From contig NZ_JAJNDA010000004.1 in assembly GCF_021026295.1 (NCBI RefSeq), forward strand, positions 248,001-312,000: a stretch of 64,000 bases of DNA, read 5' to 3'. Each line of letters starts with the position of its first letter. The first letter of the stretch is position 1. The translations under genes and the position numbers were made by a program. This DNA is from Actinomycetospora soli. GTDB lineage: Bacteria > Actinomycetota > Actinomycetes > Mycobacteriales > Pseudonocardiaceae. The notes beneath the pieces were generated by a model that made no database searches, was not told the DNA's origin, and saw only the letters and a list, made by a program, of their open reading frames with translations. Of this stretch, positions 1 to 64,000 are shown in pieces.

Positions 1-44
1 AGGTCGCGGGTGAAGTGGGCCGCCGCCGCGGCGATGCGGAGCAC
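1..44 (-). CDS. Start of a second carbon-nitrogen hydrolase (truncated by window edge)
   Basis: Only the first 14 codons are in the window, reading leftward from a GTG at 44. The visible peptide, VLRIAAAAAHFTRDL, closely resembles the N-terminus of the adjacent nitrilase-family protein (MLTFAAAAEGFVRDL), so this looks like a tandem paralogue. It begins 11 bases beyond the TAG stop of that gene on the same strand, so it is probably the next cistron of the operon. Family assignment rests only on this short resemblance; the catalytic region lies outside the window. Confidence 0.55.
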   Translation of the reverse strand, partial: MLRIAAAAAHFTRD

Positions 45-55
45 GGTGGCGGGGC

Positions 56-895
56 CTAGGCCGGGACGGACGCGTAGCTCGCCTGCCGTCGGTCGCGCAG
101 GTGGCCCATGAACCGCCGGGCGGAGTCCACGGCGTCGTCGACGTCGATCGACGCGACGGCCAGGCCGGCGCGGGTGCCGGTGGTGTCGAGCACCTCCCCG
201 CCCGGGTCGACGACCTTCGCGCTGGCCACGAGCTGCATCGACCCGAACTCGCCGGCCTGGTTCGCCGACACCCAGACGATCTGGTTCTCCAGCGCCCGGG
301 CCCGGTCGAACAGGTCGAAGCGGCGGGTCCAGCGGTCGTCGGCGAGCACCGGCGCCCGGTTCGTCCGGGAGGCGGGCCACGCCGACATGCAGACCACGAC
401 CCGCGCCCCGTCGACGGCCAGCGCGCGGGCGGCCTCGGGGAACGCCTTGTCGTAACAGATCATCATCCCCATGCGCCCGACCGGGGAGTCGAACGCGGCG
501 AACCGGTCGCCCGCGGCGTAGGAGTTGTTCTCGTCCAGCGGCTGGTGGACCTTGCGGTGCCGCCCGAGCACGCCGTCCCCGTGCACCGCGACGGCGCTGT
601 TGTAGGGCCGCCCGTCGGACGCGGCGTCGCCGCGCTCGCAGTAGCCCGCGGTGACCACGAGGTCGCCCGCCAGCGCCGCCAGGCGCGCGATCTCGAGACC
701 GTCCGGGTCGAGCTGCGGCGGCACGTCGTCCGGATCGCCGTGCAGCGACGACAGGTAGCCCCCGAGCGCGGCCTCCGGCAGCGCGAGCAGGTCGGCCCCG
801 GCCGCGCGGGCCCGGCCGATCAGGGTCTCGATGCGCCGGAAGTCCTCGTCCAGGTCGCGGACGAAGCCCTCCGCGGCGGCGGCGAACGTGAGCAT
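56..895 (-). CDS. Nitrilase-superfamily carbon-nitrogen hydrolase (Nit1C-like cluster)
   Basis: A 279-residue cytoplasmic hydrolase of the CN-hydrolase fold, expected to attack a C-N bond of a nitrile, amide or carbamoyl substrate through a covalent thioester. The Glu-Lys-Cys triad is visible: E41 in LALPEAAL, K115 in HRKVHQP and C147 in MMICYDKAFPE. It is shorter than typical Nit6803-type nitrilases (about 340 residues), and the region after the catalytic Cys looks amidase-like, so true nitrile hydrolysis is not certain. Its ATG overlaps the TGA of the upstream GNAT/AIRS gene (ATGA), implying translational coupling. The neighbouring radical SAM, AIR-synthase-like and flavoprotein genes match the conserved Nit1C set (MSMEG_0566-0572), which has been linked to nitrogen starvation and cyanide assimilation. 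Confidence 0.85.
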   Translation of the reverse strand: MLTFAAAAEGFVRDLDEDFRRIETLIGRARAAGADLLALPEAALGGYLSSLHGDPDDVPPQLDPDGLEIARLAALAGDLVVTAGYCERGDAASDGRPYNSAVAVHGDGVLGRHRKVHQPLDENNSYAAGDRFAAFDSPVGRMGMMICYDKAFPEAARALAVDGARVVVCMSAWPASRTNRAPVLADDRWTRRFDLFDRARALENQIVWVSANQAGEFGSMQLVASAKVVDPGGEVLDTTGTRAGLAVASIDVDDAVDSARRFMGHLRDRRQASYASVPA

Positions 896-2421
896 CAGGC
901 CCTCCCGAGTCCGGTCACGGTGTCCGTGACCGCTGTCGTCGTCTCCCCGTCGGGCCAGCGCAGCGCGACGCCCGTCCCCTCCACCAGCTCCCCGCACGCG
1001 TTCCCGACGGCGGGTCCCGCGGCCGGGAGCGGCGCCCCCGGCTCGTCGGTGGTGAGCAGGGCGAAGCCCGGGAAGCAGGTGAACCAGTCGGCCACCCCCA
1101 CCCCGGCGGGTCGCGGCACGGCGGCCACGTCCAGCACGGCGCCCGTGCCGCTCGCCTCGGCGAGCATCCCGAGGGTCCCGACGAGGCCCGCCATGCTCAC
1201 GTCCTTGGCCGCGGCCGGGCGGTACGGGGCGTCCGGGCCGATCGCGCCGACCATCGCGCGCAGCTCCTCGGGGCGGCGCCGCGAGGTGGTGTCGAACTGG
1301 CGGCCGGTGTACCCGGGACGCCACCCGCCGTCGAGATCGGCGGTCAGGCGCACCGCGTGCCCGACCCGTCCGCCCCCCGCGGGGACGGGTCGGCGGGACG
1401 CGTGGCGCAGCGGAGCCGGACCTGACGGCGTCGTGGTGCCGAGCGCCGTGACGGCGAGGGAGGCCGGGACGTCGACCGTGGTGTGTCCGCCGAGGACCGG
1501 CACGCCGTAGGCGTCGGCCGCCGCGCGCAGGCCGCGCAGCACCCGCCCGACCGCGGCCGCGTCCGCGCCGCCCACGGCGTCGAGCAGGCCCACGGGCCGC
1601 GCGCCCATGGCGGCGAGGTCGTTGAGGTTCACCAGCACCGAGCACCAGCCCGCCCACTCCGGGTCGCGCTCGACCATCGCGGGCAGGATCGCGTCGCAGG
1701 CGGCGACCACGTCGGTGCCGGGGACGGGGGCGCCGTCGTCGCCGACGAAGCCCGGCGGGGCGAGGCCCGCGACGAGGTCGGCCAGCGGGGCCTTCGTGGC
1801 CGCGACGAGACGCCGGATGCGGTCCATCGGGTGGCGCATCCGCACGTGCGCGACGCCGCCGACGGTGCGGGACGGCGCGACCGTGTCCCAGCCGAGGCGG
1901 GTGAACAGGGCCGTGTTCGGCGCCTGCACCTCCGCCTCGAAGCGCAGCACGCCCGCGGTCTCCGCGCGGGCGACGGCGGCCCGGACCAGGGTGGCGCCGA
2001 TCCGGATCCCGGCGCGCCGCCGGCCGGACGGTGCGACCGCGAGACGGCTGCCGGTCCACCAGCCGAGGTCGGGCTCGCCGGGCCGGGCGGGACCGAGCCG
2101 GACGCCGCCGAGCACGGTGCCGTCGGGGTCGCGGGCCACGAGCACCAGCGCGCGGGGATCGGTGTCGACGTCGTCGAGGTCGTCGTGGGCGAACACCCGC
2201 TGCTCGTCGACGAACACCGCGCGGCGCAGGGCGCGGTGCGCCACGACGTCGGGGTGGGTCGCGTCCGCGGCCGGCGCCTCGGAGACCGTGACGTCACGGC
2301 GGGGGTGCACGAGCCCGCCGAGGATCTCCTCGGCGGCGGTCAGGGCCCTCCCCCGTGGCAGGAAAGCGTCGTTGCTGTCAGCCAGTGGCAGGAAGGCCAC
2401 GTCGTCGAACGGCGGTGCCAT
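895..2421 (-). CDS. MSMEG_0567/sll0787-type protein: GNAT domain fused to AIR-synthase-like domain
   Basis: A 508-residue two-domain protein. Residues about 45-200 look like a GNAT acyltransferase (FVDEQRVF, then a basic RRRAGIRIGATLVR acyl-CoA loop and a typical LFTRLGWD ending). Residues about 200-508 look like the PurM/AIR-synthase ATP-binding fold (VVAACDAILPAM, LNDLAAMGARPVGLLDA, GGHTTVD). In several bacteria these are separate Nit1C genes (NitE, NitF); here they are one chain. Substrates are unknown. The ATG at 2421 is 5 bases after the TGA of the upstream radical SAM gene, and the stop overlaps the nitrilase start. A GC palindrome at 1361-1393 falls where AIRS homologues keep a compact strand and gives the odd stretch RHASRRPVPAGGGRVGHAV, which looks like an in-frame insertion. 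Confidence 0.8.
   Translation of the reverse strand: MAPPFDDVAFLPLADSNDAFLPRGRALTAAEEILGGLVHPRRDVTVSEAPAADATHPDVVAHRALRRAVFVDEQRVFAHDDLDDVDTDPRALVLVARDPDGTVLGGVRLGPARPGEPDLGWWTGSRLAVAPSGRRRAGIRIGATLVRAAVARAETAGVLRFEAEVQAPNTALFTRLGWDTVAPSRTVGGVAHVRMRHPMDRIRRLVAATKAPLADLVAGLAPPGFVGDDGAPVPGTDVVAACDAILPAMVERDPEWAGWCSVLVNLNDLAAMGARPVGLLDAVGGADAAAVGRVLRGLRAAADAYGVPVLGGHTTVDVPASLAVTALGTTTPSGPAPLRHASRRPVPAGGGRVGHAVRLTADLDGGWRPGYTGRQFDTTSRRRPEELRAMVGAIGPDAPYRPAAAKDVSMAGLVGTLGMLAEASGTGAVLDVAAVPRPAGVGVADWFTCFPGFALLTTDEPGAPLPAAGPAVGNACGELVEGTGVALRWPDGETTTAVTDTVTGLGRA
1001..1015. repeat. Copy of dispersed TTCCCGACGNCGGGT element inside GNAT/AIRS gene
   Basis: The bases ttcccgacggcgggt match a short near-palindromic element seen many times in this window. 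On the coding (minus) strand it contributes the residues PAVGN near the protein's C-terminus. It stays in frame. Confidence 0.6.
1361..1393. repeat. GC-rich inverted repeat inside the AIR-synthase domain
   Basis: Perfect 11-bp arms, ccgacccgtcc at 1361-1371 and ggacgggtcgg at 1383-1393, flank an 11-base loop. The arms contain the same CGACCCG/CGGGTCG core as the dispersed CCCGACGNCGGGTC elements. It lies inside an open gene without breaking the frame. Confidence 0.7.
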
Positions 2422-2426
2422 CGCGA

Positions 2427-3548
2427 TCAGCCCCCCGCCGCGGACAGGGCCGAGCAGGCCCCGCAGGCCGCGCAGCCCGCCGCCTGGTCGGCGCCGCGCA
2501 TGCCGGCCGCGCGCAGGGCCGCCGCGACGCGGGCGGTGACGTCGGCGAGCAGACCCGGGTCGGGCGCGGGGTCGCCGTCGGCGAACGCGAGGGTGCCGGG
2601 GATCGGGCGGTAGGGGACGACGAAGGGGTACACCCCGGCGTCGATCAGGCGCTCCGCGCCGGCGACCAGCTCGTCGGGGTCCTCCCCGAGGCCGACGATG
2701 AGGTAGGTGGAGACGGCGTTGCGGCCGAAGAGCCGGACGCTCTCGTGCCACGCCGTCCAGTACTGCTCCAGGGGCACCGTCGCCTTGCCCGGCATCCAGC
2801 GCCGGCGGACGGCGTCGTCGAGGGACTCGACGTGGATGCCGATCGCGTCGGCCCCCGCGTCGCGCAGCGCCTGCAGCGCCGCCAGGTCGTCGGGCGCGGG
2901 CGGCTCGCACTGCGCCTGGATCGGCAGGCCCGGCACGGCGGCCCGGACCGCCGCGGTGCAGCGGGCGAGGTGGCGGGCGCCCCGGTCGCGGCCGTTGCTG
3001 GTGCCCGTCGTCATGACCATCTGGCGGACGCCGTCGAGCCGGACCGCGGCCTCGGCGACCTCCGCGAGCTGGGCGGGGGTCTTCACCGCCGTCGTCGCGC
3101 CGCTGCGCAGCGACTGCTCGATGGCGCAGAAGCGGCAGCGGTCGGCAGCGTCGTCGTCCGAGCCGTAGCGCACGCAGGTCTGCACGACCGTCGTCGCGAG
3201 CACGTCGTCGCCGTGCAGCCGCGCGATCTGCTCGTAGCGGACGCCGTCGGCGGTGGTGAGGTCGTAGAAGGCGGGCCGGGCGACCGTGTCGACCTCGACG
3301 CCGAGGTCGGTCACCCCGCCGTCGGGGCCGGTGCGCACGAGCCGGCCGTCCCGGAGCCGGAAGGGGCTCGACGGGTCGATCGGCAGGGTGGTCCGCAACC
3401 CGTCGACGAGCAGGTGCCCGTCGTCGGAGGGGCCGGCACCGCCGGGGCGACGCAGGGGGATGGTGGAACCGAGGTCGACCGCGACACCGCGGACGGCCAC
3501 CTCGGCACGGACGTCGAGCCCGGACCGGGACTCAGCGGGAGCGGACAC
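2427..3548 (-). CDS. Radical SAM protein, MSMEG_0568 family
   Basis: A 373-residue radical S-adenosylmethionine enzyme, cytoplasmic and oxygen sensitive. The cluster-binding motif is the wide form CX12CX2C (CVRYGSDDDAADRCRFC), typical of this family rather than CX3CX2C. A second Cys group sits at the extreme C-terminus (CAACGACSAL) and may hold an auxiliary Fe-S cluster. The reaction is unknown. The start is taken as GTG 3548 because AGGAGGT lies 6 bases upstream; an open frame continues about 25 codons further but would run through the hairpin at 3581-3626. The gene lies between the Sll0783-type gene and the GNAT/AIRS gene on the same strand, as in Nit1C clusters. Confidence 0.85.
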   Translation of the reverse strand: MSAPAESRSGLDVRAEVAVRGVAVDLGSTIPLRRPGGAGPSDDGHLLVDGLRTTLPIDPSSPFRLRDGRLVRTGPDGGVTDLGVEVDTVARPAFYDLTTADGVRYEQIARLHGDDVLATTVVQTCVRYGSDDDAADRCRFCAIEQSLRSGATTAVKTPAQLAEVAEAAVRLDGVRQMVMTTGTSNGRDRGARHLARCTAAVRAAVPGLPIQAQCEPPAPDDLAALQALRDAGADAIGIHVESLDDAVRRRWMPGKATVPLEQYWTAWHESVRLFGRNAVSTYLIVGLGEDPDELVAGAERLIDAGVYPFVVPYRPIPGTLAFADGDPAPDPGLLADVTARVAAALRAAGMRGADQAAGCAACGACSALSAAGG

Positions 3549-3580
3549 GCGGGGACCTCCTTCGATGTGCGGCGGGGCCG

Positions 3581-3626
3581 CCCGTGAGTACTCGTGACGG
3601 CGATGACCGTCACCAGTACTCACGGG
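3581..3626. repeat. Intercistronic hairpin, 20-bp arms, 6-base loop
   Basis: The left arm at 3581-3600 (cccgtgagtactcgtgacgg) and right arm at 3607-3626 pair over 20 positions with one mismatch; the loop is cgatga. There is no T-tract. It sits between the Sll0783-type gene and the radical SAM gene, just upstream of the latter's AGGAGGT. It could be a partial terminator, an RNA-processing or stability element, or a dispersed extragenic palindrome. Confidence 0.8.
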
Positions 3627-3636
3627 CCGGAGGCAC

Positions 3637-4155
3637 CTAGAGCTGGTAGGTGGAATTGATGATCGCGCCCTTGCGTGCGTAGTAGATGAGCGCGTCCTGG
3701 ACGTCGAGCGGGTGCGTCGGGATGACGCCCTCGATCAGGTCCTCCTCGCGGGCGCCGTGCAGCGAGAGCCCGAATCGGCAGCAGAACACCTTGCCGCCCT
3801 CGGCCATGAACGTCTTCAGCTGGTCGTTGATGTTGTGCTCGCCCGGGAAGGCCGAGGTCCCCGTCGTCGGGAACCCGCGGGTGGCGAGGCAGTTCAGCGA
3901 GCCGGGGCCGTAGAAGTACATGGCCGACTCGAAGCCCTTGCGCAGCGCTCGCGTGGCCTGCAGCACGGCGACGAAGCTGACCGACGACTCGTGGGCGATG
4001 CCGTGGACCAGCGTGAAGTAGGTCTCGCCGCTCTCGGCCTGCAGGTCGGGGAAGACCTTGGTGCCGCCGTAGATGCTGGACCCCTCGGGCAGCGAGGGGT
4101 GCGGGATCTCGTCGAGGCTCTTCTGCTCGACGTCGGACAGTTCGGCCGTGGTCAT
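3637..4155 (-). CDS. MSMEG_0572/Sll0783-family nitrogen-starvation response protein
   Basis: A 172-residue cytoplasmic protein with the features of the Sll0783 family: an N-terminal IYGGTKVFPDLQ segment, a central LVHGIAHESSVSFVAVLQATRALRKGF segment that recalls DsrE-like folds, the FYGPGSLNCLATRGFP motif and a conserved CCRFG pair of cysteines. In cyanobacteria its relative responds to nitrogen starvation; the molecular function is unknown. The ATG at 4155 is preceded by AGGAG. This is the first gene of the leftward cluster, transcribed from the region shared with the divergent flavin oxidoreductase, and it is separated from the next gene by a strong hairpin. Confidence 0.85.
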   Translation of the reverse strand: MTTAELSDVEQKSLDEIPHPSLPEGSSIYGGTKVFPDLQAESGETYFTLVHGIAHESSVSFVAVLQATRALRKGFESAMYFYGPGSLNCLATRGFPTTGTSAFPGEHNINDQLKTFMAEGGKVFCCRFGLSLHGAREEDLIEGVIPTHPLDVQDALIYYARKGAIINSTYQL

Positions 4156-4420
4156 GACGGTCTCCTGACGGTGGCGGGGATTCGGGGCCGGCGCCGCGAC
4201 CGGGTGGGACCCGGGGTGCCGTTGCCGCAGAAGCTCACCAACCGTGCGTGTCGGATTCGTTTCCGAGTGACTACGACCCCGTGTCCGGTCGGGCCGTTCA
4301 TGACCCCCGTGTTGCGAAACACGCCGAAATGCAGCGGCCCTCCGCGCGCAACCATTCGGAAACACTTCGGGCGAACGCTGCCGTCATTCGTGCCCACGCC
4401 TCGGGAAGGAACACCCGGCC
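4156..4420. promoter_or_regulatory. Divergent promoter region of the Nit1C-like cluster with GlnR-like half-sites
   Basis: This 265-bp spacer is locally AT-richer than the genes around it. It contains GCAAC-N6-GAAAC at 4348-4363, close to the actinobacterial GlnR consensus GTnAC-N6-GAAAC (one mismatch). On the minus strand it contains GAAAC-N6-GACAC at 4263-4248. A third GAAAC occurs at 4316-4320, inside the 14-base hairpin gtgttgcgaaacac. Such sites would fit nitrogen control of the cluster, but the motif is degenerate and no clear -35/-10 pair was found. Confidence 0.35.
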
Positions 4421-5758
4421 ATGACCGTCACGCCGCTCCCTGCACGCGGCCGCCCCGACGTCCCGGGCGACCTCACCGGAGTCCACCGTCCCGTGGTCGT
4501 CATCGGCGGCGGCCAGGCCGGCCTGTCGATGAGCCGCTGCCTGGACCGGGCCGGCGTCGACCACCTCGTCCTCGAGCGCGACTCCGTGGCGCACTCGTGG
4601 AAGACCTACCGGTGGGACACGTTCTGTCTCGTCACGCCGAACTGGCAGTGCGCCCTGCCGGACTTCCCCTACCGCGGGGACGACCCGCACGGGTTCATGG
4701 TGCGGAGCCAGATCGTCGACTACCTCGAGGCGTACCGGGACTTCGTCGACCCGCCGCTGCTCGAGGGCGTCGGCGTCACCCGCCTGTTCCGCGACGACCA
4801 CGGCACCTACCACCTCGCGACGACCGCGGGCGAGTGCACGGCCGACCAGGTCGTCGTCGCGACCGGCGGCTACCACACCCCGATCACGCCGCCGATGTCG
4901 CAGCCGCTGCCCGCGCACGTCGTGCAGGTCCAGTCGCAGGACTACAGGAGCGGCGCGCAGCTGCCGCCGGGCGAGGTGCTCGTCGTCGGGTCGGGGCAGT
5001 CCGGCGCGCAGATCGCCGAGGACCTGCACCTCGAGGGCCGGCGGGTGCACCTCGTCGTCGGGGACGCCCCGCGGGTCGCCCGGTTCTACCGCGGCCGCGA
5101 CGTCACCGACTGGCTCGACGAGATGGGCTACTACCGCATGCCCGTCACCGAGCACCCGCGCCGCGAGGCCGTCCGGGCGCAGGCCAACCACTACGTCACC
5201 GGGCGCGACGGCGGGCGCGACATCGACCTGCGCGCCCACGCCCGCGACGGCATGCGGCTCTACGGGCTCATGACCGACCACCGCGACGGCATGCTGCACT
5301 TCGACCCCGACCTCACCGAACGCCTCGACCACGCCGACGAGGTCTCCGAGTCGATCAAGGACACGATCGACAAGTACATCGCCACGCAGCAGATCGACGC
5401 GCCCACCGAGGAGCGGTACACCCCGGTCTGGCGTCCGTCCGCCGAGACCACCGAGCTCGACCTCGCGTCCTCCGGCATCACGTCCGTCGTCTGGTGCATC
5501 GGGTTCCGACAGAACTTCTCGTGGATCGACGTGCCGGTCTTCTCCGGCCGCGGCGCCCCCGGGCACCAGCGCGGCGTGACGAGCGCACCGGGCCTGTACT
5601 TCCTGGGCCTGCCGTGGCAGTGGACGTGGGGCTCGGGGCGGTTCTCCGGCGTCGGCGACGACGCCCGCTACCTCGCCGAGCGCATCCGCTCCCAGCGCGG
5701 GCTCACCGGCACCGGCGGCCGCGGCGACGTCTGCAACGTGCTGGCGCTGGGCAGCTGA
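4421..5758 (+). CDS. MSMEG_0569-family flavin-dependent oxidoreductase
   Basis: A 445-residue flavoprotein with two Rossmann motifs. GGGQAG, near residue 30, should bind FAD, and GSGQSG, near residue 190, should bind NADPH; this is the layout of flavin monooxygenase/Trk-type enzymes. It carries the SWKTYRWDTFCLVTPNW segment characteristic of the MSMEG_0569 group. Substrate is unknown; in Nit1C clusters this is the NitH-type component. The ATG at 4421 has GGAAGGA upstream. It diverges from the five leftward Nit1C genes and is followed at once by a strong hairpin, so it is probably monocistronic. Confidence 0.85.
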   Translation: MTVTPLPARGRPDVPGDLTGVHRPVVVIGGGQAGLSMSRCLDRAGVDHLVLERDSVAHSWKTYRWDTFCLVTPNWQCALPDFPYRGDDPHGFMVRSQIVDYLEAYRDFVDPPLLEGVGVTRLFRDDHGTYHLATTAGECTADQVVVATGGYHTPITPPMSQPLPAHVVQVQSQDYRSGAQLPPGEVLVVGSGQSGAQIAEDLHLEGRRVHLVVGDAPRVARFYRGRDVTDWLDEMGYYRMPVTEHPRREAVRAQANHYVTGRDGGRDIDLRAHARDGMRLYGLMTDHRDGMLHFDPDLTERLDHADEVSESIKDTIDKYIATQQIDAPTEERYTPVWRPSAETTELDLASSGITSVVWCIGFRQNFSWIDVPVFSGRGAPGHQRGVTSAPGLYFLGLPWQWTWGSGRFSGVGDDARYLAERIRSQRGLTGTGGRGDVCNVLALGS

Positions 5759-5764
5759 CGTCGG

Positions 5765-5799
5765 CCGGGTGCACGCAGTGCGTCACTGCGTGCACCCGG
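5765..5799. terminator. Perfect 16-bp hairpin after the flavin oxidoreductase gene
   Basis: Arms at 5765-5780 (ccgggtgcacgcagtg) and 5784-5799 are perfectly complementary around a 3-base loop. It begins 7 bases after the stop, which suits an intrinsic terminator, though no T-run follows, as is common in high-GC actinobacteria. The reverse complement of its right side reappears inside the coding sequence at 39649-39669. Confidence 0.75.
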
Positions 5800-5841
5800 T
5801 GACGGGAACGGCGCATCGTCGCGCGGCGGCACAATGACGCG

Positions 5842-8829
5842 GTGTCCATCCGGCTGCTCGGCCCCGTCTCGGTGGTCGACGACGACGGGCGCGAGCTCCT
5901 GCCCGCCGGGCCCCGGGTGCGGGGTCTGCTGGCCCGGCTCGCGCTCGAGGCCGGGCACCCGGTCGACGCCGCCACCCTGGTCGACGCGCTGTGGGGCGAG
6001 GACCCGCCGTCGACCGCGAACGCCCTGCAGTCCCTCGCCTCCCGGCTGCGGCGCGCGCTCGGGGCCGACCGGGTCCGGAGCGCCGCGGGCGGCTACCTGC
6101 TCGCCGTCGACCCCGACGAGGTGGACGCGCTGCGCTTCGGCGCCCTCCGGCGCACCGCGACCGGCGAACCCGAGGACGGCCGCGCGGTCGCCCTGCTCAC
6201 CGAGGCCCTCGCGCTGTGGCAGGAGCCGGTGCTCGGCGGAGTCCGGGACCTCCCGTTCGCCGGGCCCGCCGCCGCCCGCCTCGCCGACGCCCGGGCCGGG
6301 GCCGCGGAGGAGCTCGCCGCCCGCGGGCTCGCCGCCGGCCGGACCGACGTCGGGCGCGCCACCCTCCTCGCCGTCCTCGATGCCGACCCGCTGCGGGAGA
6401 CCACGGCCATCGCCCTGGCCCGCGAGCTGCACGCCGGCGGGCGCCGCGCCGACGCCCTCGCCGTGCTCGACCGCACCCGCGCCACGCTCGCCGACGAGCT
6501 CGGCGTCGACCCCGGGCCGGACCTCCGACGCGCCCGCACCGAGCTGCTGCAGGACGAGCCCGTCGTCGTCGGGAGGACCCGGCCGCAGGCCCTGACCTCG
6601 TTCGTCGGGCGCGACGACGACCTCGCCCGGCTGCGCGCCCTGGCCGGCACGGCGCGACTGGTGACGATCACCGGTCCCGGCGGGGCGGGCAAGACCCGGC
6701 TGGCGACCGAGGCGGTCCGCGACGACCCGCGGCGGGTCGCGGTCGCCGAACTGGCCGCGCTGACCGCCGCGGACCAGGTCGCGCCGACCGTGCTGCACGC
6801 CGTCGGCGGGCCGGAGCTCGCGCTCGGGGACCGGAGCGCGCCCGACGCCGTCCTGCACCGCCTGCGGACCGCCCTGGCCGGCAGCCCCACGGTGCTGGTG
6901 CTCGACAACTGCGAGCACCTGGTCGACGCGGCGGCGACCCTGGTGCACGACCTGCTGACGACGGTCCCCGGGCTCGTCGTCCTCGCCACGAGCCGGGAGC
7001 CGCTGGGGGTGCCCGGCGAGGTGCTCCACCCGCTCGGCGCGCTGGACGACGAGCACGCGACGCGCCTGTTCGCGGAGCGGGCCGTCGCCGTCCGGCCGGA
7101 CTTCGCCGTGGCCGAGCACGCCGAGGTCGTTCGGGGGATCTGCCGACGGCTCGACGGGCAGCCGCTGCCGATCGAGCTGGCCGCGGCCCGCGTCCGGAGC
7201 CTGGCACCGGCCGAGATCGCCGCGCGCCTGGCCGACCGCTTCCGGCTCCTGACGACGGGCGCACGGACCGCCCTGCCCCGGCACCAGACGTTGCGGGCCG
7301 TCGTCGACTGGAGCTGGGACCTGCTGACCGACGACGAGCGGCGGGCCGCCGCCCGGTTCGGGGTGTTCGCCGGGGCCGTCGACGCGCGCGCGGTCGCGGC
7401 CGTCGGCGGCGACGACGCGCTCGACCTGCTCGACGCGCTGGTGGACAAGTCGCTCGTGGTCGCGACGCCCGGGGCGCCGACCCGCTACCGCATGCTCGAG
7501 ACGATCCGCGAGTACGCCCTGGCCCGGCTCGACGTCGCCCTCGACCGGGACGCGGTGCTCGCGGCGCACGCCACGTGGGTGCTCGGCGTCCTCGAACCCG
7601 TGGAGCCCGACCTGCGCCGCGCCGCCCAGCTCGACGCGCTCGCCGTCGTGCGGGAGGTCGAGGGCGAGGCGGTGCGGGCCCTGGAGCGGGCCGTCGACGC
7701 CGGGGACGCCGACCGCGCGCACCGCCTGCTCGCGGCGCTGACCTGGAGCTGGGTCGTGCGCGGCGACACGCCCGGACTGATCCACTGGTCGGACCGGGTG
7801 TTCGCCCTCCCGGTGCCGGACGCCGGGGCCGCCGTCGCCCTCACCCGCACGCTGCACGCGGCCGTCACGGCGGCCCTGCACGCGGACGTCGACGTCCGCG
7901 AGCACACCGACGCCGTCCTCGCGCTGCTGCCCGGGCTGCCGCGGCCGTGGCACCCCGTGGTCGCGCTGCACGAGCCGACGGCGCGCGCCTTCGTCGATGA
8001 CGACCGGACGGGGCTGCTCGCCCTCGCCGAGGGGGCCGACGACCCGTGGCTGCGGGCCGCCGCGGCGCAGCTCGCGGGGGTGCACGCCGAGAACGCGGGC
8101 GACCTCGAGGTGCAGCGACGCTGCTTCCGCGCCGCCCATGACGGGTTCGCCGCCGTCGGCGACCGCTTCGGGCTGGGGATGATGACGTTCTCGCTCGGTG
8201 AGCTGGAGGACCTCGCCGGGAACCGGGCGGAGGCCCGCCGCACCTTCGCGGCGGCAATCGCCCTGGCCGAGGAACTGGGCAACGTCGACGACGTCCCCCA
8301 GTACCGCATGCGTCTCGCCGCCCTCGCGGCCCGCGACGGGGACGCCGCCGAGGCGCGGGAGCAGCTCCGGCGGGCCGCCACGACCGCGGACCGCTCCCGG
8401 GACCCCGGGACGACGGCCTGGCTCGCCTGGAGCGAGGCCGACGTCGAGCGCCGGCTCGGGGCGCCGGAACGCGCCCTCGACCTGCTCGCGGCCCACCCGC
8501 CGTCGTTCGAGGGCCTCGGTCCCGGGCGGGCCCAGCGGGAGGCGCTCGCCCACGACCTGCGCGCCGCCGCCCTGCTGGACCTCGACCGGCTCGCGGAGGC
8601 CCGCACCGAGGTCGAGGCCGCCCGGGCCGCCGCCGCACGGACCGCGGACGGACCGGTGATCGGTCAGGTCACCGAGACCGCCGCCCGGCTGGCCCTGGTC
8701 GAGGGCGACGCGGCCCGCGCCGCGGAGCTGCTCGCCGAGGCCCTCGCCCGCCGCGGTGCCCTGCACCTGGGCGACCCGGACGTCGTCGCGACCCGCGACG
8801 CGGTGCGGGCCCTCGGCCTCCCCGCCTGA
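5842..8829 (+). CDS. AfsR/SARP-type transcriptional regulator with NB-ARC-like ATPase and TPR-like repeats
   Basis: A 995-residue multidomain regulator. It has an OmpR-type winged helix (about 1-90, starting IRLLGPVSVVDDDG), a bacterial transcriptional activation domain (about 95-235), an STAND/NB-ARC-like ATPase and an alpha-helical, TPR-like C-terminal half. The Walker A motif is ITGPGGAGKT near 275-285 and Walker B is VLVLDNCEHL near 352. Members usually activate neighbouring secondary-metabolism or stress genes on sensing a ligand or phosphorylation. GTG 5842 is chosen because it places the conserved IRLLGPV at the N-terminus; the ATG 8 bases upstream is out of frame. The convergent DrrAB-like exporter next door is a possible target. 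No LuxR domain is present at the C-terminus. Confidence 0.85.
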   Translation: MSIRLLGPVSVVDDDGRELLPAGPRVRGLLARLALEAGHPVDAATLVDALWGEDPPSTANALQSLASRLRRALGADRVRSAAGGYLLAVDPDEVDALRFGALRRTATGEPEDGRAVALLTEALALWQEPVLGGVRDLPFAGPAAARLADARAGAAEELAARGLAAGRTDVGRATLLAVLDADPLRETTAIALARELHAGGRRADALAVLDRTRATLADELGVDPGPDLRRARTELLQDEPVVVGRTRPQALTSFVGRDDDLARLRALAGTARLVTITGPGGAGKTRLATEAVRDDPRRVAVAELAALTAADQVAPTVLHAVGGPELALGDRSAPDAVLHRLRTALAGSPTVLVLDNCEHLVDAAATLVHDLLTTVPGLVVLATSREPLGVPGEVLHPLGALDDEHATRLFAERAVAVRPDFAVAEHAEVVRGICRRLDGQPLPIELAAARVRSLAPAEIAARLADRFRLLTTGARTALPRHQTLRAVVDWSWDLLTDDERRAAARFGVFAGAVDARAVAAVGGDDALDLLDALVDKSLVVATPGAPTRYRMLETIREYALARLDVALDRDAVLAAHATWVLGVLEPVEPDLRRAAQLDALAVVREVEGEAVRALERAVDAGDADRAHRLLAALTWSWVVRGDTPGLIHWSDRVFALPVPDAGAAVALTRTLHAAVTAALHADVDVREHTDAVLALLPGLPRPWHPVVALHEPTARAFVDDDRTGLLALAEGADDPWLRAAAAQLAGVHAENAGDLEVQRRCFRAAHDGFAAVGDRFGLGMMTFSLGELEDLAGNRAEARRTFAAAIALAEELGNVDDVPQYRMRLAALAARDGDAAEAREQLRRAATTADRSRDPGTTAWLAWSEADVERRLGAPERALDLLAAHPPSFEGLGPGRAQREALAHDLRAAALLDLDRLAEARTEVEAARAAAARTADGPVIGQVTETAARLALVEGDAARAAELLAEALARRGALHLGDPDVVATRDAVRALGLPA

Positions 8830-8871
8830 GGGGAACCCTCGCGCCACGAGAGCGCCCGGATCCTCCCCTCA
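8827..8871. terminator. Possible shared terminator between convergent genes
   Basis: The bases tgagggga (8827-8834, including the regulator's stop) and tcccctca (8864-8871) form an 8-bp stem with a 29-base loop, which itself contains a small ctcgcg/cgcgag-like fold. It lies between the regulator and the convergent ABC permease. Weak but plausible. Confidence 0.35.
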
Positions 8872-8882
8872 CGGCGGCGAGG

Positions 8883-9701
8883 TCAGGTCCGGCGCCGGTA
8901 CAGCGCGACCGCCAGCGGCGCGAAGATCACGACGACGACGGCCGAGGTGAGCAGGGAGATGGCCGCCGCTCCCCCGGCCGGGGCGCCGTCGAGCAGGGCG
9001 CGGACGGCGTCGGCGCTGCGCGAGACGGGGTTGATCGCGACGAAGCCCTGGAGCCAGCCGGGCATGGTGGCCGTCGGGACGAACACCGAGCTGGCGAACG
9101 TCAGCGGCAGCATGATCGTCGCGGACAGGCCCTGCACCGACCGCGGCTCCCGCACCACCATCGCCAGCGCCGTGAACACCCAGCACAGGGCGAACGCGAA
9201 CGCGAGGACGAGCCCGAAGGCGGCCAGCACGGCGAGCGGCGAGGCGGTGGTCCGGTACCCGAGGGCGAACCCGAAGGCCAGCATGATCACGCCCGCCGTC
9301 AGGTAGCGGACGAGGTCGGCGGCGATCGCGCCGAGCAGCGGGGCCGCCCGCGAGATCGGCAGGCTGCGGAAGCGGTCGAAGATGCCGGTCCTGAGGTCCT
9401 CGGCGAGCCCGACGCCGGTGCCCGCCGACGCGAACACCACGGTCTGGAGCAGCACGCCGGGCAGCGCGAAGTGCAGGTAGTCGGCGCTGTTGCCGGCGAT
9501 CGCGCCACCGAAGACGTAGACGAACAGCAGCAGGAAGATGACCGGCTGCAGCGTCACGTCGATGAGCGCCTCCGGCGAGTGGATCGTCTTCACGATCCCG
9601 CGCCGCGCCAGCGAGAGGCCGTGGCGCAGGGTCGAGGGCACCCGTCGTCGGGACGGGGCGTCCGGGACGGCGGGTGCGGTCGGCTCGAGGGTGGTGGTCA
9701 T
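8883..9701 (-). CDS. ABC-2 type transporter permease, DrrB-like
   Basis: A 272-residue inner-membrane protein of the ABC-2/DrrB family with about six hydrophobic segments and a conserved central LAEDLRTGIFDRFRSLPISR cytoplasmic motif, followed by SATIMLPLTFASSVF. It should form the channel of a drug or lipid exporter with the ATPase encoded just upstream; its ATG overlaps that gene's TGA. The N-terminal tail (PDAPSRRRVPST) contains a copy of the dispersed ACCCGTCGTCGGGAC element at 9640-9654. Substrate cannot be read from sequence; daunorubicin-type exporters and lipid exporters share this architecture. Confidence 0.85.
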   Translation of the reverse strand: MTTTLEPTAPAVPDAPSRRRVPSTLRHGLSLARRGIVKTIHSPEALIDVTLQPVIFLLLFVYVFGGAIAGNSADYLHFALPGVLLQTVVFASAGTGVGLAEDLRTGIFDRFRSLPISRAAPLLGAIAADLVRYLTAGVIMLAFGFALGYRTTASPLAVLAAFGLVLAFAFALCWVFTALAMVVREPRSVQGLSATIMLPLTFASSVFVPTATMPGWLQGFVAINPVSRSADAVRALLDGAPAGGAAAISLLTSAVVVVIFAPLAVALYRRRT

Positions 9702-10651
9702 GCGGCGGCTCCTGTGGTGGCGTGGCCGGTGAGGGTGAGGAAGACGTCGTCGAGGCTGGGCAGGCGCAGGCCGATCTCGGCGACGGCGATGCCGGCGACG
9801 GCCAGGCGCTCCTCGACGCGGCGCAGGGCCGCGGCGTCCGAGGTGCCCACGACCACCTCGCCGGACGGCGCGATCGTCGGCTCCCGGCCGACGTCCGAGG
9901 CGACGATCGACGCGACGACCGCCGCCTCGCCCGGCCGCTCCGGCCGGACGTGCAGCCGCCGCCCGCCGGCCCGCGACTTCAGCTCGGCCGCGGTGCCCGA
10001 GGCGATGACGAGGCCGCGGTCGAGGACGACGAGGTCGTGGGCGAGCTGGTCGGCCTCCTCGAGGTACTGGGTGGTGAGCAGGACGGTGACGCCGTCGTCG
10101 GCGAGGGTCCGGACGGCCTCCCAGACCTCGTTGCGGTGGTGCGGGTCGAGGCCGGTGGTCGGCTCGTCGAGGAACAGGACCTCCGGGCGCCCGACGAGGC
10201 TCGCGGCGAGGTCGAGGCGGCGCCGCATGCCGCCGGAGTAGGTCCTCGTCCGACGGCCGGCGGCCTCGACGAGCCCGAACTGCTCGATCAACTCGGTGGC
10301 GCGCTGCCTGGCCTCGCGGCGGGAGAGGTCGAGCAGCCGGCCGATGAGGTACAGGTTGTCGCGGCCGGTCAGGGTCTCGTCGACCGCGGCGTACTGGCCG
10401 GTGAGCCCGATGCGGCGGCGGACGGCGGCGGGGTCGGCGACGACGTCGTGCCCGAGCACGGTCGCCCGGCCGCCGGTGGGCGGGAGCAGCGTGGCGAGCA
10501 TGCGGACGGTCGTCGTCTTGCCCGATCCGTTGGGGCCGAGCAGGCCGAGGACCTGACCGCGCCCGGCGGTGAACGAGATGCCGTCGACGGCCCGGACGTC
10601 CCCGAACGCGCGGGCGAGGTCGTCGACCTCGAGGGCGGGGGTGGTGTGCAT
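9698..10651 (-). CDS. ABC transporter ATP-binding protein, DrrA-like
   Basis: A 317-residue ATPase with Walker [10 protein letters not shown], signature [12 protein letters not shown], Walker [13 protein letters not shown] and a switch histidine in [11 protein letters not shown]. The C-terminal 90 residues form the DrrA-type regulatory domain ([21 protein letters not shown]). It powers export with the overlapping downstream permease (ATGA junction at 9698-9701). The gene starts at ATG 10651; the 220 bp upstream hold two tandem copies of a palindromic repeat rather than an obvious promoter. Confidence 0.9.
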
Positions 10652-10708
10652 GGCTCCGAGCGTGGGCGGGCCCGCTGGTACGGGGCTGGCACGGCGCTGG
10701 TGCGCGCT

Positions 10709-10764
10709 GTCAGCCGTGTGCCACCGCTGACGTCGAGCGTCAGCCGTGTGCCACCGCTGACGTC
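10709..10764. repeat. Two tandem copies of a 26-bp palindromic repeat
   Basis: The units at 10709-10734 and 10739-10764 are identical over gtcagccgtgtgccaccgct plus gacgtc and have a period of exactly 30 bp. Each can fold on itself (GTCAGCCGTG against CACCGCTGAC, one mismatch). They lie between the DrrA-like gene and hrpB. Related copies occur at 11712-11737 and 54471-54520. Confidence 0.85.
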
Positions 10765-10874
10765 CGGTGTCGGCCGTGGCCGGGCGGTGTCGGTGGCGGG
10801 CTGCTCCCCTGGATGCGGGCAGCGCGCCATCGTCGACCGGCCCCGGGGACGCGCGGACTGGTAGACCGGCGGTC

Positions 10875-13376
10875 GTGATCGACGAGGTGCGGCTCGACCT
10901 GCCGGTGCGGGCGGCGCTGCCGTCGTTGCGCGCCGCACTGGACGAGCACGGCACCGCCGTCCTCGTCGCCCCGCCCGGCACCGGCAAGACGACGCTCGTG
11001 CCGCTCGCGCTCGCCGCGCAGGTCGAGGGCCGGGTCCTCGTCGCCGAACCCCGTCGCGTCGCGGTGCGGGCCGCAGCGGCGCGGATGGCGTCTCTGCTCG
11101 GAGAGGAGGTCGGTGACCGCGTCGGCTACGCGATCCGCGGCGAGCGGAAGCCGGGCTCGCGCGTCGAGGTCGTGACGACGGGTCTGCTCGTCGCCCGCCT
11201 GCAGCACGACCCGGAGCTCGCCGGGGTCGACGCGGTCGTCCTCGACGAGTGCCACGAGCGGCACCTCGACACCGACCTCGCGCTCGCCTTCACCGTCGAC
11301 GCCCGGGTCCTGCGCCCCGATCTCCGGCTCCTGGCGACCTCGGCGACCGCCGCCGCCGACCGGCTCGCCGACGCCCTCGACGGCCCCGTCGTCACCGCGC
11401 CCGACCCGCTGCACGACGTCGCGATCGTCTGGTCCCCACCATCGCGCCCCCTCCCGCCGCCACAGGGTCTGCGCGTGGAGCCGGCGCTGCTCGACCACGT
11501 CGCCGCCACCACCCGGCGGGCGCTCGCGGAGCACGACGGCGACGTCCTCGTCTTCCTCCCCGGGCGCCGGGAGATCGACGAGGTCGCACGGCGACTCCCC
11601 GGGACGGACGCCGAGGTCCTCCCCCTGCACGGCGGGCTCGGCGGCGCGGCGCAGGACGCGGTGCTCGCCGGCCCGGCCACGGCGCGCGAGCGTGGCGGCG
11701 AGCTGACGGTGGACGTCAGCGGTGGGCCACGGCTGACCGCGCCGGCACGCCGCGTCGTGCTGAGCACCTCCATCGCCGAGACCAGCCTGACCGTTCCGGG
11801 CGTCCGGGTGGTCGTCGACGCCGGCCTCTCCCGGCAGCCCTGGACCGACCACGCCCGCGGCCTCGACACGCTGGTCACCGTGCTCGCGTCGCAGTCGTCG
11901 GCGGTCCAGCGCGCCGGCCGCGCGGGCCGCGAGGCACCCGGCGTCGCCTATCGGTGCTGGTCGGAGGCCGAGCACGCCCACCGCGACCGCGACGACGACC
12001 CCGAGGTCGCCCACGCCGACCTCACCGCCTTCGCCCTCGCGCTCGCCCGCTGGGGCACACCCGACGCCGGCGGCCTCGCCCTGCTCGACCCTCCCCCGCC
12101 CGCCGCGTTCGACGCCGCCCGCGCCACCCTGCGCAGCCTCGGCCTCGTGCACGACGACGGATCGATCAGCTCGAGGGGCCGAGCGGTCGCGGGGGTCGGG
12201 GTGCACCCGCGGCTCGGCCGGGCGCTGCTCGACGGGGCCGCCGCTGTGGGCAGCAGGCTCGCCACCGAGGTCGTCGCGCTCCTCGCCACCGCCGGCCCGG
12301 GCGGGAGCGACGACCTCGAGGACCGCCTCCGCGCCGCGCGCTCCGGCGACGACCCGGGCCGGCGGGCCGAGGTCCGCCGCCTCGACCGGGCGCTCCGCGA
12401 GGTGCACACGAGGCAGCCCGGAGGCGCCCGGACCCTGCCTGACGTCACCCTCGCCGTCGGCGCCGCCACCGTCGTCGCCCTCGCCTACCCCGACCGTCTC
12501 GCCCGCGCCCGCTCCGCCGACGCCCGCGAGTTCCTGACGACGGGTGGCACCGGGGTGGAACTCGGGCGCGAGTCCCGCCTGCGCGGGCAGGACTGGATCG
12601 CGGTCGCCGACGCGGCGCGCGGGCCCGGCGACCGGGTGGCGCGGGTCCGGCTGGCCGTCCCGATCGACGAGGACCTCGCCCGTACCGCTGCAGCGCACCT
12701 GCACACCGACGACGAGGTCGTCGACTGGGAGGACGGCGACGTCGTCGCCGAGCGCCGCGAACGTCTCGGCGCCATCGTGCTCGCCCGGCGCCCCCTGCCG
12801 CACCTGACCGCGGACGCCGTCGCACCCGCCGTCCGGAAGGGGCTGGAGCAGGAGGGCCTCGGCCTGCTGCGCTGGACCGACGCCGCGACGGCGCTCCGGC
12901 AACGGCTCGCGTTCCTGCACGCCGCGCGAGGAGCGCCGTGGCCCGCCGTGGACGACGCGGCCCTGCTCGCGCGGGCCGACGAGTGGCTCGACCTGTCCCG
13001 CGTCCGCCGCCGCGCCGACCTGGCCCGGGTGACGCCGCCGCTCACGGCGTTGCTGCCGTGGCCCGAGGCGGCGCGGTTCGACGAGCTGGCGCCGACCCAC
13101 GTCACGACGCCGGGCGGACGGCGGGTACGGGTGGACTACGCCGATCCCGAGAAGCCGACCGTGTCGCTGAAGCTGCAGCACGCGTTCGGCTGGGAGCGGA
13201 CGCCGGAACTGGCCGGGCGACCCGTCGTCGTGCACCTGCTCTCACCCGCCGGGCGACCGGCGGCCGTGACCGCCGACCTGGCGTCGTTCTGGGACGAGGG
13301 GTACCGCCTGGTGCGCGCGGACCTGCGCGGCCGCTACCCGAAGCACGCGTGGCCGGAGGACCCCCGGCGCCCCTAG
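10875..13376 (+). CDS. hrpB: ATP-dependent helicase HrpB
   Basis: An 833-residue DEAH-type helicase. Motif I is APPGTGKTT (about 33-41), motif II is DECHERH (about 124), motif III is SATAAA and motif VI is QRAGRAGR. An HrpB-specific C-terminal domain follows (about 480-833, ending KLQHAFGWERTPELAGRPVVVHLLSPAGRP). It should unwind or remodel RNA using ATP. GTG 10875 places VIDEVRLDLPV at the N-terminus; upstream in-frame sequence is repeat-derived. Just before motif V (VVLSTSIAETSLT) it carries an extra segment, RERGGELTVDVSGGPRLTA. This is encoded by a copy of the 26-bp repeat at 11712-11737, where other HrpB proteins have a direct link. The gene converges with the DUF5872-like gene with only 3 bp between stops. 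Confidence 0.9.
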   Translation: MIDEVRLDLPVRAALPSLRAALDEHGTAVLVAPPGTGKTTLVPLALAAQVEGRVLVAEPRRVAVRAAAARMASLLGEEVGDRVGYAIRGERKPGSRVEVVTTGLLVARLQHDPELAGVDAVVLDECHERHLDTDLALAFTVDARVLRPDLRLLATSATAAADRLADALDGPVVTAPDPLHDVAIVWSPPSRPLPPPQGLRVEPALLDHVAATTRRALAEHDGDVLVFLPGRREIDEVARRLPGTDAEVLPLHGGLGGAAQDAVLAGPATARERGGELTVDVSGGPRLTAPARRVVLSTSIAETSLTVPGVRVVVDAGLSRQPWTDHARGLDTLVTVLASQSSAVQRAGRAGREAPGVAYRCWSEAEHAHRDRDDDPEVAHADLTAFALALARWGTPDAGGLALLDPPPPAAFDAARATLRSLGLVHDDGSISSRGRAVAGVGVHPRLGRALLDGAAAVGSRLATEVVALLATAGPGGSDDLEDRLRAARSGDDPGRRAEVRRLDRALREVHTRQPGGARTLPDVTLAVGAATVVALAYPDRLARARSADAREFLTTGGTGVELGRESRLRGQDWIAVADAARGPGDRVARVRLAVPIDEDLARTAAAHLHTDDEVVDWEDGDVVAERRERLGAIVLARRPLPHLTADAVAPAVRKGLEQEGLGLLRWTDAATALRQRLAFLHAARGAPWPAVDDAALLARADEWLDLSRVRRRADLARVTPPLTALLPWPEAARFDELAPTHVTTPGGRRVRVDYADPEKPTVSLKLQHAFGWERTPELAGRPVVVHLLSPAGRPAAVTADLASFWDEGYRLVRADLRGRYPKHAWPEDPRRP
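11712..11737. repeat. Copy of the 26-bp palindromic repeat in frame within hrpB
   Basis: This is the reverse complement of the 10709 unit with 24 of 26 positions identical, beginning gacgtcagcggtgggccacg. It is read as DVSGGPRLT (residues 280-288 of HrpB) without disrupting the frame. Confidence 0.85.
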
Positions 13377-13379
13377 TCC

Positions 13380-13949
13380 CTAGTCCTTCGCCGCGACCTT
13401 CTCCAGCTTCTGCTTCACGGTCTTGCGGTCCTTCGTGTCCTTCTCGTGCTCGAGGGCTTTCTCCGCCTCGTCGGGCTCCATCGACGTCGCCCGCTTGACC
13501 GCGTCGTCGGCGTTCATCTCCTCGAGCTTCGCGTCCTTGCGGGCCTGCTTGGCCGCGGACGTGTTGTCGACGGTGCCCTGCCCCTTCTTCGACGCGTCCT
13601 TCTTCTTCGCGCGGGTCTTCTCCTTCTCGTCCTCGGAGAGTTCCTCCCACGCCTTCTTCGGCAGGTAGCGGTCGGTCCCGTCGTCGCCGCGGGCCTCGGT
13701 GGAGCCGTCGGCGGTCTGCCACTCCTCGTCGGTCCACTGCTTCAGGCTGCGCTGCTGCTCGGTCGGCTGGTCCTCGTGCTCGTAGTCGCCGCCCTGCTTC
13801 TCGTACTCCTGCGTGAGCAGCTGGCTCTTGCGGGCGGACCACTTCCCGGGCGCACCACCCTTGTCCGAGGCCTTGATCTCCTCCTTGAGGCGCTCCCGCA
13901 GCTCGGGATGGGTGTAGTCCTTCTCGTAGTCCTGCTTGCCCTTCGCCAT
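13380..13949 (-). CDS. DUF5872-like Lys/Glu-rich protein
   Basis: A 189-residue, highly charged, probably extended cytoplasmic protein without membrane segments. Residues about 10-120 match my recollection of the DUF5872 family: HPELRERLKEEIKASDKGG, GKWSARKSQLLTQEY, WTDEEWQTADGS and RYLPKKAWEELSEDEK. The C-terminal third is almost all Lys, Glu, Asp and Ala. Function is unknown; the KWSARKSQLL core is often found in short proteins next to stress genes. Codon use (AAG, GAG) makes the gene locally less GC-rich than its neighbours. It may be co-transcribed with the cupin gene, whose TAG is 8 bp upstream. Confidence 0.7.
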   Translation of the reverse strand: MAKGKQDYEKDYTHPELRERLKEEIKASDKGGAPGKWSARKSQLLTQEYEKQGGDYEHEDQPTEQQRSLKQWTDEEWQTADGSTEARGDDGTDRYLPKKAWEELSEDEKEKTRAKKKDASKKGQGTVDNTSAAKQARKDAKLEEMNADDAVKRATSMEPDEAEKALEHEKDTKDRKTVKQKLEKVAAKD

Positions 13950-13957
13950 GGGCGGGG

Positions 13958-14332
13958 CTACCCGCGTCGGCGTCCCTGCTCGCGGACGAGGGCGTCGAAC
14001 TTCGGCGGCCCACAGATCGTCAGCATCCGCACCGGCTCGTCGCCCAGCACCCAGAGCGAGTGCTCGATGTCGCGCGGCAGGAAGATGAAGTCGCCGGTGT
14101 CAGCGGTGAACTCGTCGTCCCCGCAGCGCCCCCCGACGCGGCCCGCGAGGACGTGGAACATCTCGTCCTCGCCCTCGTGGGTGTGCGGCGCGACGACGAG
14201 GCCGACCGGCGCCGCCTGTTCCATGACCGACACCCGGCCCTCGGTGTGCTCGCCCGTCGCCTTCATCGTGAAGACGGCGCCGTCGAAGTCGTAGGTGTCG
14301 CCGGTCCCGGCCGGGCGCACGAATCCGCTCAT
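13958..14332 (-). CDS. Cupin-domain protein
   Basis: A 124-residue single-domain cupin. Motif 1 is visible as HTHEGEDEMFHVLAGRVG, with two His and a Glu as candidate metal ligands, and motif 2 as TGDFIFLPRDIEHSLWV. Such small cupins can be isomerases, dioxygenases or ligand-binding proteins; nothing here decides which. It begins at ATG 14332 and ends 8 bp before the DUF5872-like start on the same strand. Confidence 0.8.
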   Translation of the reverse strand: MSGFVRPAGTGDTYDFDGAVFTMKATGEHTEGRVSVMEQAAPVGLVVAPHTHEGEDEMFHVLAGRVGGRCGDDEFTADTGDFIFLPRDIEHSLWVLGDEPVRMLTICGPPKFDALVREQGRRRG

Positions 14333-14459
14333 GGACGGGGGCTACCCGTCGACGGGGCGGCCCGCTGCGAGTGCGTCCGGGCGACGCTCCACCGCCCTCC
14401 GTCGCGAGTGGGCGCAGGAGACAGGCCCGGACCTGCCTCCTGTGCCGTTCGGCAAGGCG

Positions 14460-15665
14460 CTAACCCCCCAGCGAGAACACCTTCCGCGCCGTCTCGCCGA
14501 GGATGTTCCGCTTCCCGTGCTCCGAGACGAACGGCAGCGCCGCGATGCGGCCGGGCACGTCGAAGTCCCAGTGCGGCCAGTCGCTGGAGTACATCAGCGT
14601 GTTCTCCGCGTCGATGGCCTCGAGCGTCGCGGCGAGCAGCTTGTCGTCGGTCCACTCCATCGGCTGCGAGGTGTAGTACATCTCGCGGATGTAGTGCGAC
14701 GGCGGGCGCGTGAGCAGCGGGGCGTCTGACTGGCGCATCGAGTACTCGTGGTCGAGCCGCTGCATCATGAACGGCAGCCACGCGAGACCGCTCTCGATCC
14801 AGATCGTCCGCAGCCCCGGGAACCGCTCCGGGATGCCGTTGACCACCCAGTTGGTCATGTGCGTCATGTTGCAGGTCACGAAGCTCATCGCGTGCGCCGA
14901 GAGGAACCGGTTCATCGTCGACGTCATCGTGTCGGCCTGGTTCGGCCCGGCGTGGAAGCCGATCGGCAGCCCGCGCCGCTCGAGCTCCTTGTAGACCGGC
15001 ATGTACGCGTTGCGGTGCACCCCGGCGTGGCGCTGCGAGGTCACCAGGAATCCGATGACCCCCGGGGTGTCCCCGAACTCCTCGATCGTCGCGAGGCAGG
15101 CGTCGGGGTTCTCGAACGGCAGGCCCAGCATCGTCCGGATGCGCGGCTCGCGCGGCAGCACCTCGGCGGTGAACCACCGGTTGTAGGCCTGCAGCAGCGC
15201 CGTCGCGACCTCCGGCTGCGGGTGCAGGCCCGTCTCCAGCATGGGCTGCGGGAACACGACCTGGACGTCGATCGACATCGCGTCCATCGCGCGGCGCACC
15301 AGCGTCACGTCGCGGTCCGCGCCCGACGTCGTCCCGGGGGTCTCCTCGGCCAGCGACGCCTGGTGCGGGATGCGCCCCGAGACGTCCTGCATCGTCAGGC
15401 CGGGCGAGTGGTTGTGCAGCGCCAGCCGGGCCGCGTTCGGCCAGTTCGCCATCATCTGGTTCGCGCTGTCGCGCATCACCGGGCTGTCGAGGTACTGCAG
15501 GATCTCCGGCCACGAGTCGAGCTCGACGTGGTGGGAGTCGACGTCGACGATGAAGTAGTCGTCGAGCCCGTAGCGCTCGGTGTCGCGCCGGGCGTTCGCG
15601 AGGATCTCGCGGGTGTCGGTGGCGGTGGTGATCTCCTGCGTGGGCAGGCGCCTCACATCGGTCAT
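14460..15665 (-). CDS. Amidohydrolase-2 family metal-dependent hydrolase or decarboxylase
   Basis: A 401-residue protein of the ACMSD-like amidohydrolase_2 family (TIM barrel). Recognisable segments are DVDSHHVEL (the N-terminal metal motif, here DSHH), GFHAGPN, ESGLAWLPFMMQRLDHEY and YSSDWPHWDFD (the catalytic Asp region). Members cleave or decarboxylate aromatic or heterocyclic acids. ATG 15665 is preceded by AGGAG and overlaps the stop of the 94-residue gene upstream (ATGA). With the Rieske protein two genes upstream it suggests a small catabolic module under the divergent LysR regulator. Substrate unknown. Confidence 0.85.
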   Translation of the reverse strand: MTDVRRLPTQEITTATDTREILANARRDTERYGLDDYFIVDVDSHHVELDSWPEILQYLDSPVMRDSANQMMANWPNAARLALHNHSPGLTMQDVSGRIPHQASLAEETPGTTSGADRDVTLVRRAMDAMSIDVQVVFPQPMLETGLHPQPEVATALLQAYNRWFTAEVLPREPRIRTMLGLPFENPDACLATIEEFGDTPGVIGFLVTSQRHAGVHRNAYMPVYKELERRGLPIGFHAGPNQADTMTSTMNRFLSAHAMSFVTCNMTHMTNWVVNGIPERFPGLRTIWIESGLAWLPFMMQRLDHEYSMRQSDAPLLTRPPSHYIREMYYTSQPMEWTDDKLLAATLEAIDAENTLMYSSDWPHWDFDVPGRIAALPFVSEHGKRNILGETARKVFSLGG

Positions 15666-15946
15666 GACGAGCTCCTCGAGAACCACAGGGCGAGGTCGAA
15701 CGGGTTGAGGTCGTTGCTGCGCAGGGCGGCGGTCGCGAGCACCACCGCGTCGGTCGGGCTGAGATCCGTTCCCGACGGCGGGTCGTGCCCCTCCTCGGCG
15801 GCGACGGCCCAGCAGCGTCCGGCGACCCCGACGAGCCGGCGCGCCGTCCCCGGCGGGAGCTTCGCGATCGCCCCGTCGTCGAGCCCCGCCGCGATCTCGG
15901 CCTCGAGCTCGGCGACCAGCGCGTCGATGTGCTCAGACCGTGACAC
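15662..15946 (-). CDS. Small hypothetical protein between amidohydrolase and Rieske genes
   Basis: A 94-residue, largely helical, acidic protein with no recognised domain. It starts at GTG 15946, overlaps the end of the Rieske gene by 14 bp, and its stop overlaps the amidohydrolase start, so all three are probably translated together. The C-terminus DLNPFDLALWFSRSS is hydrophobic. Residues DPPSGTD are encoded by the dispersed TTCCCGACGGCGGGTC element at 15769-15785. It may be a partner subunit of the hydrolase. Confidence 0.7.
   Translation of the reverse strand: MSRSEHIDALVAELEAEIAAGLDDGAIAKLPPGTARRLVGVAGRCWAVAAEEGHDPPSGTDLSPTDAVVLATAALRSNDLNPFDLALWFSRSSS
15769..15785. repeat. Copy of dispersed TTCCCGACGNCGGGTC element inside the 94-residue gene
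   Basis: The bases ttcccgacggcgggtcg are in frame in the small gene and give DPPSGT on its coding strand. Confidence 0.6.
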
Positions 15947-16322
15947 GGATCCGGCCCTCCGCCTCGGCCACGTCGAAGCGCCGCAGCGAGGCGCCGGGCA
16001 CCCCGGGGTGGCGACCGGTCGTCACGTCGTACTCGTAGCCGTGCCAGGGGCAGACGACGTGCATCGTGTTCTCGTCGAACCGCATCCCGAGGCTGCGCTG
16101 CTCGGCGTCGAGGCGCTCGCGGACGCGGCTGATGATCCGGCCCTGGCACGCCGGCCCGCCCTGGTGGGCGCACACGTTCTCCCAGGCGTACAACCGGCCG
16201 CCGAACCGGAAGATCCCGAGCGTCGTCGTGCCGTCGATCTCCACGACGAGGCGGCCCCGCTCCGGCACGTCGTCCGACGCGGCGACGTCGACGTCCCGCG
16301 CCTCGGATGTGGTGGTGGTCAT
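15933..16322 (-). CDS. Rieske-type [2Fe-2S] protein
   Basis: A 129-residue soluble Rieske ferredoxin. The two cluster-binding boxes are CAHQGG (CXH) and CPWHGYEYD (CX2H), spaced as in Rieske ferredoxins and N-terminal oxygenase domains. There is no catalytic oxygenase domain or transmembrane helix, so it is probably an electron carrier for a partner oxygenase or for the amidohydrolase module. ATG 16322 is chosen over an upstream in-frame ATG that would run through the divergent promoter. It is the first gene of the leftward operon opposite the LysR gene. Confidence 0.85.
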   Translation of the reverse strand: MTTTTSEARDVDVAASDDVPERGRLVVEIDGTTTLGIFRFGGRLYAWENVCAHQGGPACQGRIISRVRERLDAEQRSLGMRFDENTMHVVCPWHGYEYDVTTGRHPGVPGASLRRFDVAEAEGRIRVTV

Positions 16323-16380
16323 ACCGCTCAGCGTCCACGTCCGAGCCGCATCTGTAAATTTCACGATGCTACGGTGCTTC
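16323..16380. promoter_or_regulatory. Divergent LysR-type operator region
   Basis: The inverted repeat TCACGA-N12-TCGTGA at 16361-16384 lies within a longer AT-richer stretch bounded by gtaaattt and aactttac. This fits a LysR-type T-N11-A operator controlling both the Rieske operon and the regulator gene. Promoter elements are not obvious. Confidence 0.45.
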
Positions 16381-17220
16381 GTGAGTTCCTCGAACTTTAC
16401 GTTGCGCCAGGTCGCCTACCTGGTCGCGGTCGCCGACCACGGCACGCTCGCGGCGGCCGCGGCGACGCTGCACGTCTCGCCGTCGGCGATCTCCGTCGCG
16501 CTCGACGAGCTCGACCGGGCCCTCGGCGTCCAGCTCACGCTCCGCCGCCGGGCGCACGGCGTGCAGCTGACCCCGGCCGGGCGCGCGGCGGTCACCCGCG
16601 GGCGGCGCCTGCTGCGCGACGCCGGCGAGCTCGCGACGAGCCTCGGCGAGGTCGCGGGCGTCGTGTCCGTCGGCTGCTACCCGACGCTCGCGCCGACGGT
16701 CCTCGCCCCGTGGATCGCGGCGCTGCGCGAGGCGCACCCCCGCACCCGGGTGGCGTTCGTCGAGGACGACCAGGACCGCCTGCAGCGCCGCCTGCTCGAC
16801 GGCGAGCTCGACCTCGCCGTGCTCTACGACCACGGTCTGTCCCCCGACCTCGACACCGAGCGGGTCGCCGCCACCGTCCCCTACCTGCTCGTCGCCCGGG
16901 ACCATCCCGCCACCGACCTCGCCGCGGTCGCCGACGAGCCGATGGTGCTGCTCGACCTGCCGCCCTCGTCCGACCACGCGCTCGCGGTCTGCCGGGAGCT
17001 CGGCGTCAGCCCGCGGATCGAGCACCGGACGCGGTCGACGGAGATGGTGCGAGCCCTCGTCGCCCAGGGTCTCGGCTGGTCGGTGCTCGCCCAGGCCGTT
17101 CCCGACGACGGGGTGGCGCGGGTCCCGCTGCCCGCCGACCCCCTGCCGGTGGTGGCCGCCCGGCCGCGGGCGGTGGCACCCAGCCCGGTGGTCCTGGCGA
17201 TGCTGGCGGCCCGCCCGTGA
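16381..17220 (+). CDS. LysR-family transcriptional regulator
   Basis: A 279-residue regulator with an N-terminal winged helix-turn-helix (LRQVAYLVAVADHGTLAAAAATLHVSPSAISVALDELDRAL, about residues 7-65) and a periplasmic-binding-like effector domain (about 90-279, starting VSVGCYPTLAPTVLAPW). GTG 16381 gives the usual short lead into the helix-turn-helix; an in-frame ATG at 16366 would add five residues and sits within the operator palindrome. Divergent position suggests it controls the Rieske/amidohydrolase genes in response to their substrate. Confidence 0.9.
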   Translation: MSSSNFTLRQVAYLVAVADHGTLAAAAATLHVSPSAISVALDELDRALGVQLTLRRRAHGVQLTPAGRAAVTRGRRLLRDAGELATSLGEVAGVVSVGCYPTLAPTVLAPWIAALREAHPRTRVAFVEDDQDRLQRRLLDGELDLAVLYDHGLSPDLDTERVAATVPYLLVARDHPATDLAAVADEPMVLLDLPPSSDHALAVCRELGVSPRIEHRTRSTEMVRALVAQGLGWSVLAQAVPDDGVARVPLPADPLPVVAARPRAVAPSPVVLAMLAARP

Positions 17221-17670
17221 TCACGGCTCGCGTGCCGCCGCGATCACCGCGCCCAGGTCGCCGTGCAGCCGCAGCAGCTCCTCGACCGGCATGCCGAGCC
17301 GCGCCACGATCGCCGGCGGGATGCGCTCGGCCTCCGTGCGCAGCGCCCGGCCCGCGGCGGTGAGCGTGACGGCGAGGGTGCGCTCGTTGCCCGGGACCCG
17401 TCGTCGTTCCAGGTAGCCCTGGGCCTCGAGCCGCTTGAGCAGCGGCGAGAGCGTGCCGGGGTCGAGCGCGAGCCTCTCCGACAGCGCCGTGACCGACAAC
17501 GGCTCCTCGCCCCACAGCGCGAGCATCACGAGGTACTGCGGGTGCGTGAGCCCCATCGGCTCGAGCAGCGGGCGGTACAGGGCGATCACCGAGCGCGCCG
17601 CCACCGCGAGCGCGAAACAGACCTGGTTCTCCAGGGCGAGGGGATCGATCTCCTCCGGGGCGGCCGTCAC
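17221..17670 (-). CDS. MarR-family transcriptional regulator
   Basis: A 149-residue dimeric winged-helix regulator. Typical features are LENQVCFALAVAARSVIALYRPLL, THPQYLVMLALWGEEPLSVTALSERLALDPGTLSPLLKRLEAQGYLERRR (recognition helix and wing) and a C-terminal dimerisation helix. The sequence is closest to OhrR-like members, and the Cys of QVCFALAV is where OhrR keeps its peroxide-reactive residue, so hydroperoxide sensing is possible. GTG 17670 is preferred over the upstream ATG because that ATG falls inside the apparent -10 box. It shares its promoter region with the divergent DUF5313 gene. No ohr gene is adjacent. Confidence 0.88.
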   Translation of the reverse strand: MTAAPEEIDPLALENQVCFALAVAARSVIALYRPLLEPMGLTHPQYLVMLALWGEEPLSVTALSERLALDPGTLSPLLKRLEAQGYLERRRVPGNERTLAVTLTAAGRALRTEAERIPPAIVARLGMPVEELLRLHGDLGAVIAAAREP

Positions 17671-17692
17671 ACTCCCGACCTTACACGTGGCG

Positions 17693-17720
17693 TGCATACT
17701 GTTGGCGTGCAAAGTGTCAA
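17693..17720 (-). promoter_or_regulatory. Promoter of the MarR gene, with repeated GGCGTGCA motif
   Basis: On the minus strand TTGACA (17720-17715) and TATGCA (17698-17693) are separated by 16 bp, close to an ideal housekeeping promoter, with the start point about 17686. Two direct repeats of ggcgtgca, 16 bp apart (from 17690 and 17705), overlap these boxes. They are candidate operator half-sites for autoregulation, also covering the start of the divergent gene. Confidence 0.55.
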
Positions 17721-18102
17721 GCGACCCGGTCCCCTGTGGTGGCTCTGGTACGCCTACGGCGGCGGGCTGCCCGAACGCTTCGCGCCGTGGGTCCTGCACG
17801 ACACCACCTGCCGCACCTGGTGGCTGCGCCACATCGCCCGGATCCTCGTGCAGATCGCGCCGTTCGCGGTCGCCATCGTCGTCTTCGTCCCCGGCCCGCT
17901 CTGGCTGCGCCTGATGTGCGCGCTCGGCGGCGGCATCATGGGCATGATCTTCGCGGTCGCGTACGTGCACGAGACCGCCGAGCACCGCCTGGTCAAGGCC
18001 GGTTACCCGGTCGGCACGGGGGTCGCCACCCGCGCGGAGCGTGACCGCGAGAAGGACGAGGCCGCCGCGGCTCGCTACGCCGAGCGCTACCGGCGTTCCT
18101 GA
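17707..18102 (+). CDS. DUF5313-like membrane protein
   Basis: A 131-residue protein resembling the actinobacterial DUF5313 family: N-terminal RPGPLWWLWYAYGGGLPERF, then VLHDTTCRTWWLRHIARI, then two hydrophobic segments (about 55-75 and 78-98) and a charged C-terminal tail RAERDREKDEAAAARYAERY. Function is unknown. The GTG at 17707 has no Shine-Dalgarno sequence and lies 6 bases after CATACT, so the mRNA may be leaderless. It diverges from the MarR gene and overlaps its promoter, which suggests shared control. The stop codon falls within a ttcctgacgacgggtcgg variant of the dispersed element. Confidence 0.75.
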   Translation: MQSVKRPGPLWWLWYAYGGGLPERFAPWVLHDTTCRTWWLRHIARILVQIAPFAVAIVVFVPGPLWLRLMCALGGGIMGMIFAVAYVHETAEHRLVKAGYPVGTGVATRAERDREKDEAAAARYAERYRRS

Positions 18103-18119
18103 CGACGGGTCGGCCCCCG

Positions 18120-19727
<1,608 letters not shown>

Positions 19728-19809
19728 CCGGTGCCCTCCCTCGCCTGCGCGCGAACGCGGGAGTGCCCAGCCGGGCCGCCCGCGATACGCCGGGTCCGCA
19801 CGCGCGGGC

Positions 19810-20478
19810 TCAGCCGGCGAGGGCCACCGCCGCCCGGTACCGCTCCACGAGCAGCGACGCCACCGCCGGGTGGTCGCCCAGCGGGTCGGCGACCACGGCG
19901 GCGGCCACCCCGCACGCCCACCGGTGGAACACCCCCGGCGCGAGCAGCCACGTCAGCAGCGCGACCGGCCCGTCCTGCGCGCCCACGACCTCGGCGAGCC
20001 GGGGGTCGCCGCCCGCCACGTAGCCGACCGGGACCTCGCCGCCGAGCCGCTCCCCCACGAGCGCGGCCGCCGTCCGCAGGTCGGCCTGCGCCACCGGGTC
20101 CGTCGACCCGGCCGCGGCGAGCACCACCTGCTCACCGCCCCACCCGGCGTCGCGCAGCCGGTCCAGGGCCGCGTCGACGAGCACCGGGTCGGGCCCGAGC
20201 GGGTCGGTCACCCGCACGTCGGTGCGGCCCAGCGCGGCCAGCTGCTCGGGCACGTCGCGGCGCACGTGGAACCCCGAGGCCAGGAACGCCGGCACCACGA
20301 CGACGGGTCCCTCGTCCAGCTTCGGCAGCAGGTCCGCCAGCTGCGGACGCGCGACGCCCGCCCAGGCCAGCCGCACGCCTGCGTCGGGGACGAGCGACCG
20401 CACCCGCGTGAGCAGCGCACCCCAGGTGGCCCGGCCCGCCGGGTCGTTCGTGCCGTGCGCGAGCACCACCAGCGTCAT
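19810..20478 (-). CDS. Sirohydrochlorin chelatase (CbiX/SirB type)
   Basis: A 222-residue class II chelatase with the N-terminal LAHGTND catalytic His (H8) and the internal GFHVRRDVP motif, with two CbiX-like halves in one chain. It should insert ferrous iron into sirohydrochlorin to make sirohaem; cobalt insertion is the alternative. Its ATG overlaps the stop of the HemD gene. Placement at the end of narK-nirBD-hemD supports a role in supplying sirohaem to NirB. Confidence 0.85.
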   Translation of the reverse strand: MTLVVLAHGTNDPAGRATWGALLTRVRSLVPDAGVRLAWAGVARPQLADLLPKLDEGPVVVVPAFLASGFHVRRDVPEQLAALGRTDVRVTDPLGPDPVLVDAALDRLRDAGWGGEQVVLAAAGSTDPVAQADLRTAAALVGERLGGEVPVGYVAGGDPRLAEVVGAQDGPVALLTWLLAPGVFHRWACGVAAAVVADPLGDHPAVASLLVERYRAAVALAG

Positions 20479-21293
20479 CGCGAGGCCACGTGCTCCTCCA
20501 GCCGCTTCACCATCGCGCCGAGCCGGAAGCGCTCCGGCGCGATCGACGGGACGTCGAGCCGGTCGAGCGGGGCCGCCGTCACCGGGCCGACCGCGCACGC
20601 GAGCACCCCGCCCCGCAACGCGCCGAGCAGGTCGTCCCGACGGCCCACCGCCTCCGCCCGGTGCACCAGCCCCTCGACGGCCGGGGCCGAGGTGAAGGTG
20701 ACCGCGTCGACGTCCCCGGCGATCACGGCCTCGATGAGCGCGTCGACCGCGGGCAGGTCCGGCGGCGGCTCCCACCGGTAGACGTGCACCTCGACGACGT
20801 CGGCGCCCGCCTCGCGCAGGGCGCCGAGGAACGACGTCATCGGGTCACCGTGCAGCTGCACCGCGACCCGCCGCCCGGACACCCCCACGGCGAGCAGGTG
20901 CTCCAGCACCTCCGGCGACGACTCGGTCTCGTCGGCCGACCACGCCTCGCGGAACCCGGCACCGCGGATCGCGCCGCGCGCCTTCGGGCCCCGCGCGAGC
21001 AGCTCGGCGTCGGTGAGGACCGCCCGCAGCCGCTCCCCGAGGCCCCACTCGTCGGCCACCTCGAGCCAGCCGCGGAACCCCTGTCCGGTGGTGGCGACGA
21101 CGACGTCGGGCGGCGCGTCCAGCAGCGTCCGCGTGGTGGCGGCCAGGTCCGAGTCGTCGGCCAGCGGGACGATCCGCATCGTCGGGCCGTGCACGGTCGT
21201 CGCGCCCTTGCGGTGGAGCAGTTCGATCTGGTCGTCGGCGCGACGGTCCGCCGTCACGCCCACCCGCAGCCCGGCCAGGGGGCCCTCCGTCAT
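20475..21293 (-). CDS. hemD: Uroporphyrinogen-III synthase
   Basis: A 272-residue two-domain HemD protein (GLRVGVTADRRADDQIELLHRKGATTVHGPTMRI at the N-terminus, DAVTFTSAPAVEGL in the second domain). It closes hydroxymethylbilane to uroporphyrinogen III, the branch point for haem, sirohaem and cobalamin. Actinobacterial nitrite operons often carry such a HemD, sometimes with an extra winged helix; none is attached here. ATGA overlaps join it to nirD upstream and the chelatase downstream, so it is a dedicated sirohaem-supply copy in the nitrite operon. Confidence 0.88.
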   Translation of the reverse strand: MTEGPLAGLRVGVTADRRADDQIELLHRKGATTVHGPTMRIVPLADDSDLAATTRTLLDAPPDVVVATTGQGFRGWLEVADEWGLGERLRAVLTDAELLARGPKARGAIRGAGFREAWSADETESSPEVLEHLLAVGVSGRRVAVQLHGDPMTSFLGALREAGADVVEVHVYRWEPPPDLPAVDALIEAVIAGDVDAVTFTSAPAVEGLVHRAEAVGRRDDLLGALRGGVLACAVGPVTAAPLDRLDVPSIAPERFRLGAMVKRLEEHVASR

Positions 21294-21658
21294 GGGCTGC
21301 CGACCTCCACCGTCCCGTTCACCACCCGCACAGGATAGGTCGCCACCCCGACACCGGAGTCCTCCAGCGCCCGGCCGGTCTCCAGCGCGAAGTGCTGCTT
21401 GTACAGCGGCGAGGCCACCACCGGTGTCCCGCCGAGGTCCCCGACGATGCCGCGCGAGAGCACCGAGGCGTGCGAGAACGGGTCGACGTTGTGCAGGGCG
21501 AACAGCCGGTCGTCGTGGGTCCGGAAGACCGCCACCGGCTCCCCCGCCACCAGGGCGCACACCCCGCGCTCCGGCTGGAGCCGCTCCAGCGGGCAGACGG
21601 GCGTCCACCCCGTTCCCGACGACGGGTCGGTGCCGGTGCGTTCGTCGAGTGCGGTCAT
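21290..21658 (-). CDS. nirD: Nitrite reductase (NADH) small subunit
   Basis: A 122-residue Rieske-fold subunit (VCPLERLQPERGVCALVAGEPVAVF, LFALHNVDPFSHASVLSRGIVGD, ASPLYKQHFALETG). As in other NirD proteins the usual Cys/His cluster ligands are largely absent, so it is structural. It pairs with NirB in the cytoplasm. The first 17 residues contain TDPSSGTG, encoded by the dispersed element at 21613-21630, which lengthens the N-terminus relative to typical NirD. Both ends overlap neighbouring genes by ATGA. Confidence 0.92.
   Translation of the reverse strand: MTALDERTGTDPSSGTGWTPVCPLERLQPERGVCALVAGEPVAVFRTHDDRLFALHNVDPFSHASVLSRGIVGDLGGTPVVASPLYKQHFALETGRALEDSGVGVATYPVRVVNGTVEVGSP
21613..21630. 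repeat. Copy of dispersed TTCCCGACGNCGGGTC element at the nirD 5' end
   Basis: The bases ttcccgacgacgggtcgg, read on the minus strand, encode TDPSSGT in the N-terminal tail of NirD. Confidence 0.65.
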
Positions 21659-24228
21659 GCGGGGGCTCCCATCGGGATCCGGGCGCCGTCGGTGATCGGC
21701 ACCCCGCCCAGGCCGAGGGCGGCGAGGTCGGTGGGCTGGCCGTCCTTCATCCCGGCGGGGACCCGGCGGCCGAGGTGGTCGACGAACTCGATCGTCGGGT
21801 CGGGCACGCCCGGCGCGTTGACGAACGAGGTGAACCGCGCGAGCTTCTCCGGGTCGTCGAGCACGGCGGCCCACTCGTCGGCGTAGCCCGCGACGTGCGC
21901 CGCCATCTGCTCGTCGAGCGCGGCGCAGATCCCCAGCGAGTCGTCCATGATCACCGCGCGGAGGTGGTCGATGCCGCCCTCGAGCGACTCGATCCACGGC
22001 GCCGTGCGCTGCAGCCGGTCGGCGGTGCGGACGTAGAACATGAGGAACCGGTCGATCGTGCGCACCAGCGTCGTCGTGTCCAGGTCGGAGGCGATCAGCT
22101 CCGCGTGCCGCGGGGTGAACCCGCCGTTGCCGCCCAGGTAGAGGTTCCACCCGGTCTCGGTGGCGATGACGCCGAAGTCCTTCGAGCGGGCCTCGGCGCA
22201 CTCGCGGGCGCAGCCCGACACCCCGGACTTCAGCTTGTGCGGCGAGCGCAGCCCCCGGTAGCGCAGCTCGAGCGCGACGGCGAGCCCCACCGAGTCCTGC
22301 ACGCCGTAGCGGCACCAGTCGGTGCCCACGCACGACTTCACCGTCCGCAGCGACTTGCCGTAGGCGTGGCCGGACTCGAACCCGGCGTCGACCAGCCGCC
22401 GCCAGATCGCCGGCAGGTCGTCGACGCGCGCGCCGAACAGGTCGATCCGCTGCCCGCCGGTGATCTTCGTGTAGAGCCCGAAGTCCCGCGCCACCTCCCC
22501 GATCGCGATGAGCCCGTCCGGCGTGACCTCCCCGCCGGGCAACCGCGGGACCACCGAGTAGGTGCCGTTGCGCTGCATGTTCGCGAGGAAGTGGTCGTTG
22601 GTGTCCTGCAGCGTCGCGGACTCGCCGTCGAGCACGTGCCCGCCGGCGAGCGTGGCGAGCATCGAGGCGACGGCGGGCTTGCAGACGTCGCAGCCGCGCC
22701 CGGTCCCGTACTGCGCGACGATCTCGCTGAACGTGGTCGATCCGGTCACGCGGATGATCTCGTAGAGCTCCGCGCGCGACCGGGTGAAGTGCTCGCAGAG
22801 GGCCGTCGACACCTCGACGCCGCAGCTCGCGAGCACCTTCGCGAGCGTCGGGACGCACGAGCCGCACGTGGTGCCCGCCCGGGTGCACGCCTTGAGCTGC
22901 GGCACGGTGGTGGCCTCGCCGGACGAGATCGCCTCGACGAGCGCGCCCTTGGTCACCGCGTTGCAGGAGCAGATCTGGGCCGCGTCGGGCAGGGCCTCGA
23001 ACCCCACGGCCTCCCCGCCGGCGGGCGCGATCAGCGACATGGGGTCGCCCGGCAGCTCCGCGCCCAGGAACCCGCGGAGCGTGTCGTAGTCCGAGGCGTC
23101 GCCGACGAGGACGCCGCCGAGCAGGGTCCGCGCGTCGTCGGAGACGACGAGCTTCGCGTAGGTCCCGGCCACCGGGTCGTCCAGCGTCACCTCGAGGGCG
23201 CCCGGCGTCGCGGCGTGGGCGTCGCCGAAGCTCGCGACGTCGACCCCGAGCAGCTTGAGCTTCGTCGACAGGTCGGCCTCGGTGAAGCGGCCGTCCCCGC
23301 CGGTGAGGCGCTCGGCGACCACCTCGGCCATGGCGTAGCCGGGCGCGACGAGGCCGTAGGTGCGGCCCCTCACCGCCGCCACCTCGCCGATCGCCCAGAC
23401 GTGCTCCGCGGAGGTGCGGCAGCGGTCGTCGACCAGCACCCCGCCGCGCTCGCCGACCTCGAGACCGGCCGCGCGGGCCAGGGCGTCCGCGGGTCGGATG
23501 CCGGCGGAGAACACGACGACCGAGGCGTCGAGCTCGGTCCCGTCGGAGAGCGTGACGGTGAGCCCGCCGCGGTGGTCGCGGGCGATCGAGCTCGTGGACA
23601 CGCCGGTGTGCACGCGCAGCCCGAGGTCGGACACGAGCCGCTGCAGCAGCGCCCCGCCGCCCTCGTCGACCTGGACCGGCATGAGCCGGGGCGCCATCTC
23701 CACGACGTGCGGCGACAGGCCCAGCCGGCGCAGCGCGTTCGCGGCCTCCAGCCCGAGCAGCCCGCCGCCGACGACCACGCCGGCCCGGCGACCCGCGCCC
23801 GCCGTCGAGACCGCCCGCTGCGCCGCGGCGCGCAACCCGTCGAGGTCGTCGAGCGTGCGGTAGACGAAGACGTGCTCGAGGTCCCGGCCGGGTACCGGCG
23901 GGACGAACGGGACGCTGCCGGTGGCGAGGACCAGCTCGTCGTAGGCGACGTCGCGGCCCTTCCCGGTGCGCACCGTGCGGGCCACCGGGTCGACCGCGGT
24001 GACCGGCTCGTCGAGGTGCAGCTCGACGCGCGGGTCGTGCCCGTCGAGCGTGAGGTCCTCGGCGGACGCGTCGCCCACGTAGGACGACAGGGCCACCCGG
24101 TCGTAGGCCGGCCGGTTCTCCTCGGCCAGCACGACGACGCGCCAGGTGCCGTCGGGGTCGAGCCGCCGCAGGCTCTCGACGAACCGGTGGCCGACCATCC
24201 CGTGGCCGACGACGACGACCGTCTTCAC
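21655..24228 (-). CDS. nirB: Nitrite reductase (NADH) large subunit
   Basis: An 857-residue flavo-sirohaem enzyme reducing nitrite to ammonium with NADH. In order it has an N-terminal FAD/NAD domain (VVVGHGMVGHRF; VVGGGLLGLEAA), a BFD-like [2Fe-2S] domain with CSCNAVTKGAL and CTRAGTTCGSC (about 415-465), and the nitrite/sulfite reductase half. That half carries sirohaem/4Fe-4S ligands in CVGTDWCRYG (about 632) and SGCARECAEARSKD (about 671). GTG 24228 has GGGAGA upstream. It is the second gene of the narK-nirBD-hemD-chelatase operon and is presumably under nitrogen control. Confidence 0.95.
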   Translation of the reverse strand: MKTVVVVGHGMVGHRFVESLRRLDPDGTWRVVVLAEENRPAYDRVALSSYVGDASAEDLTLDGHDPRVELHLDEPVTAVDPVARTVRTGKGRDVAYDELVLATGSVPFVPPVPGRDLEHVFVYRTLDDLDGLRAAAQRAVSTAGAGRRAGVVVGGGLLGLEAANALRRLGLSPHVVEMAPRLMPVQVDEGGGALLQRLVSDLGLRVHTGVSTSSIARDHRGGLTVTLSDGTELDASVVVFSAGIRPADALARAAGLEVGERGGVLVDDRCRTSAEHVWAIGEVAAVRGRTYGLVAPGYAMAEVVAERLTGGDGRFTEADLSTKLKLLGVDVASFGDAHAATPGALEVTLDDPVAGTYAKLVVSDDARTLLGGVLVGDASDYDTLRGFLGAELPGDPMSLIAPAGGEAVGFEALPDAAQICSCNAVTKGALVEAISSGEATTVPQLKACTRAGTTCGSCVPTLAKVLASCGVEVSTALCEHFTRSRAELYEIIRVTGSTTFSEIVAQYGTGRGCDVCKPAVASMLATLAGGHVLDGESATLQDTNDHFLANMQRNGTYSVVPRLPGGEVTPDGLIAIGEVARDFGLYTKITGGQRIDLFGARVDDLPAIWRRLVDAGFESGHAYGKSLRTVKSCVGTDWCRYGVQDSVGLAVALELRYRGLRSPHKLKSGVSGCARECAEARSKDFGVIATETGWNLYLGGNGGFTPRHAELIASDLDTTTLVRTIDRFLMFYVRTADRLQRTAPWIESLEGGIDHLRAVIMDDSLGICAALDEQMAAHVAGYADEWAAVLDDPEKLARFTSFVNAPGVPDPTIEFVDHLGRRVPAGMKDGQPTDLAALGLGGVPITDGARIPMGAPA

Positions 24229-24256
24229 GATGTGTCTCCCTTCGGTCGACGTGTGC

Positions 24257-25681
24257 TCACACGGACGCGTACGAGACCGCGGCGCCGGTGCCCGGGTCGG
24301 TCGCGGCCCGCGGACGGCGCATGTAGACGAGGTAGGTGACGGCGAAGCAGACGGCGTAGAAGGCGAGGAACGCCCAGAACGCGGGCACGCCGCTCTGCAC
24401 GGTGAGGAACGACTGGCGGAAGGCCAGGTTGATCAGCAGCCCGCCGAAGGCGCCGATCGCGCCCGCGATGCCGATCACCGCGCCCGAGACCCGCCGGGCC
24501 CACAGCAGCGCCGCGTCCGTGTCGGACGACGAGGACGAGGACGCGGACGCGAGGGCCTTCGTCCGGAAGATCGCCGGGATCATCTTGTAGACCGAGCCGT
24601 TGCCGATGCCCGAGGTGATGAACAGCAGCGTGAAGCCGACGACGAACAGCGCGAGCGACTGCTGCCCCGAGGCGACGATGCACACCAGGGTGGCGACGGC
24701 CATCGCGACGAAGTTCCAGAAGGTCACCCGCACGCCGCCGACGCGGTCGGAGAGCCGGCCGCCGACGGGGCGGATCAGGGAGCCGAGCAGCGGGCCGATG
24801 AAGGTGAGGGCGGCCGCCTGGAGCGGGGTGCGGCCGAACTGGTTCTGCAGCACGAGCCCGAACGCGAAGCTGTAGCCGATGAACGAGCCGAAGGTGCCGA
24901 TGTAGAGGAAGGAGATCACCCAGGTCTGGGCCTGGGTCGTCGCCTCCCTGAGCGCGCCGGTGTCGTTGCGGACCGAGCTCAGGTTGTCCATGAACAGCGC
25001 CGAGCACAGGGTCGCGAGGACGATCAGCGGGATGTAGATCCCGAGCAGGACGCGGATGCCGGTGACGCCGCCGCCCGCCGTGGCGAGGACGAGCAGGCCG
25101 AGCAGCTGGATCACCGCGACACCGAGGTTGCCGCCGCCCGCGTTGAGGCCGAGCGCCCAGCCCTTGTGCCGGTCGGGGAAGAAGGCGTTGATGTTCGTCA
25201 TCGACGAGGCGAAGTTGCCGCCGCCGACGCCCGCGATCGCGGCGAGCACCATGAGCGTCGTGTAGCTGACGCCGGGCTGGACGACGAACGCGGCGAGGAT
25301 CGTCGGGACCAGCAGCAGGGCCGCCGCGATGATCGACCAGTTCCGGCCGCCGAACACGGCCACGGCCATCGTGTAGGGCAGCCGCAGGAACGAGCCGACC
25401 AGGGTCGGCATCGCGACCAGGAAGAACTTGCCGGCGACGTCGAGCCCGAAGGCCTCGTTCGGCATGAACAGCACCACGACCGACCACAGGGTCCAGATCG
25501 AGAACCCGATGTGCTCGGAGAACACCGAGAACCACAGGTTGCGGTTCGCGACCCGCCGGCCGCCGCCCTGCCAGAACGCCTCGTCCTCGGGCCGCCAGTC
25601 GTCGATCCACCGGCCCCTGATCGACCCCTCGGACCTCGCGGACGGAGCATCCCCCGTCGCTGCGCTCGCCCCAGCCGTCAT
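24257..25681 (-). CDS. narK: Nitrate/nitrite transporter, NarK type (MFS)
   Basis: A 474-residue major-facilitator protein with about 12 hydrophobic segments. The nitrate-signature regions are AGVGGGNFASSMTNINAFFP and GIGNGSVYKMIPAIF, and both Gly-rich motifs typical of NarK/NrtP are visible. It should import nitrate or exchange nitrite across the inner membrane. A Ser-rich loop (ASASSSSSSDTDAALL) lies before the last helices. It is the first gene of the operon, 28 bp upstream of nirB, with its promoter somewhere in 25682-25821. No assimilatory nitrate reductase is in the window. Confidence 0.9.
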   Translation of the reverse strand: MTAGASAATGDAPSARSEGSIRGRWIDDWRPEDEAFWQGGGRRVANRNLWFSVFSEHIGFSIWTLWSVVVLFMPNEAFGLDVAGKFFLVAMPTLVGSFLRLPYTMAVAVFGGRNWSIIAAALLLVPTILAAFVVQPGVSYTTLMVLAAIAGVGGGNFASSMTNINAFFPDRHKGWALGLNAGGGNLGVAVIQLLGLLVLATAGGGVTGIRVLLGIYIPLIVLATLCSALFMDNLSSVRNDTGALREATTQAQTWVISFLYIGTFGSFIGYSFAFGLVLQNQFGRTPLQAAALTFIGPLLGSLIRPVGGRLSDRVGGVRVTFWNFVAMAVATLVCIVASGQQSLALFVVGFTLLFITSGIGNGSVYKMIPAIFRTKALASASSSSSSDTDAALLWARRVSGAVIGIAGAIGAFGGLLINLAFRQSFLTVQSGVPAFWAFLAFYAVCFAVTYLVYMRRPRAATDPGTGAAVSYASV

Positions 25682-25821
25682 CTCGTCCGCCCTCCGCCTC
25701 GCCGGGGGGCGCCCACCGGGGCGCCCCGTCTCGGCGGCGACGCTAGGAATCGGTCGTTACGCGGGAATGACGACGTGTGTCCGGGGAACGACGGAAGGAG
25801 AGCCGCCCGTCACGCGTGGGC

Positions 25822-26691
25822 TCAGAGCAGTTCGGTGATCACGCGCGCGGCGTGCTCGAGCCCCCGCAGCGACTCCTTGGTGCACGCCGGGTGCTGGGCG
25901 TGCACGGCGAGCCGGAAGAGCAGGCCGTGCAGCAGCATCTGCGGCCACTGGTCCAGGTGCGACCAGCGCGTCACGATCCCCGCGTCGGCCCCGCCCCAGG
26001 CGAGCGCGTCGACGACGACCACGGCCGCCGCCCACTCCACCGGCCGCCAGAACGGCACGAGGTCCAGGACGGCGGGCGGGGTCTGGTCCTCGCCGGCCCC
26101 GGGCCCCTCGAAGAGCACGGTGCCGAAGAGGTCGCCGTGCACGAGCTGCAACGGCAGCGTCGTCGACACCCGGCGGCGCACGAGCTCGGCGAACAGGTCG
26201 CCGCCGGTCTCGGGGTCGAGCGGGACGGTGCGCTCGCCGAACGCGGCGCGGTCGGCGCGGGCGAGGATGTCGTCGCGGTCGTCGACCAGGCGCGGGCGGG
26301 ACAGCCGGGCGGTGGCGCGGTGCAGGCGCAGCGACACGGCGACGACGTCGTCGTGGCGCGGCCGGACCTCCCCCGCGACGTCGTGGCAGGCCGACCAGCC
26401 CGAGACCACGCGGCGGCCGTCGGAGGCCCGGACGGGCCGGGCGAGGCGGATGCCGTCGACCCCGCCGGCAGCGAGCTCCTCCAGGGTCGCGGCCGACCAC
26501 GCGGCGAGCACGGTGTCCGAGACGGGGCGCAGCAGCACGCCGTCGCAGCTCCACGCCGGCCCGGGCAGGTGCGGCCGCGGGCGGGGCACGGAGTCCCGCA
26601 CACCGAAGGCGGTCCGGACGTGCAGCGGGGGCCCCTCGGGCTCCCCGGCCGCCGACGCCCCCTGCGACGAGCCCTGAGCCACCGCGGTCAT
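25822..26691 (-). CDS. TIGR02569-family actinobacterial protein
   Basis: A 289-residue protein of the actinobacterial TIGR02569 group. The pattern FGVRDSVPRP, LPGPAWSCDGVLLRPV at the N-terminus and LVHGDLFGTVLF, AVLDLVPFWRPVEWA further on recalls an aminoglycoside-phosphotransferase/kinase-like fold, with HGDL and LDL in place of the catalytic and metal motifs. Function is unknown. It starts at ATG 26691 and stands alone between narK and menC on the same strand. Confidence 0.8.
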   Translation of the reverse strand: MTAVAQGSSQGASAAGEPEGPPLHVRTAFGVRDSVPRPRPHLPGPAWSCDGVLLRPVSDTVLAAWSAATLEELAAGGVDGIRLARPVRASDGRRVVSGWSACHDVAGEVRPRHDDVVAVSLRLHRATARLSRPRLVDDRDDILARADRAAFGERTVPLDPETGGDLFAELVRRRVSTTLPLQLVHGDLFGTVLFEGPGAGEDQTPPAVLDLVPFWRPVEWAAAVVVVDALAWGGADAGIVTRWSHLDQWPQMLLHGLLFRLAVHAQHPACTKESLRGLEHAARVITELL

Positions 26692-26813
26692 CGTTCCCCC
26701 GTCGCCGAGAAGGCCCTGCCCGTCACGCTCCGCACGCTATACCCGACACGGGTCGAGTCAGGGGCACAGGCCCCGGCGTGTCCGTCCCCGCCGGTCGGCC
26801 CGGGGTTCGGCGC

Positions 26814-27803
26814 TCAGCGGTCGTCGACCAGGCGTAGCACCCGGCTCACCCGGTCGAGCCACCACGTGGCCCGGTCCGGGGACATCCCCCCGTTCCCGAC
26901 GTCGGGTCGGGGCGCCTCGCGCAGGACCGGCAGGGATCCGGCCCCGGGCACCAGGGACGCCGCGACCGTGTCCTGCGCGAGCAGGCTCGTCGTCCCCAGC
27001 CCGCAGGCGTACGGCAGGTCGGGCAGCGCGCCCGCCAGCGCGAGCCCCGCGGCGAGCCCGACCGAGCTCTCCACCGCCGACGACACCACGCACGGCAGCC
27101 CGATCGCCTCCGCGATCCGCAGCGCCGCCGCGACCCCGCCCAGCGGCGCGACCTTGACCACGGCGACGTCCGCCGCCTCCGCCTCGACCACCCGCATCGG
27201 GTCGGACGCGCGCCGGATCGACTCGTCGGCCGCGACGGGCACGTCGACCCGCCGCCGGACGGCCGCCAGCTCCTCGACGGTCCGGCACGGCTGCTCGACG
27301 TACTCCAGCCCGCCCGCGGCCCGGTCCAGCGCGCGGATCGCGGCGACGGCCGCGTCCACCGACCACCCGCCGTTCGCGTCGACCCGCACCCGCCCCGCGG
27401 GTCCGAGGGCGGCGCGCACCGCCTCGACGCGCGCGAGGTCCTCGGCCGGGTCCTGCCCGGCCTCGGCGACCTTGACCTTCGCCGTCCCCGCCCCCGAGTC
27501 CGCGGCGATCCGGTGCGCCTGCTCCGGTCCGACGGCGGGCACGGTCGCGTTCACCGCGACGCGGTCGCGGAGCGGGGCCGGCCAGGCCGGTCCGAGGGCG
27601 GACTCCAGGGCGCACCGCAACCAGGGCCCGGCCTCGACGTCGTCGTACTCGACGAAGGGACAGAACTCGCCCCACCCGCCGTCGGGACCGGCCAGCAGCA
27701 GCGTCTCGCGGACCGTGATGCCCCGGAACCGCACGCGCATCGGCAGGGCCACCGGGTACGCGCGGAGCGCGACGCCGCCGACGGTGGTGACGAGATCGTC
27801 CAC
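26814..27803 (-). CDS. menC: o-Succinylbenzoate synthase
   Basis: A 329-residue enolase-superfamily enzyme making o-succinylbenzoate in menaquinone synthesis. Catalytic Lys sites are in TAKVKVAEAG and VVKVAPLGG, and metal ligands in RVDANGGWS, YVEQP and AADESIR. GTG 27803 aligns best with actinobacterial MenC (the N-terminus leads into PMRVRFRGITVRETLL); an in-frame ATG at 27833 sits in the palindrome shared with menE and is less likely. It diverges from menE. The C-terminus carries PRPDVGNGG, from a copy of the dispersed element at 26893-26910. Confidence 0.9.
   Translation of the reverse strand: MDDLVTTVGGVALRAYPVALPMRVRFRGITVRETLLLAGPDGGWGEFCPFVEYDDVEAGPWLRCALESALGPAWPAPLRDRVAVNATVPAVGPEQAHRIAADSGAGTAKVKVAEAGQDPAEDLARVEAVRAALGPAGRVRVDANGGWSVDAAVAAIRALDRAAGGLEYVEQPCRTVEELAAVRRRVDVPVAADESIRRASDPMRVVEAEAADVAVVKVAPLGGVAAALRIAEAIGLPCVVSSAVESSVGLAAGLALAGALPDLPYACGLGTTSLLAQDTVAASLVPGAGSLPVLREAPRPDVGNGGMSPDRATWWLDRVSRVLRLVDDR
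26893..26910. repeat. Copy of dispersed TTCCCGACGNCGGGTC element near the menC 3' end
   Basis: The bases ttcccgacgtcgggtcgg contain the perfect 12-bp palindrome CCCGACGTCGGG and encode RPDVGN on the minus strand. Confidence 0.65.
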
Positions 27804-27821
27804 CCGCCCCACGGTAGTCCC

Positions 27822-27834
27822 GATCATGATCATG
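27822..27834. promoter_or_regulatory. ATGATCAT palindrome between menC and menE
   Basis: The bases gatcatgatcatg contain overlapping perfect 10-bp palindromes (GATCATGATC, CATGATCATG) in the 59-bp divergent spacer. It is a candidate operator; no regulator is implied by sequence. Confidence 0.35.
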
Positions 27835-27862
27835 GGCGGCCCGACGGCCTACCGTGGTCGGC

Positions 27863-29044
27863 ATGGACCGCACCCGCCCCGTCGAGGTCGTCGCCACCGA
27901 CGGGTCCGCCGCGGCGGCCCGCGCCCTCGGCGAGCGCCTGGTGGCCGCGGTGTCCGGGCACGGCCCGGCGATCCTCCCGACCGGTCCCGACGACCCGCTC
28001 CCGCCCCGCCGGCTGACCGCTCCGGTCGCGCCCGGGGTCGCCGCCGTCGTGACGACCTCCGGGTCGACCGGCGTGCCCAAGGCCGTCCTGCTCAGCGGCA
28101 CCGCGCTCGCTGCCTCCGCGGTGTCGACGGCCGCCCGGCTCGGCGGCGAGGGCCGCTGGCTGCTCGCGCTGCCCGCCCACCACGTCGCGGGGGTGCAGGT
28201 GCTGCTGCGCTCGGCCCGCGCGGGCGTGCCGGCCGCGGTGATGGACCTGCGCGAGGGCTTCCGGCCGGACGCGTTCGCCGCGGCGGTGCGGGCCGCCGAC
28301 CCGGCGGTCTCGCGGCTCTCCCTGGTGCCCACCCAGCTGCGGCGGCTGCTCGACGACGCCGACCACGGGGGCGGCGCGGGCCTGGACGCGCTCCGCCGGT
28401 TCGGCGCCGTGCTGCTCGGCGGGGCGGCCGCCGAGGCCGCGCTGCTGGAACGGGCCCGGACGGCGGGCGTGCGGGTGGTCACGACCTACGGCATGAGCGA
28501 GACCTGCGGCGGCTGCGTGTACGACGGCGTGCCGCTGGACCGGGTCGGCGTCGAGATCGAGGACCCGGACCCGTCCGGCGCCGGACGGATCGTGCTCGGC
28601 GGCGCGACGGTGGCCGACGGCTACCAGGGGCTGGACGACCCCGCGTTCCTCCCCGGACGGCGCTTCCGGACGTCCGACCTCGGACGGGTGGACCCCGACG
28701 GCCGGCTGACGGTGCTCGGCCGCGCCGACGACGTCATCGTCACCGGCGGGGAGAAGGTGCCGCCGGCGGTCGTCGAGCAGGCGCTCCTCGCGGTCCCCGG
28801 GGTGCGCGAGGCCTGCGTGGTCGGGGTCCCGGACGCCGAGTGGGGCGCGCGGGTGGTCGCCGTCGTCACCGGGGCCGGCCTGGAGCCCGACCTCGTGCGC
28901 GGGGCCGTCGCCGACCGGCTCGGCCGCGCCGCGCCGCGCGACGTGCGGGTGCTCGAGGAGCTGCCGCTGCGCGGGATCGGCAAGCCCGACCGCGCCGCGG
29001 TGCGTGATCTCTTCCACCCGTCCGCGGGGGCAACACCGACGTAA
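27863..29044 (+). CDS. menE: o-Succinylbenzoate-CoA ligase
   Basis: A 393-residue adenylate-forming enzyme, short as usual for actinobacterial MenE. It shows the P-loop TTSGSTGVPKAV (about 64-75), LPAHHVAG, TYGMSETCGG, the hinge FRTSDLGRVDPDG and the C-terminal catalytic Lys in GIGKPDRAAV. It activates o-succinylbenzoate to its CoA ester for MenB. ATG 27863 is the second Met codon of the open frame; the first, a few codons earlier, has no better ribosome site. The regulator/reductase fusion gene follows after 15 bp. Confidence 0.9.
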   Translation: MDRTRPVEVVATDGSAAAARALGERLVAAVSGHGPAILPTGPDDPLPPRRLTAPVAPGVAAVVTTSGSTGVPKAVLLSGTALAASAVSTAARLGGEGRWLLALPAHHVAGVQVLLRSARAGVPAAVMDLREGFRPDAFAAAVRAADPAVSRLSLVPTQLRRLLDDADHGGGAGLDALRRFGAVLLGGAAAEAALLERARTAGVRVVTTYGMSETCGGCVYDGVPLDRVGVEIEDPDPSGAGRIVLGGATVADGYQGLDDPAFLPGRRFRTSDLGRVDPDGRLTVLGRADDVIVTGGEKVPPAVVEQALLAVPGVREACVVGVPDAEWGARVVAVVTGAGLEPDLVRGAVADRLGRAAPRDVRVLEELPLRGIGKPDRAAVRDLFHPSAGATPT

Positions 29045-29059
29045 CGGCGGGGTGGTGCC

Positions 29060-31525
29060 ATGGTCGGCGTGCACCTGCTCGTGCTGACCGGGGCGGCCAC
29101 GGTGGACGAGCTGCTGCCCGGCCTCGCACTGCTCCCCGACCACCGGGTGACCCTCGGCGCGCTCACCGCGGCCGACGCGGTGACCTCGGCGGTCGACGTC
29201 GACCTCGTCGTCCTCGACGCCCGCACCCGCCCGTTCGCGGCCGCCGGACTCGCCGCCGCGGTCGACGCCGTGCGCCCGGGCCTCCCCGTGGCGGTCGTCG
29301 TCGGGCCGGACGCGGCCTTCCCGGTGGAGGACGCGGCGCCGGTCGACGCCCTGCTGCTGCCCGACGCGTCCCCGGCCGAGGTCGCGGCGCGCCTGCGTCT
29401 GGCCGCCCGACCGGTGCCGCCCGCCCCGCGCGCCCGCCGCGGCCGGCGTGCGGACCTGCCCCCGCCCGGCGCGCTCGTGGTGGACGAGCTGGTCGTCGAC
29501 ACGGTCGCCTTCCAGGCCTGGTTCGCGGGCCGCCCGCTCCCGCTCGCCCGCCGGGAGCTGCAACTGCTCGCCGCCCTCGCCGCGCGGCCCGGGCGCCCGC
29601 TGACCCGGGCCGCCCTGCTGCACCTCGTCTGGGGTCCGGGCCACACCGGCAGCGCCCGGACCGTCGACGTCCACGTCCGGGCCCTGCGCCGCGCCCTGGG
29701 GCCCGGCCGCGACCTGATCCGCACCCTGCACGGCACCGGTTACGCGCTCCACCCGACCGGTGCCCCCGCTCGAGCCCGCACCGCGCCGCCCCCGCGGACG
29801 GCCGCGCCGCTGCGCCCGGAGGAGGCACTCACGGCCCCGTCCGCGCCGGGCCGCCCGGGCGGGCGGGACGCGCCGGGCGACGTCGTCGCGAGCAAGCGCG
29901 CCGGGCTGCCCCTCGACCCCGACGCCGTGACCGCGGGCCGGCTCGGCGCCCTCGAGCGGTACAGCCTCAAGACGCTCGGGGCCTGCTCGGAGCGCGACGA
30001 CGGGCGGTTCCTGCTGCGCGCCCGGACCCGGGGACGCCTGCCGATCGCCGCCGCCCGCGCGCTCGCCGCCCTCCTGCGCGAGCGCGACCTCGGCCCCGTG
30101 CACCTGACCACCCGCCAGCAGCTCGAGCTGCACGGCGTGCCGGCGGCACGGGTCGTCGACACCCTCGACGCCTTGCACGCGGCGGGCCTGGACACGACGG
30201 CGACCTGCGGCCACACCGTGCGCGGGGTGACGAGCTGCCCGGACGCGGCCGTCTCCGCGGAGGAGCCGTTCGACGGCACCGCCGACGCAGAGCTGCTGAC
30301 CGATTCGCTGCTGCGGCTCGGTCCGGAGCTGAACACGCGCCTGCCGCAACGGTTCACGGTGGGGCTCGGCGGCTGCCCCGGATGTCGCGCCCAGGCCAAG
30401 GTCTCCGACGTCGGGCTCGTGTCGGTCCTCGACGGGGCAGGCCGTCCCGGCTACGAGCTGTGGGTCGGCGGCGGGCTCGGCCGGTCGCGCCCGACGCTCG
30501 CGACCCGGCTCACCGGGTTCGTGGCCCGCGCCGACCTGCTCCCGGCGGTGCACGCCGTGCTCGCCGTGTTCCTCGCGCACGGCGCGTTCGAGACCCCGAA
30601 CCGCGCCCGCCTCAAGTTCCTGGTGGCCCGGCTCGGTGTCGACCGCTTCCGGGCCCTGGTCGCCGAGGCGGAGGCCGAGCTGCGCGACCGCCCCTGGCCG
30701 GCCCCACCACCGGTCGACGTGCGCGCCCCGGGCGTCCCCGACGGACCGGCCCCGCGCCACGGGTGGGGCGACGACGTGCGCCCGCAGCGCACGCCGGGCC
30801 TCGCCACCGTCACGGTCACCGTCCCGTTCGGCACCCTCGGCGCGGACGCGCTCGACGTGCTCGCCGACCTCGCGCCCGGCCCGCTCCGGCTGACCCGCGA
30901 GCAGAACGTCGTGGTACACGACGTGCCCGTCGCCGACGTCGAGGCGCTCGCCGCGCGGGTGGCGGCCGTCGGGCTGGCCGTCCACACCGACCGCCCCGCC
31001 CGCGACGTCCGGGCCTGCGTGGGCACCGCGTCCTGCGCGCTCGCCATCACACCGACCCGCGACCTCGCCCGGGCCCTCTGGCACCTGCCGGCCCTGCGCC
31101 GGAACTCGGGCGTGGCCGTCAGCGTCTCCGGGTGCCCCGCCTCGTGCGCCCGCCACCAGGCGGCGGACCTCGGGCTGGCCGGGAACCTCGTGTCGCTGCG
31201 CGGGCGCCGCGTCCCGGGCTACCGGGTGCACCTCGGCGGGGACCTCGGGCGCGACCGGCTGGGCACGGTGCTCGGCCGGGTCGCCGCCGGGCAGGTCACC
31301 ACGCTCGTCGACCAGGTCGTGCGTACCTGGGAGGAGCTGCGGGTCGGGCACGAGTCGCTGGCCGACAGTGTCGACCGGACCGGGACGGAGCCGTTCGTCT
31401 CCGGGCTGCGGGGCCTGCCCGGGCTGGCCTGGGAGCCCGGCGACGACGAGTGCGCGGACCGTGTCCCGCCGCGGGCCGGGGTCGGTTCCCACGGTGGTCC
31501 GCGACCGGCATCCTCGGAGGTATGA
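29060..31525 (+). CDS. GlnR-like regulator fused to ferredoxin-type nitrite/sulfite reductase
   Basis: One uninterrupted 821-codon frame. Residues 1-120 resemble the atypical receiver of GlnR (HLLVLTGAATVDELLPGLALLP; D53 in VVLDART; VDALLLPDASPAEVAARLRLA) and lack the usual acidic pair. Residues about 140-235 form an OmpR-type winged helix (LARRELQLLAALAARPGRPLTRAALL, then RTVDVHVRALRRALG and HGTGYALHP). A Pro/Ala-rich linker (236-270) leads to a full nitrite/sulfite reductase (about 275-760) with LTTRQQLELHG, CGHTVRGVTSC and RLKFLVARLGVDRFR. Its sirohaem/4Fe-4S ligands are C653 and C659 (CVGTASC) and C692 and C696 (CPASC). It could be a sirohaem-based sensor-regulator or a self-regulating enzyme. 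It lies 15 bp after menE and overlaps the next gene. Confidence 0.88.
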   Translation: MVGVHLLVLTGAATVDELLPGLALLPDHRVTLGALTAADAVTSAVDVDLVVLDARTRPFAAAGLAAAVDAVRPGLPVAVVVGPDAAFPVEDAAPVDALLLPDASPAEVAARLRLAARPVPPAPRARRGRRADLPPPGALVVDELVVDTVAFQAWFAGRPLPLARRELQLLAALAARPGRPLTRAALLHLVWGPGHTGSARTVDVHVRALRRALGPGRDLIRTLHGTGYALHPTGAPARARTAPPPRTAAPLRPEEALTAPSAPGRPGGRDAPGDVVASKRAGLPLDPDAVTAGRLGALERYSLKTLGACSERDDGRFLLRARTRGRLPIAAARALAALLRERDLGPVHLTTRQQLELHGVPAARVVDTLDALHAAGLDTTATCGHTVRGVTSCPDAAVSAEEPFDGTADAELLTDSLLRLGPELNTRLPQRFTVGLGGCPGCRAQAKVSDVGLVSVLDGAGRPGYELWVGGGLGRSRPTLATRLTGFVARADLLPAVHAVLAVFLAHGAFETPNRARLKFLVARLGVDRFRALVAEAEAELRDRPWPAPPPVDVRAPGVPDGPAPRHGWGDDVRPQRTPGLATVTVTVPFGTLGADALDVLADLAPGPLRLTREQNVVVHDVPVADVEALAARVAAVGLAVHTDRPARDVRACVGTASCALAITPTRDLARALWHLPALRRNSGVAVSVSGCPASCARHQAADLGLAGNLVSLRGRRVPGYRVHLGGDLGRDRLGTVLGRVAAGQVTTLVDQVVRTWEELRVGHESLADSVDRTGTEPFVSGLRGLPGLAWEPGDDECADRVPPRAGVGSHGGPRPASSEV

Positions 31526-32661
31526 CCGGTCCGCGCGTCGCCGTCGTGGGCGCCGGGATCGGCGGCTCCACCGTGGCCCTCGCACTGGCCCGCCGCGGGG
31601 TCGACGTGACGGTGTTCGAGCGCCGGCCGGACGTGCCACGGGTCGGGTCGGGGCTCGGACTCGCCCGCAACGGCCGCCTGGTCCTCGAGGGCCTCGGCCT
31701 CGGCCCCGCGCTCGACCGCACCGGGGCCCCGATCACGTCGATGCGGCTGCTCGACGCCGCGGGGAGCGAGCGCGCGCACTACGACGTCGGGGCGCTGCTC
31801 GGCCTGCGCCGGGCCGACCTGCTGCGGATCGTCCTCGACGCCCTCCCGGCCGGCGCGCTCCACCACGGCCGCGAGTGCGCGGGGGTGGACGTCGGCGACG
31901 GGCCCCCGCTCGTCCGGTTCACCGACGGCACCACCGCGACCGCCGACGTGGTCGTCGCCGCCGACGGGCTGCACTCACGGGCGGCCGCCGCCGTCACCGC
32001 CCGCCCGGACCTGCAGCCGTCCGGGACCTCGGCGCTGCGCGGGTTCGTCGACGGGCACGGGCTGCCCGACGCGGTCCGCCACGGGCAGAACGCCTGGCTC
32101 GGCGCCGACCGCCACCTGCTCAGCTATCCGGTCGACCGCACGGGCACGCTGAACGTCGCCGCGTTCGTGCCGCGCCCGCCCGGCGACGCGGGCGACTGGT
32201 CGTCCCGGGTCGACCCCGACGACGTGCGCGCCGCGTTCGCCGGGTGGGACCCCGACGTCACCGCGCTCCTCGCCCGCGCCGACGAGGTCTACCGCTGGGA
32301 CCTCGCCGACCGGGAGCCGTTCGCCCCGTGGAGCCGCGCCGGCGTGGTGCTGCTCGGCGACGCCGCCCACCCGATGCTGCCGCACATGGGGCAGGGCGCG
32401 AACCAGGCGATCGAGGACGCCGCGGTGCTCGCGGCGCTGCTCGCCGACGCGCCCGACCGCTCCGACCGTGCCGACCTCGGCGCCCGGCTCGCCGCCTACG
32501 AACGCGAACGGGCGCCCCGCACCGCGCGCGTCCAGGACGGCTCCCGCCGCAACGGCCGGGCCTTCTCCGGCGGGTCGAGCTCGCCGGGCGGCGCCGACCT
32601 GTCGTGGGTCCACGGCTATGACGCCCCGGCCGCCGGGCTCGCGGCCGCCCGCCGGTCCTGA
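31522..32661 (+). CDS. FAD-dependent monooxygenase (PHBH-like)
   Basis: A 379-residue single-component flavin hydroxylase. It has the GAGIGGSTVALALARRG dinucleotide motif (residues about 9-25), a DG motif (VVAADGLHSRAA) and the GD motif (LLGDAAHPMLPHMGQGANQAIEDA). Such enzymes hydroxylate aromatic acids, phenols or polyketide-like substrates using NAD(P)H. GGAGGT precedes ATG 31522, which overlaps the TGA of the regulator/reductase fusion gene (ATGA), so the two are translationally coupled. The 3' end overlaps the convergent PepSY gene by 46 bp; the last 20 residues lie beyond the conserved fold. Confidence 0.88.
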   Translation: MTGPRVAVVGAGIGGSTVALALARRGVDVTVFERRPDVPRVGSGLGLARNGRLVLEGLGLGPALDRTGAPITSMRLLDAAGSERAHYDVGALLGLRRADLLRIVLDALPAGALHHGRECAGVDVGDGPPLVRFTDGTTATADVVVAADGLHSRAAAAVTARPDLQPSGTSALRGFVDGHGLPDAVRHGQNAWLGADRHLLSYPVDRTGTLNVAAFVPRPPGDAGDWSSRVDPDDVRAAFAGWDPDVTALLARADEVYRWDLADREPFAPWSRAGVVLLGDAAHPMLPHMGQGANQAIEDAAVLAALLADAPDRSDRADLGARLAAYERERAPRTARVQDGSRRNGRAFSGGSSSPGGADLSWVHGYDAPAAGLAAARRS

Positions 32662-34145
32662 CCCCCGGCGGCCGCCGCGTCCGCGGCCAGGGCGATCAGC
32701 AGGCTCGCGCCGAGCAGCGGCAGCGCCGCCGCCACGAGCACCGTCCCGGCCACCACCCCGACCTGCCACGGCCGTGACAGCGCGAGGAACGCCCCGCGCG
32801 GCGGCACGGTGCCGCCCCGGCGACCCGGCCCGCGGCGCCACCAGAGCACGGAGCCCCACACGATCCCGCAGGCCAGCCCGAGCGCGAGGGCCGCGAGCAC
32901 GATCTGGTTCGCCACCCCGAACAGCATCCCCATGTGCGCGTCCACGCCCCAGCGGGCCAGCTTCGCCGCGAGCGGCCAGTCCGCGAAGCGCACGGTGTCG
33001 ATCACGGTCCCCGACGACGGGTCGATCGCGACCGCGTCGAGGTGCGTCGAGTTCCGCAGGCCCTCGAGCGGTCCGACGACGGGGTCGGAGCCGGACACGA
33101 CGCGGCTGATCTCGGCCACGCCCGTCGTCGCGCCCGGCTCGGAGGCGGGGACGACCTCCATCGGCCCGCTCAGCCCGGCGCGCAGGGCCGCGGCGTAGGC
33201 GGCCTCGACGGCCTGCGGCGTCGCCGTGGGCGGTGCGGCCGGCACGGTCGGCGCCGGCCCCGTCTCCATACCCGCCATCCCCGCCATGCCCGCGTGACCG
33301 GCGTGCTCGGCCGAGCCCGCACCCGTCGTCGGGACGGCACCCGGGACCGACGACGCCGGGGAGGGCGTGTCCCAGGCCATCAGGCCGCGGAGCGCGGTGA
33401 CGTTGGCGCCGGCGTAGGTCGACCAGGTGAGCCCGGTGGCGGCGAGGAAGAGGAGCCCGATCACGGCCCAGAGCCCGACGGTGCCGTGCCAGGACAGCAG
33501 GCGCGCCCGCCGTCCGGTGGCGTTCCGCGGCAGCAGCAGGGCGCGCGCGGAGGCACGGCGCCGACGCCACATGCCCACCCACAGCACGAGCCCGCCGAGG
33601 GCGAGGACCCAGAGCCAGCTCGCCGCGAGCTCGGCGTAGAGCCGACCCGGGTCGCCGAGGTGCAGGTTGTCGTGGAGCTGGTCGACCCACTCGCGCAGCG
33701 GCAGCGCCTGCGAGCCGCCGTAGGTGTGCAGGACGCCCGTCACCGCGCCGGTGTGCGGGTCGACGAAGGCGGTCCGGTAGTGGCTGGAGTCGCCGAGGTC
33801 GGGCGCCGAGAAGATGACCCGGGTGGTGTCGGTGGGGGTCGGCGCGGGCCGCACCGAGCTCAGCTCCGCGCCCGGCACCGCGGCCTGCCCGGCCGCGACC
33901 TGCACCGCGAGCGGCAGCGACGACGGGGCCGCCGGGACGGTCAGCACGCTGCGGTAGAGCAGCGGCTCGATCGACGGGGTGAGCGTGTAGAGGAACCCGG
34001 ACAGGGCCGCGACCAGCAGGAACGGCCCGACGATCAGGCCCGACCAGAAGTGCACCCGCAGCAGCAGGGCCCGCAGCGGGGAGGTCCGCAGGCCCGGCGA
34101 GGGCGGCCGGACGGTGGTGGGGGTCGGGCTCTGGTCGACGCTCAT
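32616..34145 (-). CDS. PepSY-associated membrane protein with His/Met-rich loop
   Basis: A 509-residue inner-membrane protein of the PepSY_TM family. It has helices near 28-55 (LRVHFWSGLIVGPFLLVAALSG), 185-205, 235-255, 425-450 and 475-500, with PepSY-like domains between (WVDQLHDNLHLGDPGRL, GVDAHMGMLFGVANQ). Relatives are linked to iron, copper or flavin-based ferric reduction. The external loop contains EHAGHAGMAGMAGM, a His/Met cluster that suggests copper binding. Two dispersed CCCGWCGWCGGG elements lie in the gene (33008-33024 giving IDPSSGTV; 33321-33335 giving VPTTG). It starts at ATG 34145. Convergent overlap with the monooxygenase is 46 bp. Confidence 0.82.
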   Translation of the reverse strand: MSVDQSPTPTTVRPPSPGLRTSPLRALLLRVHFWSGLIVGPFLLVAALSGFLYTLTPSIEPLLYRSVLTVPAAPSSLPLAVQVAAGQAAVPGAELSSVRPAPTPTDTTRVIFSAPDLGDSSHYRTAFVDPHTGAVTGVLHTYGGSQALPLREWVDQLHDNLHLGDPGRLYAELAASWLWVLALGGLVLWVGMWRRRRASARALLLPRNATGRRARLLSWHGTVGLWAVIGLLFLAATGLTWSTYAGANVTALRGLMAWDTPSPASSVPGAVPTTGAGSAEHAGHAGMAGMAGMETGPAPTVPAAPPTATPQAVEAAYAAALRAGLSGPMEVVPASEPGATTGVAEISRVVSGSDPVVGPLEGLRNSTHLDAVAIDPSSGTVIDTVRFADWPLAAKLARWGVDAHMGMLFGVANQIVLAALALGLACGIVWGSVLWWRRGPGRRGGTVPPRGAFLALSRPWQVGVVAGTVLVAAALPLLGASLLIALAADAAAAGGQDRRAAASPAAGAS

Positions 34146-34238
34146 CGGGAGTCAGGTCGTCGCGGACGGCGCCCCGGTTCCCGGGGGACGGTGCCCGTCA
34201 CATCCGCGGGGTCGGGTCCGGCCGCCTAGGGTCGCTCC

Positions 34239-35141
34239 GTGGACGAACCGCTGTTCGACAGCTCGGCCTGGCGTCCGGTCGAGGGCTTCGACTTCACCGA
34301 CATCACCTATCACCGCGCCGTCGACCTCGGCTGCGTGCGCATCGCGTTCGACCGGCCGGAGGTCCGCAACGCGTTCCGGCCGCACACGGTCGACGAGCTC
34401 GCCACGGCGCTGGAGCACGCGCGGACCTCCGCCGACGTCGGCGTCGTCCTGCTCACCGGCAACGGCCCCTCGCCGCGCGACGGCGGGCACGCGTTCTGCT
34501 CCGGCGGCGACCAGCGCATCCGTGGCCGGACCGGTTACCAGTACGCGTCGTCGGAGACCGAGGTGTCCGCCGACGAACGCGGCCGGGCGGGCCGCCTGCA
34601 CATCCTCGAGTGCCAGCGCCTCATCCGGTTCATGCCGAAGATCGTGATCGCGGTGGTCAACGGGTGGGCCGCCGGCGGCGGGCACTCGCTGCACGCGGTG
34701 TCGGACCTGACGCTGGCCTCGGCCGAGCACGCCCGCTTCAAGCAGACCGACGCCGACGTCGGCTCCTTCGACGGCGGGTACGGCTCGGCCTACCTCGCCC
34801 GGCAGGTCGGGCAGAAGTTCGCCCGGGAGATCTTCTTCCTCGGCCGGACCTACACCGCCGCGCAGATGCACCACATGGGCGCGGTGAACGAGGTCGTGCC
34901 GCACGCGGAGCTGGAGACCACCGCGCTGCAGTGGGCGCGCGAGATCCTCGGCAAGTCCCCGCAGGCGCAGCGGATGCTCAAGTACTCGTTCAACCTGATC
35001 GACGACGGGCTCGTCGGCCAGCAGCTCTTCGCCGGGGAGACCACGCGCCTGGCCTACATGACCGACGAGGCCGTGGAGGGCAAGGAGTCGTTCCTGGAGA
35101 AGCGCACGCCCGACTGGGCGCCGTTCCCCTGGTACTACTGA
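34239..35141 (+). CDS. menB: 1,4-Dihydroxy-2-naphthoyl-CoA synthase
   Basis: A 300-residue crotonase-fold enzyme forming the second ring of the menaquinone naphthoquinone. Features are FDRPEVRNAFRPHTVDEL, FCSGGDQRIRG (oxyanion hole), VNGWAAGGGHSLHAVSDLTLAS, the catalytic-site stretch DADVGSFDGGYGSAYLAR and the typical C-terminus RTPDWAPFPWYY. GTG 34239 gives the usual length. It is oriented away from the PepSY gene, 6 kb from menC and menE; menD, menF and menA are not in the window. Confidence 0.95.
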   Translation: MDEPLFDSSAWRPVEGFDFTDITYHRAVDLGCVRIAFDRPEVRNAFRPHTVDELATALEHARTSADVGVVLLTGNGPSPRDGGHAFCSGGDQRIRGRTGYQYASSETEVSADERGRAGRLHILECQRLIRFMPKIVIAVVNGWAAGGGHSLHAVSDLTLASAEHARFKQTDADVGSFDGGYGSAYLARQVGQKFAREIFFLGRTYTAAQMHHMGAVNEVVPHAELETTALQWAREILGKSPQAQRMLKYSFNLIDDGLVGQQLFAGETTRLAYMTDEAVEGKESFLEKRTPDWAPFPWYY

Positions 35142-35398
35142 CCCGGTCCCAGCACCGCCGCGGCCCGGTCGAGCACCGCCCGCACGACGTAGGGGTGCAC
35201 GCGGCCCGCGGTGGCCAGGAAGAAGCGGCCCCGGAGATCGTGCGGGGTGCCGACAGTGGTGACGACGACGCGATCCCGCTCGCACCGCAGGGACACCGCG
35301 CAGTCGAAGGCCCCGGTGTCCACCGCCCGGGCGAGCTCGTCCGGAGCGGTCCGGCGCGGGCCTCGCGCGGGCCGGATGCCGCACAGCAGCGCCGGCAC
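35135..35398 (-). CDS. Small hypothetical protein, possibly a fragment
   Basis: An 87-residue frame with strongly G/C-biased third positions, which suggests genuine coding. It contains FDCAVSLRCERDRVVVTTVGTPHDLRGRFFLATAGRVHPYVVRAVLD. No family recognised. The only usual in-frame start is GTG 35398, without a ribosome site. Coding bias continues upstream for about 12 codons (PEWAVPVLGAR), so it may be the 3' part of a once longer gene. Its stop overlaps the end of menB by 7 bp (convergent). Confidence 0.45.
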   Translation of the reverse strand: MPALLCGIRPARGPRRTAPDELARAVDTGAFDCAVSLRCERDRVVVTTVGTPHDLRGRFFLATAGRVHPYVVRAVLDRAAAVLGPGQ

Positions 35399-35561
35399 CT
35401 GTCGGGCGCCGAGGACCGGGACCGCCCACTCCGGAAGTGGCCCCCACCGACGCCCGCTCCTACGTCGACACGGTCCTCACGGCGCTCGTCCCGGAGAGCC
35501 CCGTCGCGATGGGGCCTTCGAGCACCCGTGACTGTCGGACCCTCGTACTAGTGTTCGAATC

Positions 35562-36014
35562 ATGCCGCAGGACCTGGCCTCCGACCCCCGCACCGAGTTC
35601 GCCGCGACCCTGGCCGACTCGGGGTTGCCGCTGCTCGCGCGCGCCGTCACGGCGGGCGCGATCGGCGGGCCCGGCGTGCGCGCCGTGCTCGACCAGCTGG
35701 CTGCACTGGCCGCCGACGGGTACGGCGACGCCGCCCTCGCGGAGGCCGAGGAGTTCCTGACCTGCATCGCCGCGGCCACCGACCCGATGCACGTCGCGCA
35801 GGAGCTGCGCGAGCACTGCGACGAGGTGTTGCGGCCCCACCTCGACGACCGTGACGACGAGCCGGACGACGAGGAGCTCGGCTTCGACGGGACCCGGACC
35901 GACGACCCCGGGACGGGCGAGACCTCGACCGACGAGGCGCCGGTGCGCCCCGATCGTCCGGTCCGACGCACTCGCGTGACCGCCACGCCGACCGCCACGG
36001 GTCGAGGGTGTATC
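35562..36014 (+). CDS. Acidic hypothetical protein whose frame lacks a stop before the next gene
   Basis: The first about 110 codons look genuinely coding: ATG at 35562, a helical protein with LTCIAAATDPMHVAQELREHCDEVLRPHLDD and then an acidic tail. No family recognised. In this frame there is no stop until 37796, passing through the out-of-frame hydratase gene into the MBL gene. The frame shifted by two ends in a TGA at 36017-36019 that overlaps the hydratase ATG as ATGA, and it keeps G/C third positions after the CCCC run at 35948-35951. A frameshift or sequence error at that run is therefore likely; the annotated end is nominal. A possible -10 (TACTAG) lies about 20 bp before the ATG. Confidence 0.5.
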
Positions 36015-36015
36015 G

Positions 36016-36729
36016 ATGACCGCCATGGAGGACCGACGGGCCGACCGGCTGCTCGAGGCGCGGGAGACGGGCGCACGGGTCCCCCGCGACCCCGACCTGG
36101 ACCTCGACGCGGCGTACGCCGTCGCAGCGCAGCTCGAGCGCCGGCTGGCCGAGCGGGGCAACCGCCGGGTCGGACGCAAGATCGGCTTCACCAACCGTGC
36201 CCTGTGGGACGCGCACGGGCTGGACCGACCGATCTGGGCGCCGGTCTACGACACCACGCTCACCCGCACGACGAGCCTCGCCCTCGGCACGCTCCCGGAG
36301 CCGCGGCTGGAGCCCGAGATCGTCGTCGGGGTGGCGAGGTACCCGGAGATCGCCTGGGCCGCGATCGGCATCGAGATCGTGGCGAGCCACCACCTCGGAT
36401 GGCGGTTCTCCCCCGCCGAGGCGGTCGCCGACTTCGGCCTGCACGCGATGCTGGTCCTCGGTCCGCGGCTGCCCGTCGACGGGCTGGAGGACGTCGAGGT
36501 CACCCTGTCCGGCCCCTCCTTCACGACGACGGGTCGGGGCGCGAACGCCCTCGGCGGCCCGCGGCAGGCCCTCGCGGCGCTGGCCGACCTGCCGGGCGCC
36601 GCCCCCGTCGCCGACGGCGAGATCGTGACGACCGGGACGCTCGTCGACCCGCCGTGGATCGAACCGGGTCAGCGGTGGACGGTGAGCGTCACCGGTGGTC
36701 CGGAACTGACCGTCACCACCCGGCCCTGA
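36016..36729 (+). CDS. FAH-family hydratase (2-keto-4-pentenoate hydratase-like)
   Basis: A 237-residue protein of the 2-hydroxypentadienoate hydratase / 4-oxalocrotonate decarboxylase group. It has GRKIGFTNRALW, the metal-binding EPEIVVGV and ASHHLGWRFSPAEAVADFGLHAMLVLG segments, and GRGANALGGPRQALAALAD. It would act in meta-cleavage of aromatic compounds, but no ring-cleaving dioxygenase or aldolase is adjacent. ATG 36016 could be replaced by ATG 36025. It is followed after 14 bp by the MBL-fold gene, so both are probably one operon with the acidic protein. Confidence 0.82.
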   Translation: MTAMEDRRADRLLEARETGARVPRDPDLDLDAAYAVAAQLERRLAERGNRRVGRKIGFTNRALWDAHGLDRPIWAPVYDTTLTRTTSLALGTLPEPRLEPEIVVGVARYPEIAWAAIGIEIVASHHLGWRFSPAEAVADFGLHAMLVLGPRLPVDGLEDVEVTLSGPSFTTTGRGANALGGPRQALAALADLPGAAPVADGEIVTTGTLVDPPWIEPGQRWTVSVTGGPELTVTTRP

Positions 36730-36743
36730 GGAGGAGAGCACCC

Positions 36744-37796
36744 GTGTGCACCGAGGCGCCCGACCCCGCCGCCGTCGCCTTCGCAGCCCCGCGACCCGTC
36801 GTCGCCGAGGCCGTCGACCCGGTGGTGCTCGAACCGGTCGACGCCCTGACGATCACGGTCCTGGTCGACAACTCCTTCGACGCCCTGCTCGCCGAGGCGC
36901 CCGGGGTGTCGCGAGGGCGGCTCGGCACCGGCCCCGGGCTCGAGGCCGGTCAGTACGTCGACGGACTCGCGCGGCCGGGGCTGATCGCCGAGCACGGGTT
37001 CTCGGCCCTGGTCACGGTGACGCGGGACGGGCACGACCACACACTGCTCTTCGACACGGGCGTCTCCCCCGAGGGGATGGCCACGAACGGACGGCGGCTG
37101 GACGTCGACCCCACCGACATCGGCGCGGTGGTGCTCTCGCACGGCCACGCCGACCACACCGGCGGATTCCCCGGGCTGGAGCGCTGGCTCGGGCGCGCCG
37201 CGAGCCCGTTGGTGCTGCACCCGGTGGCGTTCACGCGGCGACGGCTGGCGCCGCCCGGCGCCGAGCCCTTCGCGATGCCGCAGCTCGACCGGGCCGCGCT
37301 GGTCGGGGACGGGATCGAGCTGATCGAGCGCCGGGACCCGTCGTTCCTGCTCGGTGGGAGCGTGCTCGTCACCGGCGAGGTCGACCGCACCACCGACTTC
37401 GAGCAGGGCATGCCCTTCCACGAGGCCCTGGTGGACGACGCCTGGACCCCCGACCCGTGGATCGTCGACGACCAGGCCCTGGTCGTCGACGTGCGTGGGC
37501 TCGGCCTCGTGGTGCTCACCGGCTGCGGGCACGCCGGCGCGGTGAACATCGTCCGCCACGCGCTGCGCCTCACCGGGCACGACCGGCTCCACGCCCTGCT
37601 CGGCGGCCTGCACCTCACCGGTCCGGGCTTCGAACGGATCATGGAGCCGACCGTGGCCGCGCTCGTCGACCTGGCGCCCGAGGTCGTCGTGCCGGCCCAC
37701 TGCACCGGCTGGCGGGCGCAGATGCGGCTCGCCCAGGAGCTGGGCGACTCCTTCGTGCCGGGCGCGGTCGGCAGCCGGTACACGTTCGCGGCCTGA
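36744..37796 (+). CDS. MBL-fold metallohydrolase
   Basis: A 350-residue metallo-beta-lactamase-fold protein. The metal motif is LSHGHADHTGG (HXHXDH); further ligands are probably the His of LLGGLHLTG and the His of VVPAHCTGW. The layout, with the long N-terminal ITVLVDNSFDALL strand, resembles the group annotated as dihydropterin-ribofuranosyl-aminobenzene phosphate synthase-like proteins. GTG 36744 follows GAGGAGAG. The downstream 163 bp to the convergent deacetylase gene show no clear terminator. Confidence 0.82.
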   Translation: MCTEAPDPAAVAFAAPRPVVAEAVDPVVLEPVDALTITVLVDNSFDALLAEAPGVSRGRLGTGPGLEAGQYVDGLARPGLIAEHGFSALVTVTRDGHDHTLLFDTGVSPEGMATNGRRLDVDPTDIGAVVLSHGHADHTGGFPGLERWLGRAASPLVLHPVAFTRRRLAPPGAEPFAMPQLDRAALVGDGIELIERRDPSFLLGGSVLVTGEVDRTTDFEQGMPFHEALVDDAWTPDPWIVDDQALVVDVRGLGLVVLTGCGHAGAVNIVRHALRLTGHDRLHALLGGLHLTGPGFERIMEPTVAALVDLAPEVVVPAHCTGWRAQMRLAQELGDSFVPGAVGSRYTFAA

Positions 37797-37958
37797 CGGG
37801 ACTCCCGCCCGACGCTGCCTCATGTCCCACTCACCTCGAGCGGGCTCCCGAAGGGCCGGACCACGGCGGCGCAGCCGGGTCGCGGCGACTCGGTCCGACC
37901 CACACGGTCGGCGTCGCCCCCGGACCGCCGCGAGGCGCCGGACGCTGCCCCACGCGCC

Positions 37959-40900
37959 TCAGCGGCGGTGACGGCTCGGCGCGTCCAGGTTCGTGCGCCC
38001 GTCGCCGGACTCCGACCGGTGGCTCCCCGGCCGCGTCGAGGGCGGTGGCGAAGTGTCGTCGGCGCGGCGGCGCCGGCCGGACGGCGGCGACTGAGACGTC
38101 TGCGGGGCCGGGGCGTCCTCGCCGAACGACATGAGCCGGCGCCGACCCGTCGGCGCCCGCCCGACCACCCCGGTCACCGCGTCCGGCTCGGGCGCGCGGC
38201 GCGTCGTGGCCGTCCGCTCCGGCTCGGCGAGTGCGGCGGAGTGCGTCACCGGTGGCGCAGATCGCCGCACGTCCGCGACGCCGGGCGGCGGCGTCGGCAC
38301 GCCGGGAGTCCGGGCACCCGGCGTCGGGAAGGGCGGACGCACTGCGGGGCCGGGCAGCGACGACGGGCCCGCGCGACGCGAGTCGGGGACCGGGAGCGGC
38401 GCCCGGAAGCGCGGGTCGCGGCGGAAGTCCGACGCCGGTCGACGCGCGTTGAGCGCGGCGAGCGGGCTCTCCTGCGTCTCGGCCGGCACGACCATCCCGC
38501 CCGCCGGGATCTCCGGCGGACGCGGCGCCTCGCGGCGCGGACCGCGCGGGCGCAACGGCCGCTGGGCGGGCCCGGGGATCAGCGCGGGGCGACGGCCGGC
38601 GGCGAGGTCCTCGATCCAGCCGAGGCCGAGGGCGAACACCACCGTGAGCACCACCGCGGTCCCCACGAGCGAGCCGGTCCCGGTCCAGTCGAAGCGGTCG
38701 TCGATCATCGGGGCGAGGGCGATCGCCACGTTGTGCCAGAGGTAGATCGTCACGGCGCGGGCGTTGATCACCGTGATCACGCGGCCGAGCAGCGGGATCC
38801 GCTCCAGCCACGCCAGACGCGGGGTGTAGCGCAGGACGAGCAGCACCGCGCCGAGCGAGACGAGCGCCTGGCCGAGCGGGATGTCGTTGAGGTCGATGCC
38901 GTTGTCGCCGGCCGGGTTGGCCAGCGCCCACGCGACCCCGGCGCCGATCGCGGTCCCCGCGGCGAGCAGCGCCCAGCCCCACGGCATGCGCCGCAGCGAC
39001 CCGTCGCGGTGGGCGAAGCCGAGCATCCAGCAGCCGGCGAAGATCGACGCGTCGATCAGCGCGGTCCCGACCGCCCCGAAGTCGCGGACCGCCCCGCCCA
39101 GCACCGCGTCCAGCGCGACGAGCGCCAGCGGCACGGCGATCGCCACGCCCGGCCGCCGGCGCCAGGCCCACAGCAGCGCGGGGGTCAGCAGCACCAGCCA
39201 CAGGTAGGTGCGGATGTACCAGAGCACGACGGTCGCGTCGCCGGCCCACTCGCTGCCCGGCGGGTCGAGCACCGGGACGAACCAGAACAGCCACTCCGAC
39301 GCGCTCGGGGTCTCGTCCGGCCCGAACCCGTGCCACACCATGATCGGCACGACGATCAGGCCGAACAGCCAGAACGGCGGGAGCAGGCGCTTGAGCCGCC
39401 GACCGATCACGTCGACCGCCTCGGTCCGCGCCAGCGACGCGAGCATCAGCGATCCACCGAGCGCGAACATCACGCCCATCGACGGGAAGACGAACGACAG
39501 CCAGCCCCAGCCGACGACGTGGTAGCCGATCACGCGCACGAGCGCGATCGCCCGGAGCACGTCGAGCCACCGCGTCCGCTCGAGGGGCTTCTCGTCACTC
39601 TTCCCGACGGCGGGTGCGGCCGGCTTCGACGGCGTGGCGTCCCTGGCTCCGGGTGCACGCAGTGACGCATGGCCCGCACCGGGGACCGGGGCCGCCGCCG
39701 GGACCGCGACCGGCACCGGCGCCGCCTGCCCCGGCATGAGCGCCTTGAGCGCACCGAGCCGCTGGATCCGCTGCCAGCGCACCCGTCCCCCGGTCACGGC
39801 GGAGAGCAGCGAGCGCAGCAGCACCGCGTACATCAACGGCCGGTAGAGGACCTGCTGCACCGGGGCGACCCACAGCGGCCCCATCGGTTCGCCGTCGAGC
39901 CGGAACGCGTAGGCGGCCGCCGCGGTCTGCACCGCGAGCATCGAGCCCCACAGCACGAGCGTGAGCGCGGCGTCGCCGAAGAGCAGGCCGTAGACGAAGA
40001 AGACGTCGACCAGCGGCGCGGCCAGCGGGAAGAGCACCTGGAACAGGCCGATGTGGCCGAGCCCGAGCCACCCGGTGCGCCCGGACGCGCCGCGCTCGCG
40101 CAGGGACCGCCGGTGCTTCCAGACCGCCTGCATCGTCCCGTACGTCCACCGGTAGCGCTGGCGCCAGAGCTGCGACAACGTCGTCGGCGCCTCGGTCCAC
40201 GCGACCGCCCGCTCCTCGTAGACCACGCGCCAGCCGGCGCGGCCGAGCGCGATCGTCAGGTCGGTGTCCTCGGCGAGGGTGTCGAGCGAGAGCCCGCCGA
40301 CCTCGAGCACGGCCTCGCGCCGGAACGCCCCGGCCGCGCCCGGGATCGTCGTGATGGCGCGCAGCGTGTCCTGCACGCGCCGGTCGACGCCGAAGCCGAC
40401 GACGTACTCGATGTGCTGCAGGCGCGGGATCAACGCGGCGCGGTTCGCGACCTTGACGTTGCCCGCCACCGCCCCGATCCCGGGGTCCGCGAAGGGCGCG
40501 ACGAGACGGGCGATCGTGTCCGGCTGGAACACGGTGTCGCCGTCCATCATCACGACGAGGTCGTGGCGCGCCCGCGCGACGCCGGTGTTCAGCGCGATCG
40601 GCTTGCCGCTGTTCGGCTGGCGGATCACCCGCACCGCGGGCAGCGCGAGCGACTCGACGAGCTCCGCGGTGCCGTCGGTGGACCCGTCGTCGACGACGAG
40701 GATCTCCAGCGGGTGGTCGTTCGCGAGGATCGAGCGCAGCGTGGCCTCGATGTTCTCGGTCTCGTTGTAGGCCGGGACGATCACCGACACCGGGGGCGCC
40801 GTGGTGGGCGGCGGACCCCAGGAGAACGCGGGGTCCCGCCGACGACGGGCGTGGCGGCGCGCGACGACGAGCGTCAGCAGCAGCCGCACCACGACGATGA

Positions 40901-41849
40901 GCCCGACGCCGATGAGCAGGCCCTGCAGCACCCGGACGGTGCCGGTCGCGAGGTCGACGGCCTCGACGAGACCGCCGCCGACGAGCCGGTCACGGTCCGA
41001 GGCGGGGGCGTGCGCGCCGGGGGCGCCCACCGCGCCGGTCACGGTGTCGAAGCGGTAGCCCCGGGCCTGCAGCTCGGGGATCAGCCGGTCGAGCGCGGCC
41101 ACGGTCTGCGAGCGGTCGCCGCCGGCGTCGTGGAGCAGGACCGTCGCGCCCACGCCGTCGCGCGGCGTCGCGTTCCGGATGATCGCGTCGACGCCGGGGC
41201 GCTGCCAGTCCTCGCCGTCGACGTCGGTGAAGACGTTGACGTAGCCGTCGCGCCCCGACTCGAGGACGGCGGCGTAGGCACGGTCGTCGATCGCGTCGGG
41301 CGTGGACGAGTACGGCGGCCGGACGAGGTAGGTGGTCTCGCCGGTCGCCCCGGCGATCGCGAGCTGGGTCTCGCCGAGCTCGCGTTCCAGGCGCCAGCGC
41401 GGGACCTGGGAGAGGTCGGCGTGGGTGAACGTGTGGATGCCGATCTCGCTGCCGGCGGCGCGGATCTGGCGCAGCAGGTCGGGGTGGCGCACGCCGAGCG
41501 AGCCGACGACGAAGAACGTGCCCGGCACCCGGTGCTTCGCGAGCACCGCGAGGATCTGCGGGGTCCAGGTCGGGTCCGGCCCGTCGTCGAAGGTCAGCGC
41601 GATGGTGCGCGGCGGGAGCCCGGTCGAGCGGGCCGGATCGACCCGTCCGTCGACGAAGGTGCCCCCGCGCGACACCGACGGCGGGACGGTGGCGCTGTCG
41701 CCCTGGTCGTGGTTCGCGTCGTTGCCGATCGTGGCGTTGACGAGGCCGGTGACCCCGAGCACCGTCGCCACGAGCAGGCCGAGCACCACGACGACGAGCC
41801 ACGTCCCGAACGACGGCCCGGTGCGCCCGGGAGCCGACCTCCGTGCCAC
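37959..41849 (-). CDS. Tripartite polysaccharide deacetylase / GT2 glycosyltransferase / acyltransferase-3 protein
   Basis: A 1296-residue membrane protein. In order: an N-terminal anchor (about 16-38); a NodB-type deacetylase (about 80-270) with TFDDGPDP (86-93), HTFTH metal histidines (H139, H143) and RPPY; a membrane helix; and a processive GT2 synthase (about 350-700) with VSVIVPAYNE, a DGD motif near 435, EDTDL and QRYRWTYG (about 560). Then come membrane helices; an acyltransferase-3 domain (about 755-1110, starting TRWLDVLRAIALVRVIGYH) with many helices; and a disordered Pro/Arg tail of about 185 residues. It probably makes, N-deacetylates and O-acylates a surface glycan. The linker between GT2 and acyltransferase contains two kinds of dispersed repeat (39601-39616, 39649-39669). 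Confidence 0.9.
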   Translation of the reverse strand: MARRSAPGRTGPSFGTWLVVVVLGLLVATVLGVTGLVNATIGNDANHDQGDSATVPPSVSRGGTFVDGRVDPARSTGLPPRTIALTFDDGPDPTWTPQILAVLAKHRVPGTFFVVGSLGVRHPDLLRQIRAAGSEIGIHTFTHADLSQVPRWRLERELGETQLAIAGATGETTYLVRPPYSSTPDAIDDRAYAAVLESGRDGYVNVFTDVDGEDWQRPGVDAIIRNATPRDGVGATVLLHDAGGDRSQTVAALDRLIPELQARGYRFDTVTGAVGAPGAHAPASDRDRLVGGGLVEAVDLATGTVRVLQGLLIGVGLIVVVRLLLTLVVARRHARRRRDPAFSWGPPPTTAPPVSVIVPAYNETENIEATLRSILANDHPLEILVVDDGSTDGTAELVESLALPAVRVIRQPNSGKPIALNTGVARARHDLVVMMDGDTVFQPDTIARLVAPFADPGIGAVAGNVKVANRAALIPRLQHIEYVVGFGVDRRVQDTLRAITTIPGAAGAFRREAVLEVGGLSLDTLAEDTDLTIALGRAGWRVVYEERAVAWTEAPTTLSQLWRQRYRWTYGTMQAVWKHRRSLRERGASGRTGWLGLGHIGLFQVLFPLAAPLVDVFFVYGLLFGDAALTLVLWGSMLAVQTAAAAYAFRLDGEPMGPLWVAPVQQVLYRPLMYAVLLRSLLSAVTGGRVRWQRIQRLGALKALMPGQAAPVPVAVPAAAPVPGAGHASLRAPGARDATPSKPAAPAVGKSDEKPLERTRWLDVLRAIALVRVIGYHVVGWGWLSFVFPSMGVMFALGGSLMLASLARTEAVDVIGRRLKRLLPPFWLFGLIVVPIMVWHGFGPDETPSASEWLFWFVPVLDPPGSEWAGDATVVLWYIRTYLWLVLLTPALLWAWRRRPGVAIAVPLALVALDAVLGGAVRDFGAVGTALIDASIFAGCWMLGFAHRDGSLRRMPWGWALLAAGTAIGAGVAWALANPAGDNGIDLNDIPLGQALVSLGAVLLVLRYTPRLAWLERIPLLGRVITVINARAVTIYLWHNVAIALAPMIDDRFDWTGTGSLVGTAVVLTVVFALGLGWIEDLAAGRRPALIPGPAQRPLRPRGPRREAPRPPEIPAGGMVVPAETQESPLAALNARRPASDFRRDPRFRAPLPVPDSRRAGPSSLPGPAVRPPFPTPGARTPGVPTPPPGVADVRRSAPPVTHSAALAEPERTATTRRAPEPDAVTGVVGRAPTGRRRLMSFGEDAPAPQTSQSPPSGRRRRADDTSPPPSTRPGSHRSESGDGRTNLDAPSRHRR
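39601..39616. repeat. Copy of dispersed TTCCCGACGNCGGGT element in the GT2/acyltransferase linker
   Basis: The bases ttcccgacggcgggtg encode APAVGK on the minus strand, in the linker ahead of the acyltransferase domain. Confidence 0.6.
39649..39669. repeat. Copy of the hairpin element found at 5765-5799
   Basis: The 21 bases beginning ccgggtgcacgcagtgacgc are identical to the reverse complement of the right side of the terminator-like hairpin at 5765-5799. Here they are translated (HASLRAPG) within the linker of the tripartite glycan protein. Confidence 0.75.
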
Positions 41850-42064
41850 GCGCGTTCACCCGCCCTCGCTCGATGGGCCACGCACCGTGACCGTGTCCGC
41901 AGTGTGACATCTCGGTCCGGTCACGCCACGGAAGCCTGACAGTGCCAGTTCACGGTGGGTCATCACCTCCGGGCGATGCGTCCGGTTCGTCCCGGACGTC
42001 GTCACGGTGTGCAGCGCCTCCGCCGGACTTGCGGGGTGGTCGTGCGCACCGTCACGGTTCTCCC

Positions 42065-43708
42065 GTGCCCGCCCCCCGCCGCCGGTCCCGTCTGGTCCGC
42101 CGTCTGCTCGTCGTCGAGATCGTGACGGTGCTCCTGACGGTGCTCATCGCGGCCGGGGTCAGCGCGGTGAGCACGCGGTCGCTCGTGGAGGACGACGAGG
42201 CGGCCCGGATGCTCGGGCTCGCCACCGCGCTCGCGGTCGCGCCCGGGGTGCCGCCGGCGGTCGCGGCCCGCGACGTCGCCGCGCTCGAACCCGCCGCGGA
42301 GGCCGTCCGGGCCGACGCGGACGCCTCGTTCGTCACGATCATGACGCCGGACGGCACCCGTCTCACCCACCCCGACCGGTCGCTCATCGGGCAGACCTAC
42401 CAGGGCACCTTCGCCCCGGCCGCGCGCGGCGAGACGCTGGTCGAGACGTTCCCGGGGACGCTGGGGCCCTCGGTGCGGGCCATCGTGCCGGTCCGCGCGC
42501 AGCCCGGGTCGGCGACCGCGCCCGTCGTCGGGATGGTGGCGGTGGGCCTGCTGCGGGTGGACGTGTTCTCGCGGGTGCTGCGCGAGCTCGGGTACCTGGC
42601 GCTGGGGGCGGTCGCGGCGATCGGCATCGGGTTCGGGCTCGCGCTGCTGGCCGCCCGGCGGGTGCGGCGCGACACGCTCGGCCTCGAGCCGGCGGAGATC
42701 ACCGCGCTGCACCGCCACCACGAGGCCGTGCTGCACGCCATCCGCGAGGGGCTGCTGGTGCTCGACGCGGACGACCGCGTCGTCGTGGTGAACGACGAGG
42801 CGACGCGCCTGCTGGAGGTGGCCGGGGAGGGCGGGGGAGGCATCGTCGGGAAGACCCTCGCGGAGCTCGGGGTGGACCCGGCGCTGGCGGCACGGCTGGC
42901 CGACCCGACGCCCGTGTCGGACGAGTCGCTGCTCGTGGGCGAGCGGCTGCTGCTGGTCAACCGGACCCGGACCGACGACTCCTGGGTGATCACGCTGCGG
43001 GACCGCACCGAGGTCCAGCAGGTGATGCGCGCGCTCGACGACGCCCGCTCCGTCGCGGGCGCGCTGCGCTTCCAGGCCCACGAGCACGCGAACCACCTGC
43101 AGGCGGTGTCGACCCTCATCGAGCTCGGGGCCCACGACGACGCCCGCGAGCTCGCCGTCCGCTGGACGCGCGACATCACCGACCTCGGTGCCGACCTCCG
43201 CGAACGGATCGCCGACCCCGCCCTGGCGGCCCTGGTGCTGGACAAGGCCACGGACGCCCGGGACCGGGGCGTCGACCTGCGGGTGACGGGGCGGACGTCG
43301 GTCGCGGACGGCACCGACGACCTCGTGACGATCGTCGGAAACCTCGTCGACAACGCCCTGGACGCGGTGCTCGCGACGGCGGGCCGGGGCGTCGTCGCGC
43401 TGGACCTCGCCGACGGTGCCGGCGGGCTGACGATCCGGGTGGCCGACGACGGGCCCGGGCTCGCCGATCCGGAGGCGGCGTTCCGGGCCGGGTGGTCGAC
43501 GAAGGAGGGCGGGCCGCGTGGACTGGGCCTGGCCCTCGTGGCGCGGGTGGTCGAGCGGCGCGGCGGGACGGTGACGACGGGTCCCGGCGTCGACGGGGCC
43601 GGGACCGGCTTCGTCGTGGAGCTGCCCGCGGTGTCGCCGTCAGGGGCTCGCGAGCCGGTAGCCCACGCCCCGCACGGTGACCACGAGGCCGGGCACGCCG
43701 AGGCGTGA
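42065..43708 (+). CDS. Cit/Dcu-type sensor histidine kinase
   Basis: A 547-residue kinase. TM1 lies near 14-35, followed by an extracytoplasmic Cache-like domain (about 36-170; FVTIMTPDGTRLTHPDRSLIGQ, typical of CitA/DcuS), TM2 (about 178-200) and a PAS domain (about 215-320). The dimerisation motif is FQAHEHANHLQAVSTLIELG (H near 340), then come the N-box NLVDNALDAV and Gly-rich ATPase motifs. It should sense a C4-dicarboxylate or citrate outside. GTG 42065 places a basic stretch before TM1. The last about 23 residues go beyond the ATPase fold, and the gene overlaps the convergent regulator by 69 bp. The dicarboxylate symporter two genes on is the natural target. Confidence 0.88.
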   Translation: MPAPRRRSRLVRRLLVVEIVTVLLTVLIAAGVSAVSTRSLVEDDEAARMLGLATALAVAPGVPPAVAARDVAALEPAAEAVRADADASFVTIMTPDGTRLTHPDRSLIGQTYQGTFAPAARGETLVETFPGTLGPSVRAIVPVRAQPGSATAPVVGMVAVGLLRVDVFSRVLRELGYLALGAVAAIGIGFGLALLAARRVRRDTLGLEPAEITALHRHHEAVLHAIREGLLVLDADDRVVVVNDEATRLLEVAGEGGGGIVGKTLAELGVDPALAARLADPTPVSDESLLVGERLLLVNRTRTDDSWVITLRDRTEVQQVMRALDDARSVAGALRFQAHEHANHLQAVSTLIELGAHDDARELAVRWTRDITDLGADLRERIADPALAALVLDKATDARDRGVDLRVTGRTSVADGTDDLVTIVGNLVDNALDAVLATAGRGVVALDLADGAGGLTIRVADDGPGLADPEAAFRAGWSTKEGGPRGLGLALVARVVERRGGTVTTGPGVDGAGTGFVVELPAVSPSGAREPVAHAPHGDHEAGHAEA

Positions 43709-44323
43709 GCGCAGCGCGGCGACGTGCACCTCGAGGGTGCGCCCGCCGGCGTCGGCGCCGTGGTCGTCGGGAGCCAGGCCCCACACGTCGTCGAGCAGTT
43801 CCTCGCGGGTGGCGACCTTGCCCTCGCGCCGGGCGAGCGCGGCGAGCAGGTCGAACTCCTTGCGGCGCAGCGCGATCTCGGCGCCGTCGACGTGCGCCGA
43901 CCGAGCCGCGAGGTCGATCTCGAGCGGGCCGACGGTGATGGTGGAGACCAGGGCGTGCCCGGAGACCCGGCGCATCACGGCGTCGATGCGGGCGAGCAGC
44001 TCGTCGATCGAGAACGGCTTGACCACGTAGTCGTCGGCGCCGCTGCGCAGGCCCATCACGCGCGCGCTGTCGTGGCCGCGCGCCGTCACCGCGATGATCG
44101 GGACCGACGACCGCCCCCGGATGCGGCGGCACACCTCGATGCCGTCGAGGTCGGGCAGCCCGAGGTCGAGCAGGACCAGGTCGGGCGGATCGACCTCGTC
44201 GCCGACCGCGGCGACGGCGGCGACGCCATTCGACGCCGTGCCCACGCGCCAGCCCTGCGCGCGCAGCACCTTCGCCAGGGCGTCGCGGACCGGTTCGGTG
44301 TCCTCGACGAGCAAGACCTTCAT
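43640..44323 (-). CDS. OmpR-type response regulator
   Basis: A 227-residue two-domain regulator. The receiver has the acidic pair E7/D8, phospho-acceptor D53 (LLDLGLPD) and K102 (VVKPFS). The winged helix (about 125-227) has LRRKEFDLLAALARREGKVATREELL and RTLEVHVAALRSRLG, and ends VRGVGYRL. Cit-type kinases normally pair with CitB/DcuR-type regulators, so an OmpR-type partner is unusual if the two form a pair. It diverges from the symporter gene and converges with the kinase gene. Confidence 0.9.
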   Translation of the reverse strand: MKVLLVEDTEPVRDALAKVLRAQGWRVGTASNGVAAVAAVGDEVDPPDLVLLDLGLPDLDGIEVCRRIRGRSSVPIIAVTARGHDSARVMGLRSGADDYVVKPFSIDELLARIDAVMRRVSGHALVSTITVGPLEIDLAARSAHVDGAEIALRRKEFDLLAALARREGKVATREELLDDVWGLAPDDHGADAGGRTLEVHVAALRSRLGVPGLVVTVRGVGYRLASP

Positions 44324-44440
44324 CGGCAGCTCAAAGATTCCTCAAGTTCGGATGGCGCGACCTGGGTCCAGCGGGTCGGGTGTTCCTAACCTCACGGCAT
44401 TGCATGAGAGCTGTACCACGTCCGCACGAAGGAGACACCG

Positions 44441-45868
44441 ATGTCGACGCCCACCACGGCCCCGCCGACCGATCCCCCGCCGTCGGGCACCAGGCGGGGC
44501 GGTGTCTACAAGCAGCTCTGGTTCTGGGTGATCGTCGGCATCGTCGCGGGCATCGTCGTCGGCTTCCTGGCGCCGGACTTCGCCTCCGACCTCAAGGTCC
44601 TGCCCGACATCTTCATCCAGCTGATCAAGATGGTGACCGCCCCGGTCATCTTCTGCACGGTGATCGTCGGGATCGCCTCGATCGGCAACCTCGCGGCCGC
44701 CGGGGGCATCGCGGGCCGGGCGCTCGCCTACTTCCTGCTCATGACCCTGATCGCGCTGGGCCTCGGGCTCGTCGTGGTCAACATCGTCCAGCCGGGCGCC
44801 GGGTTCCCCCAGATCCCGCCGGACCCCGCCACCCTCGCCGAGGCGCAGGAGGACATCGCCGCGGGCGCCCAGGGCGGCGGCGCGCTCGACTTCATCCAGG
44901 GCACGCTGCTCCCGGAGAGCTTCCTCGGGCCGTTCGTGGAGAACGAGATCCTCCGCGTCCTCGTGCTCGCCATCCTCGTCGCCGCGGCCACGTCGATGCT
45001 CGCCCCGGCGCTGCGCAAGCGCGTCGTCGGCGGGATCGACCTCGTCGCCAAGGTCATCTTCGGCATCATCCGGATGATCATGTTCCTGGCGCCGCTCGCG
45101 GCCTTCGGCGGCATCGCCTACACCGTCGGTGCCCTCGGCGGCGAGAGCCTGACCAACCTGCTCTCGCTCATGGTCACCTTCTGGGCCACCTGCGCGATCT
45201 TCGTCTTCGGCGTCCTGTTCGTGGTCTGCCTGATCTCCGGGTTCAACGTCTTCAAGCTGATCCGGATGATCAAGGACGAGATCCTCATCATCGTCGGCAC
45301 CTCGTCGTCGGAGACCGTGCTCCCCCGCCTGCTCGCCAAGCTCGAGGCGGCCGGCGCGTCCCGCTCGACGGTCAGCATGGTCCTGCCGACCGGGTACTCG
45401 TTCAACCTCGACGGCACCTGCATCTACCTGACGATGGCCGCCCTGTTCATCGCCCAGGCCGGTGGCCAGGACCTGCCGTGGGGCGTGCAGCTGGGCCTCG
45501 TCGCGCTGATGCTGCTCACCTCGAAGGGTGCGGCGGGCGTTTCCGGCGCCGGCCTCATCACGCTGGCCGCGTCGCTGCAGGCCTTCGGCGGCGAGTTCTA
45601 CACCGTGGAGTCGATCGCCATCGGCATCGCGATCATCGCCGGCATCGACCGCATCATGAGCGAGGGCCGCGCCCTGACCAATGTCATCGGCAACACCGTC
45701 GCCGTGATGGTCGTGGCCGGCTGGTGCGGCGAGCGCGACGACGAGCGCTTCCACGCCGCCCTGAACGACCCGTCGCTCGTCCGCGACGCGATCGAGCAGG
45801 AGACGCACGGCGGCGAGGACGACGAGACGGAGTCGAAGGACCGCACCCCGGTGGGCGCGTCCGCCTGA
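44441..45868 (+). CDS. Dicarboxylate:cation symporter (DctA/GltP family)
   Basis: A 475-residue DAACS-family transporter with eight predicted helices and the hairpin/substrate motifs TSSSETVLPRLLAKLE, PTGYSFNLDGTCIYLTMAALFIAQ and TSKGAAGVSGAGL, and VIGNTVAVMVVAGWCGE near the end. It should take up C4-dicarboxylates or acidic amino acids with Na+ or H+. GAAGGAG precedes ATG 44441. Expression is probably controlled by the adjacent sensor kinase and response regulator. A long perfect hairpin follows the stop. Confidence 0.93.
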   Translation: MSTPTTAPPTDPPPSGTRRGGVYKQLWFWVIVGIVAGIVVGFLAPDFASDLKVLPDIFIQLIKMVTAPVIFCTVIVGIASIGNLAAAGGIAGRALAYFLLMTLIALGLGLVVVNIVQPGAGFPQIPPDPATLAEAQEDIAAGAQGGGALDFIQGTLLPESFLGPFVENEILRVLVLAILVAAATSMLAPALRKRVVGGIDLVAKVIFGIIRMIMFLAPLAAFGGIAYTVGALGGESLTNLLSLMVTFWATCAIFVFGVLFVVCLISGFNVFKLIRMIKDEILIIVGTSSSETVLPRLLAKLEAAGASRSTVSMVLPTGYSFNLDGTCIYLTMAALFIAQAGGQDLPWGVQLGLVALMLLTSKGAAGVSGAGLITLAASLQAFGGEFYTVESIAIGIAIIAGIDRIMSEGRALTNVIGNTVAVMVVAGWCGERDDERFHAALNDPSLVRDAIEQETHGGEDDETESKDRTPVGASA

Positions 45869-45887
45869 CGCCGGTCCCCGCACGAGC

Positions 45888-45930
45888 GAAGGGCCCCCTC
45901 GGTCGAGTAGATCGACCGAGGGGGCCCTTC
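45888..45930. terminator. Bidirectional intrinsic terminator between the symporter gene and moeZ
   Basis: Perfect 19-bp arms at 45888-45906 (gaagggccccctcggtcga) and 45912-45930 surround the loop gtaga. It lies between two converging genes, 19 bp after the symporter stop and 23 bp beyond the end of moeZ, so it can end both transcripts. There is no long T-run. Confidence 0.9.
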
Positions 45931-45953
45931 GTTCAACTACGGGCGGACGGACC

Positions 45954-47129
45954 TCAGTACGTCGGCAGCGACGTGTCGACCTGCTGCGCCCAGCCGGTCA
46001 CCCCGCCACCCACGTGCACGGCGTTGGAGAACCCGGCGTTGTGCAGCGCGGACAGCGCCTCGGCGGACCGGACGCCGGACTTGCAGTACAGGATCGTCTG
46101 CCGGTCCTGCGGGATCTCCGAGAACGCCTCGCCCGAAAGGATCTTGTCCTTCGGGATGAGCTTCGCGCCCGGGATCTTCACGATCTCGAACTCGTGCGGC
46201 TCGCGGACGTCGATCAGCTCGAACTTGTCGCCCGCGTCGATCTTCTCCTTGAGCTCCACCGCCGTGATGGTGTGCCCGGCCGCCGCCGACTGCGCCTCGT
46301 CCGACACGACGCCGCAGAAGGCCTCGTAGTCGATGAGCTCGGTGACCGGCGTGGCGTTCGGGTCGCGCCGGATCTTCACCTCGCGGTACTCCATGTCGAG
46401 GGCGTCGTAGACCTTGAGCCGGCCCAGCAGCGTGTCGCCGATGCCGCAGATCAGCTTGATCGCCTCGGTGACCATGATCGAGCCGATCGACGCGCACAGG
46501 ACGCCCAGCACGCCGCCCTCGGCGCACGACGGGACCATGCCCGGCGGCGGGGGCTCGGGGTAGAGGTGCCGGTAGTTGAGGCCCTGCCCGTTCGGGGCGT
46601 CCTCCCAGAACACCGAGACCTGGCCCTCGAAGCGGAAGATCGAGCCCCAGACGTAGGGCTTGCCGAGCAGCACCGCGGCGTCGTTCACCAGGTAGCGGGT
46701 GGCGAAGTTGTCGGTGCCGTCGAGGATGAGGTCGTAGTCGCGGAAGACGTCCAGCGCGTTCGACGCGTCCAGCGGCTGCTGGTGCAGGTTGACCTGCACG
46801 AAGGGGTTGATCTCGGCGACCGACTCCTTGGCCGACTGCGCCTTCGGCTTGCCGATGTCGGACTGGCCGTGGATGACCTGACGCTGCAGGTTCGACTCGT
46901 CGACGACGTCGAAGTCGACGATGCCGAGGGTGCCGACACCGGCGGCGGCCAGGTAGAGCAGAGCCGGGCTGCCGAGCCCGCCCGCACCGACCACCAGGAC
47001 CTTCGCGTTCTTCAGGCGCTTCTGGCCGTCGACGCCGACGTCGGGAATGATCAGGTGCCGCGAGTAGCGGGCGACCTCCTCCTTCGTCAGCTCGGCGGCC
47101 GGCTCGACCAGGGGCGGCAGGGTTGCCAT
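45954..47129 (-). CDS. moeZ: MoeZ/MoeB adenylyltransferase-sulfurtransferase
   Basis: A 391-residue ThiF/E1-like adenylating enzyme (1-260; GAGGLGSPALLYLAAAG, DESNLQRQ, LDGTDNFATRYLVNDA) fused to a C-terminal rhodanese (about 285-391) with active Cys near 345 in YCKSGVRS. It adenylates the C-terminal Gly of small sulfur-carrier proteins and passes sulfur to them for molybdopterin, thio-cofactor or cysteine synthesis. It corresponds to Rv3206c by sequence type and position. Starts at ATG 47129. Confidence 0.93.
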   Translation of the reverse strand: MATLPPLVEPAAELTKEEVARYSRHLIIPDVGVDGQKRLKNAKVLVVGAGGLGSPALLYLAAAGVGTLGIVDFDVVDESNLQRQVIHGQSDIGKPKAQSAKESVAEINPFVQVNLHQQPLDASNALDVFRDYDLILDGTDNFATRYLVNDAAVLLGKPYVWGSIFRFEGQVSVFWEDAPNGQGLNYRHLYPEPPPPGMVPSCAEGGVLGVLCASIGSIMVTEAIKLICGIGDTLLGRLKVYDALDMEYREVKIRRDPNATPVTELIDYEAFCGVVSDEAQSAAAGHTITAVELKEKIDAGDKFELIDVREPHEFEIVKIPGAKLIPKDKILSGEAFSEIPQDRQTILYCKSGVRSAEALSALHNAGFSNAVHVGGGVTGWAQQVDTSLPTY

Positions 47130-47214
47130 CGCGCGTTCAGCTCCTCTAGGACGACTGCTCGACCCGATTCAACCCCATGCGTCGGCGCGGTGTTCCCGAC
47201 GTGCGGCGGCCGTC

Positions 47215-48240
47215 TCAGCGGACGGGGTTCGGCCACGGGTTGGGTCGGCAGACCTTGCCGTCGCGCGGGATCTGGATGCCCTGCGGGTTGTCGTCGGTGA
47301 GCTGCGCGAGGTAGTCGTTCGACACCCCGAAGCTCTGCTGCATCATCACCGGCGCCAGCGCCCCGTTCTCGGGGCACGGCACGTGCTGGTTGCGGAAGAC
47401 GTGCCCGACCTCGTGGTTGATCGCGTACTGCCGGTAGAGCCCCAGCTGCCCCTCGAACGCGGCCGCGCCGCGCACCCAGCGGGAGCCGTTGATCAGCACC
47501 CGCCCGATGTCGGACTTCCAGCACGAGGCCTCGTACCGGATCTGGTAGCCGCACTGGGCGCGGGTGGTCAGCTGCGAGGTCAGGCTGATGCGGAAGTCCG
47601 GCACCACGCCCGCCGCGGCGTCGACGCGGCGCAGCGCGATCTGGCCGCTGCCGGTCCAGCTGCGGGGGTCGTCGAGGGTCGCGTCGACGGCGGTGGCGAA
47701 GGCGGCGTCGCCCTCGGCGAGCACGGCGCCGTCCTCCACCTCGACGGTGTAGGTGTAGACCCGCCCGACGCCGACCTGGGGCGTCGACCCGGGGATCACG
47801 CGCCAGGTGCCGGCCCCGGAGATCGGGAAGTCGCCGCCCGCGGGCAGCTCCGCGGTCGGGATGTCGACGCCGGCGAACTCGCCGCCGGACGGTGCCTCCC
47901 CGACGACGGGTCCCTGCTCGGCGGCCGCCGCGGGCGAGCGCACGTCGGTCGTCTCCGCGCTCGGTGCCAGGGCCCGCACCACGACGAACCCGGTGAGGGC
48001 CAGGAGCACGACGGCGAGGGCGCCCAGCGCCGCGCCGCGGCGGGAGCGGGCGGGCGGCGCCGGGGTGCCGGTGCGGGGTCGCGGGCTCCACGACGCCGCG
48101 AGCGGCTGCCCGCGACGCCGGGCGGACCGGCGGCGCTCCGTCCGCCCGTCCGACGGGGAGGAGGCGTCCGGATCCGACCGGGTGTCGGCGTCCCGCTCGG
48201 GCGGGCGCGCCCGGCGGGAGGAACCGGTCGGTCGGGTCAC
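47215..48240 (-). CDS. DUF3152 protein, secreted or anchored zincin-like
   Basis: A 341-residue protein with a basic cytoplasmic N-terminus, one membrane segment near 70-92 (LGALAVVLLALTGFVVVRAL) and an extracytoplasmic DUF3152 domain. The domain includes INHEVGHVFRNQHVPC (HEXGH plus a third His, a zinc-protease-like site near 274) and two Cys likely paired (AQCGYQIRYEASCW). Counterpart of Rv3207c. GTG 48240 overlaps the stop of the upstream alpha/beta-hydrolase gene (GTGA). A CCCCGACGACGGGTC element at 47898-47912 falls in the linker after the membrane segment. Protease activity has not been shown by sequence alone. Confidence 0.88.
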   Translation of the reverse strand: MTRPTGSSRRARPPERDADTRSDPDASSPSDGRTERRRSARRRGQPLAASWSPRPRTGTPAPPARSRRGAALGALAVVLLALTGFVVVRALAPSAETTDVRSPAAAAEQGPVVGEAPSGGEFAGVDIPTAELPAGGDFPISGAGTWRVIPGSTPQVGVGRVYTYTVEVEDGAVLAEGDAAFATAVDATLDDPRSWTGSGQIALRRVDAAAGVVPDFRISLTSQLTTRAQCGYQIRYEASCWKSDIGRVLINGSRWVRGAAAFEGQLGLYRQYAINHEVGHVFRNQHVPCPENGALAPVMMQQSFGVSNDYLAQLTDDNPQGIQIPRDGKVCRPNPWPNPVR

Positions 48241-49286
48241 CCCCGCACGGTCCCACACACTTCCGGACGAACCGGGACGGAGTCCCACGTCCCGTCGGCG
48301 ACGGCGTCGACCATGCCCAGCACGGCCCGGGCCACGACGGCCGGGCACTCCATCTGCGCCACGTGGCCGGTGCCGGGCAGCCGGAGCAGGCGGGCCCGGG
48401 GGATGGACGCCACGGTCCGGCGGGCCTTGCGCACCGAGATCAGCCGGTCGACCTCGCCCCAGACCACGAGGGTCGGCGTCGTGACGCGAGCGGCGATCGA
48501 CCACAGCGACCGGGAGCGCGGCGCGAACCAGGTCGACACCAGCCCGCCGAAGGATCGCTGCAGGGCCTCGGCGAGCCACGGGTACTCGGCGCGCTCGGCG
48601 GCCTCGGCGACCGCCTGCGCGAAGGCGGCGGGGCTGACCGCGTCGGGGTCGGCGTAGCAGAGCCGCATGGTGCGGCGCAGCCGTGTGCCCGGGTCCTCGG
48701 CGGCCAGTTCGCGGCGGGTGCGCGCCCCGACCAGCGGGATCGCGGCGAGCGCCATCTTCCCGTCGCCCAGGCGGGCCGGCGCCGGCCGCAGGTCGGGCAT
48801 CGCGGGGCTGACCAGCGTCGTCGTCAGGATGGTCCCGGGGCGCTCGGCCGCGACGGTGAGCGCGACCGCGCCGCCCAGCGAGTTGCCCACCAGGTGCACG
48901 GGCCGGTCGAGCGAGTCGACGAAGGCGCCGACGGCGGCCGCGTGGGCCCGCAGCGAGTAGTCCCGGTCGGCGCGCGGGCTGGAGTGGCCGAAGCCCGGGA
49001 GGTCGACCGCGTACCCGTGCCAGCGCGACGACAGCGCCCCGGCCAGGTCGGTCCAGTTGGTGGCGGAGCCCCCGAGACCGTGGACGTAGACGACGGTGCC
49101 GGTGGGCTCGCCGGTCGCGGGCGTCTCGCGCACGTGCAGTTCCACGCCGCCGACGACGACGCGGTGCCCCGGCCAGTGCGGCGTGGGGTCGCCGATCGGC
49201 CCGAGGGCGCTGGTCGGGGCGAACGGGACCGGTGCCCCGTTCACCTGCGGGCCACTCCCCGGAACCGTGATCGTCACGATGACCAT
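48237..49286 (-). CDS. Alpha/beta-fold hydrolase
   Basis: A 349-residue serine hydrolase. The oxyanion region is YVHGLGGSATNW, the nucleophile elbow GNSLGG, the acid in VVWGEVDRLISV and the His in PGTGHVAQME. The lid is long (about 190-270). Substrate unknown; lipid or ester hydrolysis is likely. ATG 49286 is chosen as the last Met before conserved sequence, though its ribosome site is poor. It forms an operon with the DUF3152 gene (GTGA overlap) and diverges from the TetR gene. Confidence 0.85.
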   Translation of the reverse strand: MVIVTITVPGSGPQVNGAPVPFAPTSALGPIGDPTPHWPGHRVVVGGVELHVRETPATGEPTGTVVYVHGLGGSATNWTDLAGALSSRWHGYAVDLPGFGHSSPRADRDYSLRAHAAAVGAFVDSLDRPVHLVGNSLGGAVALTVAAERPGTILTTTLVSPAMPDLRPAPARLGDGKMALAAIPLVGARTRRELAAEDPGTRLRRTMRLCYADPDAVSPAAFAQAVAEAAERAEYPWLAEALQRSFGGLVSTWFAPRSRSLWSIAARVTTPTLVVWGEVDRLISVRKARRTVASIPRARLLRLPGTGHVAQMECPAVVARAVLGMVDAVADGTWDSVPVRPEVCGTVRG

Positions 49287-49473
49287 GGTGCAGGTGGACG
49301 ACAGGTGAAGCGAATCCGACCCGGGTGTGTCCGGAGATGCTCCGGAGGGCGACGACCGGCGAACCGCGCGTGACGGGCGCGGCACGGCGTCACGGTCGGT
49401 AGGGTCGCCCCGACCGGGTGGGGTGGCACCTCGCCCCGGGCAGTGGCACGTGGATGCGGGGAGCGGGGAGTCG

Positions 49474-50139
49474 ATGAGCGAGACCGGAGCGGCGGCGCAG
49501 ACGGCGGCCGGCGCGGCGGGGGGCCCGGGGTCCGCGGCGGGACGGCCGCGGATGTCGCGCTCGCAGCGGCGCGCGCAGCTGCTGGCCGCGGCCCGGTCGG
49601 TGTTCGGCGCCCAGGGCTACCACGCCGCGGCGATGGACGAGATCGCCGAGCGGGCCGGGGTGAGCAAGCCGGTGCTCTACCAGCACTTCCCCGGCAAGCT
49701 GGACCTCTACCGGGCCCTGGTGGAGTCGGCCGCGAACGAGATGGTGCGCACGGTCCGGGCGGCGATGCGCTCGACCACGGACAACAAGGCCCGCGTGCAC
49801 GCCGCGGTGCAGGCCTACTTCGACGTGGTGTCGTCCCGCGACGGCGCGATGCGCCTGGTCTTCGAGACCGACACCCGCGCCACGCCCGAGATCGCCGAGA
49901 TCGTCGACCGGGCCACGAGCGACTGCATCGACGCGGTGACCGAGGTGGTCACCGCGGACGCCGGCCTGGAGCCCGAGCGGGCCCGGCTGCTGGCGGTGGG
50001 ACTCGTCGGGCTCTCCACGACGGCGGCGCGCTACTGGCTCGACGCGGGGCTGCAGCCGCCGCGCGAGGACGCGATCGCCCTGATGTCCACGCTCGCCTGG
50101 CGCGGCATCGGAGGCGGGTTCCCCCGGCAGGAGGGCTGA
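49474..50139 (+). CDS. TetR-family transcriptional regulator
   Basis: A 221-residue regulator with an N-terminal helix-turn-helix (RAQLLAAARSVFGAQGYHAAAMDEIAERAGVSKPVLYQHFPGKLDLYRALV, about 28-80) and a helical ligand domain. It matches the Rv3208-type regulator in position and domain structure. GGGGAG precedes ATG 49474. It diverges from the alpha/beta-hydrolase operon, which it may control. Confidence 0.9.
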   Translation: MSETGAAAQTAAGAAGGPGSAAGRPRMSRSQRRAQLLAAARSVFGAQGYHAAAMDEIAERAGVSKPVLYQHFPGKLDLYRALVESAANEMVRTVRAAMRSTTDNKARVHAAVQAYFDVVSSRDGAMRLVFETDTRATPEIAEIVDRATSDCIDAVTEVVTADAGLEPERARLLAVGLVGLSTTAARYWLDAGLQPPREDAIALMSTLAWRGIGGGFPRQEG

Positions 50140-50172
50140 CGCCCACCCGGCCGGGGACCCCGTCCTCCGGGC

Positions 50173-50403
50173 TCAGCTGCCGACGCCGAAGCCCACGCGA
50201 CGCACCTCGGACGGCGCGATCTCCACGTAGGCGATGCGCGTGGCCGGGATGAGGTAGCGGCGGCCCTTGTCGTCGGTGAGCGACAGCGTGCCGCTGCTGC
50301 CGGACAGGGCACCGTCGACGAGCTCCGCCACCTCGTCGGGCGTCTGCCCGCTCGAGACGACGAGTTCGCGCGGGCTGTCCGCGACGCCGATCTTGACCTC
50401 CAC
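50173..50403 (-). CDS. DUF3107 small protein
   Basis: A 76-residue protein beginning VEVKIGVADSPREL, with LSLTDDKGRRYLIPATRIAYVEIAP, typical of the actinobacterial DUF3107 family (Rv3208A/TB9.4 type). GTG 50403 has GGAGGG 7 bases upstream. Function unknown; its conserved place next to TetR and the ferritin-like gene suggests a core housekeeping role. Confidence 0.88.
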   Translation of the reverse strand: MEVKIGVADSPRELVVSSGQTPDEVAELVDGALSGSSGTLSLTDDKGRRYLIPATRIAYVEIAPSEVRRVGFGVGS

Positions 50404-50496
50404 GCGACCCTCCGGTCCTCGTTCGTTGACCTGCGACCGCGAGGCTAGACCAGATCGGGGCACCCCGACGGCCGGGCTCGCTGAGGGCGAACGCGC

Positions 50497-51135
50497 TCAG
50501 AGCCCGAGCGCCGCGACCCGCTTGTTGTGGGCCGACTTCAGCCGCTTGAGCGCCGGCGAGCGGGTGCCGGTCGACCCGTCCGCGACCACGGCGGCCAACC
50601 CGGGGCTCTCCGCGAGGGCCGCCGTGACCGCCGCGAGCGCCTCGCCGAGCAGCCGCCGCGCCCACATCGAGAGGCGACCGCGGACCTGCGGGTCCGCGCA
50701 GGCCGCCCGGACCCGCTCGGCCACGAAGGCGTCGTGCCCGGCGTCGGCGACGACCTCGCGCACCAGGTCGGCGTCGGGCCCGGTGAGCCCCTCGAGGGCC
50801 TCGGTCTGCAGGTCGGTGACGAGCCCGCGCCCGAGGGCCGTCGCGACGAGTGCCTCGGCCCAGTCGCGCCCGGAGACGGTGGCGAGCAGCCGGTCGACGC
50901 GCGCGGTGAACGGGGCCATCGCGTCGAGGACGTCGACCCCGCCCGCCGCCAGGTGGTCGCGGACCCGTCGGAAGTGGTCCATCTCCACCGCGGCCAGGGT
51001 GGCCAGCTCGACGCGCGCCGTCAGGTCCGGCGCCCGCTGCGCGTCGGCCGCGAGCCGGCTGAACGCGGCGAGCTCCCCGTAGGCCACGAGGCCCAGCAGG
51101 GCCCGCGATTCGTCCCCGATGCCGCCGTCGCTCAC
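50497..51135 (-). CDS. Ferritin-like fold protein (Rv3210c type)
   Basis: A 212-residue all-helical protein. The pattern GLVAYGELAAFSRLAADAQ, ATLAAVEMDHFRRVRDHL and TDLQTEALEGL suggests the four-helix diiron fold of the MiaE-like family, with Glu and His spaced as possible iron ligands. Activity unknown. It starts at GTG 51135. It matches the position of Rv3210c between DUF3107 and rhlE. Confidence 0.8.
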   Translation of the reverse strand: MSDGGIGDESRALLGLVAYGELAAFSRLAADAQRAPDLTARVELATLAAVEMDHFRRVRDHLAAGGVDVLDAMAPFTARVDRLLATVSGRDWAEALVATALGRGLVTDLQTEALEGLTGPDADLVREVVADAGHDAFVAERVRAACADPQVRGRLSMWARRLLGEALAAVTAALAESPGLAAVVADGSTGTRSPALKRLKSAHNKRVAALGL

Positions 51136-51490
51136 GGCGGTGGAGCCTACGACCACCCGACCGTGGACCGCCCGTGACCACGGCGCGGCGCGGTGGTGGT
51201 GAGCGGAAGGCCACGTGGCGGGTATCATGGGAGACGGTCCGGGCCGGTGACACCCCCTACCTGACCGATGTGGCCCCGCCGGGGCCGCTCCCCCACGCCC
51301 CGTCGCCGGCCGCCGGGCCTCCCGCCCCCGAGCGGGCCGACGCCCCGTCGGCCGCTGGAGCGGGACGCAGAAACGCGCGCGGGTCTCCCTCGGTTCTCCC
51401 GCCCCCGCCCCCGACGGCACCGATGCCCGGGCGGAGCGGTCGAGCCAACCGGCACTTCTCGCGTGCACCGGCCGCGAGGAAGGCAGACCC
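51136..51490 (+). other. Long 5' leader of the DEAD-box helicase gene
   Basis: About 355 bp with no convincing gene. TATCAT at 51223-51228 is a plausible -10 box, which would give an mRNA leader of about 255 nt. AGGAAGG (51478-51484) ends 6 bases before the CTG at 51491. Long leaders are common in cold-responsive RNA helicase genes; whether this one is regulated is not shown. Confidence 0.45.
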
Positions 51491-53086
51491 CTGAACCCCA
51501 CCGAGAACGACATCGCCGACGACGGCACCGAGACCTCCGCCCTGGCGACGACCACCTCGTCGGAGGCGTCCCCGACCTTCGCCGAGCTCGGCGTCATGCC
51601 CGAGATCGTCGAGTCGCTCGCCGCGAACGGCATCGAGCGGACCTTCGCCATCCAGGAGCTGACGCTGCCGCTGGCCCTCGCCGGCGAGGACGTCATCGGC
51701 CAGGCGCGCACCGGCACCGGCAAGACGCTCGGCTTCGGCGTGCCGCTGCTGCAGCGCCTCGGCACCCCCACCGAGGACGGCACACCGCGCGCGCTCGTCG
51801 TCGTGCCCACCCGCGAGCTGTGCCTGCAGGTCGCGAAGGACCTCGAGGGCGCGTCGAAGGGCCTCGGCACCCGCGTGGTGTCGATCTACGGCGGCCGCCC
51901 CTACGAGCAGCAGATCGCCGCGCTGCAGTCCGGCGTCGAGCTCGTCGTCGGGACCCCGGGCCGCCTGCTCGACCTCGCCCAGCAGGGCCACCTGGTGCTC
52001 GCCAAGGTCGGCGGCCTGGTGCTCGACGAGGCCGACGAGATGCTCGACCTGGGCTTCCTGCCCGACGTCGAGCGCATCCTCGGCATGCTCCCCGCGCAGC
52101 GCCAGACGATGCTGTTCTCGGCGACGATGCCGGGCCCGATCATCACGCTGGCCCGCACGTTCCTCACGCAGCCGACGCACATCCGCGCCGAGCAGGTCGA
52201 CGCCAGCGCCATCGGCGAGCGCACCGCGCAGTTCGTCTACCGCGCGCACGCGATGGACAAGGTCGAGATGCTCGCCCGCACGCTGCAGGCCGACGAGCGC
52301 GGCCCGACGATGGTGTTCACCCGCACCAAGCGCACCGCGAGCAAGGTCTCCGAGGAGCTCGCCGAGCGCGGCTTCAAGGTCGGCGCCGTGCACGGCGACC
52401 TCGGGCAGGGTGCCCGCGAGCACGCGCTGAAGGCGTTCCGCAACGGCCGCATCGACGTCCTGGTCTGCACCGACGTCGCGGCCCGCGGCATCGACGTCAC
52501 CGGCGTCACGCACGTCGTGAACTACCAGTGCCCCGACGATGCGAAGACCTACGTCCACCGCATCGGCCGCACCGGGCGCGCGGGCAAGACGGGCATCGCG
52601 ATCACGCTCGTCGACTGGGACGACCTGCCGAAGTGGAAGATGATCTCCGACGACCTCGGGCTGGACGCGCCCGAGCCGCCGGAGACCTACTCCAACTCCC
52701 CGCACCTCTACCGCGACCTCTCCATCCCCGGTGACGCGTCGGGCCGGGTGGCCCGCCGTCGCCGGCCCGCGGAGGAGGAGAGCGAGGCCACCGGCGAGCC
52801 GGAGAGCCCCGCCGCCGAGGAGACCCCGCGCCCGCGCCGGGCCCGCAGCCGCACCCGCCGCCGTGGCGGCGAGGTCGTGTCCGGCCCCGGCGAGGAGGGC
52901 GGTCCCGACGCCGGGTCGGCGCCCGAGGAGTCCTCGGCCGCCGGTCCCGACACCGGGGACGGCGAGTCCGACGAGGACGGGGCCGGGCGCTCGCGTCCGC
53001 GGCGCCGTCGCCGGGGTCGTGGGCGCGCCCGCACCGGCGCGTCGGGCGAGGCCGAGGCCGTCGCGGTCGGGGCCGACGCCGACTGA
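51491..53086 (+). CDS. DEAD-box RNA helicase (RhlE type)
   Basis: A 531-residue helicase. It has the Q motif FAIQELTLPLAL, motif I ARTGTGKT (about 72-79), PTREL, motif II DEAD (about 178), SAT, ARGID and HRIGRTGR (about 356), then a disordered Arg/Gly/Glu-rich tail (about 410-531) likely to bind RNA. Homology clearly extends upstream of the first Met (51596), to FAELGV and beyond. In that frame no ATG, GTG or TTG is available, and a CTG at 51491 with AGGAAGG upstream gives the expected LNPTENDIADD start. Rv3211 (rhlE) counterpart by position. Confidence 0.88.
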   Translation: MNPTENDIADDGTETSALATTTSSEASPTFAELGVMPEIVESLAANGIERTFAIQELTLPLALAGEDVIGQARTGTGKTLGFGVPLLQRLGTPTEDGTPRALVVVPTRELCLQVAKDLEGASKGLGTRVVSIYGGRPYEQQIAALQSGVELVVGTPGRLLDLAQQGHLVLAKVGGLVLDEADEMLDLGFLPDVERILGMLPAQRQTMLFSATMPGPIITLARTFLTQPTHIRAEQVDASAIGERTAQFVYRAHAMDKVEMLARTLQADERGPTMVFTRTKRTASKVSEELAERGFKVGAVHGDLGQGAREHALKAFRNGRIDVLVCTDVAARGIDVTGVTHVVNYQCPDDAKTYVHRIGRTGRAGKTGIAITLVDWDDLPKWKMISDDLGLDAPEPPETYSNSPHLYRDLSIPGDASGRVARRRRPAEEESEATGEPESPAAEETPRPRRARSRTRRRGGEVVSGPGEEGGPDAGSAPEESSAAGPDTGDGESDEDGAGRSRPRRRRRGRGRARTGASGEAEAVAVGADAD

Positions 53087-53098
53087 TTCCATAGCGGC

Positions 53099-54454
53099 GT
53101 GAGCAGCGCACCGCCGGAGCAGCGCGAGGCCCCGTCGTCCCGGCGGGACGCGTGGTGGCCGCGCGCCGAGCGCCGCCGCCGGGGTGACCTGGTGGCGGTC
53201 GCGCTGATCGTGGTCGCCGCGATCGTCGGGGTGATGCTCGTCGTCCGCTCGGGCGACGAGGCCTCCACGACGCTCGACCGGATCCGCACGATCCCGTCCC
53301 CGGACACGGCGGCCGTGCCGACCGCGCTGACCGAGGCGTGGCGGGCCGCCGACCCGGTCGGTGCGCCACCCGGCCCCGGCCTGCTCGGCGGGCCGGTCAG
53401 CGTCGGCGCCGCCGTGGCCACCGGGCGCACCGGACCCGACGGCACCGGCGTTGTCACCGGGCTCGACGCCGCCACCGGCGCGGTCGCCTGGGAGTACCGC
53501 CGGCCCGACCCGCTGTGCGCCCTGGGCGAGGGCTCGGGCGTGGTGCTCGCGCTCTTCCGGACCGAGTCGCCGGTCGGCACGTTCTGCAGCGACGTCGCCT
53601 CGTTCGACCCGAACACCGGCGCCCGCGGCCCGAGCCGCAACGCCGACGTGCGCCCCGGGACGCGGCTGCTCGCCGACGGCTCCCACGTCACGGCCACCGG
53701 CCGGGACTACCTCGAGGTGTGGCGCGACGACCTCGTCGCGACCCTCGAGTACGGCGCCCTGCCCACCCCGGTGCAGAGCACGCCGCAGCCGCGGGCCCAG
53801 TGCCCGCACGTCTCGATCACGGTGGGTGCCGACGACGTCGCGGTGCTCGAGCGCTGTCCCGGCGAGCCGTCCGACCGGCTCTCGGTGCTCACGTCGGCCC
53901 CGGCGGAGTACGACAAGCCCGAGGACCGCTTCAGCGTGCTCTCCGGCGTGACCGGGGGCCGCCTCGTCGCCACCGGGGAGTCCCGGACCGCGCTGCAGGC
54001 CCCGGACGGCACGCTGCGGGTGTACGACGCGGCGGGCACGCCGGTCGCGACCGTCCCGCTCGGACCCGCCGCCGGCACGATCCCGGACTCGACCGCCACC
54101 GACCCGCCCGGCCAGGGGCTCGGTGTGCGCCTCGCCGGTCCGGTGCTGCTGTGGTGGACCGGGACCGCCACGATCGGCCTCGACCCCGCGACCCTGCTCC
54201 CCCGCTGGACCCTGCCCGGCACGCTCGGTCCGGGCGCGGCCGTGCCCACCGGCGTCCTGGGGGCCCCGACCACCGTGCTCGTCCCCGTGCCCGCCGGCCT
54301 CGCCCCCGTCGACGCCGCGACCGGCGCGGTGCGGCCGGTGGTCCCGGTCGACCGCCGCGCGGACCCGGCCGGGCCGGTCGGGGTGGACGTGGTCGGCGCG
54401 ACGGTCGTCGAGCAGCGCGGCGGGACGGTCGTGGGGCTGCGCCCGCCGTCGTGA
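53099..54454 (+). CDS. Membrane-anchored beta-propeller-like protein (Rv3212 type)
   Basis: A 451-residue protein with a basic N-terminus, one membrane helix near 38-58 (LVAVALIVVAAIVGVMLVV) and an extracytoplasmic region with PQQ-like repeats (VVTGLDAATGAVAWEYRR; LDPATLLPRWTLPGTLGPG; PVDAATGAVRPVVPV). Two Cys pairs may form disulphides. It follows the helicase by 12 bp and matches Rv3212 in order. No catalytic residues recognised; a surface scaffold or ligand-binding role is likely. Confidence 0.8.
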   Translation: MSSAPPEQREAPSSRRDAWWPRAERRRRGDLVAVALIVVAAIVGVMLVVRSGDEASTTLDRIRTIPSPDTAAVPTALTEAWRAADPVGAPPGPGLLGGPVSVGAAVATGRTGPDGTGVVTGLDAATGAVAWEYRRPDPLCALGEGSGVVLALFRTESPVGTFCSDVASFDPNTGARGPSRNADVRPGTRLLADGSHVTATGRDYLEVWRDDLVATLEYGALPTPVQSTPQPRAQCPHVSITVGADDVAVLERCPGEPSDRLSVLTSAPAEYDKPEDRFSVLSGVTGGRLVATGESRTALQAPDGTLRVYDAAGTPVATVPLGPAAGTIPDSTATDPPGQGLGVRLAGPVLLWWTGTATIGLDPATLLPRWTLPGTLGPGAAVPTGVLGAPTTVLVPVPAGLAPVDAATGAVRPVVPVDRRADPAGPVGVDVVGATVVEQRGGTVVGLRPPS

Positions 54455-54470
54455 GCGGGCCGCCCGCCCC

Positions 54471-54520
54471 GTCAGCGGTGGCCCACCGCTGACACCTGAC
54501 GTCAGCGCGGCGCCACGGTC
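54471..54520. repeat. Perfect palindrome plus partial copy of the 26-bp repeat
   Basis: 54471-54493 is a perfect palindrome with 11-bp arms around one base (gtcagcggtgg-c-ccaccgctgac). 54497-54520 is a degenerate second copy (tgacgtcagcgcggcgccac). It belongs to the family at 10709-10764 and 11712-11737 and may also terminate the upstream gene. Confidence 0.8.
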
Positions 54521-54572
54521 CACCCGGCGTCGGGACCACCGCCACCCCGCCCGGATGGGGCACACTTCGAAG

Positions 54573-55499
54573 ATGAGCCACGAGCCCCTCCCCGTGCGGG
54601 TCGAGGAGGCGCCGCGGGCGGCCGGGCAGATCACGCCGCACCGCGGGCGGCGGGTGGAGCTGCCGGGGCCGGTCGTGGCGCTGCGGGCCGAGGCCCGGAC
54701 GCGCACGGCGGACGAGCCGTGGGACGCGGTCGCGGTGCTCGTCCCGGGCTACTCGGGCTCCAAGGAGGACTTCGCGCCGCTGATCGACCCGATCGCGGAC
54801 GCCGGCATCGGGGTGCTCGCGCTGGACCTGCCGGGGCAGTTCGAGTCCCCGGCGCTGCCCGGCGAACTGGACCACCGGTCCTCCTCGCTCGGGGCGGTCG
54901 TGGCGCGGATCGTGCGGGCCGAGGCGGACGCGGGACGCACCGTGCTCCTGCTCGGCCACTCCTACGGCGGGCTCGTCGCGCGGGCCGCCGTGCTGTCCGG
55001 GGCGCCCGTGCGCGGCCTGACGCTGATGGACACCGGGCCCGGGGAGCTGCCGATGGGGCCGCGGCGGACCCGGCTCGACGTCCTGGAGCCGGTGCTGCGC
55101 CGCCGCGGGCTCGACGCGGTCGTCGCGCTGCGCGAGGAGGCGGGCGACTGGGAGGCCGCCGGACCGGCCGTCGCGGGCTTCCTCAAGGAGCGGTTGCAGC
55201 GGTCGTCCCCGGTCGCGCTGCTGGGGATGGGCGACGCGCTGCGCAGCGAGCCCGACCGGGTGCCGGAACTGGTCGCCGCCCTGCGCGGGCGGCGGTTGTC
55301 GACGCTCGTGGTGTGCGGCGTGCACGACGACGCCTGGCCCGTCACCACCCAGCGCACGATGGCCGACCGGCTCGAGGCCGAGTTCGCCGCCGTGCCGGGG
55401 GCGGCGCACTCGCCGAACGTCGAGAACCCCGTCGGGCTGCTCGACGTCCTCGTCCCCACGTGGCGGACCTGGCTGCGCGAGGACACCCTGGAGCCATGA
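54573..55499 (+). CDS. Alpha/beta-fold hydrolase
   Basis: A 308-residue hydrolase with VLVPGYSGSKEDF (oxyanion region), LDLPGQFES, the nucleophile elbow GHSYGG, VCGVHDDAWP (acid) and GAAHSPNVE (His). Its ATG at 54573 follows the repeat region; its TGA overlaps the ATG of the MpaB-type gene. Because the operon ends with kynureninase, a formamidase-like role on N-formylkynurenine can be imagined but is unproven. Confidence 0.85.
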   Translation: MSHEPLPVRVEEAPRAAGQITPHRGRRVELPGPVVALRAEARTRTADEPWDAVAVLVPGYSGSKEDFAPLIDPIADAGIGVLALDLPGQFESPALPGELDHRSSSLGAVVARIVRAEADAGRTVLLLGHSYGGLVARAAVLSGAPVRGLTLMDTGPGELPMGPRRTRLDVLEPVLRRRGLDAVVALREEAGDWEAAGPAVAGFLKERLQRSSPVALLGMGDALRSEPDRVPELVAALRGRRLSTLVVCGVHDDAWPVTTQRTMADRLEAEFAAVPGAAHSPNVENPVGLLDVLVPTWRTWLREDTLEP

Positions 55500-56347
55500 C
55501 GGATCTCGTGCCGATCCCCAGGGATCCCGCCCTCGGCTACTTCGGCCCGGGCAGCATGACCTGGAAGGTGATGGCCGACCCGGCCGCCGGCCCGGGCGGG
55601 ATCGCCGCGCTGTTCACCCAGGCGCTGCACCCCCGCGCGCTCGCGGGCGTCGACCAGCACTCCGACTTCCGCAGCGACTTCTGGCCTCGTCTCGCGCGCA
55701 CCGCCGAGTACGTCATGACCGTCACCTACGGCCCCCGCGAGAAGGTCGACCGCATCGCCGGGCACGTCCGCCGGGCCCACGAGCACGTCCGCGGGGTCGA
55801 CCCCGTCACCGGGCGGACCTACGCCGCCTCGGAGCCCGACCTGCTGCGCTGGGTCCACGTCACCGAGGTGCACGGCTTCCTCGACGCGGTGCAGCGCGCC
55901 GGCGGCGGGCTCACCGACGAGGAGGCCGACCGGTTCCTCGCCGAGCAGGTCCGCGCCGCGGAGCTGCTCGGGGCCACCGACGTGCCTGCCTCGCAGGCCG
56001 AGGTCGCCGCCTACTTCGAGGCGGTCCGCCCGGAGCTGCGCGCCTCGGCCACGAGCCGCAGCGCCGCGGTGCGCCTGCTCGCGCCGCCGCTCCCGACGAA
56101 GGTCGCGCTGACCACCCCGGCCCGCCCGGGCTGGGCCGCGCTGGCCACCCTCGGCTTCGCGCTGCAGCCGCGGTGGGCGCGGCGCATGCACGGCCTGCCG
56201 GGGCTCCCGACGACGGACCTCGCGGCCGGGCTCGTGATCCGCGCCCTGCGCTCGACCGTGCTCGCCCTGCCGGAGACCTGGCAGCGCGGCCCGGTGGCGC
56301 GCGAGGCCCTCGCGAAGGAGAAGGCCCTGCTGGGACGGGCGGCGTGA
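55496..56347 (+). CDS. MpaB/DUF2236-family oxygenase-like protein
   Basis: A 283-residue helical protein of the latex-clearing-protein/MpaB-like family, thought to bind haem b. It shows GPGSMTWKVMADPA, LFTQALHPRALAGVDQHSDF, ARTAEYVMTVTYG and LLRWVHVTEVHGFL with conserved His residues. Its substrate is unknown. It is coupled by ATGA to the hydrolase and by GTGA to kynureninase, implying one pathway. Confidence 0.85.
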   Translation: MTDLVPIPRDPALGYFGPGSMTWKVMADPAAGPGGIAALFTQALHPRALAGVDQHSDFRSDFWPRLARTAEYVMTVTYGPREKVDRIAGHVRRAHEHVRGVDPVTGRTYAASEPDLLRWVHVTEVHGFLDAVQRAGGGLTDEEADRFLAEQVRAAELLGATDVPASQAEVAAYFEAVRPELRASATSRSAAVRLLAPPLPTKVALTTPARPGWAALATLGFALQPRWARRMHGLPGLPTTDLAAGLVIRALRSTVLALPETWQRGPVAREALAKEKALLGRAA

Positions 56348-57549
56348 ACGACCTCCACCGGCGCGCGGCGGACCTCGACGCCGCCGACCCCCTGGCCGCC
56401 TGCCGGGACCGCTTCCTGCTCGGCCCGGAGGTCGCCTACCTCGACGGCAACTCCCTCGGGCGCCCCCTCGCCGTCACCGCCGACGCGCTCGCCCGCTTCA
56501 CCCGCGAGGACTGGGGCGGGCGGCTCATCCGGGCCTGGGACGAGCAGTGGGTCGCGCTCCCGACCGAGCTCGGCGACCGGCTCGGGACCGTGCTCCTCGG
56601 GGCCGCGCCGGGGCAGACGCTCGTCGGGGACTCCACGAGCGTGCTGCTCTACAAGCTCGCCCGCGCGGCGGTGGACGCGGCGCCCGCCGGACGCGACGAG
56701 ATCGTGCTCTCCGACGACGACTTCCCCACCGACCGCTACCTGCTCGAGGGCATCGCCGCGGAGACCGGCCGCACCCTGCGCTGGATCCCCACCGACCACG
56801 CCGGCGGGGTGTCCGTCGAGCAGGCCGCCGCGGCGGTGGGGCCCCGCACGGCCCTCGTGGTGCTCTCCCACGTCACCTACCGGTCCGGGTACCTGGCCGA
56901 CGCGGCGGCGATCACGGAGGTGGCGCACGCGGCGGGCGCGCCGGTCCTGTGGGACCTCTGCCACTCGGTGGGCTCGGTGCCGATCGACCTCGACGGCTGG
57001 GGCGCGGACCTCGCCGTCGGGTGCACCTACAAGTACCTCGGCGGCGGCCCGGGGGCGCCCGCGTTCGCCTACGTCGCGGCGCGCCACCACGGGGTGCTGC
57101 GCCAGCCCGTCCAGGGCTGGTTCGGGCGCCGCGACCCCTTCGCGATGGCGGCGGGCTACGAGCCGGCGGAGGGCATCCGCCAGTTCCTCTCCGGCACCCC
57201 GCCGGTGCTCGCCTCCGTGCCGCTGCAGGTGGGGCTGGACCTCTACGCCGAGGTCGGCATCGACGCGGTGCGCGCGAAGTCGGTGGCCCTGACGGAGTTC
57301 GCCGCCGCGTACGCCGACGCCCTCGGATGGGAGCTCGCCTCGCCCCGCGACCCCGAGCGGCGCGGCGGGCACGTGACGATCCGGCACCCGGACGCCCGGG
57401 CGCTGGTGGCCGCCCTCTGGGAGCGCGGGGTGATCCCCGACTACCGGGCGCCGGACGGCATCCGCGTCGGTCTCGCCCCGCTCTCGACGTCGTTCGTCGA
57501 GGTCGCGGCCGGGCTCGGGGTGCTCTCCGAGCTCACGCCCACCAGTTGA
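56344..57549 (+). CDS. kynU: Kynureninase
   Basis: A 401-residue PLP enzyme cleaving kynurenine (or 3-hydroxykynurenine) to (hydroxy)anthranilate and alanine. It shows YLDGNSLGRPL, a DSTSVLLYKL phosphate-binding stretch, LSHVTYRSGYLAD, WDLCHSVGSVP and the PLP Lys (about 230) in GCTYKYLGGGPG. GTG 56344 overlaps the MpaB-type stop. No tryptophan 2,3-dioxygenase gene is present in the window. The 3' end overlaps the convergent membrane-protein gene by 17 bp. Confidence 0.92.
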   Translation: MNDLHRRAADLDAADPLAACRDRFLLGPEVAYLDGNSLGRPLAVTADALARFTREDWGGRLIRAWDEQWVALPTELGDRLGTVLLGAAPGQTLVGDSTSVLLYKLARAAVDAAPAGRDEIVLSDDDFPTDRYLLEGIAAETGRTLRWIPTDHAGGVSVEQAAAAVGPRTALVVLSHVTYRSGYLADAAAITEVAHAAGAPVLWDLCHSVGSVPIDLDGWGADLAVGCTYKYLGGGPGAPAFAYVAARHHGVLRQPVQGWFGRRDPFAMAAGYEPAEGIRQFLSGTPPVLASVPLQVGLDLYAEVGIDAVRAKSVALTEFAAAYADALGWELASPRDPERRGGHVTIRHPDARALVAALWERGVIPDYRAPDGIRVGLAPLSTSFVEVAAGLGVLSELTPTS

Positions 57550-58096
57550 GGTAGAGCACCACCAGCACCGTCACCGGCACGGCCAGCGCGGCGACCGTCG
57601 CCGGCCACACCGGGGTCCGGCGCCCGGCCGCGATCCCGGTGGCCGCGAGCGCGACCACGGCGCCGGTGACGTGCCCGACCACGACCCCGAGCCCCGGGCC
57701 CACCGCCCGCAGCACGAACGGCGCGACGACCACCACCAGCGCCAGTACCATCAGGCCGCCGGTGAGCACCCGCGCGACCTCCACGAGCCGCATGAGTGCC
57801 GTCGGCCGGTGCCGCCCGATCGGCCGCCCGAACGCCCCCGTGCGCGGCGCCGACGTGGCCGCGGCCGGCACCGACTGCAGGTGCCGGGGAACCGGGCCCT
57901 GCGGCGCCGCGTGCGGCTGCGTGGGCCCGTCGAACGGCCGCTCGACCGGCGTCCCCGGCGCCGGCGTGAACGCCCGGTCCATCGCCGCCCAGCCGTGGGG
58001 CGGCGTCGGGTCGTCCAGCGGGAGACCGGACGGGGTGGAGCTCGACCGGTCGTCGGGGAGGGGGCTCGACCAGTCGTCCGGCTGTCGGGCGCTCAT
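57533..58096 (-). CDS. Actinobacterial membrane protein of unknown function
   Basis: A 187-residue protein with a Pro/Asp-rich disordered N-terminal half and three to four hydrophobic segments from about residue 105 (VLTGGLMVLALVVVVAPFVL; GLGVVVGHVTGAVVALAA; ATVAALAVPVTVLVVLYLNWW). This resembles DUF2537-like proteins but not strongly enough to assign. ATG 58096. It is followed in the operon direction by nothing on this strand; it converges on kynU with a 17-bp overlap. Confidence 0.65.
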   Translation of the reverse strand: MSARQPDDWSSPLPDDRSSSTPSGLPLDDPTPPHGWAAMDRAFTPAPGTPVERPFDGPTQPHAAPQGPVPRHLQSVPAAATSAPRTGAFGRPIGRHRPTALMRLVEVARVLTGGLMVLALVVVVAPFVLRAVGPGLGVVVGHVTGAVVALAATGIAAGRRTPVWPATVAALAVPVTVLVVLYLNWWA

Positions 58097-58160
58097 GCGG
58101 TCCTCTCGGGCGCGGCGGGAGCGGTCTCGGGGCAGGTCACGGGGCAGGTCACAGGAAGGC

Positions 58161-58994
58161 TCACGGGGCCAGGAACGACCAGGAGGGCACCGACGCCGAG
58201 GCGGCCCGTCCCTCGGGGCAGCTGCGCCGGAAGTCGCAGCGCGCGCACCCCGGACCCGGCGTGGGCGGGAACAGCGCCTCCGGGTCGCCGCCGGCGGCGA
58301 GCGCGTCGGTGCCGTCGGCCAGGGCCCGCGCGGTGGCCTCGGCGGCCTGCCGGTGCCCGGCCAGGGAGGTCTCGTCGTGCTCGGCCGCGGCGACCGTGCC
58401 CGACGGCGGGTGGTGCAGCTCCACCCGCCGGCAGGCCCGGCGCAGCGTCCGCACGGCCGCCAGGGCGTAGAGCGCGAGGGCCCGGGAGCCGAGGGCATCG
58501 GCGGCGGTCGGCACGTGGCGGCCGGTCTTGTAGTCGACGATCACGGCGTCGCCGTCCGGGCCGGCGTCGATCCGGTCGACCCGGCCCTCGGCGACGATCC
58601 CGCCGGTCGGGGCCGCGACCCAGCGCTCGACGCCGAGCGGCTCGCCGACCTCGGTGTCGGCGACGTAGCGCGCCACCCACTCCCGGGCCCGGCCGCGGTA
58701 CTCGTCGGCCTGGCGGTCGTCGCGGAAGCCCTCGGAGGACCAGAGGGTGTCGACGAGGCGGGCCGCCGTGGCCGGGGTCCGCCGGGCGGCCGGCGTCTCG
58801 TACACGGTGCGGAACACGTTGTGGACGACGGCACCGAGCGTCGCGTGCGCCCACGCGCCACCGCGCGGCGGCGTCGGCCGGTCGAGGTAGGTCATCCGGT
58901 AGCGCCGCCGGCAGTCGTCCCAGGTCGCCAGCCGCGCCGGGGTCACCCGGACCAGCGGGAGGGGCATGTCCGCCAGACTCAGCTGCCCGCTCAT
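58161..58994 (-). CDS. RecB/AddB-like PD-(D/E)XK nuclease with Fe-S cysteines
   Basis: A 277-residue stand-alone nuclease domain. The active site is visible as EGRVDRIDAG and VIVDYKTGR (Asp, then Asp-Tyr-Lys). One Cys near the N-terminus (C28 in WDDCRRRY) and a C-terminal CX2CX5C (CARCDFRRSC) reproduce the AddB/Cas4 iron-sulfur cage. Likely DNA end-processing or repair. ATG 58994 is used; a GTG three codons earlier is possible. No CRISPR array or addA helicase is nearby. Confidence 0.85.
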   Translation of the reverse strand: MSGQLSLADMPLPLVRVTPARLATWDDCRRRYRMTYLDRPTPPRGGAWAHATLGAVVHNVFRTVYETPAARRTPATAARLVDTLWSSEGFRDDRQADEYRGRAREWVARYVADTEVGEPLGVERWVAAPTGGIVAEGRVDRIDAGPDGDAVIVDYKTGRHVPTAADALGSRALALYALAAVRTLRRACRRVELHHPPSGTVAAAEHDETSLAGHRQAAEATARALADGTDALAAGGDPEALFPPTPGPGCARCDFRRSCPEGRAASASVPSWSFLAP

Positions 58995-59004
58995 CGGGCC
59001 CACT

Positions 59005-59862
59005 CTAGGCGGCGCCGATGATCACCTCGGCGCCGGTGGCCCCGGCGAGCAGGGCGTCGAGCTGGTCCGGGGCGGTGGTCTCCGCCGCGATCGGGATGTC
59101 CTTGCGGGTCCCGTGGTAGTCGCTCGATCCGGTGACGACGAGGCCGAGCTCGCCCGCCAGGGCCTGGAGGCGCTCGCGGTCGTCGGGCGTGTGGTCCGGG
59201 TGGTCGACCTCGATCCCGACGAGGCCGCGGGCCGCCAGGTCGCGGATGACCGACTCCTCGATCACGTCGCCGCGGGTCCGCGCCCACGGGTGCGCCCAGA
59301 CCGGCACGCCGCCGGCCGCGCGGATCGTCGCGACGGCCTCGTCGATGGGGGTGTCGGCCTTCGGCTCGTAGTACGGGCCGTCCTTGGCGAGGAAGGTGCG
59401 GAACGCCTCGCCGACCGAGGAGACCACGCCGAGGTCGAGCAGCGCCTGCCCCACGTGCGGGCGCCCGACCGGGGCGCCGGTGCGGGCGGCGATGCCCTCC
59501 GGGTCGACGTCGTACCCGGCGGCGCGCAGGCGCCCGGTCATCACCCGGATGCGGCGCAGCCGCTCCCCGCGCAGCCGTTCCTGGTCGGCCAGCACCGCCG
59601 GGTGGGCGGGGTCGAACAGGTAGCCGAGCAGGTGGGCCGGGACGCGACCGCCGCGGCCGTCGGGGGCGTCGGTGGAGAACTCCGCGCCACGGACCAGCCG
59701 CACGCCGCGCGGGACGGCGGCGGCGGCCGCGTCCCAGCCCGCCGTCGTGTCGTGGTCGGTGAGGGCGAGCGTCGTCACGCCGGCGGCGGCCGCACGGCGC
59801 ACGACGTCGGCCGGGTCGTCGGACCCGTCGGAGGCGTTCGAGTGCAGGTGGAGGTCGATCAC
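59005..59862 (-). CDS. PHP-domain phosphatase (TrpH/nucleotide phosphatase type)
   Basis: A 285-residue PHP protein with IDLHLHSNASDGSD (HXHX motif), LALTDHDTTAG, VRLVRGAEFST, VPVWAHPW and SDYHGT, together supplying the usual trinuclear metal ligands. Family members hydrolyse 3',5'-nucleoside bisphosphates or trim RNA 5' ends. GTG 59862 is the start codon. It sits between the PH-domain gene and the nuclease on the same strand, all with short gaps. Confidence 0.88.
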   Translation of the reverse strand: MIDLHLHSNASDGSDDPADVVRRAAAAGVTTLALTDHDTTAGWDAAAAAVPRGVRLVRGAEFSTDAPDGRGGRVPAHLLGYLFDPAHPAVLADQERLRGERLRRIRVMTGRLRAAGYDVDPEGIAARTGAPVGRPHVGQALLDLGVVSSVGEAFRTFLAKDGPYYEPKADTPIDEAVATIRAAGGVPVWAHPWARTRGDVIEESVIRDLAARGLVGIEVDHPDHTPDDRERLQALAGELGLVVTGSSDYHGTRKDIPIAAETTAPDQLDALLAGATGAEVIIGAA

Positions 59863-59872
59863 GTCGGGCCGG

Positions 59873-60382
59873 TCAGGGACGCGACGGCGTCTGGCGCTTC
59901 TCGCCGAAGACGAGCTCGGAGATGGCCTCGTAGAACTCGTCGGGGTCGGGCATGTAGCTGATCCGGCTCAGCGCCTGGATCTGACCGGCCGACTCGATGA
60001 CCAACGTGCCGTAGCCGAGGATGCGGCCCATGAAGGTGCGCTCGAAGGTGAGGTCGGTGACCTTCCCGAGCGGCATCATGCCGATCCGCTGCGTGAACAC
60101 GCCCTCGGCGAGCATCACGCGCTTGTCGGTCATGACGACCTTCTCGACCCACCACTCGCTGATCTTGTAGGACGCCTTGATCAGCACCAGCAGCGCGCCG
60201 TACCAGAGCATGTTCGACAGCACCGGGCCCTCGGGCAGCACCGCGGCGGCGATCATCAGCACGATCACCAGCACGGCGGCCTGGACGACCTCGTTCACGA
60301 CGACGAACCAGTGCCGCCGGAAGCGGATCACCCGCCGCTCGGTCGGCAGGACGTACTCGTCGATGTCCCGCGGTGCCAGCAC
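59873..60382 (-). CDS. Bacterial PH-domain membrane protein
   Basis: A 169-residue protein with VLPTERRVIRFRRHWFVVVNEVV, then two membrane helices (about 30-52 and 57-77) and a PH-like domain (WWVEKVVMTDKRVMLAEGVFTQRIGMMPLGKVTDLTFERT). It starts at GTG 60382. Such YdbS/YdbT-like proteins are membrane-associated, of unclear role. It ends 10 bp before the PHP gene. Confidence 0.85.
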   Translation of the reverse strand: MLAPRDIDEYVLPTERRVIRFRRHWFVVVNEVVQAAVLVIVLMIAAAVLPEGPVLSNMLWYGALLVLIKASYKISEWWVEKVVMTDKRVMLAEGVFTQRIGMMPLGKVTDLTFERTFMGRILGYGTLVIESAGQIQALSRISYMPDPDEFYEAISELVFGEKRQTPSRP

Positions 60383-60457
60383 GGCGGACCTCCCCTTCCA
60401 GCGCCCACCGGGAGCCTATCCCGCCGGGCGCCGTGGGAGGCACCGCCGCCACGGGGG

Positions 60458-60973
60458 TCAGCGGTCCTGCGGTACCGGCCGGTTCGGCTGCTCCAGCGCG
60501 AACTGCTGCTCCGGGGTGTCGGCCACCGGCCGCTTCGGCACCATGACCTTGCGCCGGTAGATGCAGACGACGACGCCGTCCTGGTTGTAGCCGATCGTCT
60601 CGACCTGGACGACGCCGCGGTCGTTCTTCGACGACGACTCCTTCTTGTCCAGCACCGTCGACTCGCCGTAGATCGTGTCGCCGTGGAAGACCGGCTTCAC
60701 GTGGCGCAGCGACTCGACCTCGAGGTTCGCGATCGCCTTGCCGGAGACGTCGGCGACCGACATCCCGAGCAGCAGCGAGTACACGTAGTTGCCGACCACG
60801 ACGTTGCGGCCCTGCTGGGTCCCGGACGCGTAGTGGTTGTCCAGGTGCAGCGGGTGGTGGTTCATGGTGATGAGGCAGAAGAGGTGGTCGTCGTACTCGG
60901 TGACCGTCTTCCCGGGCCAGTGCTTGTACGTCGCCCCGACCTCGAACTCCTCGAAGTACCGACCGAACTGCAC
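60458..60973 (-). CDS. MaoC-family hydratase/dehydratase
   Basis: A 171-residue hot-dog fold enzyme with FGRYFEEFEVGATYKHWPGKTVTEYDDHLF and the catalytic region MNHHPLHLDNHYA (His/Asp pair), then VVGNYVYSLLLGMSVADVSG. It would hydrate an enoyl-type CoA ester; the MNHHPLHLD pattern is close to the mesaconyl-CoA/methylmalyl-CoA group. GTG 60973 has GGGAG upstream and starts directly at MQFGRYF; an ATG at 60994 would add seven residues. It diverges from corA. Confidence 0.87.
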   Translation of the reverse strand: MQFGRYFEEFEVGATYKHWPGKTVTEYDDHLFCLITMNHHPLHLDNHYASGTQQGRNVVVGNYVYSLLLGMSVADVSGKAIANLEVESLRHVKPVFHGDTIYGESTVLDKKESSSKNDRGVVQVETIGYNQDGVVVCIYRRKVMVPKRPVADTPEQQFALEQPNRPVPQDR

Positions 60974-61008
60974 GTGTCCACTCCCTGAATTCATTCGACG
61001 GCGGCCCC

Positions 61009-61020
61009 GTGACATGTCAC
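61009..61020. promoter_or_regulatory. Perfect 12-bp palindrome between maoC and corA
   Basis: GTGACATGTCAC lies 36 bp upstream of the maoC start in the divergent region. It is a candidate operator. A TAGGAT at about 61051-61056 could be a -10 for the corA side. Confidence 0.4.
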
Positions 61021-61128
61021 TCCGGCGGCGGTGGCCGCGGGCCGAGTCGTAGGATGGACCATCGGTGCACCGCGCGGACCAGCGGGAACGCGTGAGCCGT
61101 GCGACATGGATCGAGACAGGAGGTGGAC

Positions 61129-61209
61129 GTGGACTCCCCCGAGCAGGCAGCCGACAGCCCCGGCGGAAGTACCGGCCGCGTCCCCTCGTGGCCGGCACCA
61201 CGCCCCTGA
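61129..61209 (+). CDS. Possible 26-residue leader peptide upstream of corA
   Basis: A GTG at 61129 sits 6 bases after a strong AGGAGGT and opens a 26-codon frame ending in TGA at 61207-61209, 68 bp before the corA ATG. The peptide is acidic at the start (VDSPEQAADSPGG) and Pro-rich at the end (VPSWPAPRP). Pro- and Asp-rich leader peptides control Mg2+ transporters in enterobacteria by ribosome stalling or destabilisation at low Mg2+. An alternative reading from ATG 61106 would pass through the corA start in another frame. Confidence 0.45.
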   Translation: MDSPEQAADSPGGSTGRVPSWPAPRP

Positions 61210-61277
61210 GCGGGCGTTCCGGCCGGGGCGACGCGGAGAGCCGTCCACCCCCGACGACCCGAGAACCGAGGTCACCC

Positions 61278-62366
61278 ATGCCCGCCCTCCCCTCGCTGCG
61301 CACGGCCGCCCGCGTGCGCCGTCCCCGCGCGCTCGACCACGGCGTCGGCGTCCCGCACGTCCCGATGTCCGCGTTCGTCGTCGACTGCGCGATCTACGTC
61401 GACGGCCGCCGGGTCGAGGGCCGCTGGAACCCCCGCGACGCGATCGCCGAGGTCCGCAGCCGTGGCGAGGGCTTCGTCTGGATCGGGCTGCACGAGCCCG
61501 ACGCCGAGCAGATCGAGGACATCGCCGAGGTCTTCGGCCTGCACCCGCTCGCCGTCGAGGACGCGGTGCACGCCCACCAGCGCCCGAAGATCGAGCGCTA
61601 CGACGACATGCTGTTCTCGGTGTTCAAGACGATGCGCTACGTCGCGCACGCATCGCCGACGACGGCGAACGAGATCGTCGAGTCCGGCGAGCTGATGTGC
61701 TTCGTCGGGCGGGACTTCGTCGTGACCGTGCGGCACGGGCAGCACTCCGGGCTGCGGCGCGTGCGCCGGATGCTCGAGGAGGACCCCGAGCACCTGGCCC
61801 TCGGGCCCGCCGTCGTGCTGCACGCGGTGGCCGACCACATCGTGGACGCCTACCTCGACGTGTCCGCCGCGGTGGAGGGCGACATCGACACCATCGAGGC
61901 CGAGGTGTTCGCGCCGTACTCCGACTTCTCGGCCGACCAGATCTACCTGATGAAGCGCGAGGTGCTCGAACTCCGCCGGGCGGTCGCGCCGCTGGTCAAC
62001 CCGCTGCGCCGGCTCACCGAGGGCTACTCCCCGCTGGTGCCGACCGAGGTGCGCAGCTACTTCCGCGACGTCGACGACCACCTCGCGACCGTGGCGGAAC
62101 GGGTCGCGCAGTTCGACGAACTGCTGACCACCCTCGTCGACGCGGTGCTCGCCAAGATCACGCTGCGCCAGAACAACGACATGCGCAAGATCACCGCCTA
62201 CGCCGCGCTCCTCGCGGTGCCCACGATGTTCGCGGGCATCTACGGCATGAACTTCGACTACATGCCCGAACTGCACTGGAGCTTCGGCTATCCGATGACG
62301 ATCATCGTGATCCTGTCGATCTGCGGGTGGCTGTTCCGCACCTTCCGCCGGAACCGCTGGCTGTAG
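61278..62366 (+). CDS. corA: CorA-family Mg2+/Co2+ transporter
   Basis: A 362-residue channel. A large cytoplasmic domain (FVWIGLHEPDAEQIEDIAEVFGLHPLAVEDAV; RPKIERYDDMLFSVFKT) precedes two C-terminal helices, with the GMN selectivity motif in FAGIYGMNFDYMPEL between them and a basic cytoplasmic end (RTFRRNRW). The ATG at 61278 gives a slightly long N-terminus; ATG 61365 (MSAFVVDCAIYVDG) is a possible alternative. The 300-bp leader with a candidate upstream peptide suggests post-transcriptional Mg2+ control. Confidence 0.92.
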   Translation: MPALPSLRTAARVRRPRALDHGVGVPHVPMSAFVVDCAIYVDGRRVEGRWNPRDAIAEVRSRGEGFVWIGLHEPDAEQIEDIAEVFGLHPLAVEDAVHAHQRPKIERYDDMLFSVFKTMRYVAHASPTTANEIVESGELMCFVGRDFVVTVRHGQHSGLRRVRRMLEEDPEHLALGPAVVLHAVADHIVDAYLDVSAAVEGDIDTIEAEVFAPYSDFSADQIYLMKREVLELRRAVAPLVNPLRRLTEGYSPLVPTEVRSYFRDVDDHLATVAERVAQFDELLTTLVDAVLAKITLRQNNDMRKITAYAALLAVPTMFAGIYGMNFDYMPELHWSFGYPMTIIVILSICGWLFRTFRRNRWL

Positions 62367-62376
62367 CCGATCCGGG

Positions 62377-62453
62377 CATTCCCGCCCATTCCCGCCCATT
62401 CCCGACGGCGGGTCGGGCCGTTCGGCCCCGCCGGCGCGACCCGACGTCGGGAA
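62377..62453. repeat. Direct repeats and inverted pair of dispersed elements after corA
   Basis: Two and a half copies of cattcccgcc (62377-62402) run into ttcccgacggcgggtcgg (62399-62416). This is followed by its inverted partner cgacccgacgtcgggaa (62437-62453). The pair can form a long stem with a 20-base loop and begins 10 bp after the corA stop, so it may act as a terminator. Confidence 0.75.
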
Positions 62454-62540
62454 GGCGGTTGGACGCCGGGGAACGGGGGCACACGGGCCGACGTGTAGCT
62501 GGGCTCACCAACTGCCCGGCCCGTGACGCGGGAGGTTCTC

Positions 62541-64000
62541 GTGACGGCCGTCCACCCACCGGGCAGCGTGCGCTCGCTGATCCCCGCCCGGATCGACCGG
62601 TTGCCCTGGTCCCCCTTCCACACCCGCATGGTGGTGGCGCTGGGGACGGCGTGGATCCTCGACGGCCTCGAGATCACGATCGCGAGCAACGTCGGCGACA
62701 AGCTCACCGACTCCTCGCGGCTCGGCCTCTCGGCGACCGCGGTCGGCGGCCTCGCGACGGCGTACCTGATCGGGCAGGTGGTCGGCGCGCTGGTGTTCGG
62801 CCACATCTCCGACCGGCTCGGCCGTCGCCGGCTGTTCATGATCACGCTGGCGATCTACTTCGGGGGCTCGGCGCTCACCGCGTTCACCGTCGGGTCCGGC
62901 GGCGCGGCGATCGCGTTCATCTACCTGACGAGGTTCGTCGCGGGCGCCGGGATCGGCGGTGAGTACGCGGCGATCAACTCGGCGATCGACGAGCTCATCC
63001 CGGCGTCCTACCGCGGACGCGTGGACATCGCGGTCAACGGCACCTACTGGGCGGGCGCCGCGATCGCGGCCGTCGTGCAGGTCCCGCTGCTGTCCGGGGC
63101 GCTCTCCCCCGCCGTCGACTGGCGCGTCGCGTTCCTGCTCGGCCCGGTCCTGGGCATCGCGATCCTGTTCCTGCGCCGGCACCTGCCCGAGAGCCCGCGC
63201 TGGCAGATCATGCACGGTCGCGGGGAGGAGGCGGAGCGCTCGATCGCCTACATCGAGCAGGAGGTCGCCGCGACGGGCAGGGAGCTGCCGCCGGTCGACG
63301 AGCGCAGGGCCATCGAGATCACTCCGACCGATCGGACCGGCCACCTCGCCCTGCTCCGGGTGCTGTTCCGGACCTACCCCGGCCGCTCCACGCTCGGCGC
63401 GACGCTGATGATCACGCAGTCGTTCCTCTACAACGCGATCTTCTTCACGTACGCGACGGTGCTCGGGACGTTCTTCGGAGTGCAGGACACGGCGCTCTAC
63501 TACATCCCGTTCGCGATCGGGAACTTCCTCGGGCCGCTGCTGCTCGGACCGTTGTTCGACTCGCTCGGGCGCAAGCCGATGATCTCCGGCACCTACGTCC
63601 TGTCCGGCGGACTGCTGGTGATCTCGGCGTTCCTGTTCCGCGCCGGGATGCTGACCGCCACGACCCAGACGATCGCCTGGTGCGTGATCTTCTTCTTCGC
63701 CTCGGCGGGTGCCTCGGCCGCGTACCTGACGGTCAGCGAGGTGTTCCCGATGGAGGTGCGCGCGAAGGCCATCGCCGTGTTCTTCGCGATCGCGCAGGCG
63801 TTCGGCTCGATCGCGCCGCTGTTCTACGGCTCGCTGATCGACAAGAACGCGCCCGACCCGTCGAAGCTGTTCCTCGGCTACCTCGTCGGCGCGGCCATCA
63901 TGATCGTCGGCGGGCTGGTGACGCTCGCGCTCGGCGTGAAGGCGGAGGGGCAGTCGCTCGAGGACGTCGCGAAGCCGCTCTCGGTGGTCCGCGCGACCGG
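62541..64000 (+). CDS. MFS transporter (metabolite/sugar-porter type), cut by window end
   Basis: The first 486 codons of a major-facilitator transporter; the frame is still open at the window edge. It has SPFHTRMVVALGTAWILDGLEITIASNVGD (TM1), GHISDRLGRRRLFM (the loop 2-3 signature), RFVAGAGIGGEYAAINSAIDELIPASYRGR, a central loop of about 50 residues, GPLFDSLGRKP (the 8-9 signature) and SEVFPMEVRAKAIAVFF. This is the organic-acid/aromatic-acid symporter style. GTG 62541 has GGGAGG 6 bases upstream. Substrate unknown. Confidence 0.88.
   Translation, partial: MTAVHPPGSVRSLIPARIDRLPWSPFHTRMVVALGTAWILDGLEITIASNVGDKLTDSSRLGLSATAVGGLATAYLIGQVVGALVFGHISDRLGRRRLFMITLAIYFGGSALTAFTVGSGGAAIAFIYLTRFVAGAGIGGEYAAINSAIDELIPASYRGRVDIAVNGTYWAGAAIAAVVQVPLLSGALSPAVDWRVAFLLGPVLGIAILFLRRHLPESPRWQIMHGRGEEAERSIAYIEQEVAATGRELPPVDERRAIEITPTDRTGHLALLRVLFRTYPGRSTLGATLMITQSFLYNAIFFTYATVLGTFFGVQDTALYYIPFAIGNFLGPLLLGPLFDSLGRKPMISGTYVLSGGLLVISAFLFRAGMLTATTQTIAWCVIFFFASAGASAAYLTVSEVFPMEVRAKAIAVFFAIAQAFGSIAPLFYGSLIDKNAPDPSKLFLGYLVGAAIMIVGGLVTLALGVKAEGQSLEDVAKPLSVVRAT

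Follow-up and report, generated by a model that had tools for sequence, protein, structure and literature searches.

A single open reading frame of Actinomycetospora soli joins a GlnR-like transcription regulator to a sirohaem nitrite/sulfite reductase in one predicted protein of 821 amino acids (29060..31525, + strand, in the 64,000-nucleotide stretch of DNA analyzed here, the window), and 7 of the 18 Actinomycetospora genomes examined carry the same fusion at full length. We give an even chance to the reading that this protein would regulate nitrite assimilation as a single chain, with the reductase half sensing nitrite, sirohaem or redox state, and would stand in for NnaR. It is put forward more tentatively that a sirohaem/4Fe-4S nitrite-reductase fold may serve as the sensor of a transcription factor, having replaced NnaR after NnaR lost its DNA-binding domain.

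Pfam analysis of the whole fusion protein gave matches above the gathering cut-offs for GlnR_1st, a winged helix of the OmpR type and a sirohaem reductase with two repeats. The 821-codon frame that the preliminary description had reported as joining regulator and reductase was confirmed and is uninterrupted. A stop codon or frameshift near 29760-29880, which would separate two genes, was absent, and no internal stop was present in any of the seven fusion genes. As the relatives align from residue 4 or 5, translation may in fact begin with the GTG at 29069. A conserved junction (residues 266-285; 29855..29914, + strand) has a KRAGLP part to which the stand-alone enzymes described below align with their N-terminus. 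Residues 266-300 around it showed 86-100% identity in five compared pairs, and the linkers at residues 116-136 and 231-265 fell to 24-25% identity between the window's own genome (G000) and G006. The AlphaFold2 model of the fusion (4 sequences) had a mean pLDDT of 42.9 and a pTM of 0.30 and was too poor for use.

The preliminary description had left it to homologues to show whether the fusion recurs and tracks with nitrogen genes, and both proved to be so. Identity to the window fusion was 83-84% in G002, G005, G013 and G017 and 63-64% in G006 and G009. A narK-nirBD-hemD cluster accompanied all seven fusions, and a formate/nitrite transporter gene was present in the examined stretch of five of the seven loci; it was absent from the window and the L002 stretches. 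The fusion was not found in the other 11 genomes of the genus, 8 of which were at least 90% complete. Outside the genus, searches with the reductase half as query revealed no fusion in 200 genomes of the family (10 of them Actinomycetospora), 246 of the phylum, 394 of the class (E 1e-75) or 66 of the class of G443; these samples partly overlap, and the larger searches scored only some candidates per genome. A search of plasmid records at E 1e-60 gave no match. Both halves of the divergent member L009 scored above the family cut-offs, as did the regulator half of L010.

We analyzed the regulator half by profiles and alignment. The GlnR_1st domain, an atypical receiver (residues 5-115; 29072..29404, + strand), scored 56.9 bits against a cut-off of 27, and the OmpR/PhoB-type winged helix (Trans_reg_C; residues 157-230; 29528..29749, + strand), which was aligned to the GlnR structures 8hih, 8hig and 8hml, scored 70.1 bits against 26.2. 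A sequence search with the first 240 residues returned 8hih and 8hig as the best solved matches. Together with the profile score, these matches bear out the GlnR-like N-terminus that had been proposed. The charge network of GlnR is made up of Asp50, Arg52 and Thr9, according to PMC10704036. The counterparts of Asp50 and Arg52 are D53 and R55 of the fusion; Asp and Arg were present at these positions of the dimer network in all seven fusions, and the Thr position held Thr in four and Ser in three. The recognition-helix motif ARTVDVHV, similar to that of GlnR, was identical in all seven. The fusion differs from GlnR in that it carries a reductase half after the regulator, is only about 41% identical to the GlnR of its own genome and exists beside it: a separate canonical GlnR is encoded there (148 bits), and the fusion is an additional protein, not its orthologue. 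When GlnR_1st was searched against 90 genomes of the family, the only matches above 33 bits were canonical GlnR proteins (at least 127 bits), a partial match in G064 (96 bits) and the three sampled fusions (61-69 bits); no other strong second GlnR domain was found in these 90 genomes. A recent duplication of the genus's own GlnR was not supported, as the fusions formed a separate long branch with identities of 0.37-0.42 to each of 18 GlnR proteins (figures for two fusions; the 18 are those that passed a motif filter, 12 of 30 loci having been dropped).

The reductase half spans residues 279-785 (29894..31414, + strand). The Pfam families NIR_SIR_ferr and NIR_SIR each matched in two stretches, with 82.1 and 134 bits, from about residue 312, and the best solved matches by sequence were M. 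tuberculosis NirA (1zj8) and plant NiR (3b0g), with which the fusion shares the two repeats, the four sirohaem/4Fe-4S cysteines and two anion-site arginines. The cysteines C653, C659, C692 and C696 (31016..31147, + strand) lie where the preliminary description had placed them, and they were invariant throughout the column alignment of the 7 fusions, the 10 stand-alone relatives and 37 NirA-type rows (representing 36 genes, since L011 and L094 carry the same one). The same description had called the reductase complete. This calls for a minor restriction: the fusion has no counterpart of about the first 100 residues of NirA, its match beginning at NirA residue 101; the stand-alone relatives also lack this part. 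The NCBIfam cut-off was not reached for any of the reductase families listed (164.3 vs 594 bits for PRK09566, 163.5 vs 523 for PRK09567 and 111.4 vs 756.55 for CysI), and CobG precorrin-3B synthase was ruled out with 122.4 bits against the TIGR02435 cut-off of 234.8.

The N-terminal part of the reductase half sets the fusion apart from NirA-type enzymes. This stretch (29984..30385, + strand) contains C309, C383, C393, C439 and C442 together with the anion-site residues R352, R388, R431 and T433. Position 309 was Cys in all 17 fusions and stand-alone relatives, whereas it was Tyr in all 37 NirA-type rows. C383, C393, C439 and C442 were invariant in the clade of fusions and stand-alone relatives; among the NirA-type rows C383 was kept in 37/37 and C393/C439 in 7/37. 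C393, C439 and C442 count among the differences of the fusion from NirA. C309 and C383 presumably stand at the place of the Tyr-Cys link of NirA (Tyr69/Cys161). The cysteines of this N-terminal part (C309/C383; C393, C439, C442) are candidates for a Cys-Cys pair or for the ligands of a second Fe-S cluster. At positions 431/433 the alignment showed Arg-Thr/Ser in 7/7 fusions, Arg-Asn in 10/10 stand-alone relatives, Lys-Lys in 37/37 NirA-type rows and Lys-x-Asn in plant NiR. The anion site of the fusions retains two arginines, with the first Lys replaced by Arg. We take Lys-x-Lys at 431/433, and Lys224 and Asn226 of plant NiR, to have active-site roles. Because plant NiR has Asn at position 433, the stand-alone enzymes resemble NiR at this second position.

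In the tree, the 7 fusions (support 0.988) and the 10 stand-alone proteins (0.987) were sister groups in a joint clade (1.0) apart from the 37 NirA-type rows; in the midpoint-rooted tree the nearest neighbours of this clade were four NirA-type rows, L051, L052, L054 and L055. The tree and the active-site columns rule out a simple duplicate of NirA. As judged from scores, alignment and tree, the reductase half is neither an ordinary NirA nor a CobG and forms a subfamily of its own with the stand-alone relatives, which define it by their further conserved cysteines; no account of this subfamily came up in the literature searches, which were directed at the fusion. A stand-alone relative was present in 7 of 246 phylum genomes, with 42-46% identity across the junction and the reductase half, and in 5 of 66 genomes of the class of G443, three of them new, with 48% identity. 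All ten loci come from other classes of the phylum (the row for L153, which with the strand as given matched no family, was dropped, and the same gene was taken from L156). These proteins have the same cysteines as the fusion, but they differ from it in having no regulator domain, Asn instead of Thr/Ser at 433, and a Rieske gene as neighbour, which adjoined the stand-alone reductase in all ten loci (by Pfam on eight of the ten). A HemD-winged-helix (NnaR-type) gene occurred in the same cluster in five loci (L068, L069, L156, L157 and L158), and none was found in the 8-19 kb stretches of L063-L067. NasC-like nitrate reductases were encoded in L068 and L064 (678 and 796 bits, the cut-off of 1100 not being reached), a formate/nitrite transporter in L156 and a sirohaem synthase in L157, near the stand-alone reductase, and NarK-like genes were recognized by eye at L068, L069 and L157. 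Because of these Rieske, NnaR-type, nitrate reductase, transporter and sirohaem gene neighbours, the stand-alone relatives are probably nitrite reductases.

The neighbourhood of the fusion was also investigated. The gene lies inside a men gene block, with menC and menE upstream and menB downstream. The menE-menB interval contained no fusion in four non-fusion genomes (G001, G004, G007 and G016); the contig of a fifth, G012, stops short of menB, and menE was mis-called by the gene finder in G012 and G016. The nearby operon, on the - strand, comprises a narK-type nitrate/nitrite transporter gene (24257..25681), nirB (21655..24228), nirD (21290..21658), a hemD gene without winged helix at the nnaR position (20475..21293; HEM4 only, NF005568 positions 7-277 of 381) and a gene for a sirB/cbiX-like sirohydrochlorin chelatase (19810..20478; 50.3 bits, below the cut-off of 120). 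We take three of these names to be right from recognition of the sequences (narK), recognition and gene order (nirB), and position and recognition (nirD). As had been noted before, NirBD is encoded close by: nirB is 4.8 kb from the fusion, with nirD beyond it. The fusion and the operon hemD were on one contig, 7.8-8.6 kb apart, in all seven fusion genomes. Orthologues of nirB (at least 80% identity) were present in 10 of 18 genomes of the genus, namely all seven with the fusion and three without, an association confounded by kinship. A tblastn search with a single Rieske protein as query gave no match near the fusion, the one in the window being 13 kb off; this search also failed to pick up nirD. 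With nirB kept in 7/7, no Rieske gene found beside the fusion and a different second anion-site residue, a purely assimilatory duplicate is less likely, in agreement with the preliminary description.

The window order narK-nirB-nirD-hemD-sirB is the same as that of narK3-nirBD-nnaR-sirB in M. abscessus (PMC11162112). The fourth gene there encodes NnaR, a HemD protein with a winged helix that is required for nitrate/nitrite use (PMC11162112, PMC6277429). According to PMC11162112, NnaR co-activates nirB, narK and nasA together with GlnR, and its HemD domain is inactive in S. coelicolor; the role of the HemD half and the mode of NnaR activation are named there as open questions. A winged-helix profile built from three seeds showed that this domain was absent from the HemD of the operon in 18/18 Actinomycetospora loci, while the same profile found it kept in 25 of 28 other HemD loci of the family (L133, L143 and L146 being without), these 28 being the top scorers among the loci that a search of 60 genomes gave, not a random draw. 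Each genome of the genus had one HemD match at E 1e-10. Eight of 15 near-complete genomes of the genus had neither the fusion nor an NnaR winged helix, and three of these eight had nirB. Since HemD without winged helix also occurs in non-fusion genomes, loss of the helix and gain of the fusion need not coincide. We do not favor a move of the winged helix from NnaR to the fusion, because the N-terminus is GlnR_1st and the helix is GlnR-like.

The fusion can be regarded as another form of the type of chimaera, regulator plus enzyme, that NnaR represents. Like the fusion, NnaR (Rv0260c, MSMEG_0432, SCO2958) combines an OmpR-type winged helix with a protein of the sirohaem pathway and is tied to the narK-nirBD-sirB operon; it is also a partner of GlnR (PMC11162112, PMC6277429). 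It differs in that its enzyme domain is HemD, its DNA-binding part is C-terminal and it has no GlnR receiver, while the fusion had no HEM4 match in Pfam. No description of a GlnR-reductase fusion, or of any fusion of a sirohaem reductase with a DNA-binding domain, was found in the open-access literature searched. With NnaR and the fusion, an OmpR-type DNA-binding domain is joined to a sirohaem-pathway enzyme in two different builds, which suggests sirohaem itself, or else the state of the sirohaem enzyme, as the signal, and the fusion offers a single protein in which such signalling could be tested.

Predicted GlnR-type boxes were found at two promoters. Published GlnR boxes follow gTnAc-n6-GaAAc, with variants such as GAAAC-n6-GTATC (PMC10704036). 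Upstream of the fusion, a predicted box GCAAC-n6-GTAAC (29030..29045, + strand) overlaps the menE stop codon, and in the narK promoter the pattern matched GTCAT-n6-GTAAC (25756..25771, - strand). The form GNAAC-n6-GTNAY was present no more than about 170 bp upstream of the fusion in all seven genomes; it overlaps the menE end in the five close genomes, so that its conservation in this clade is not independent, and is intergenic in G006 and G009. It was not found between menE and menB in any of the four non-fusion genomes in which the whole interval was read (G001, G004, G007 and G016). The box patterns were picked after the alignment had been viewed, and within the window GNAAC-n6-GTNAY occurred 4 times vs 0.84 expected (1 of 100 shuffles reached 4) and the GTAAC form of the narK box once vs 0.06 expected (5 of 100 shuffles reached 1). 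The narK promoter carried GTNAY-n6-GTARC in 7/7 fusion genomes and in three of five non-fusion genomes, the other two having only GNAAC-n5-GTNAY. The narK box is no fusion-specific target, as it is found in non-fusion genomes too, and the canonical GlnR kept in the genus could itself use these boxes.

From these data we infer a mechanism in which the GlnR-derived domain would dimerise the chain and the winged helix would bind GlnR-type boxes at the fusion's own promoter and at the narK-nirB-nirD-hemD-sirB operon. The reductase half would hold sirohaem and a 4Fe-4S cluster and report nitrite, sirohaem supply or redox state, altering DNA binding. The fusion would in this way replace NnaR, the HemD-winged-helix co-activator that in this genus is without its DNA-binding part. 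This mechanism, with the reductase half as signal input, is suggested by the changed anion site, the negative Rieske search around the fusion, the retained NirB, the upstream box and the absent NnaR winged helix. It is weakened by the genus members that have neither the fusion nor an NnaR winged helix, by a canonical GlnR that could act at the same boxes, and by the intact cofactor ligands, which would permit catalysis.

The main rival to this sensor reading is retained enzyme activity. Activity may remain, because the sirohaem/4Fe-4S cysteines and two anion-site arginines are kept. The fusion might then be a trigger enzyme, which reduces nitrite and in addition binds DNA to adjust the expression of its own gene and of narK-nirBD; this is unlikely but deserves weight. 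Besides the conserved cluster cysteines and both arginines, the reductase half is under purifying selection within clades (pN/pS 0.15-0.30 for its halves in three pairs among the five close genomes, 0.31 for G006-G009), and several stand-alone relatives adjoin nitrate/nitrite genes. Against it stand the change from Asn to Thr/Ser at position 433, the retention of nirB in 7/7 and the lack of a Rieske gene in the single-query tblastn that also missed nirD.

We regard as still less probable a plain assimilatory reductase whose regulator half is only a tether or dimeriser, or a relic that does not bind DNA. In favor of this, GlnR_1st is less conserved between the clades than any other folded part (52% identity for G000-G006, compared with 63% in the winged helix and 69-72% in the reductase halves), and its pN/pS was 0.47 in G006-G009. 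Between the clades (G000-G006) pN/pS was 0.65 for the GlnR domain, 0.53 for the winged helix and 0.48 for the reductase, and in the three close pairs that of the GlnR domain was 0.08-0.24. The winged helix, in contrast, gave pN/pS values of 0.24 in G006-G009 and 0.34-0.35 in the close pairs, and the recognition helix and the upstream box, both present in 7/7, also argue for a regulator half that may act on DNA.

That the gene yields a free reductase, translated from an internal start codon, next to the long fusion seems very improbable: in-frame GTG codons exist deeper in the gene (e.g., at residue 290 in G000 and G002), but in none of the seven genes does an in-frame start codon fall within about residues 246-289, and the commonest one (about residue 360, 6/7) lies within the reductase fold. 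An assembly or sequencing artefact joining two genes has a negligible probability, because the same joined frame is full length and without stops in seven genomes.

A close nirB orthologue was absent from five near-complete Actinomycetospora genomes (G001, G003, G004, G007, and G015), which all retained hemD and a NasC-like nitrate reductase. A more distant NirB-like protein (38-40%) adjoins the NasC-like nitrate reductase in each of these five genomes, and narK was also retained in G001, G003, G004, and G007, the four for which the locus was read. In genome G008, the nirB orthologue was recovered as two overlapping pieces (G008:C40:199845-202441), which represent either a broken gene or an assembly fault. 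Several genomes of the wider family sample, including G020, G026, and G065, carry two HemD homologues each, in some cases only a few kb apart.

The gene upstream of narK in the window (25822-26691) encodes a 289-aa protein, for which a Pfam search returned no match at E 0.01. Equivalents were seen in the same position in the other genus loci read. A Rieske protein (44.5 bits) is encoded at window positions 15936-16322, 13 kb from the fusion gene, and is conceivable as a candidate electron donor.

In the window and in loci L001-L003, the gene finder identified no cyanate hydratase gene next to the narK-hemD cluster. Such a gene adjoins the cluster in many genus members, and those at L058 (13408-13860) and L088 (9186-9638) encode Cyanate_lyase and CYNS_N domains. 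Judged by eye, similar genes are present in L059, L089, L090, L092, and L093, and a piece of one in L091.
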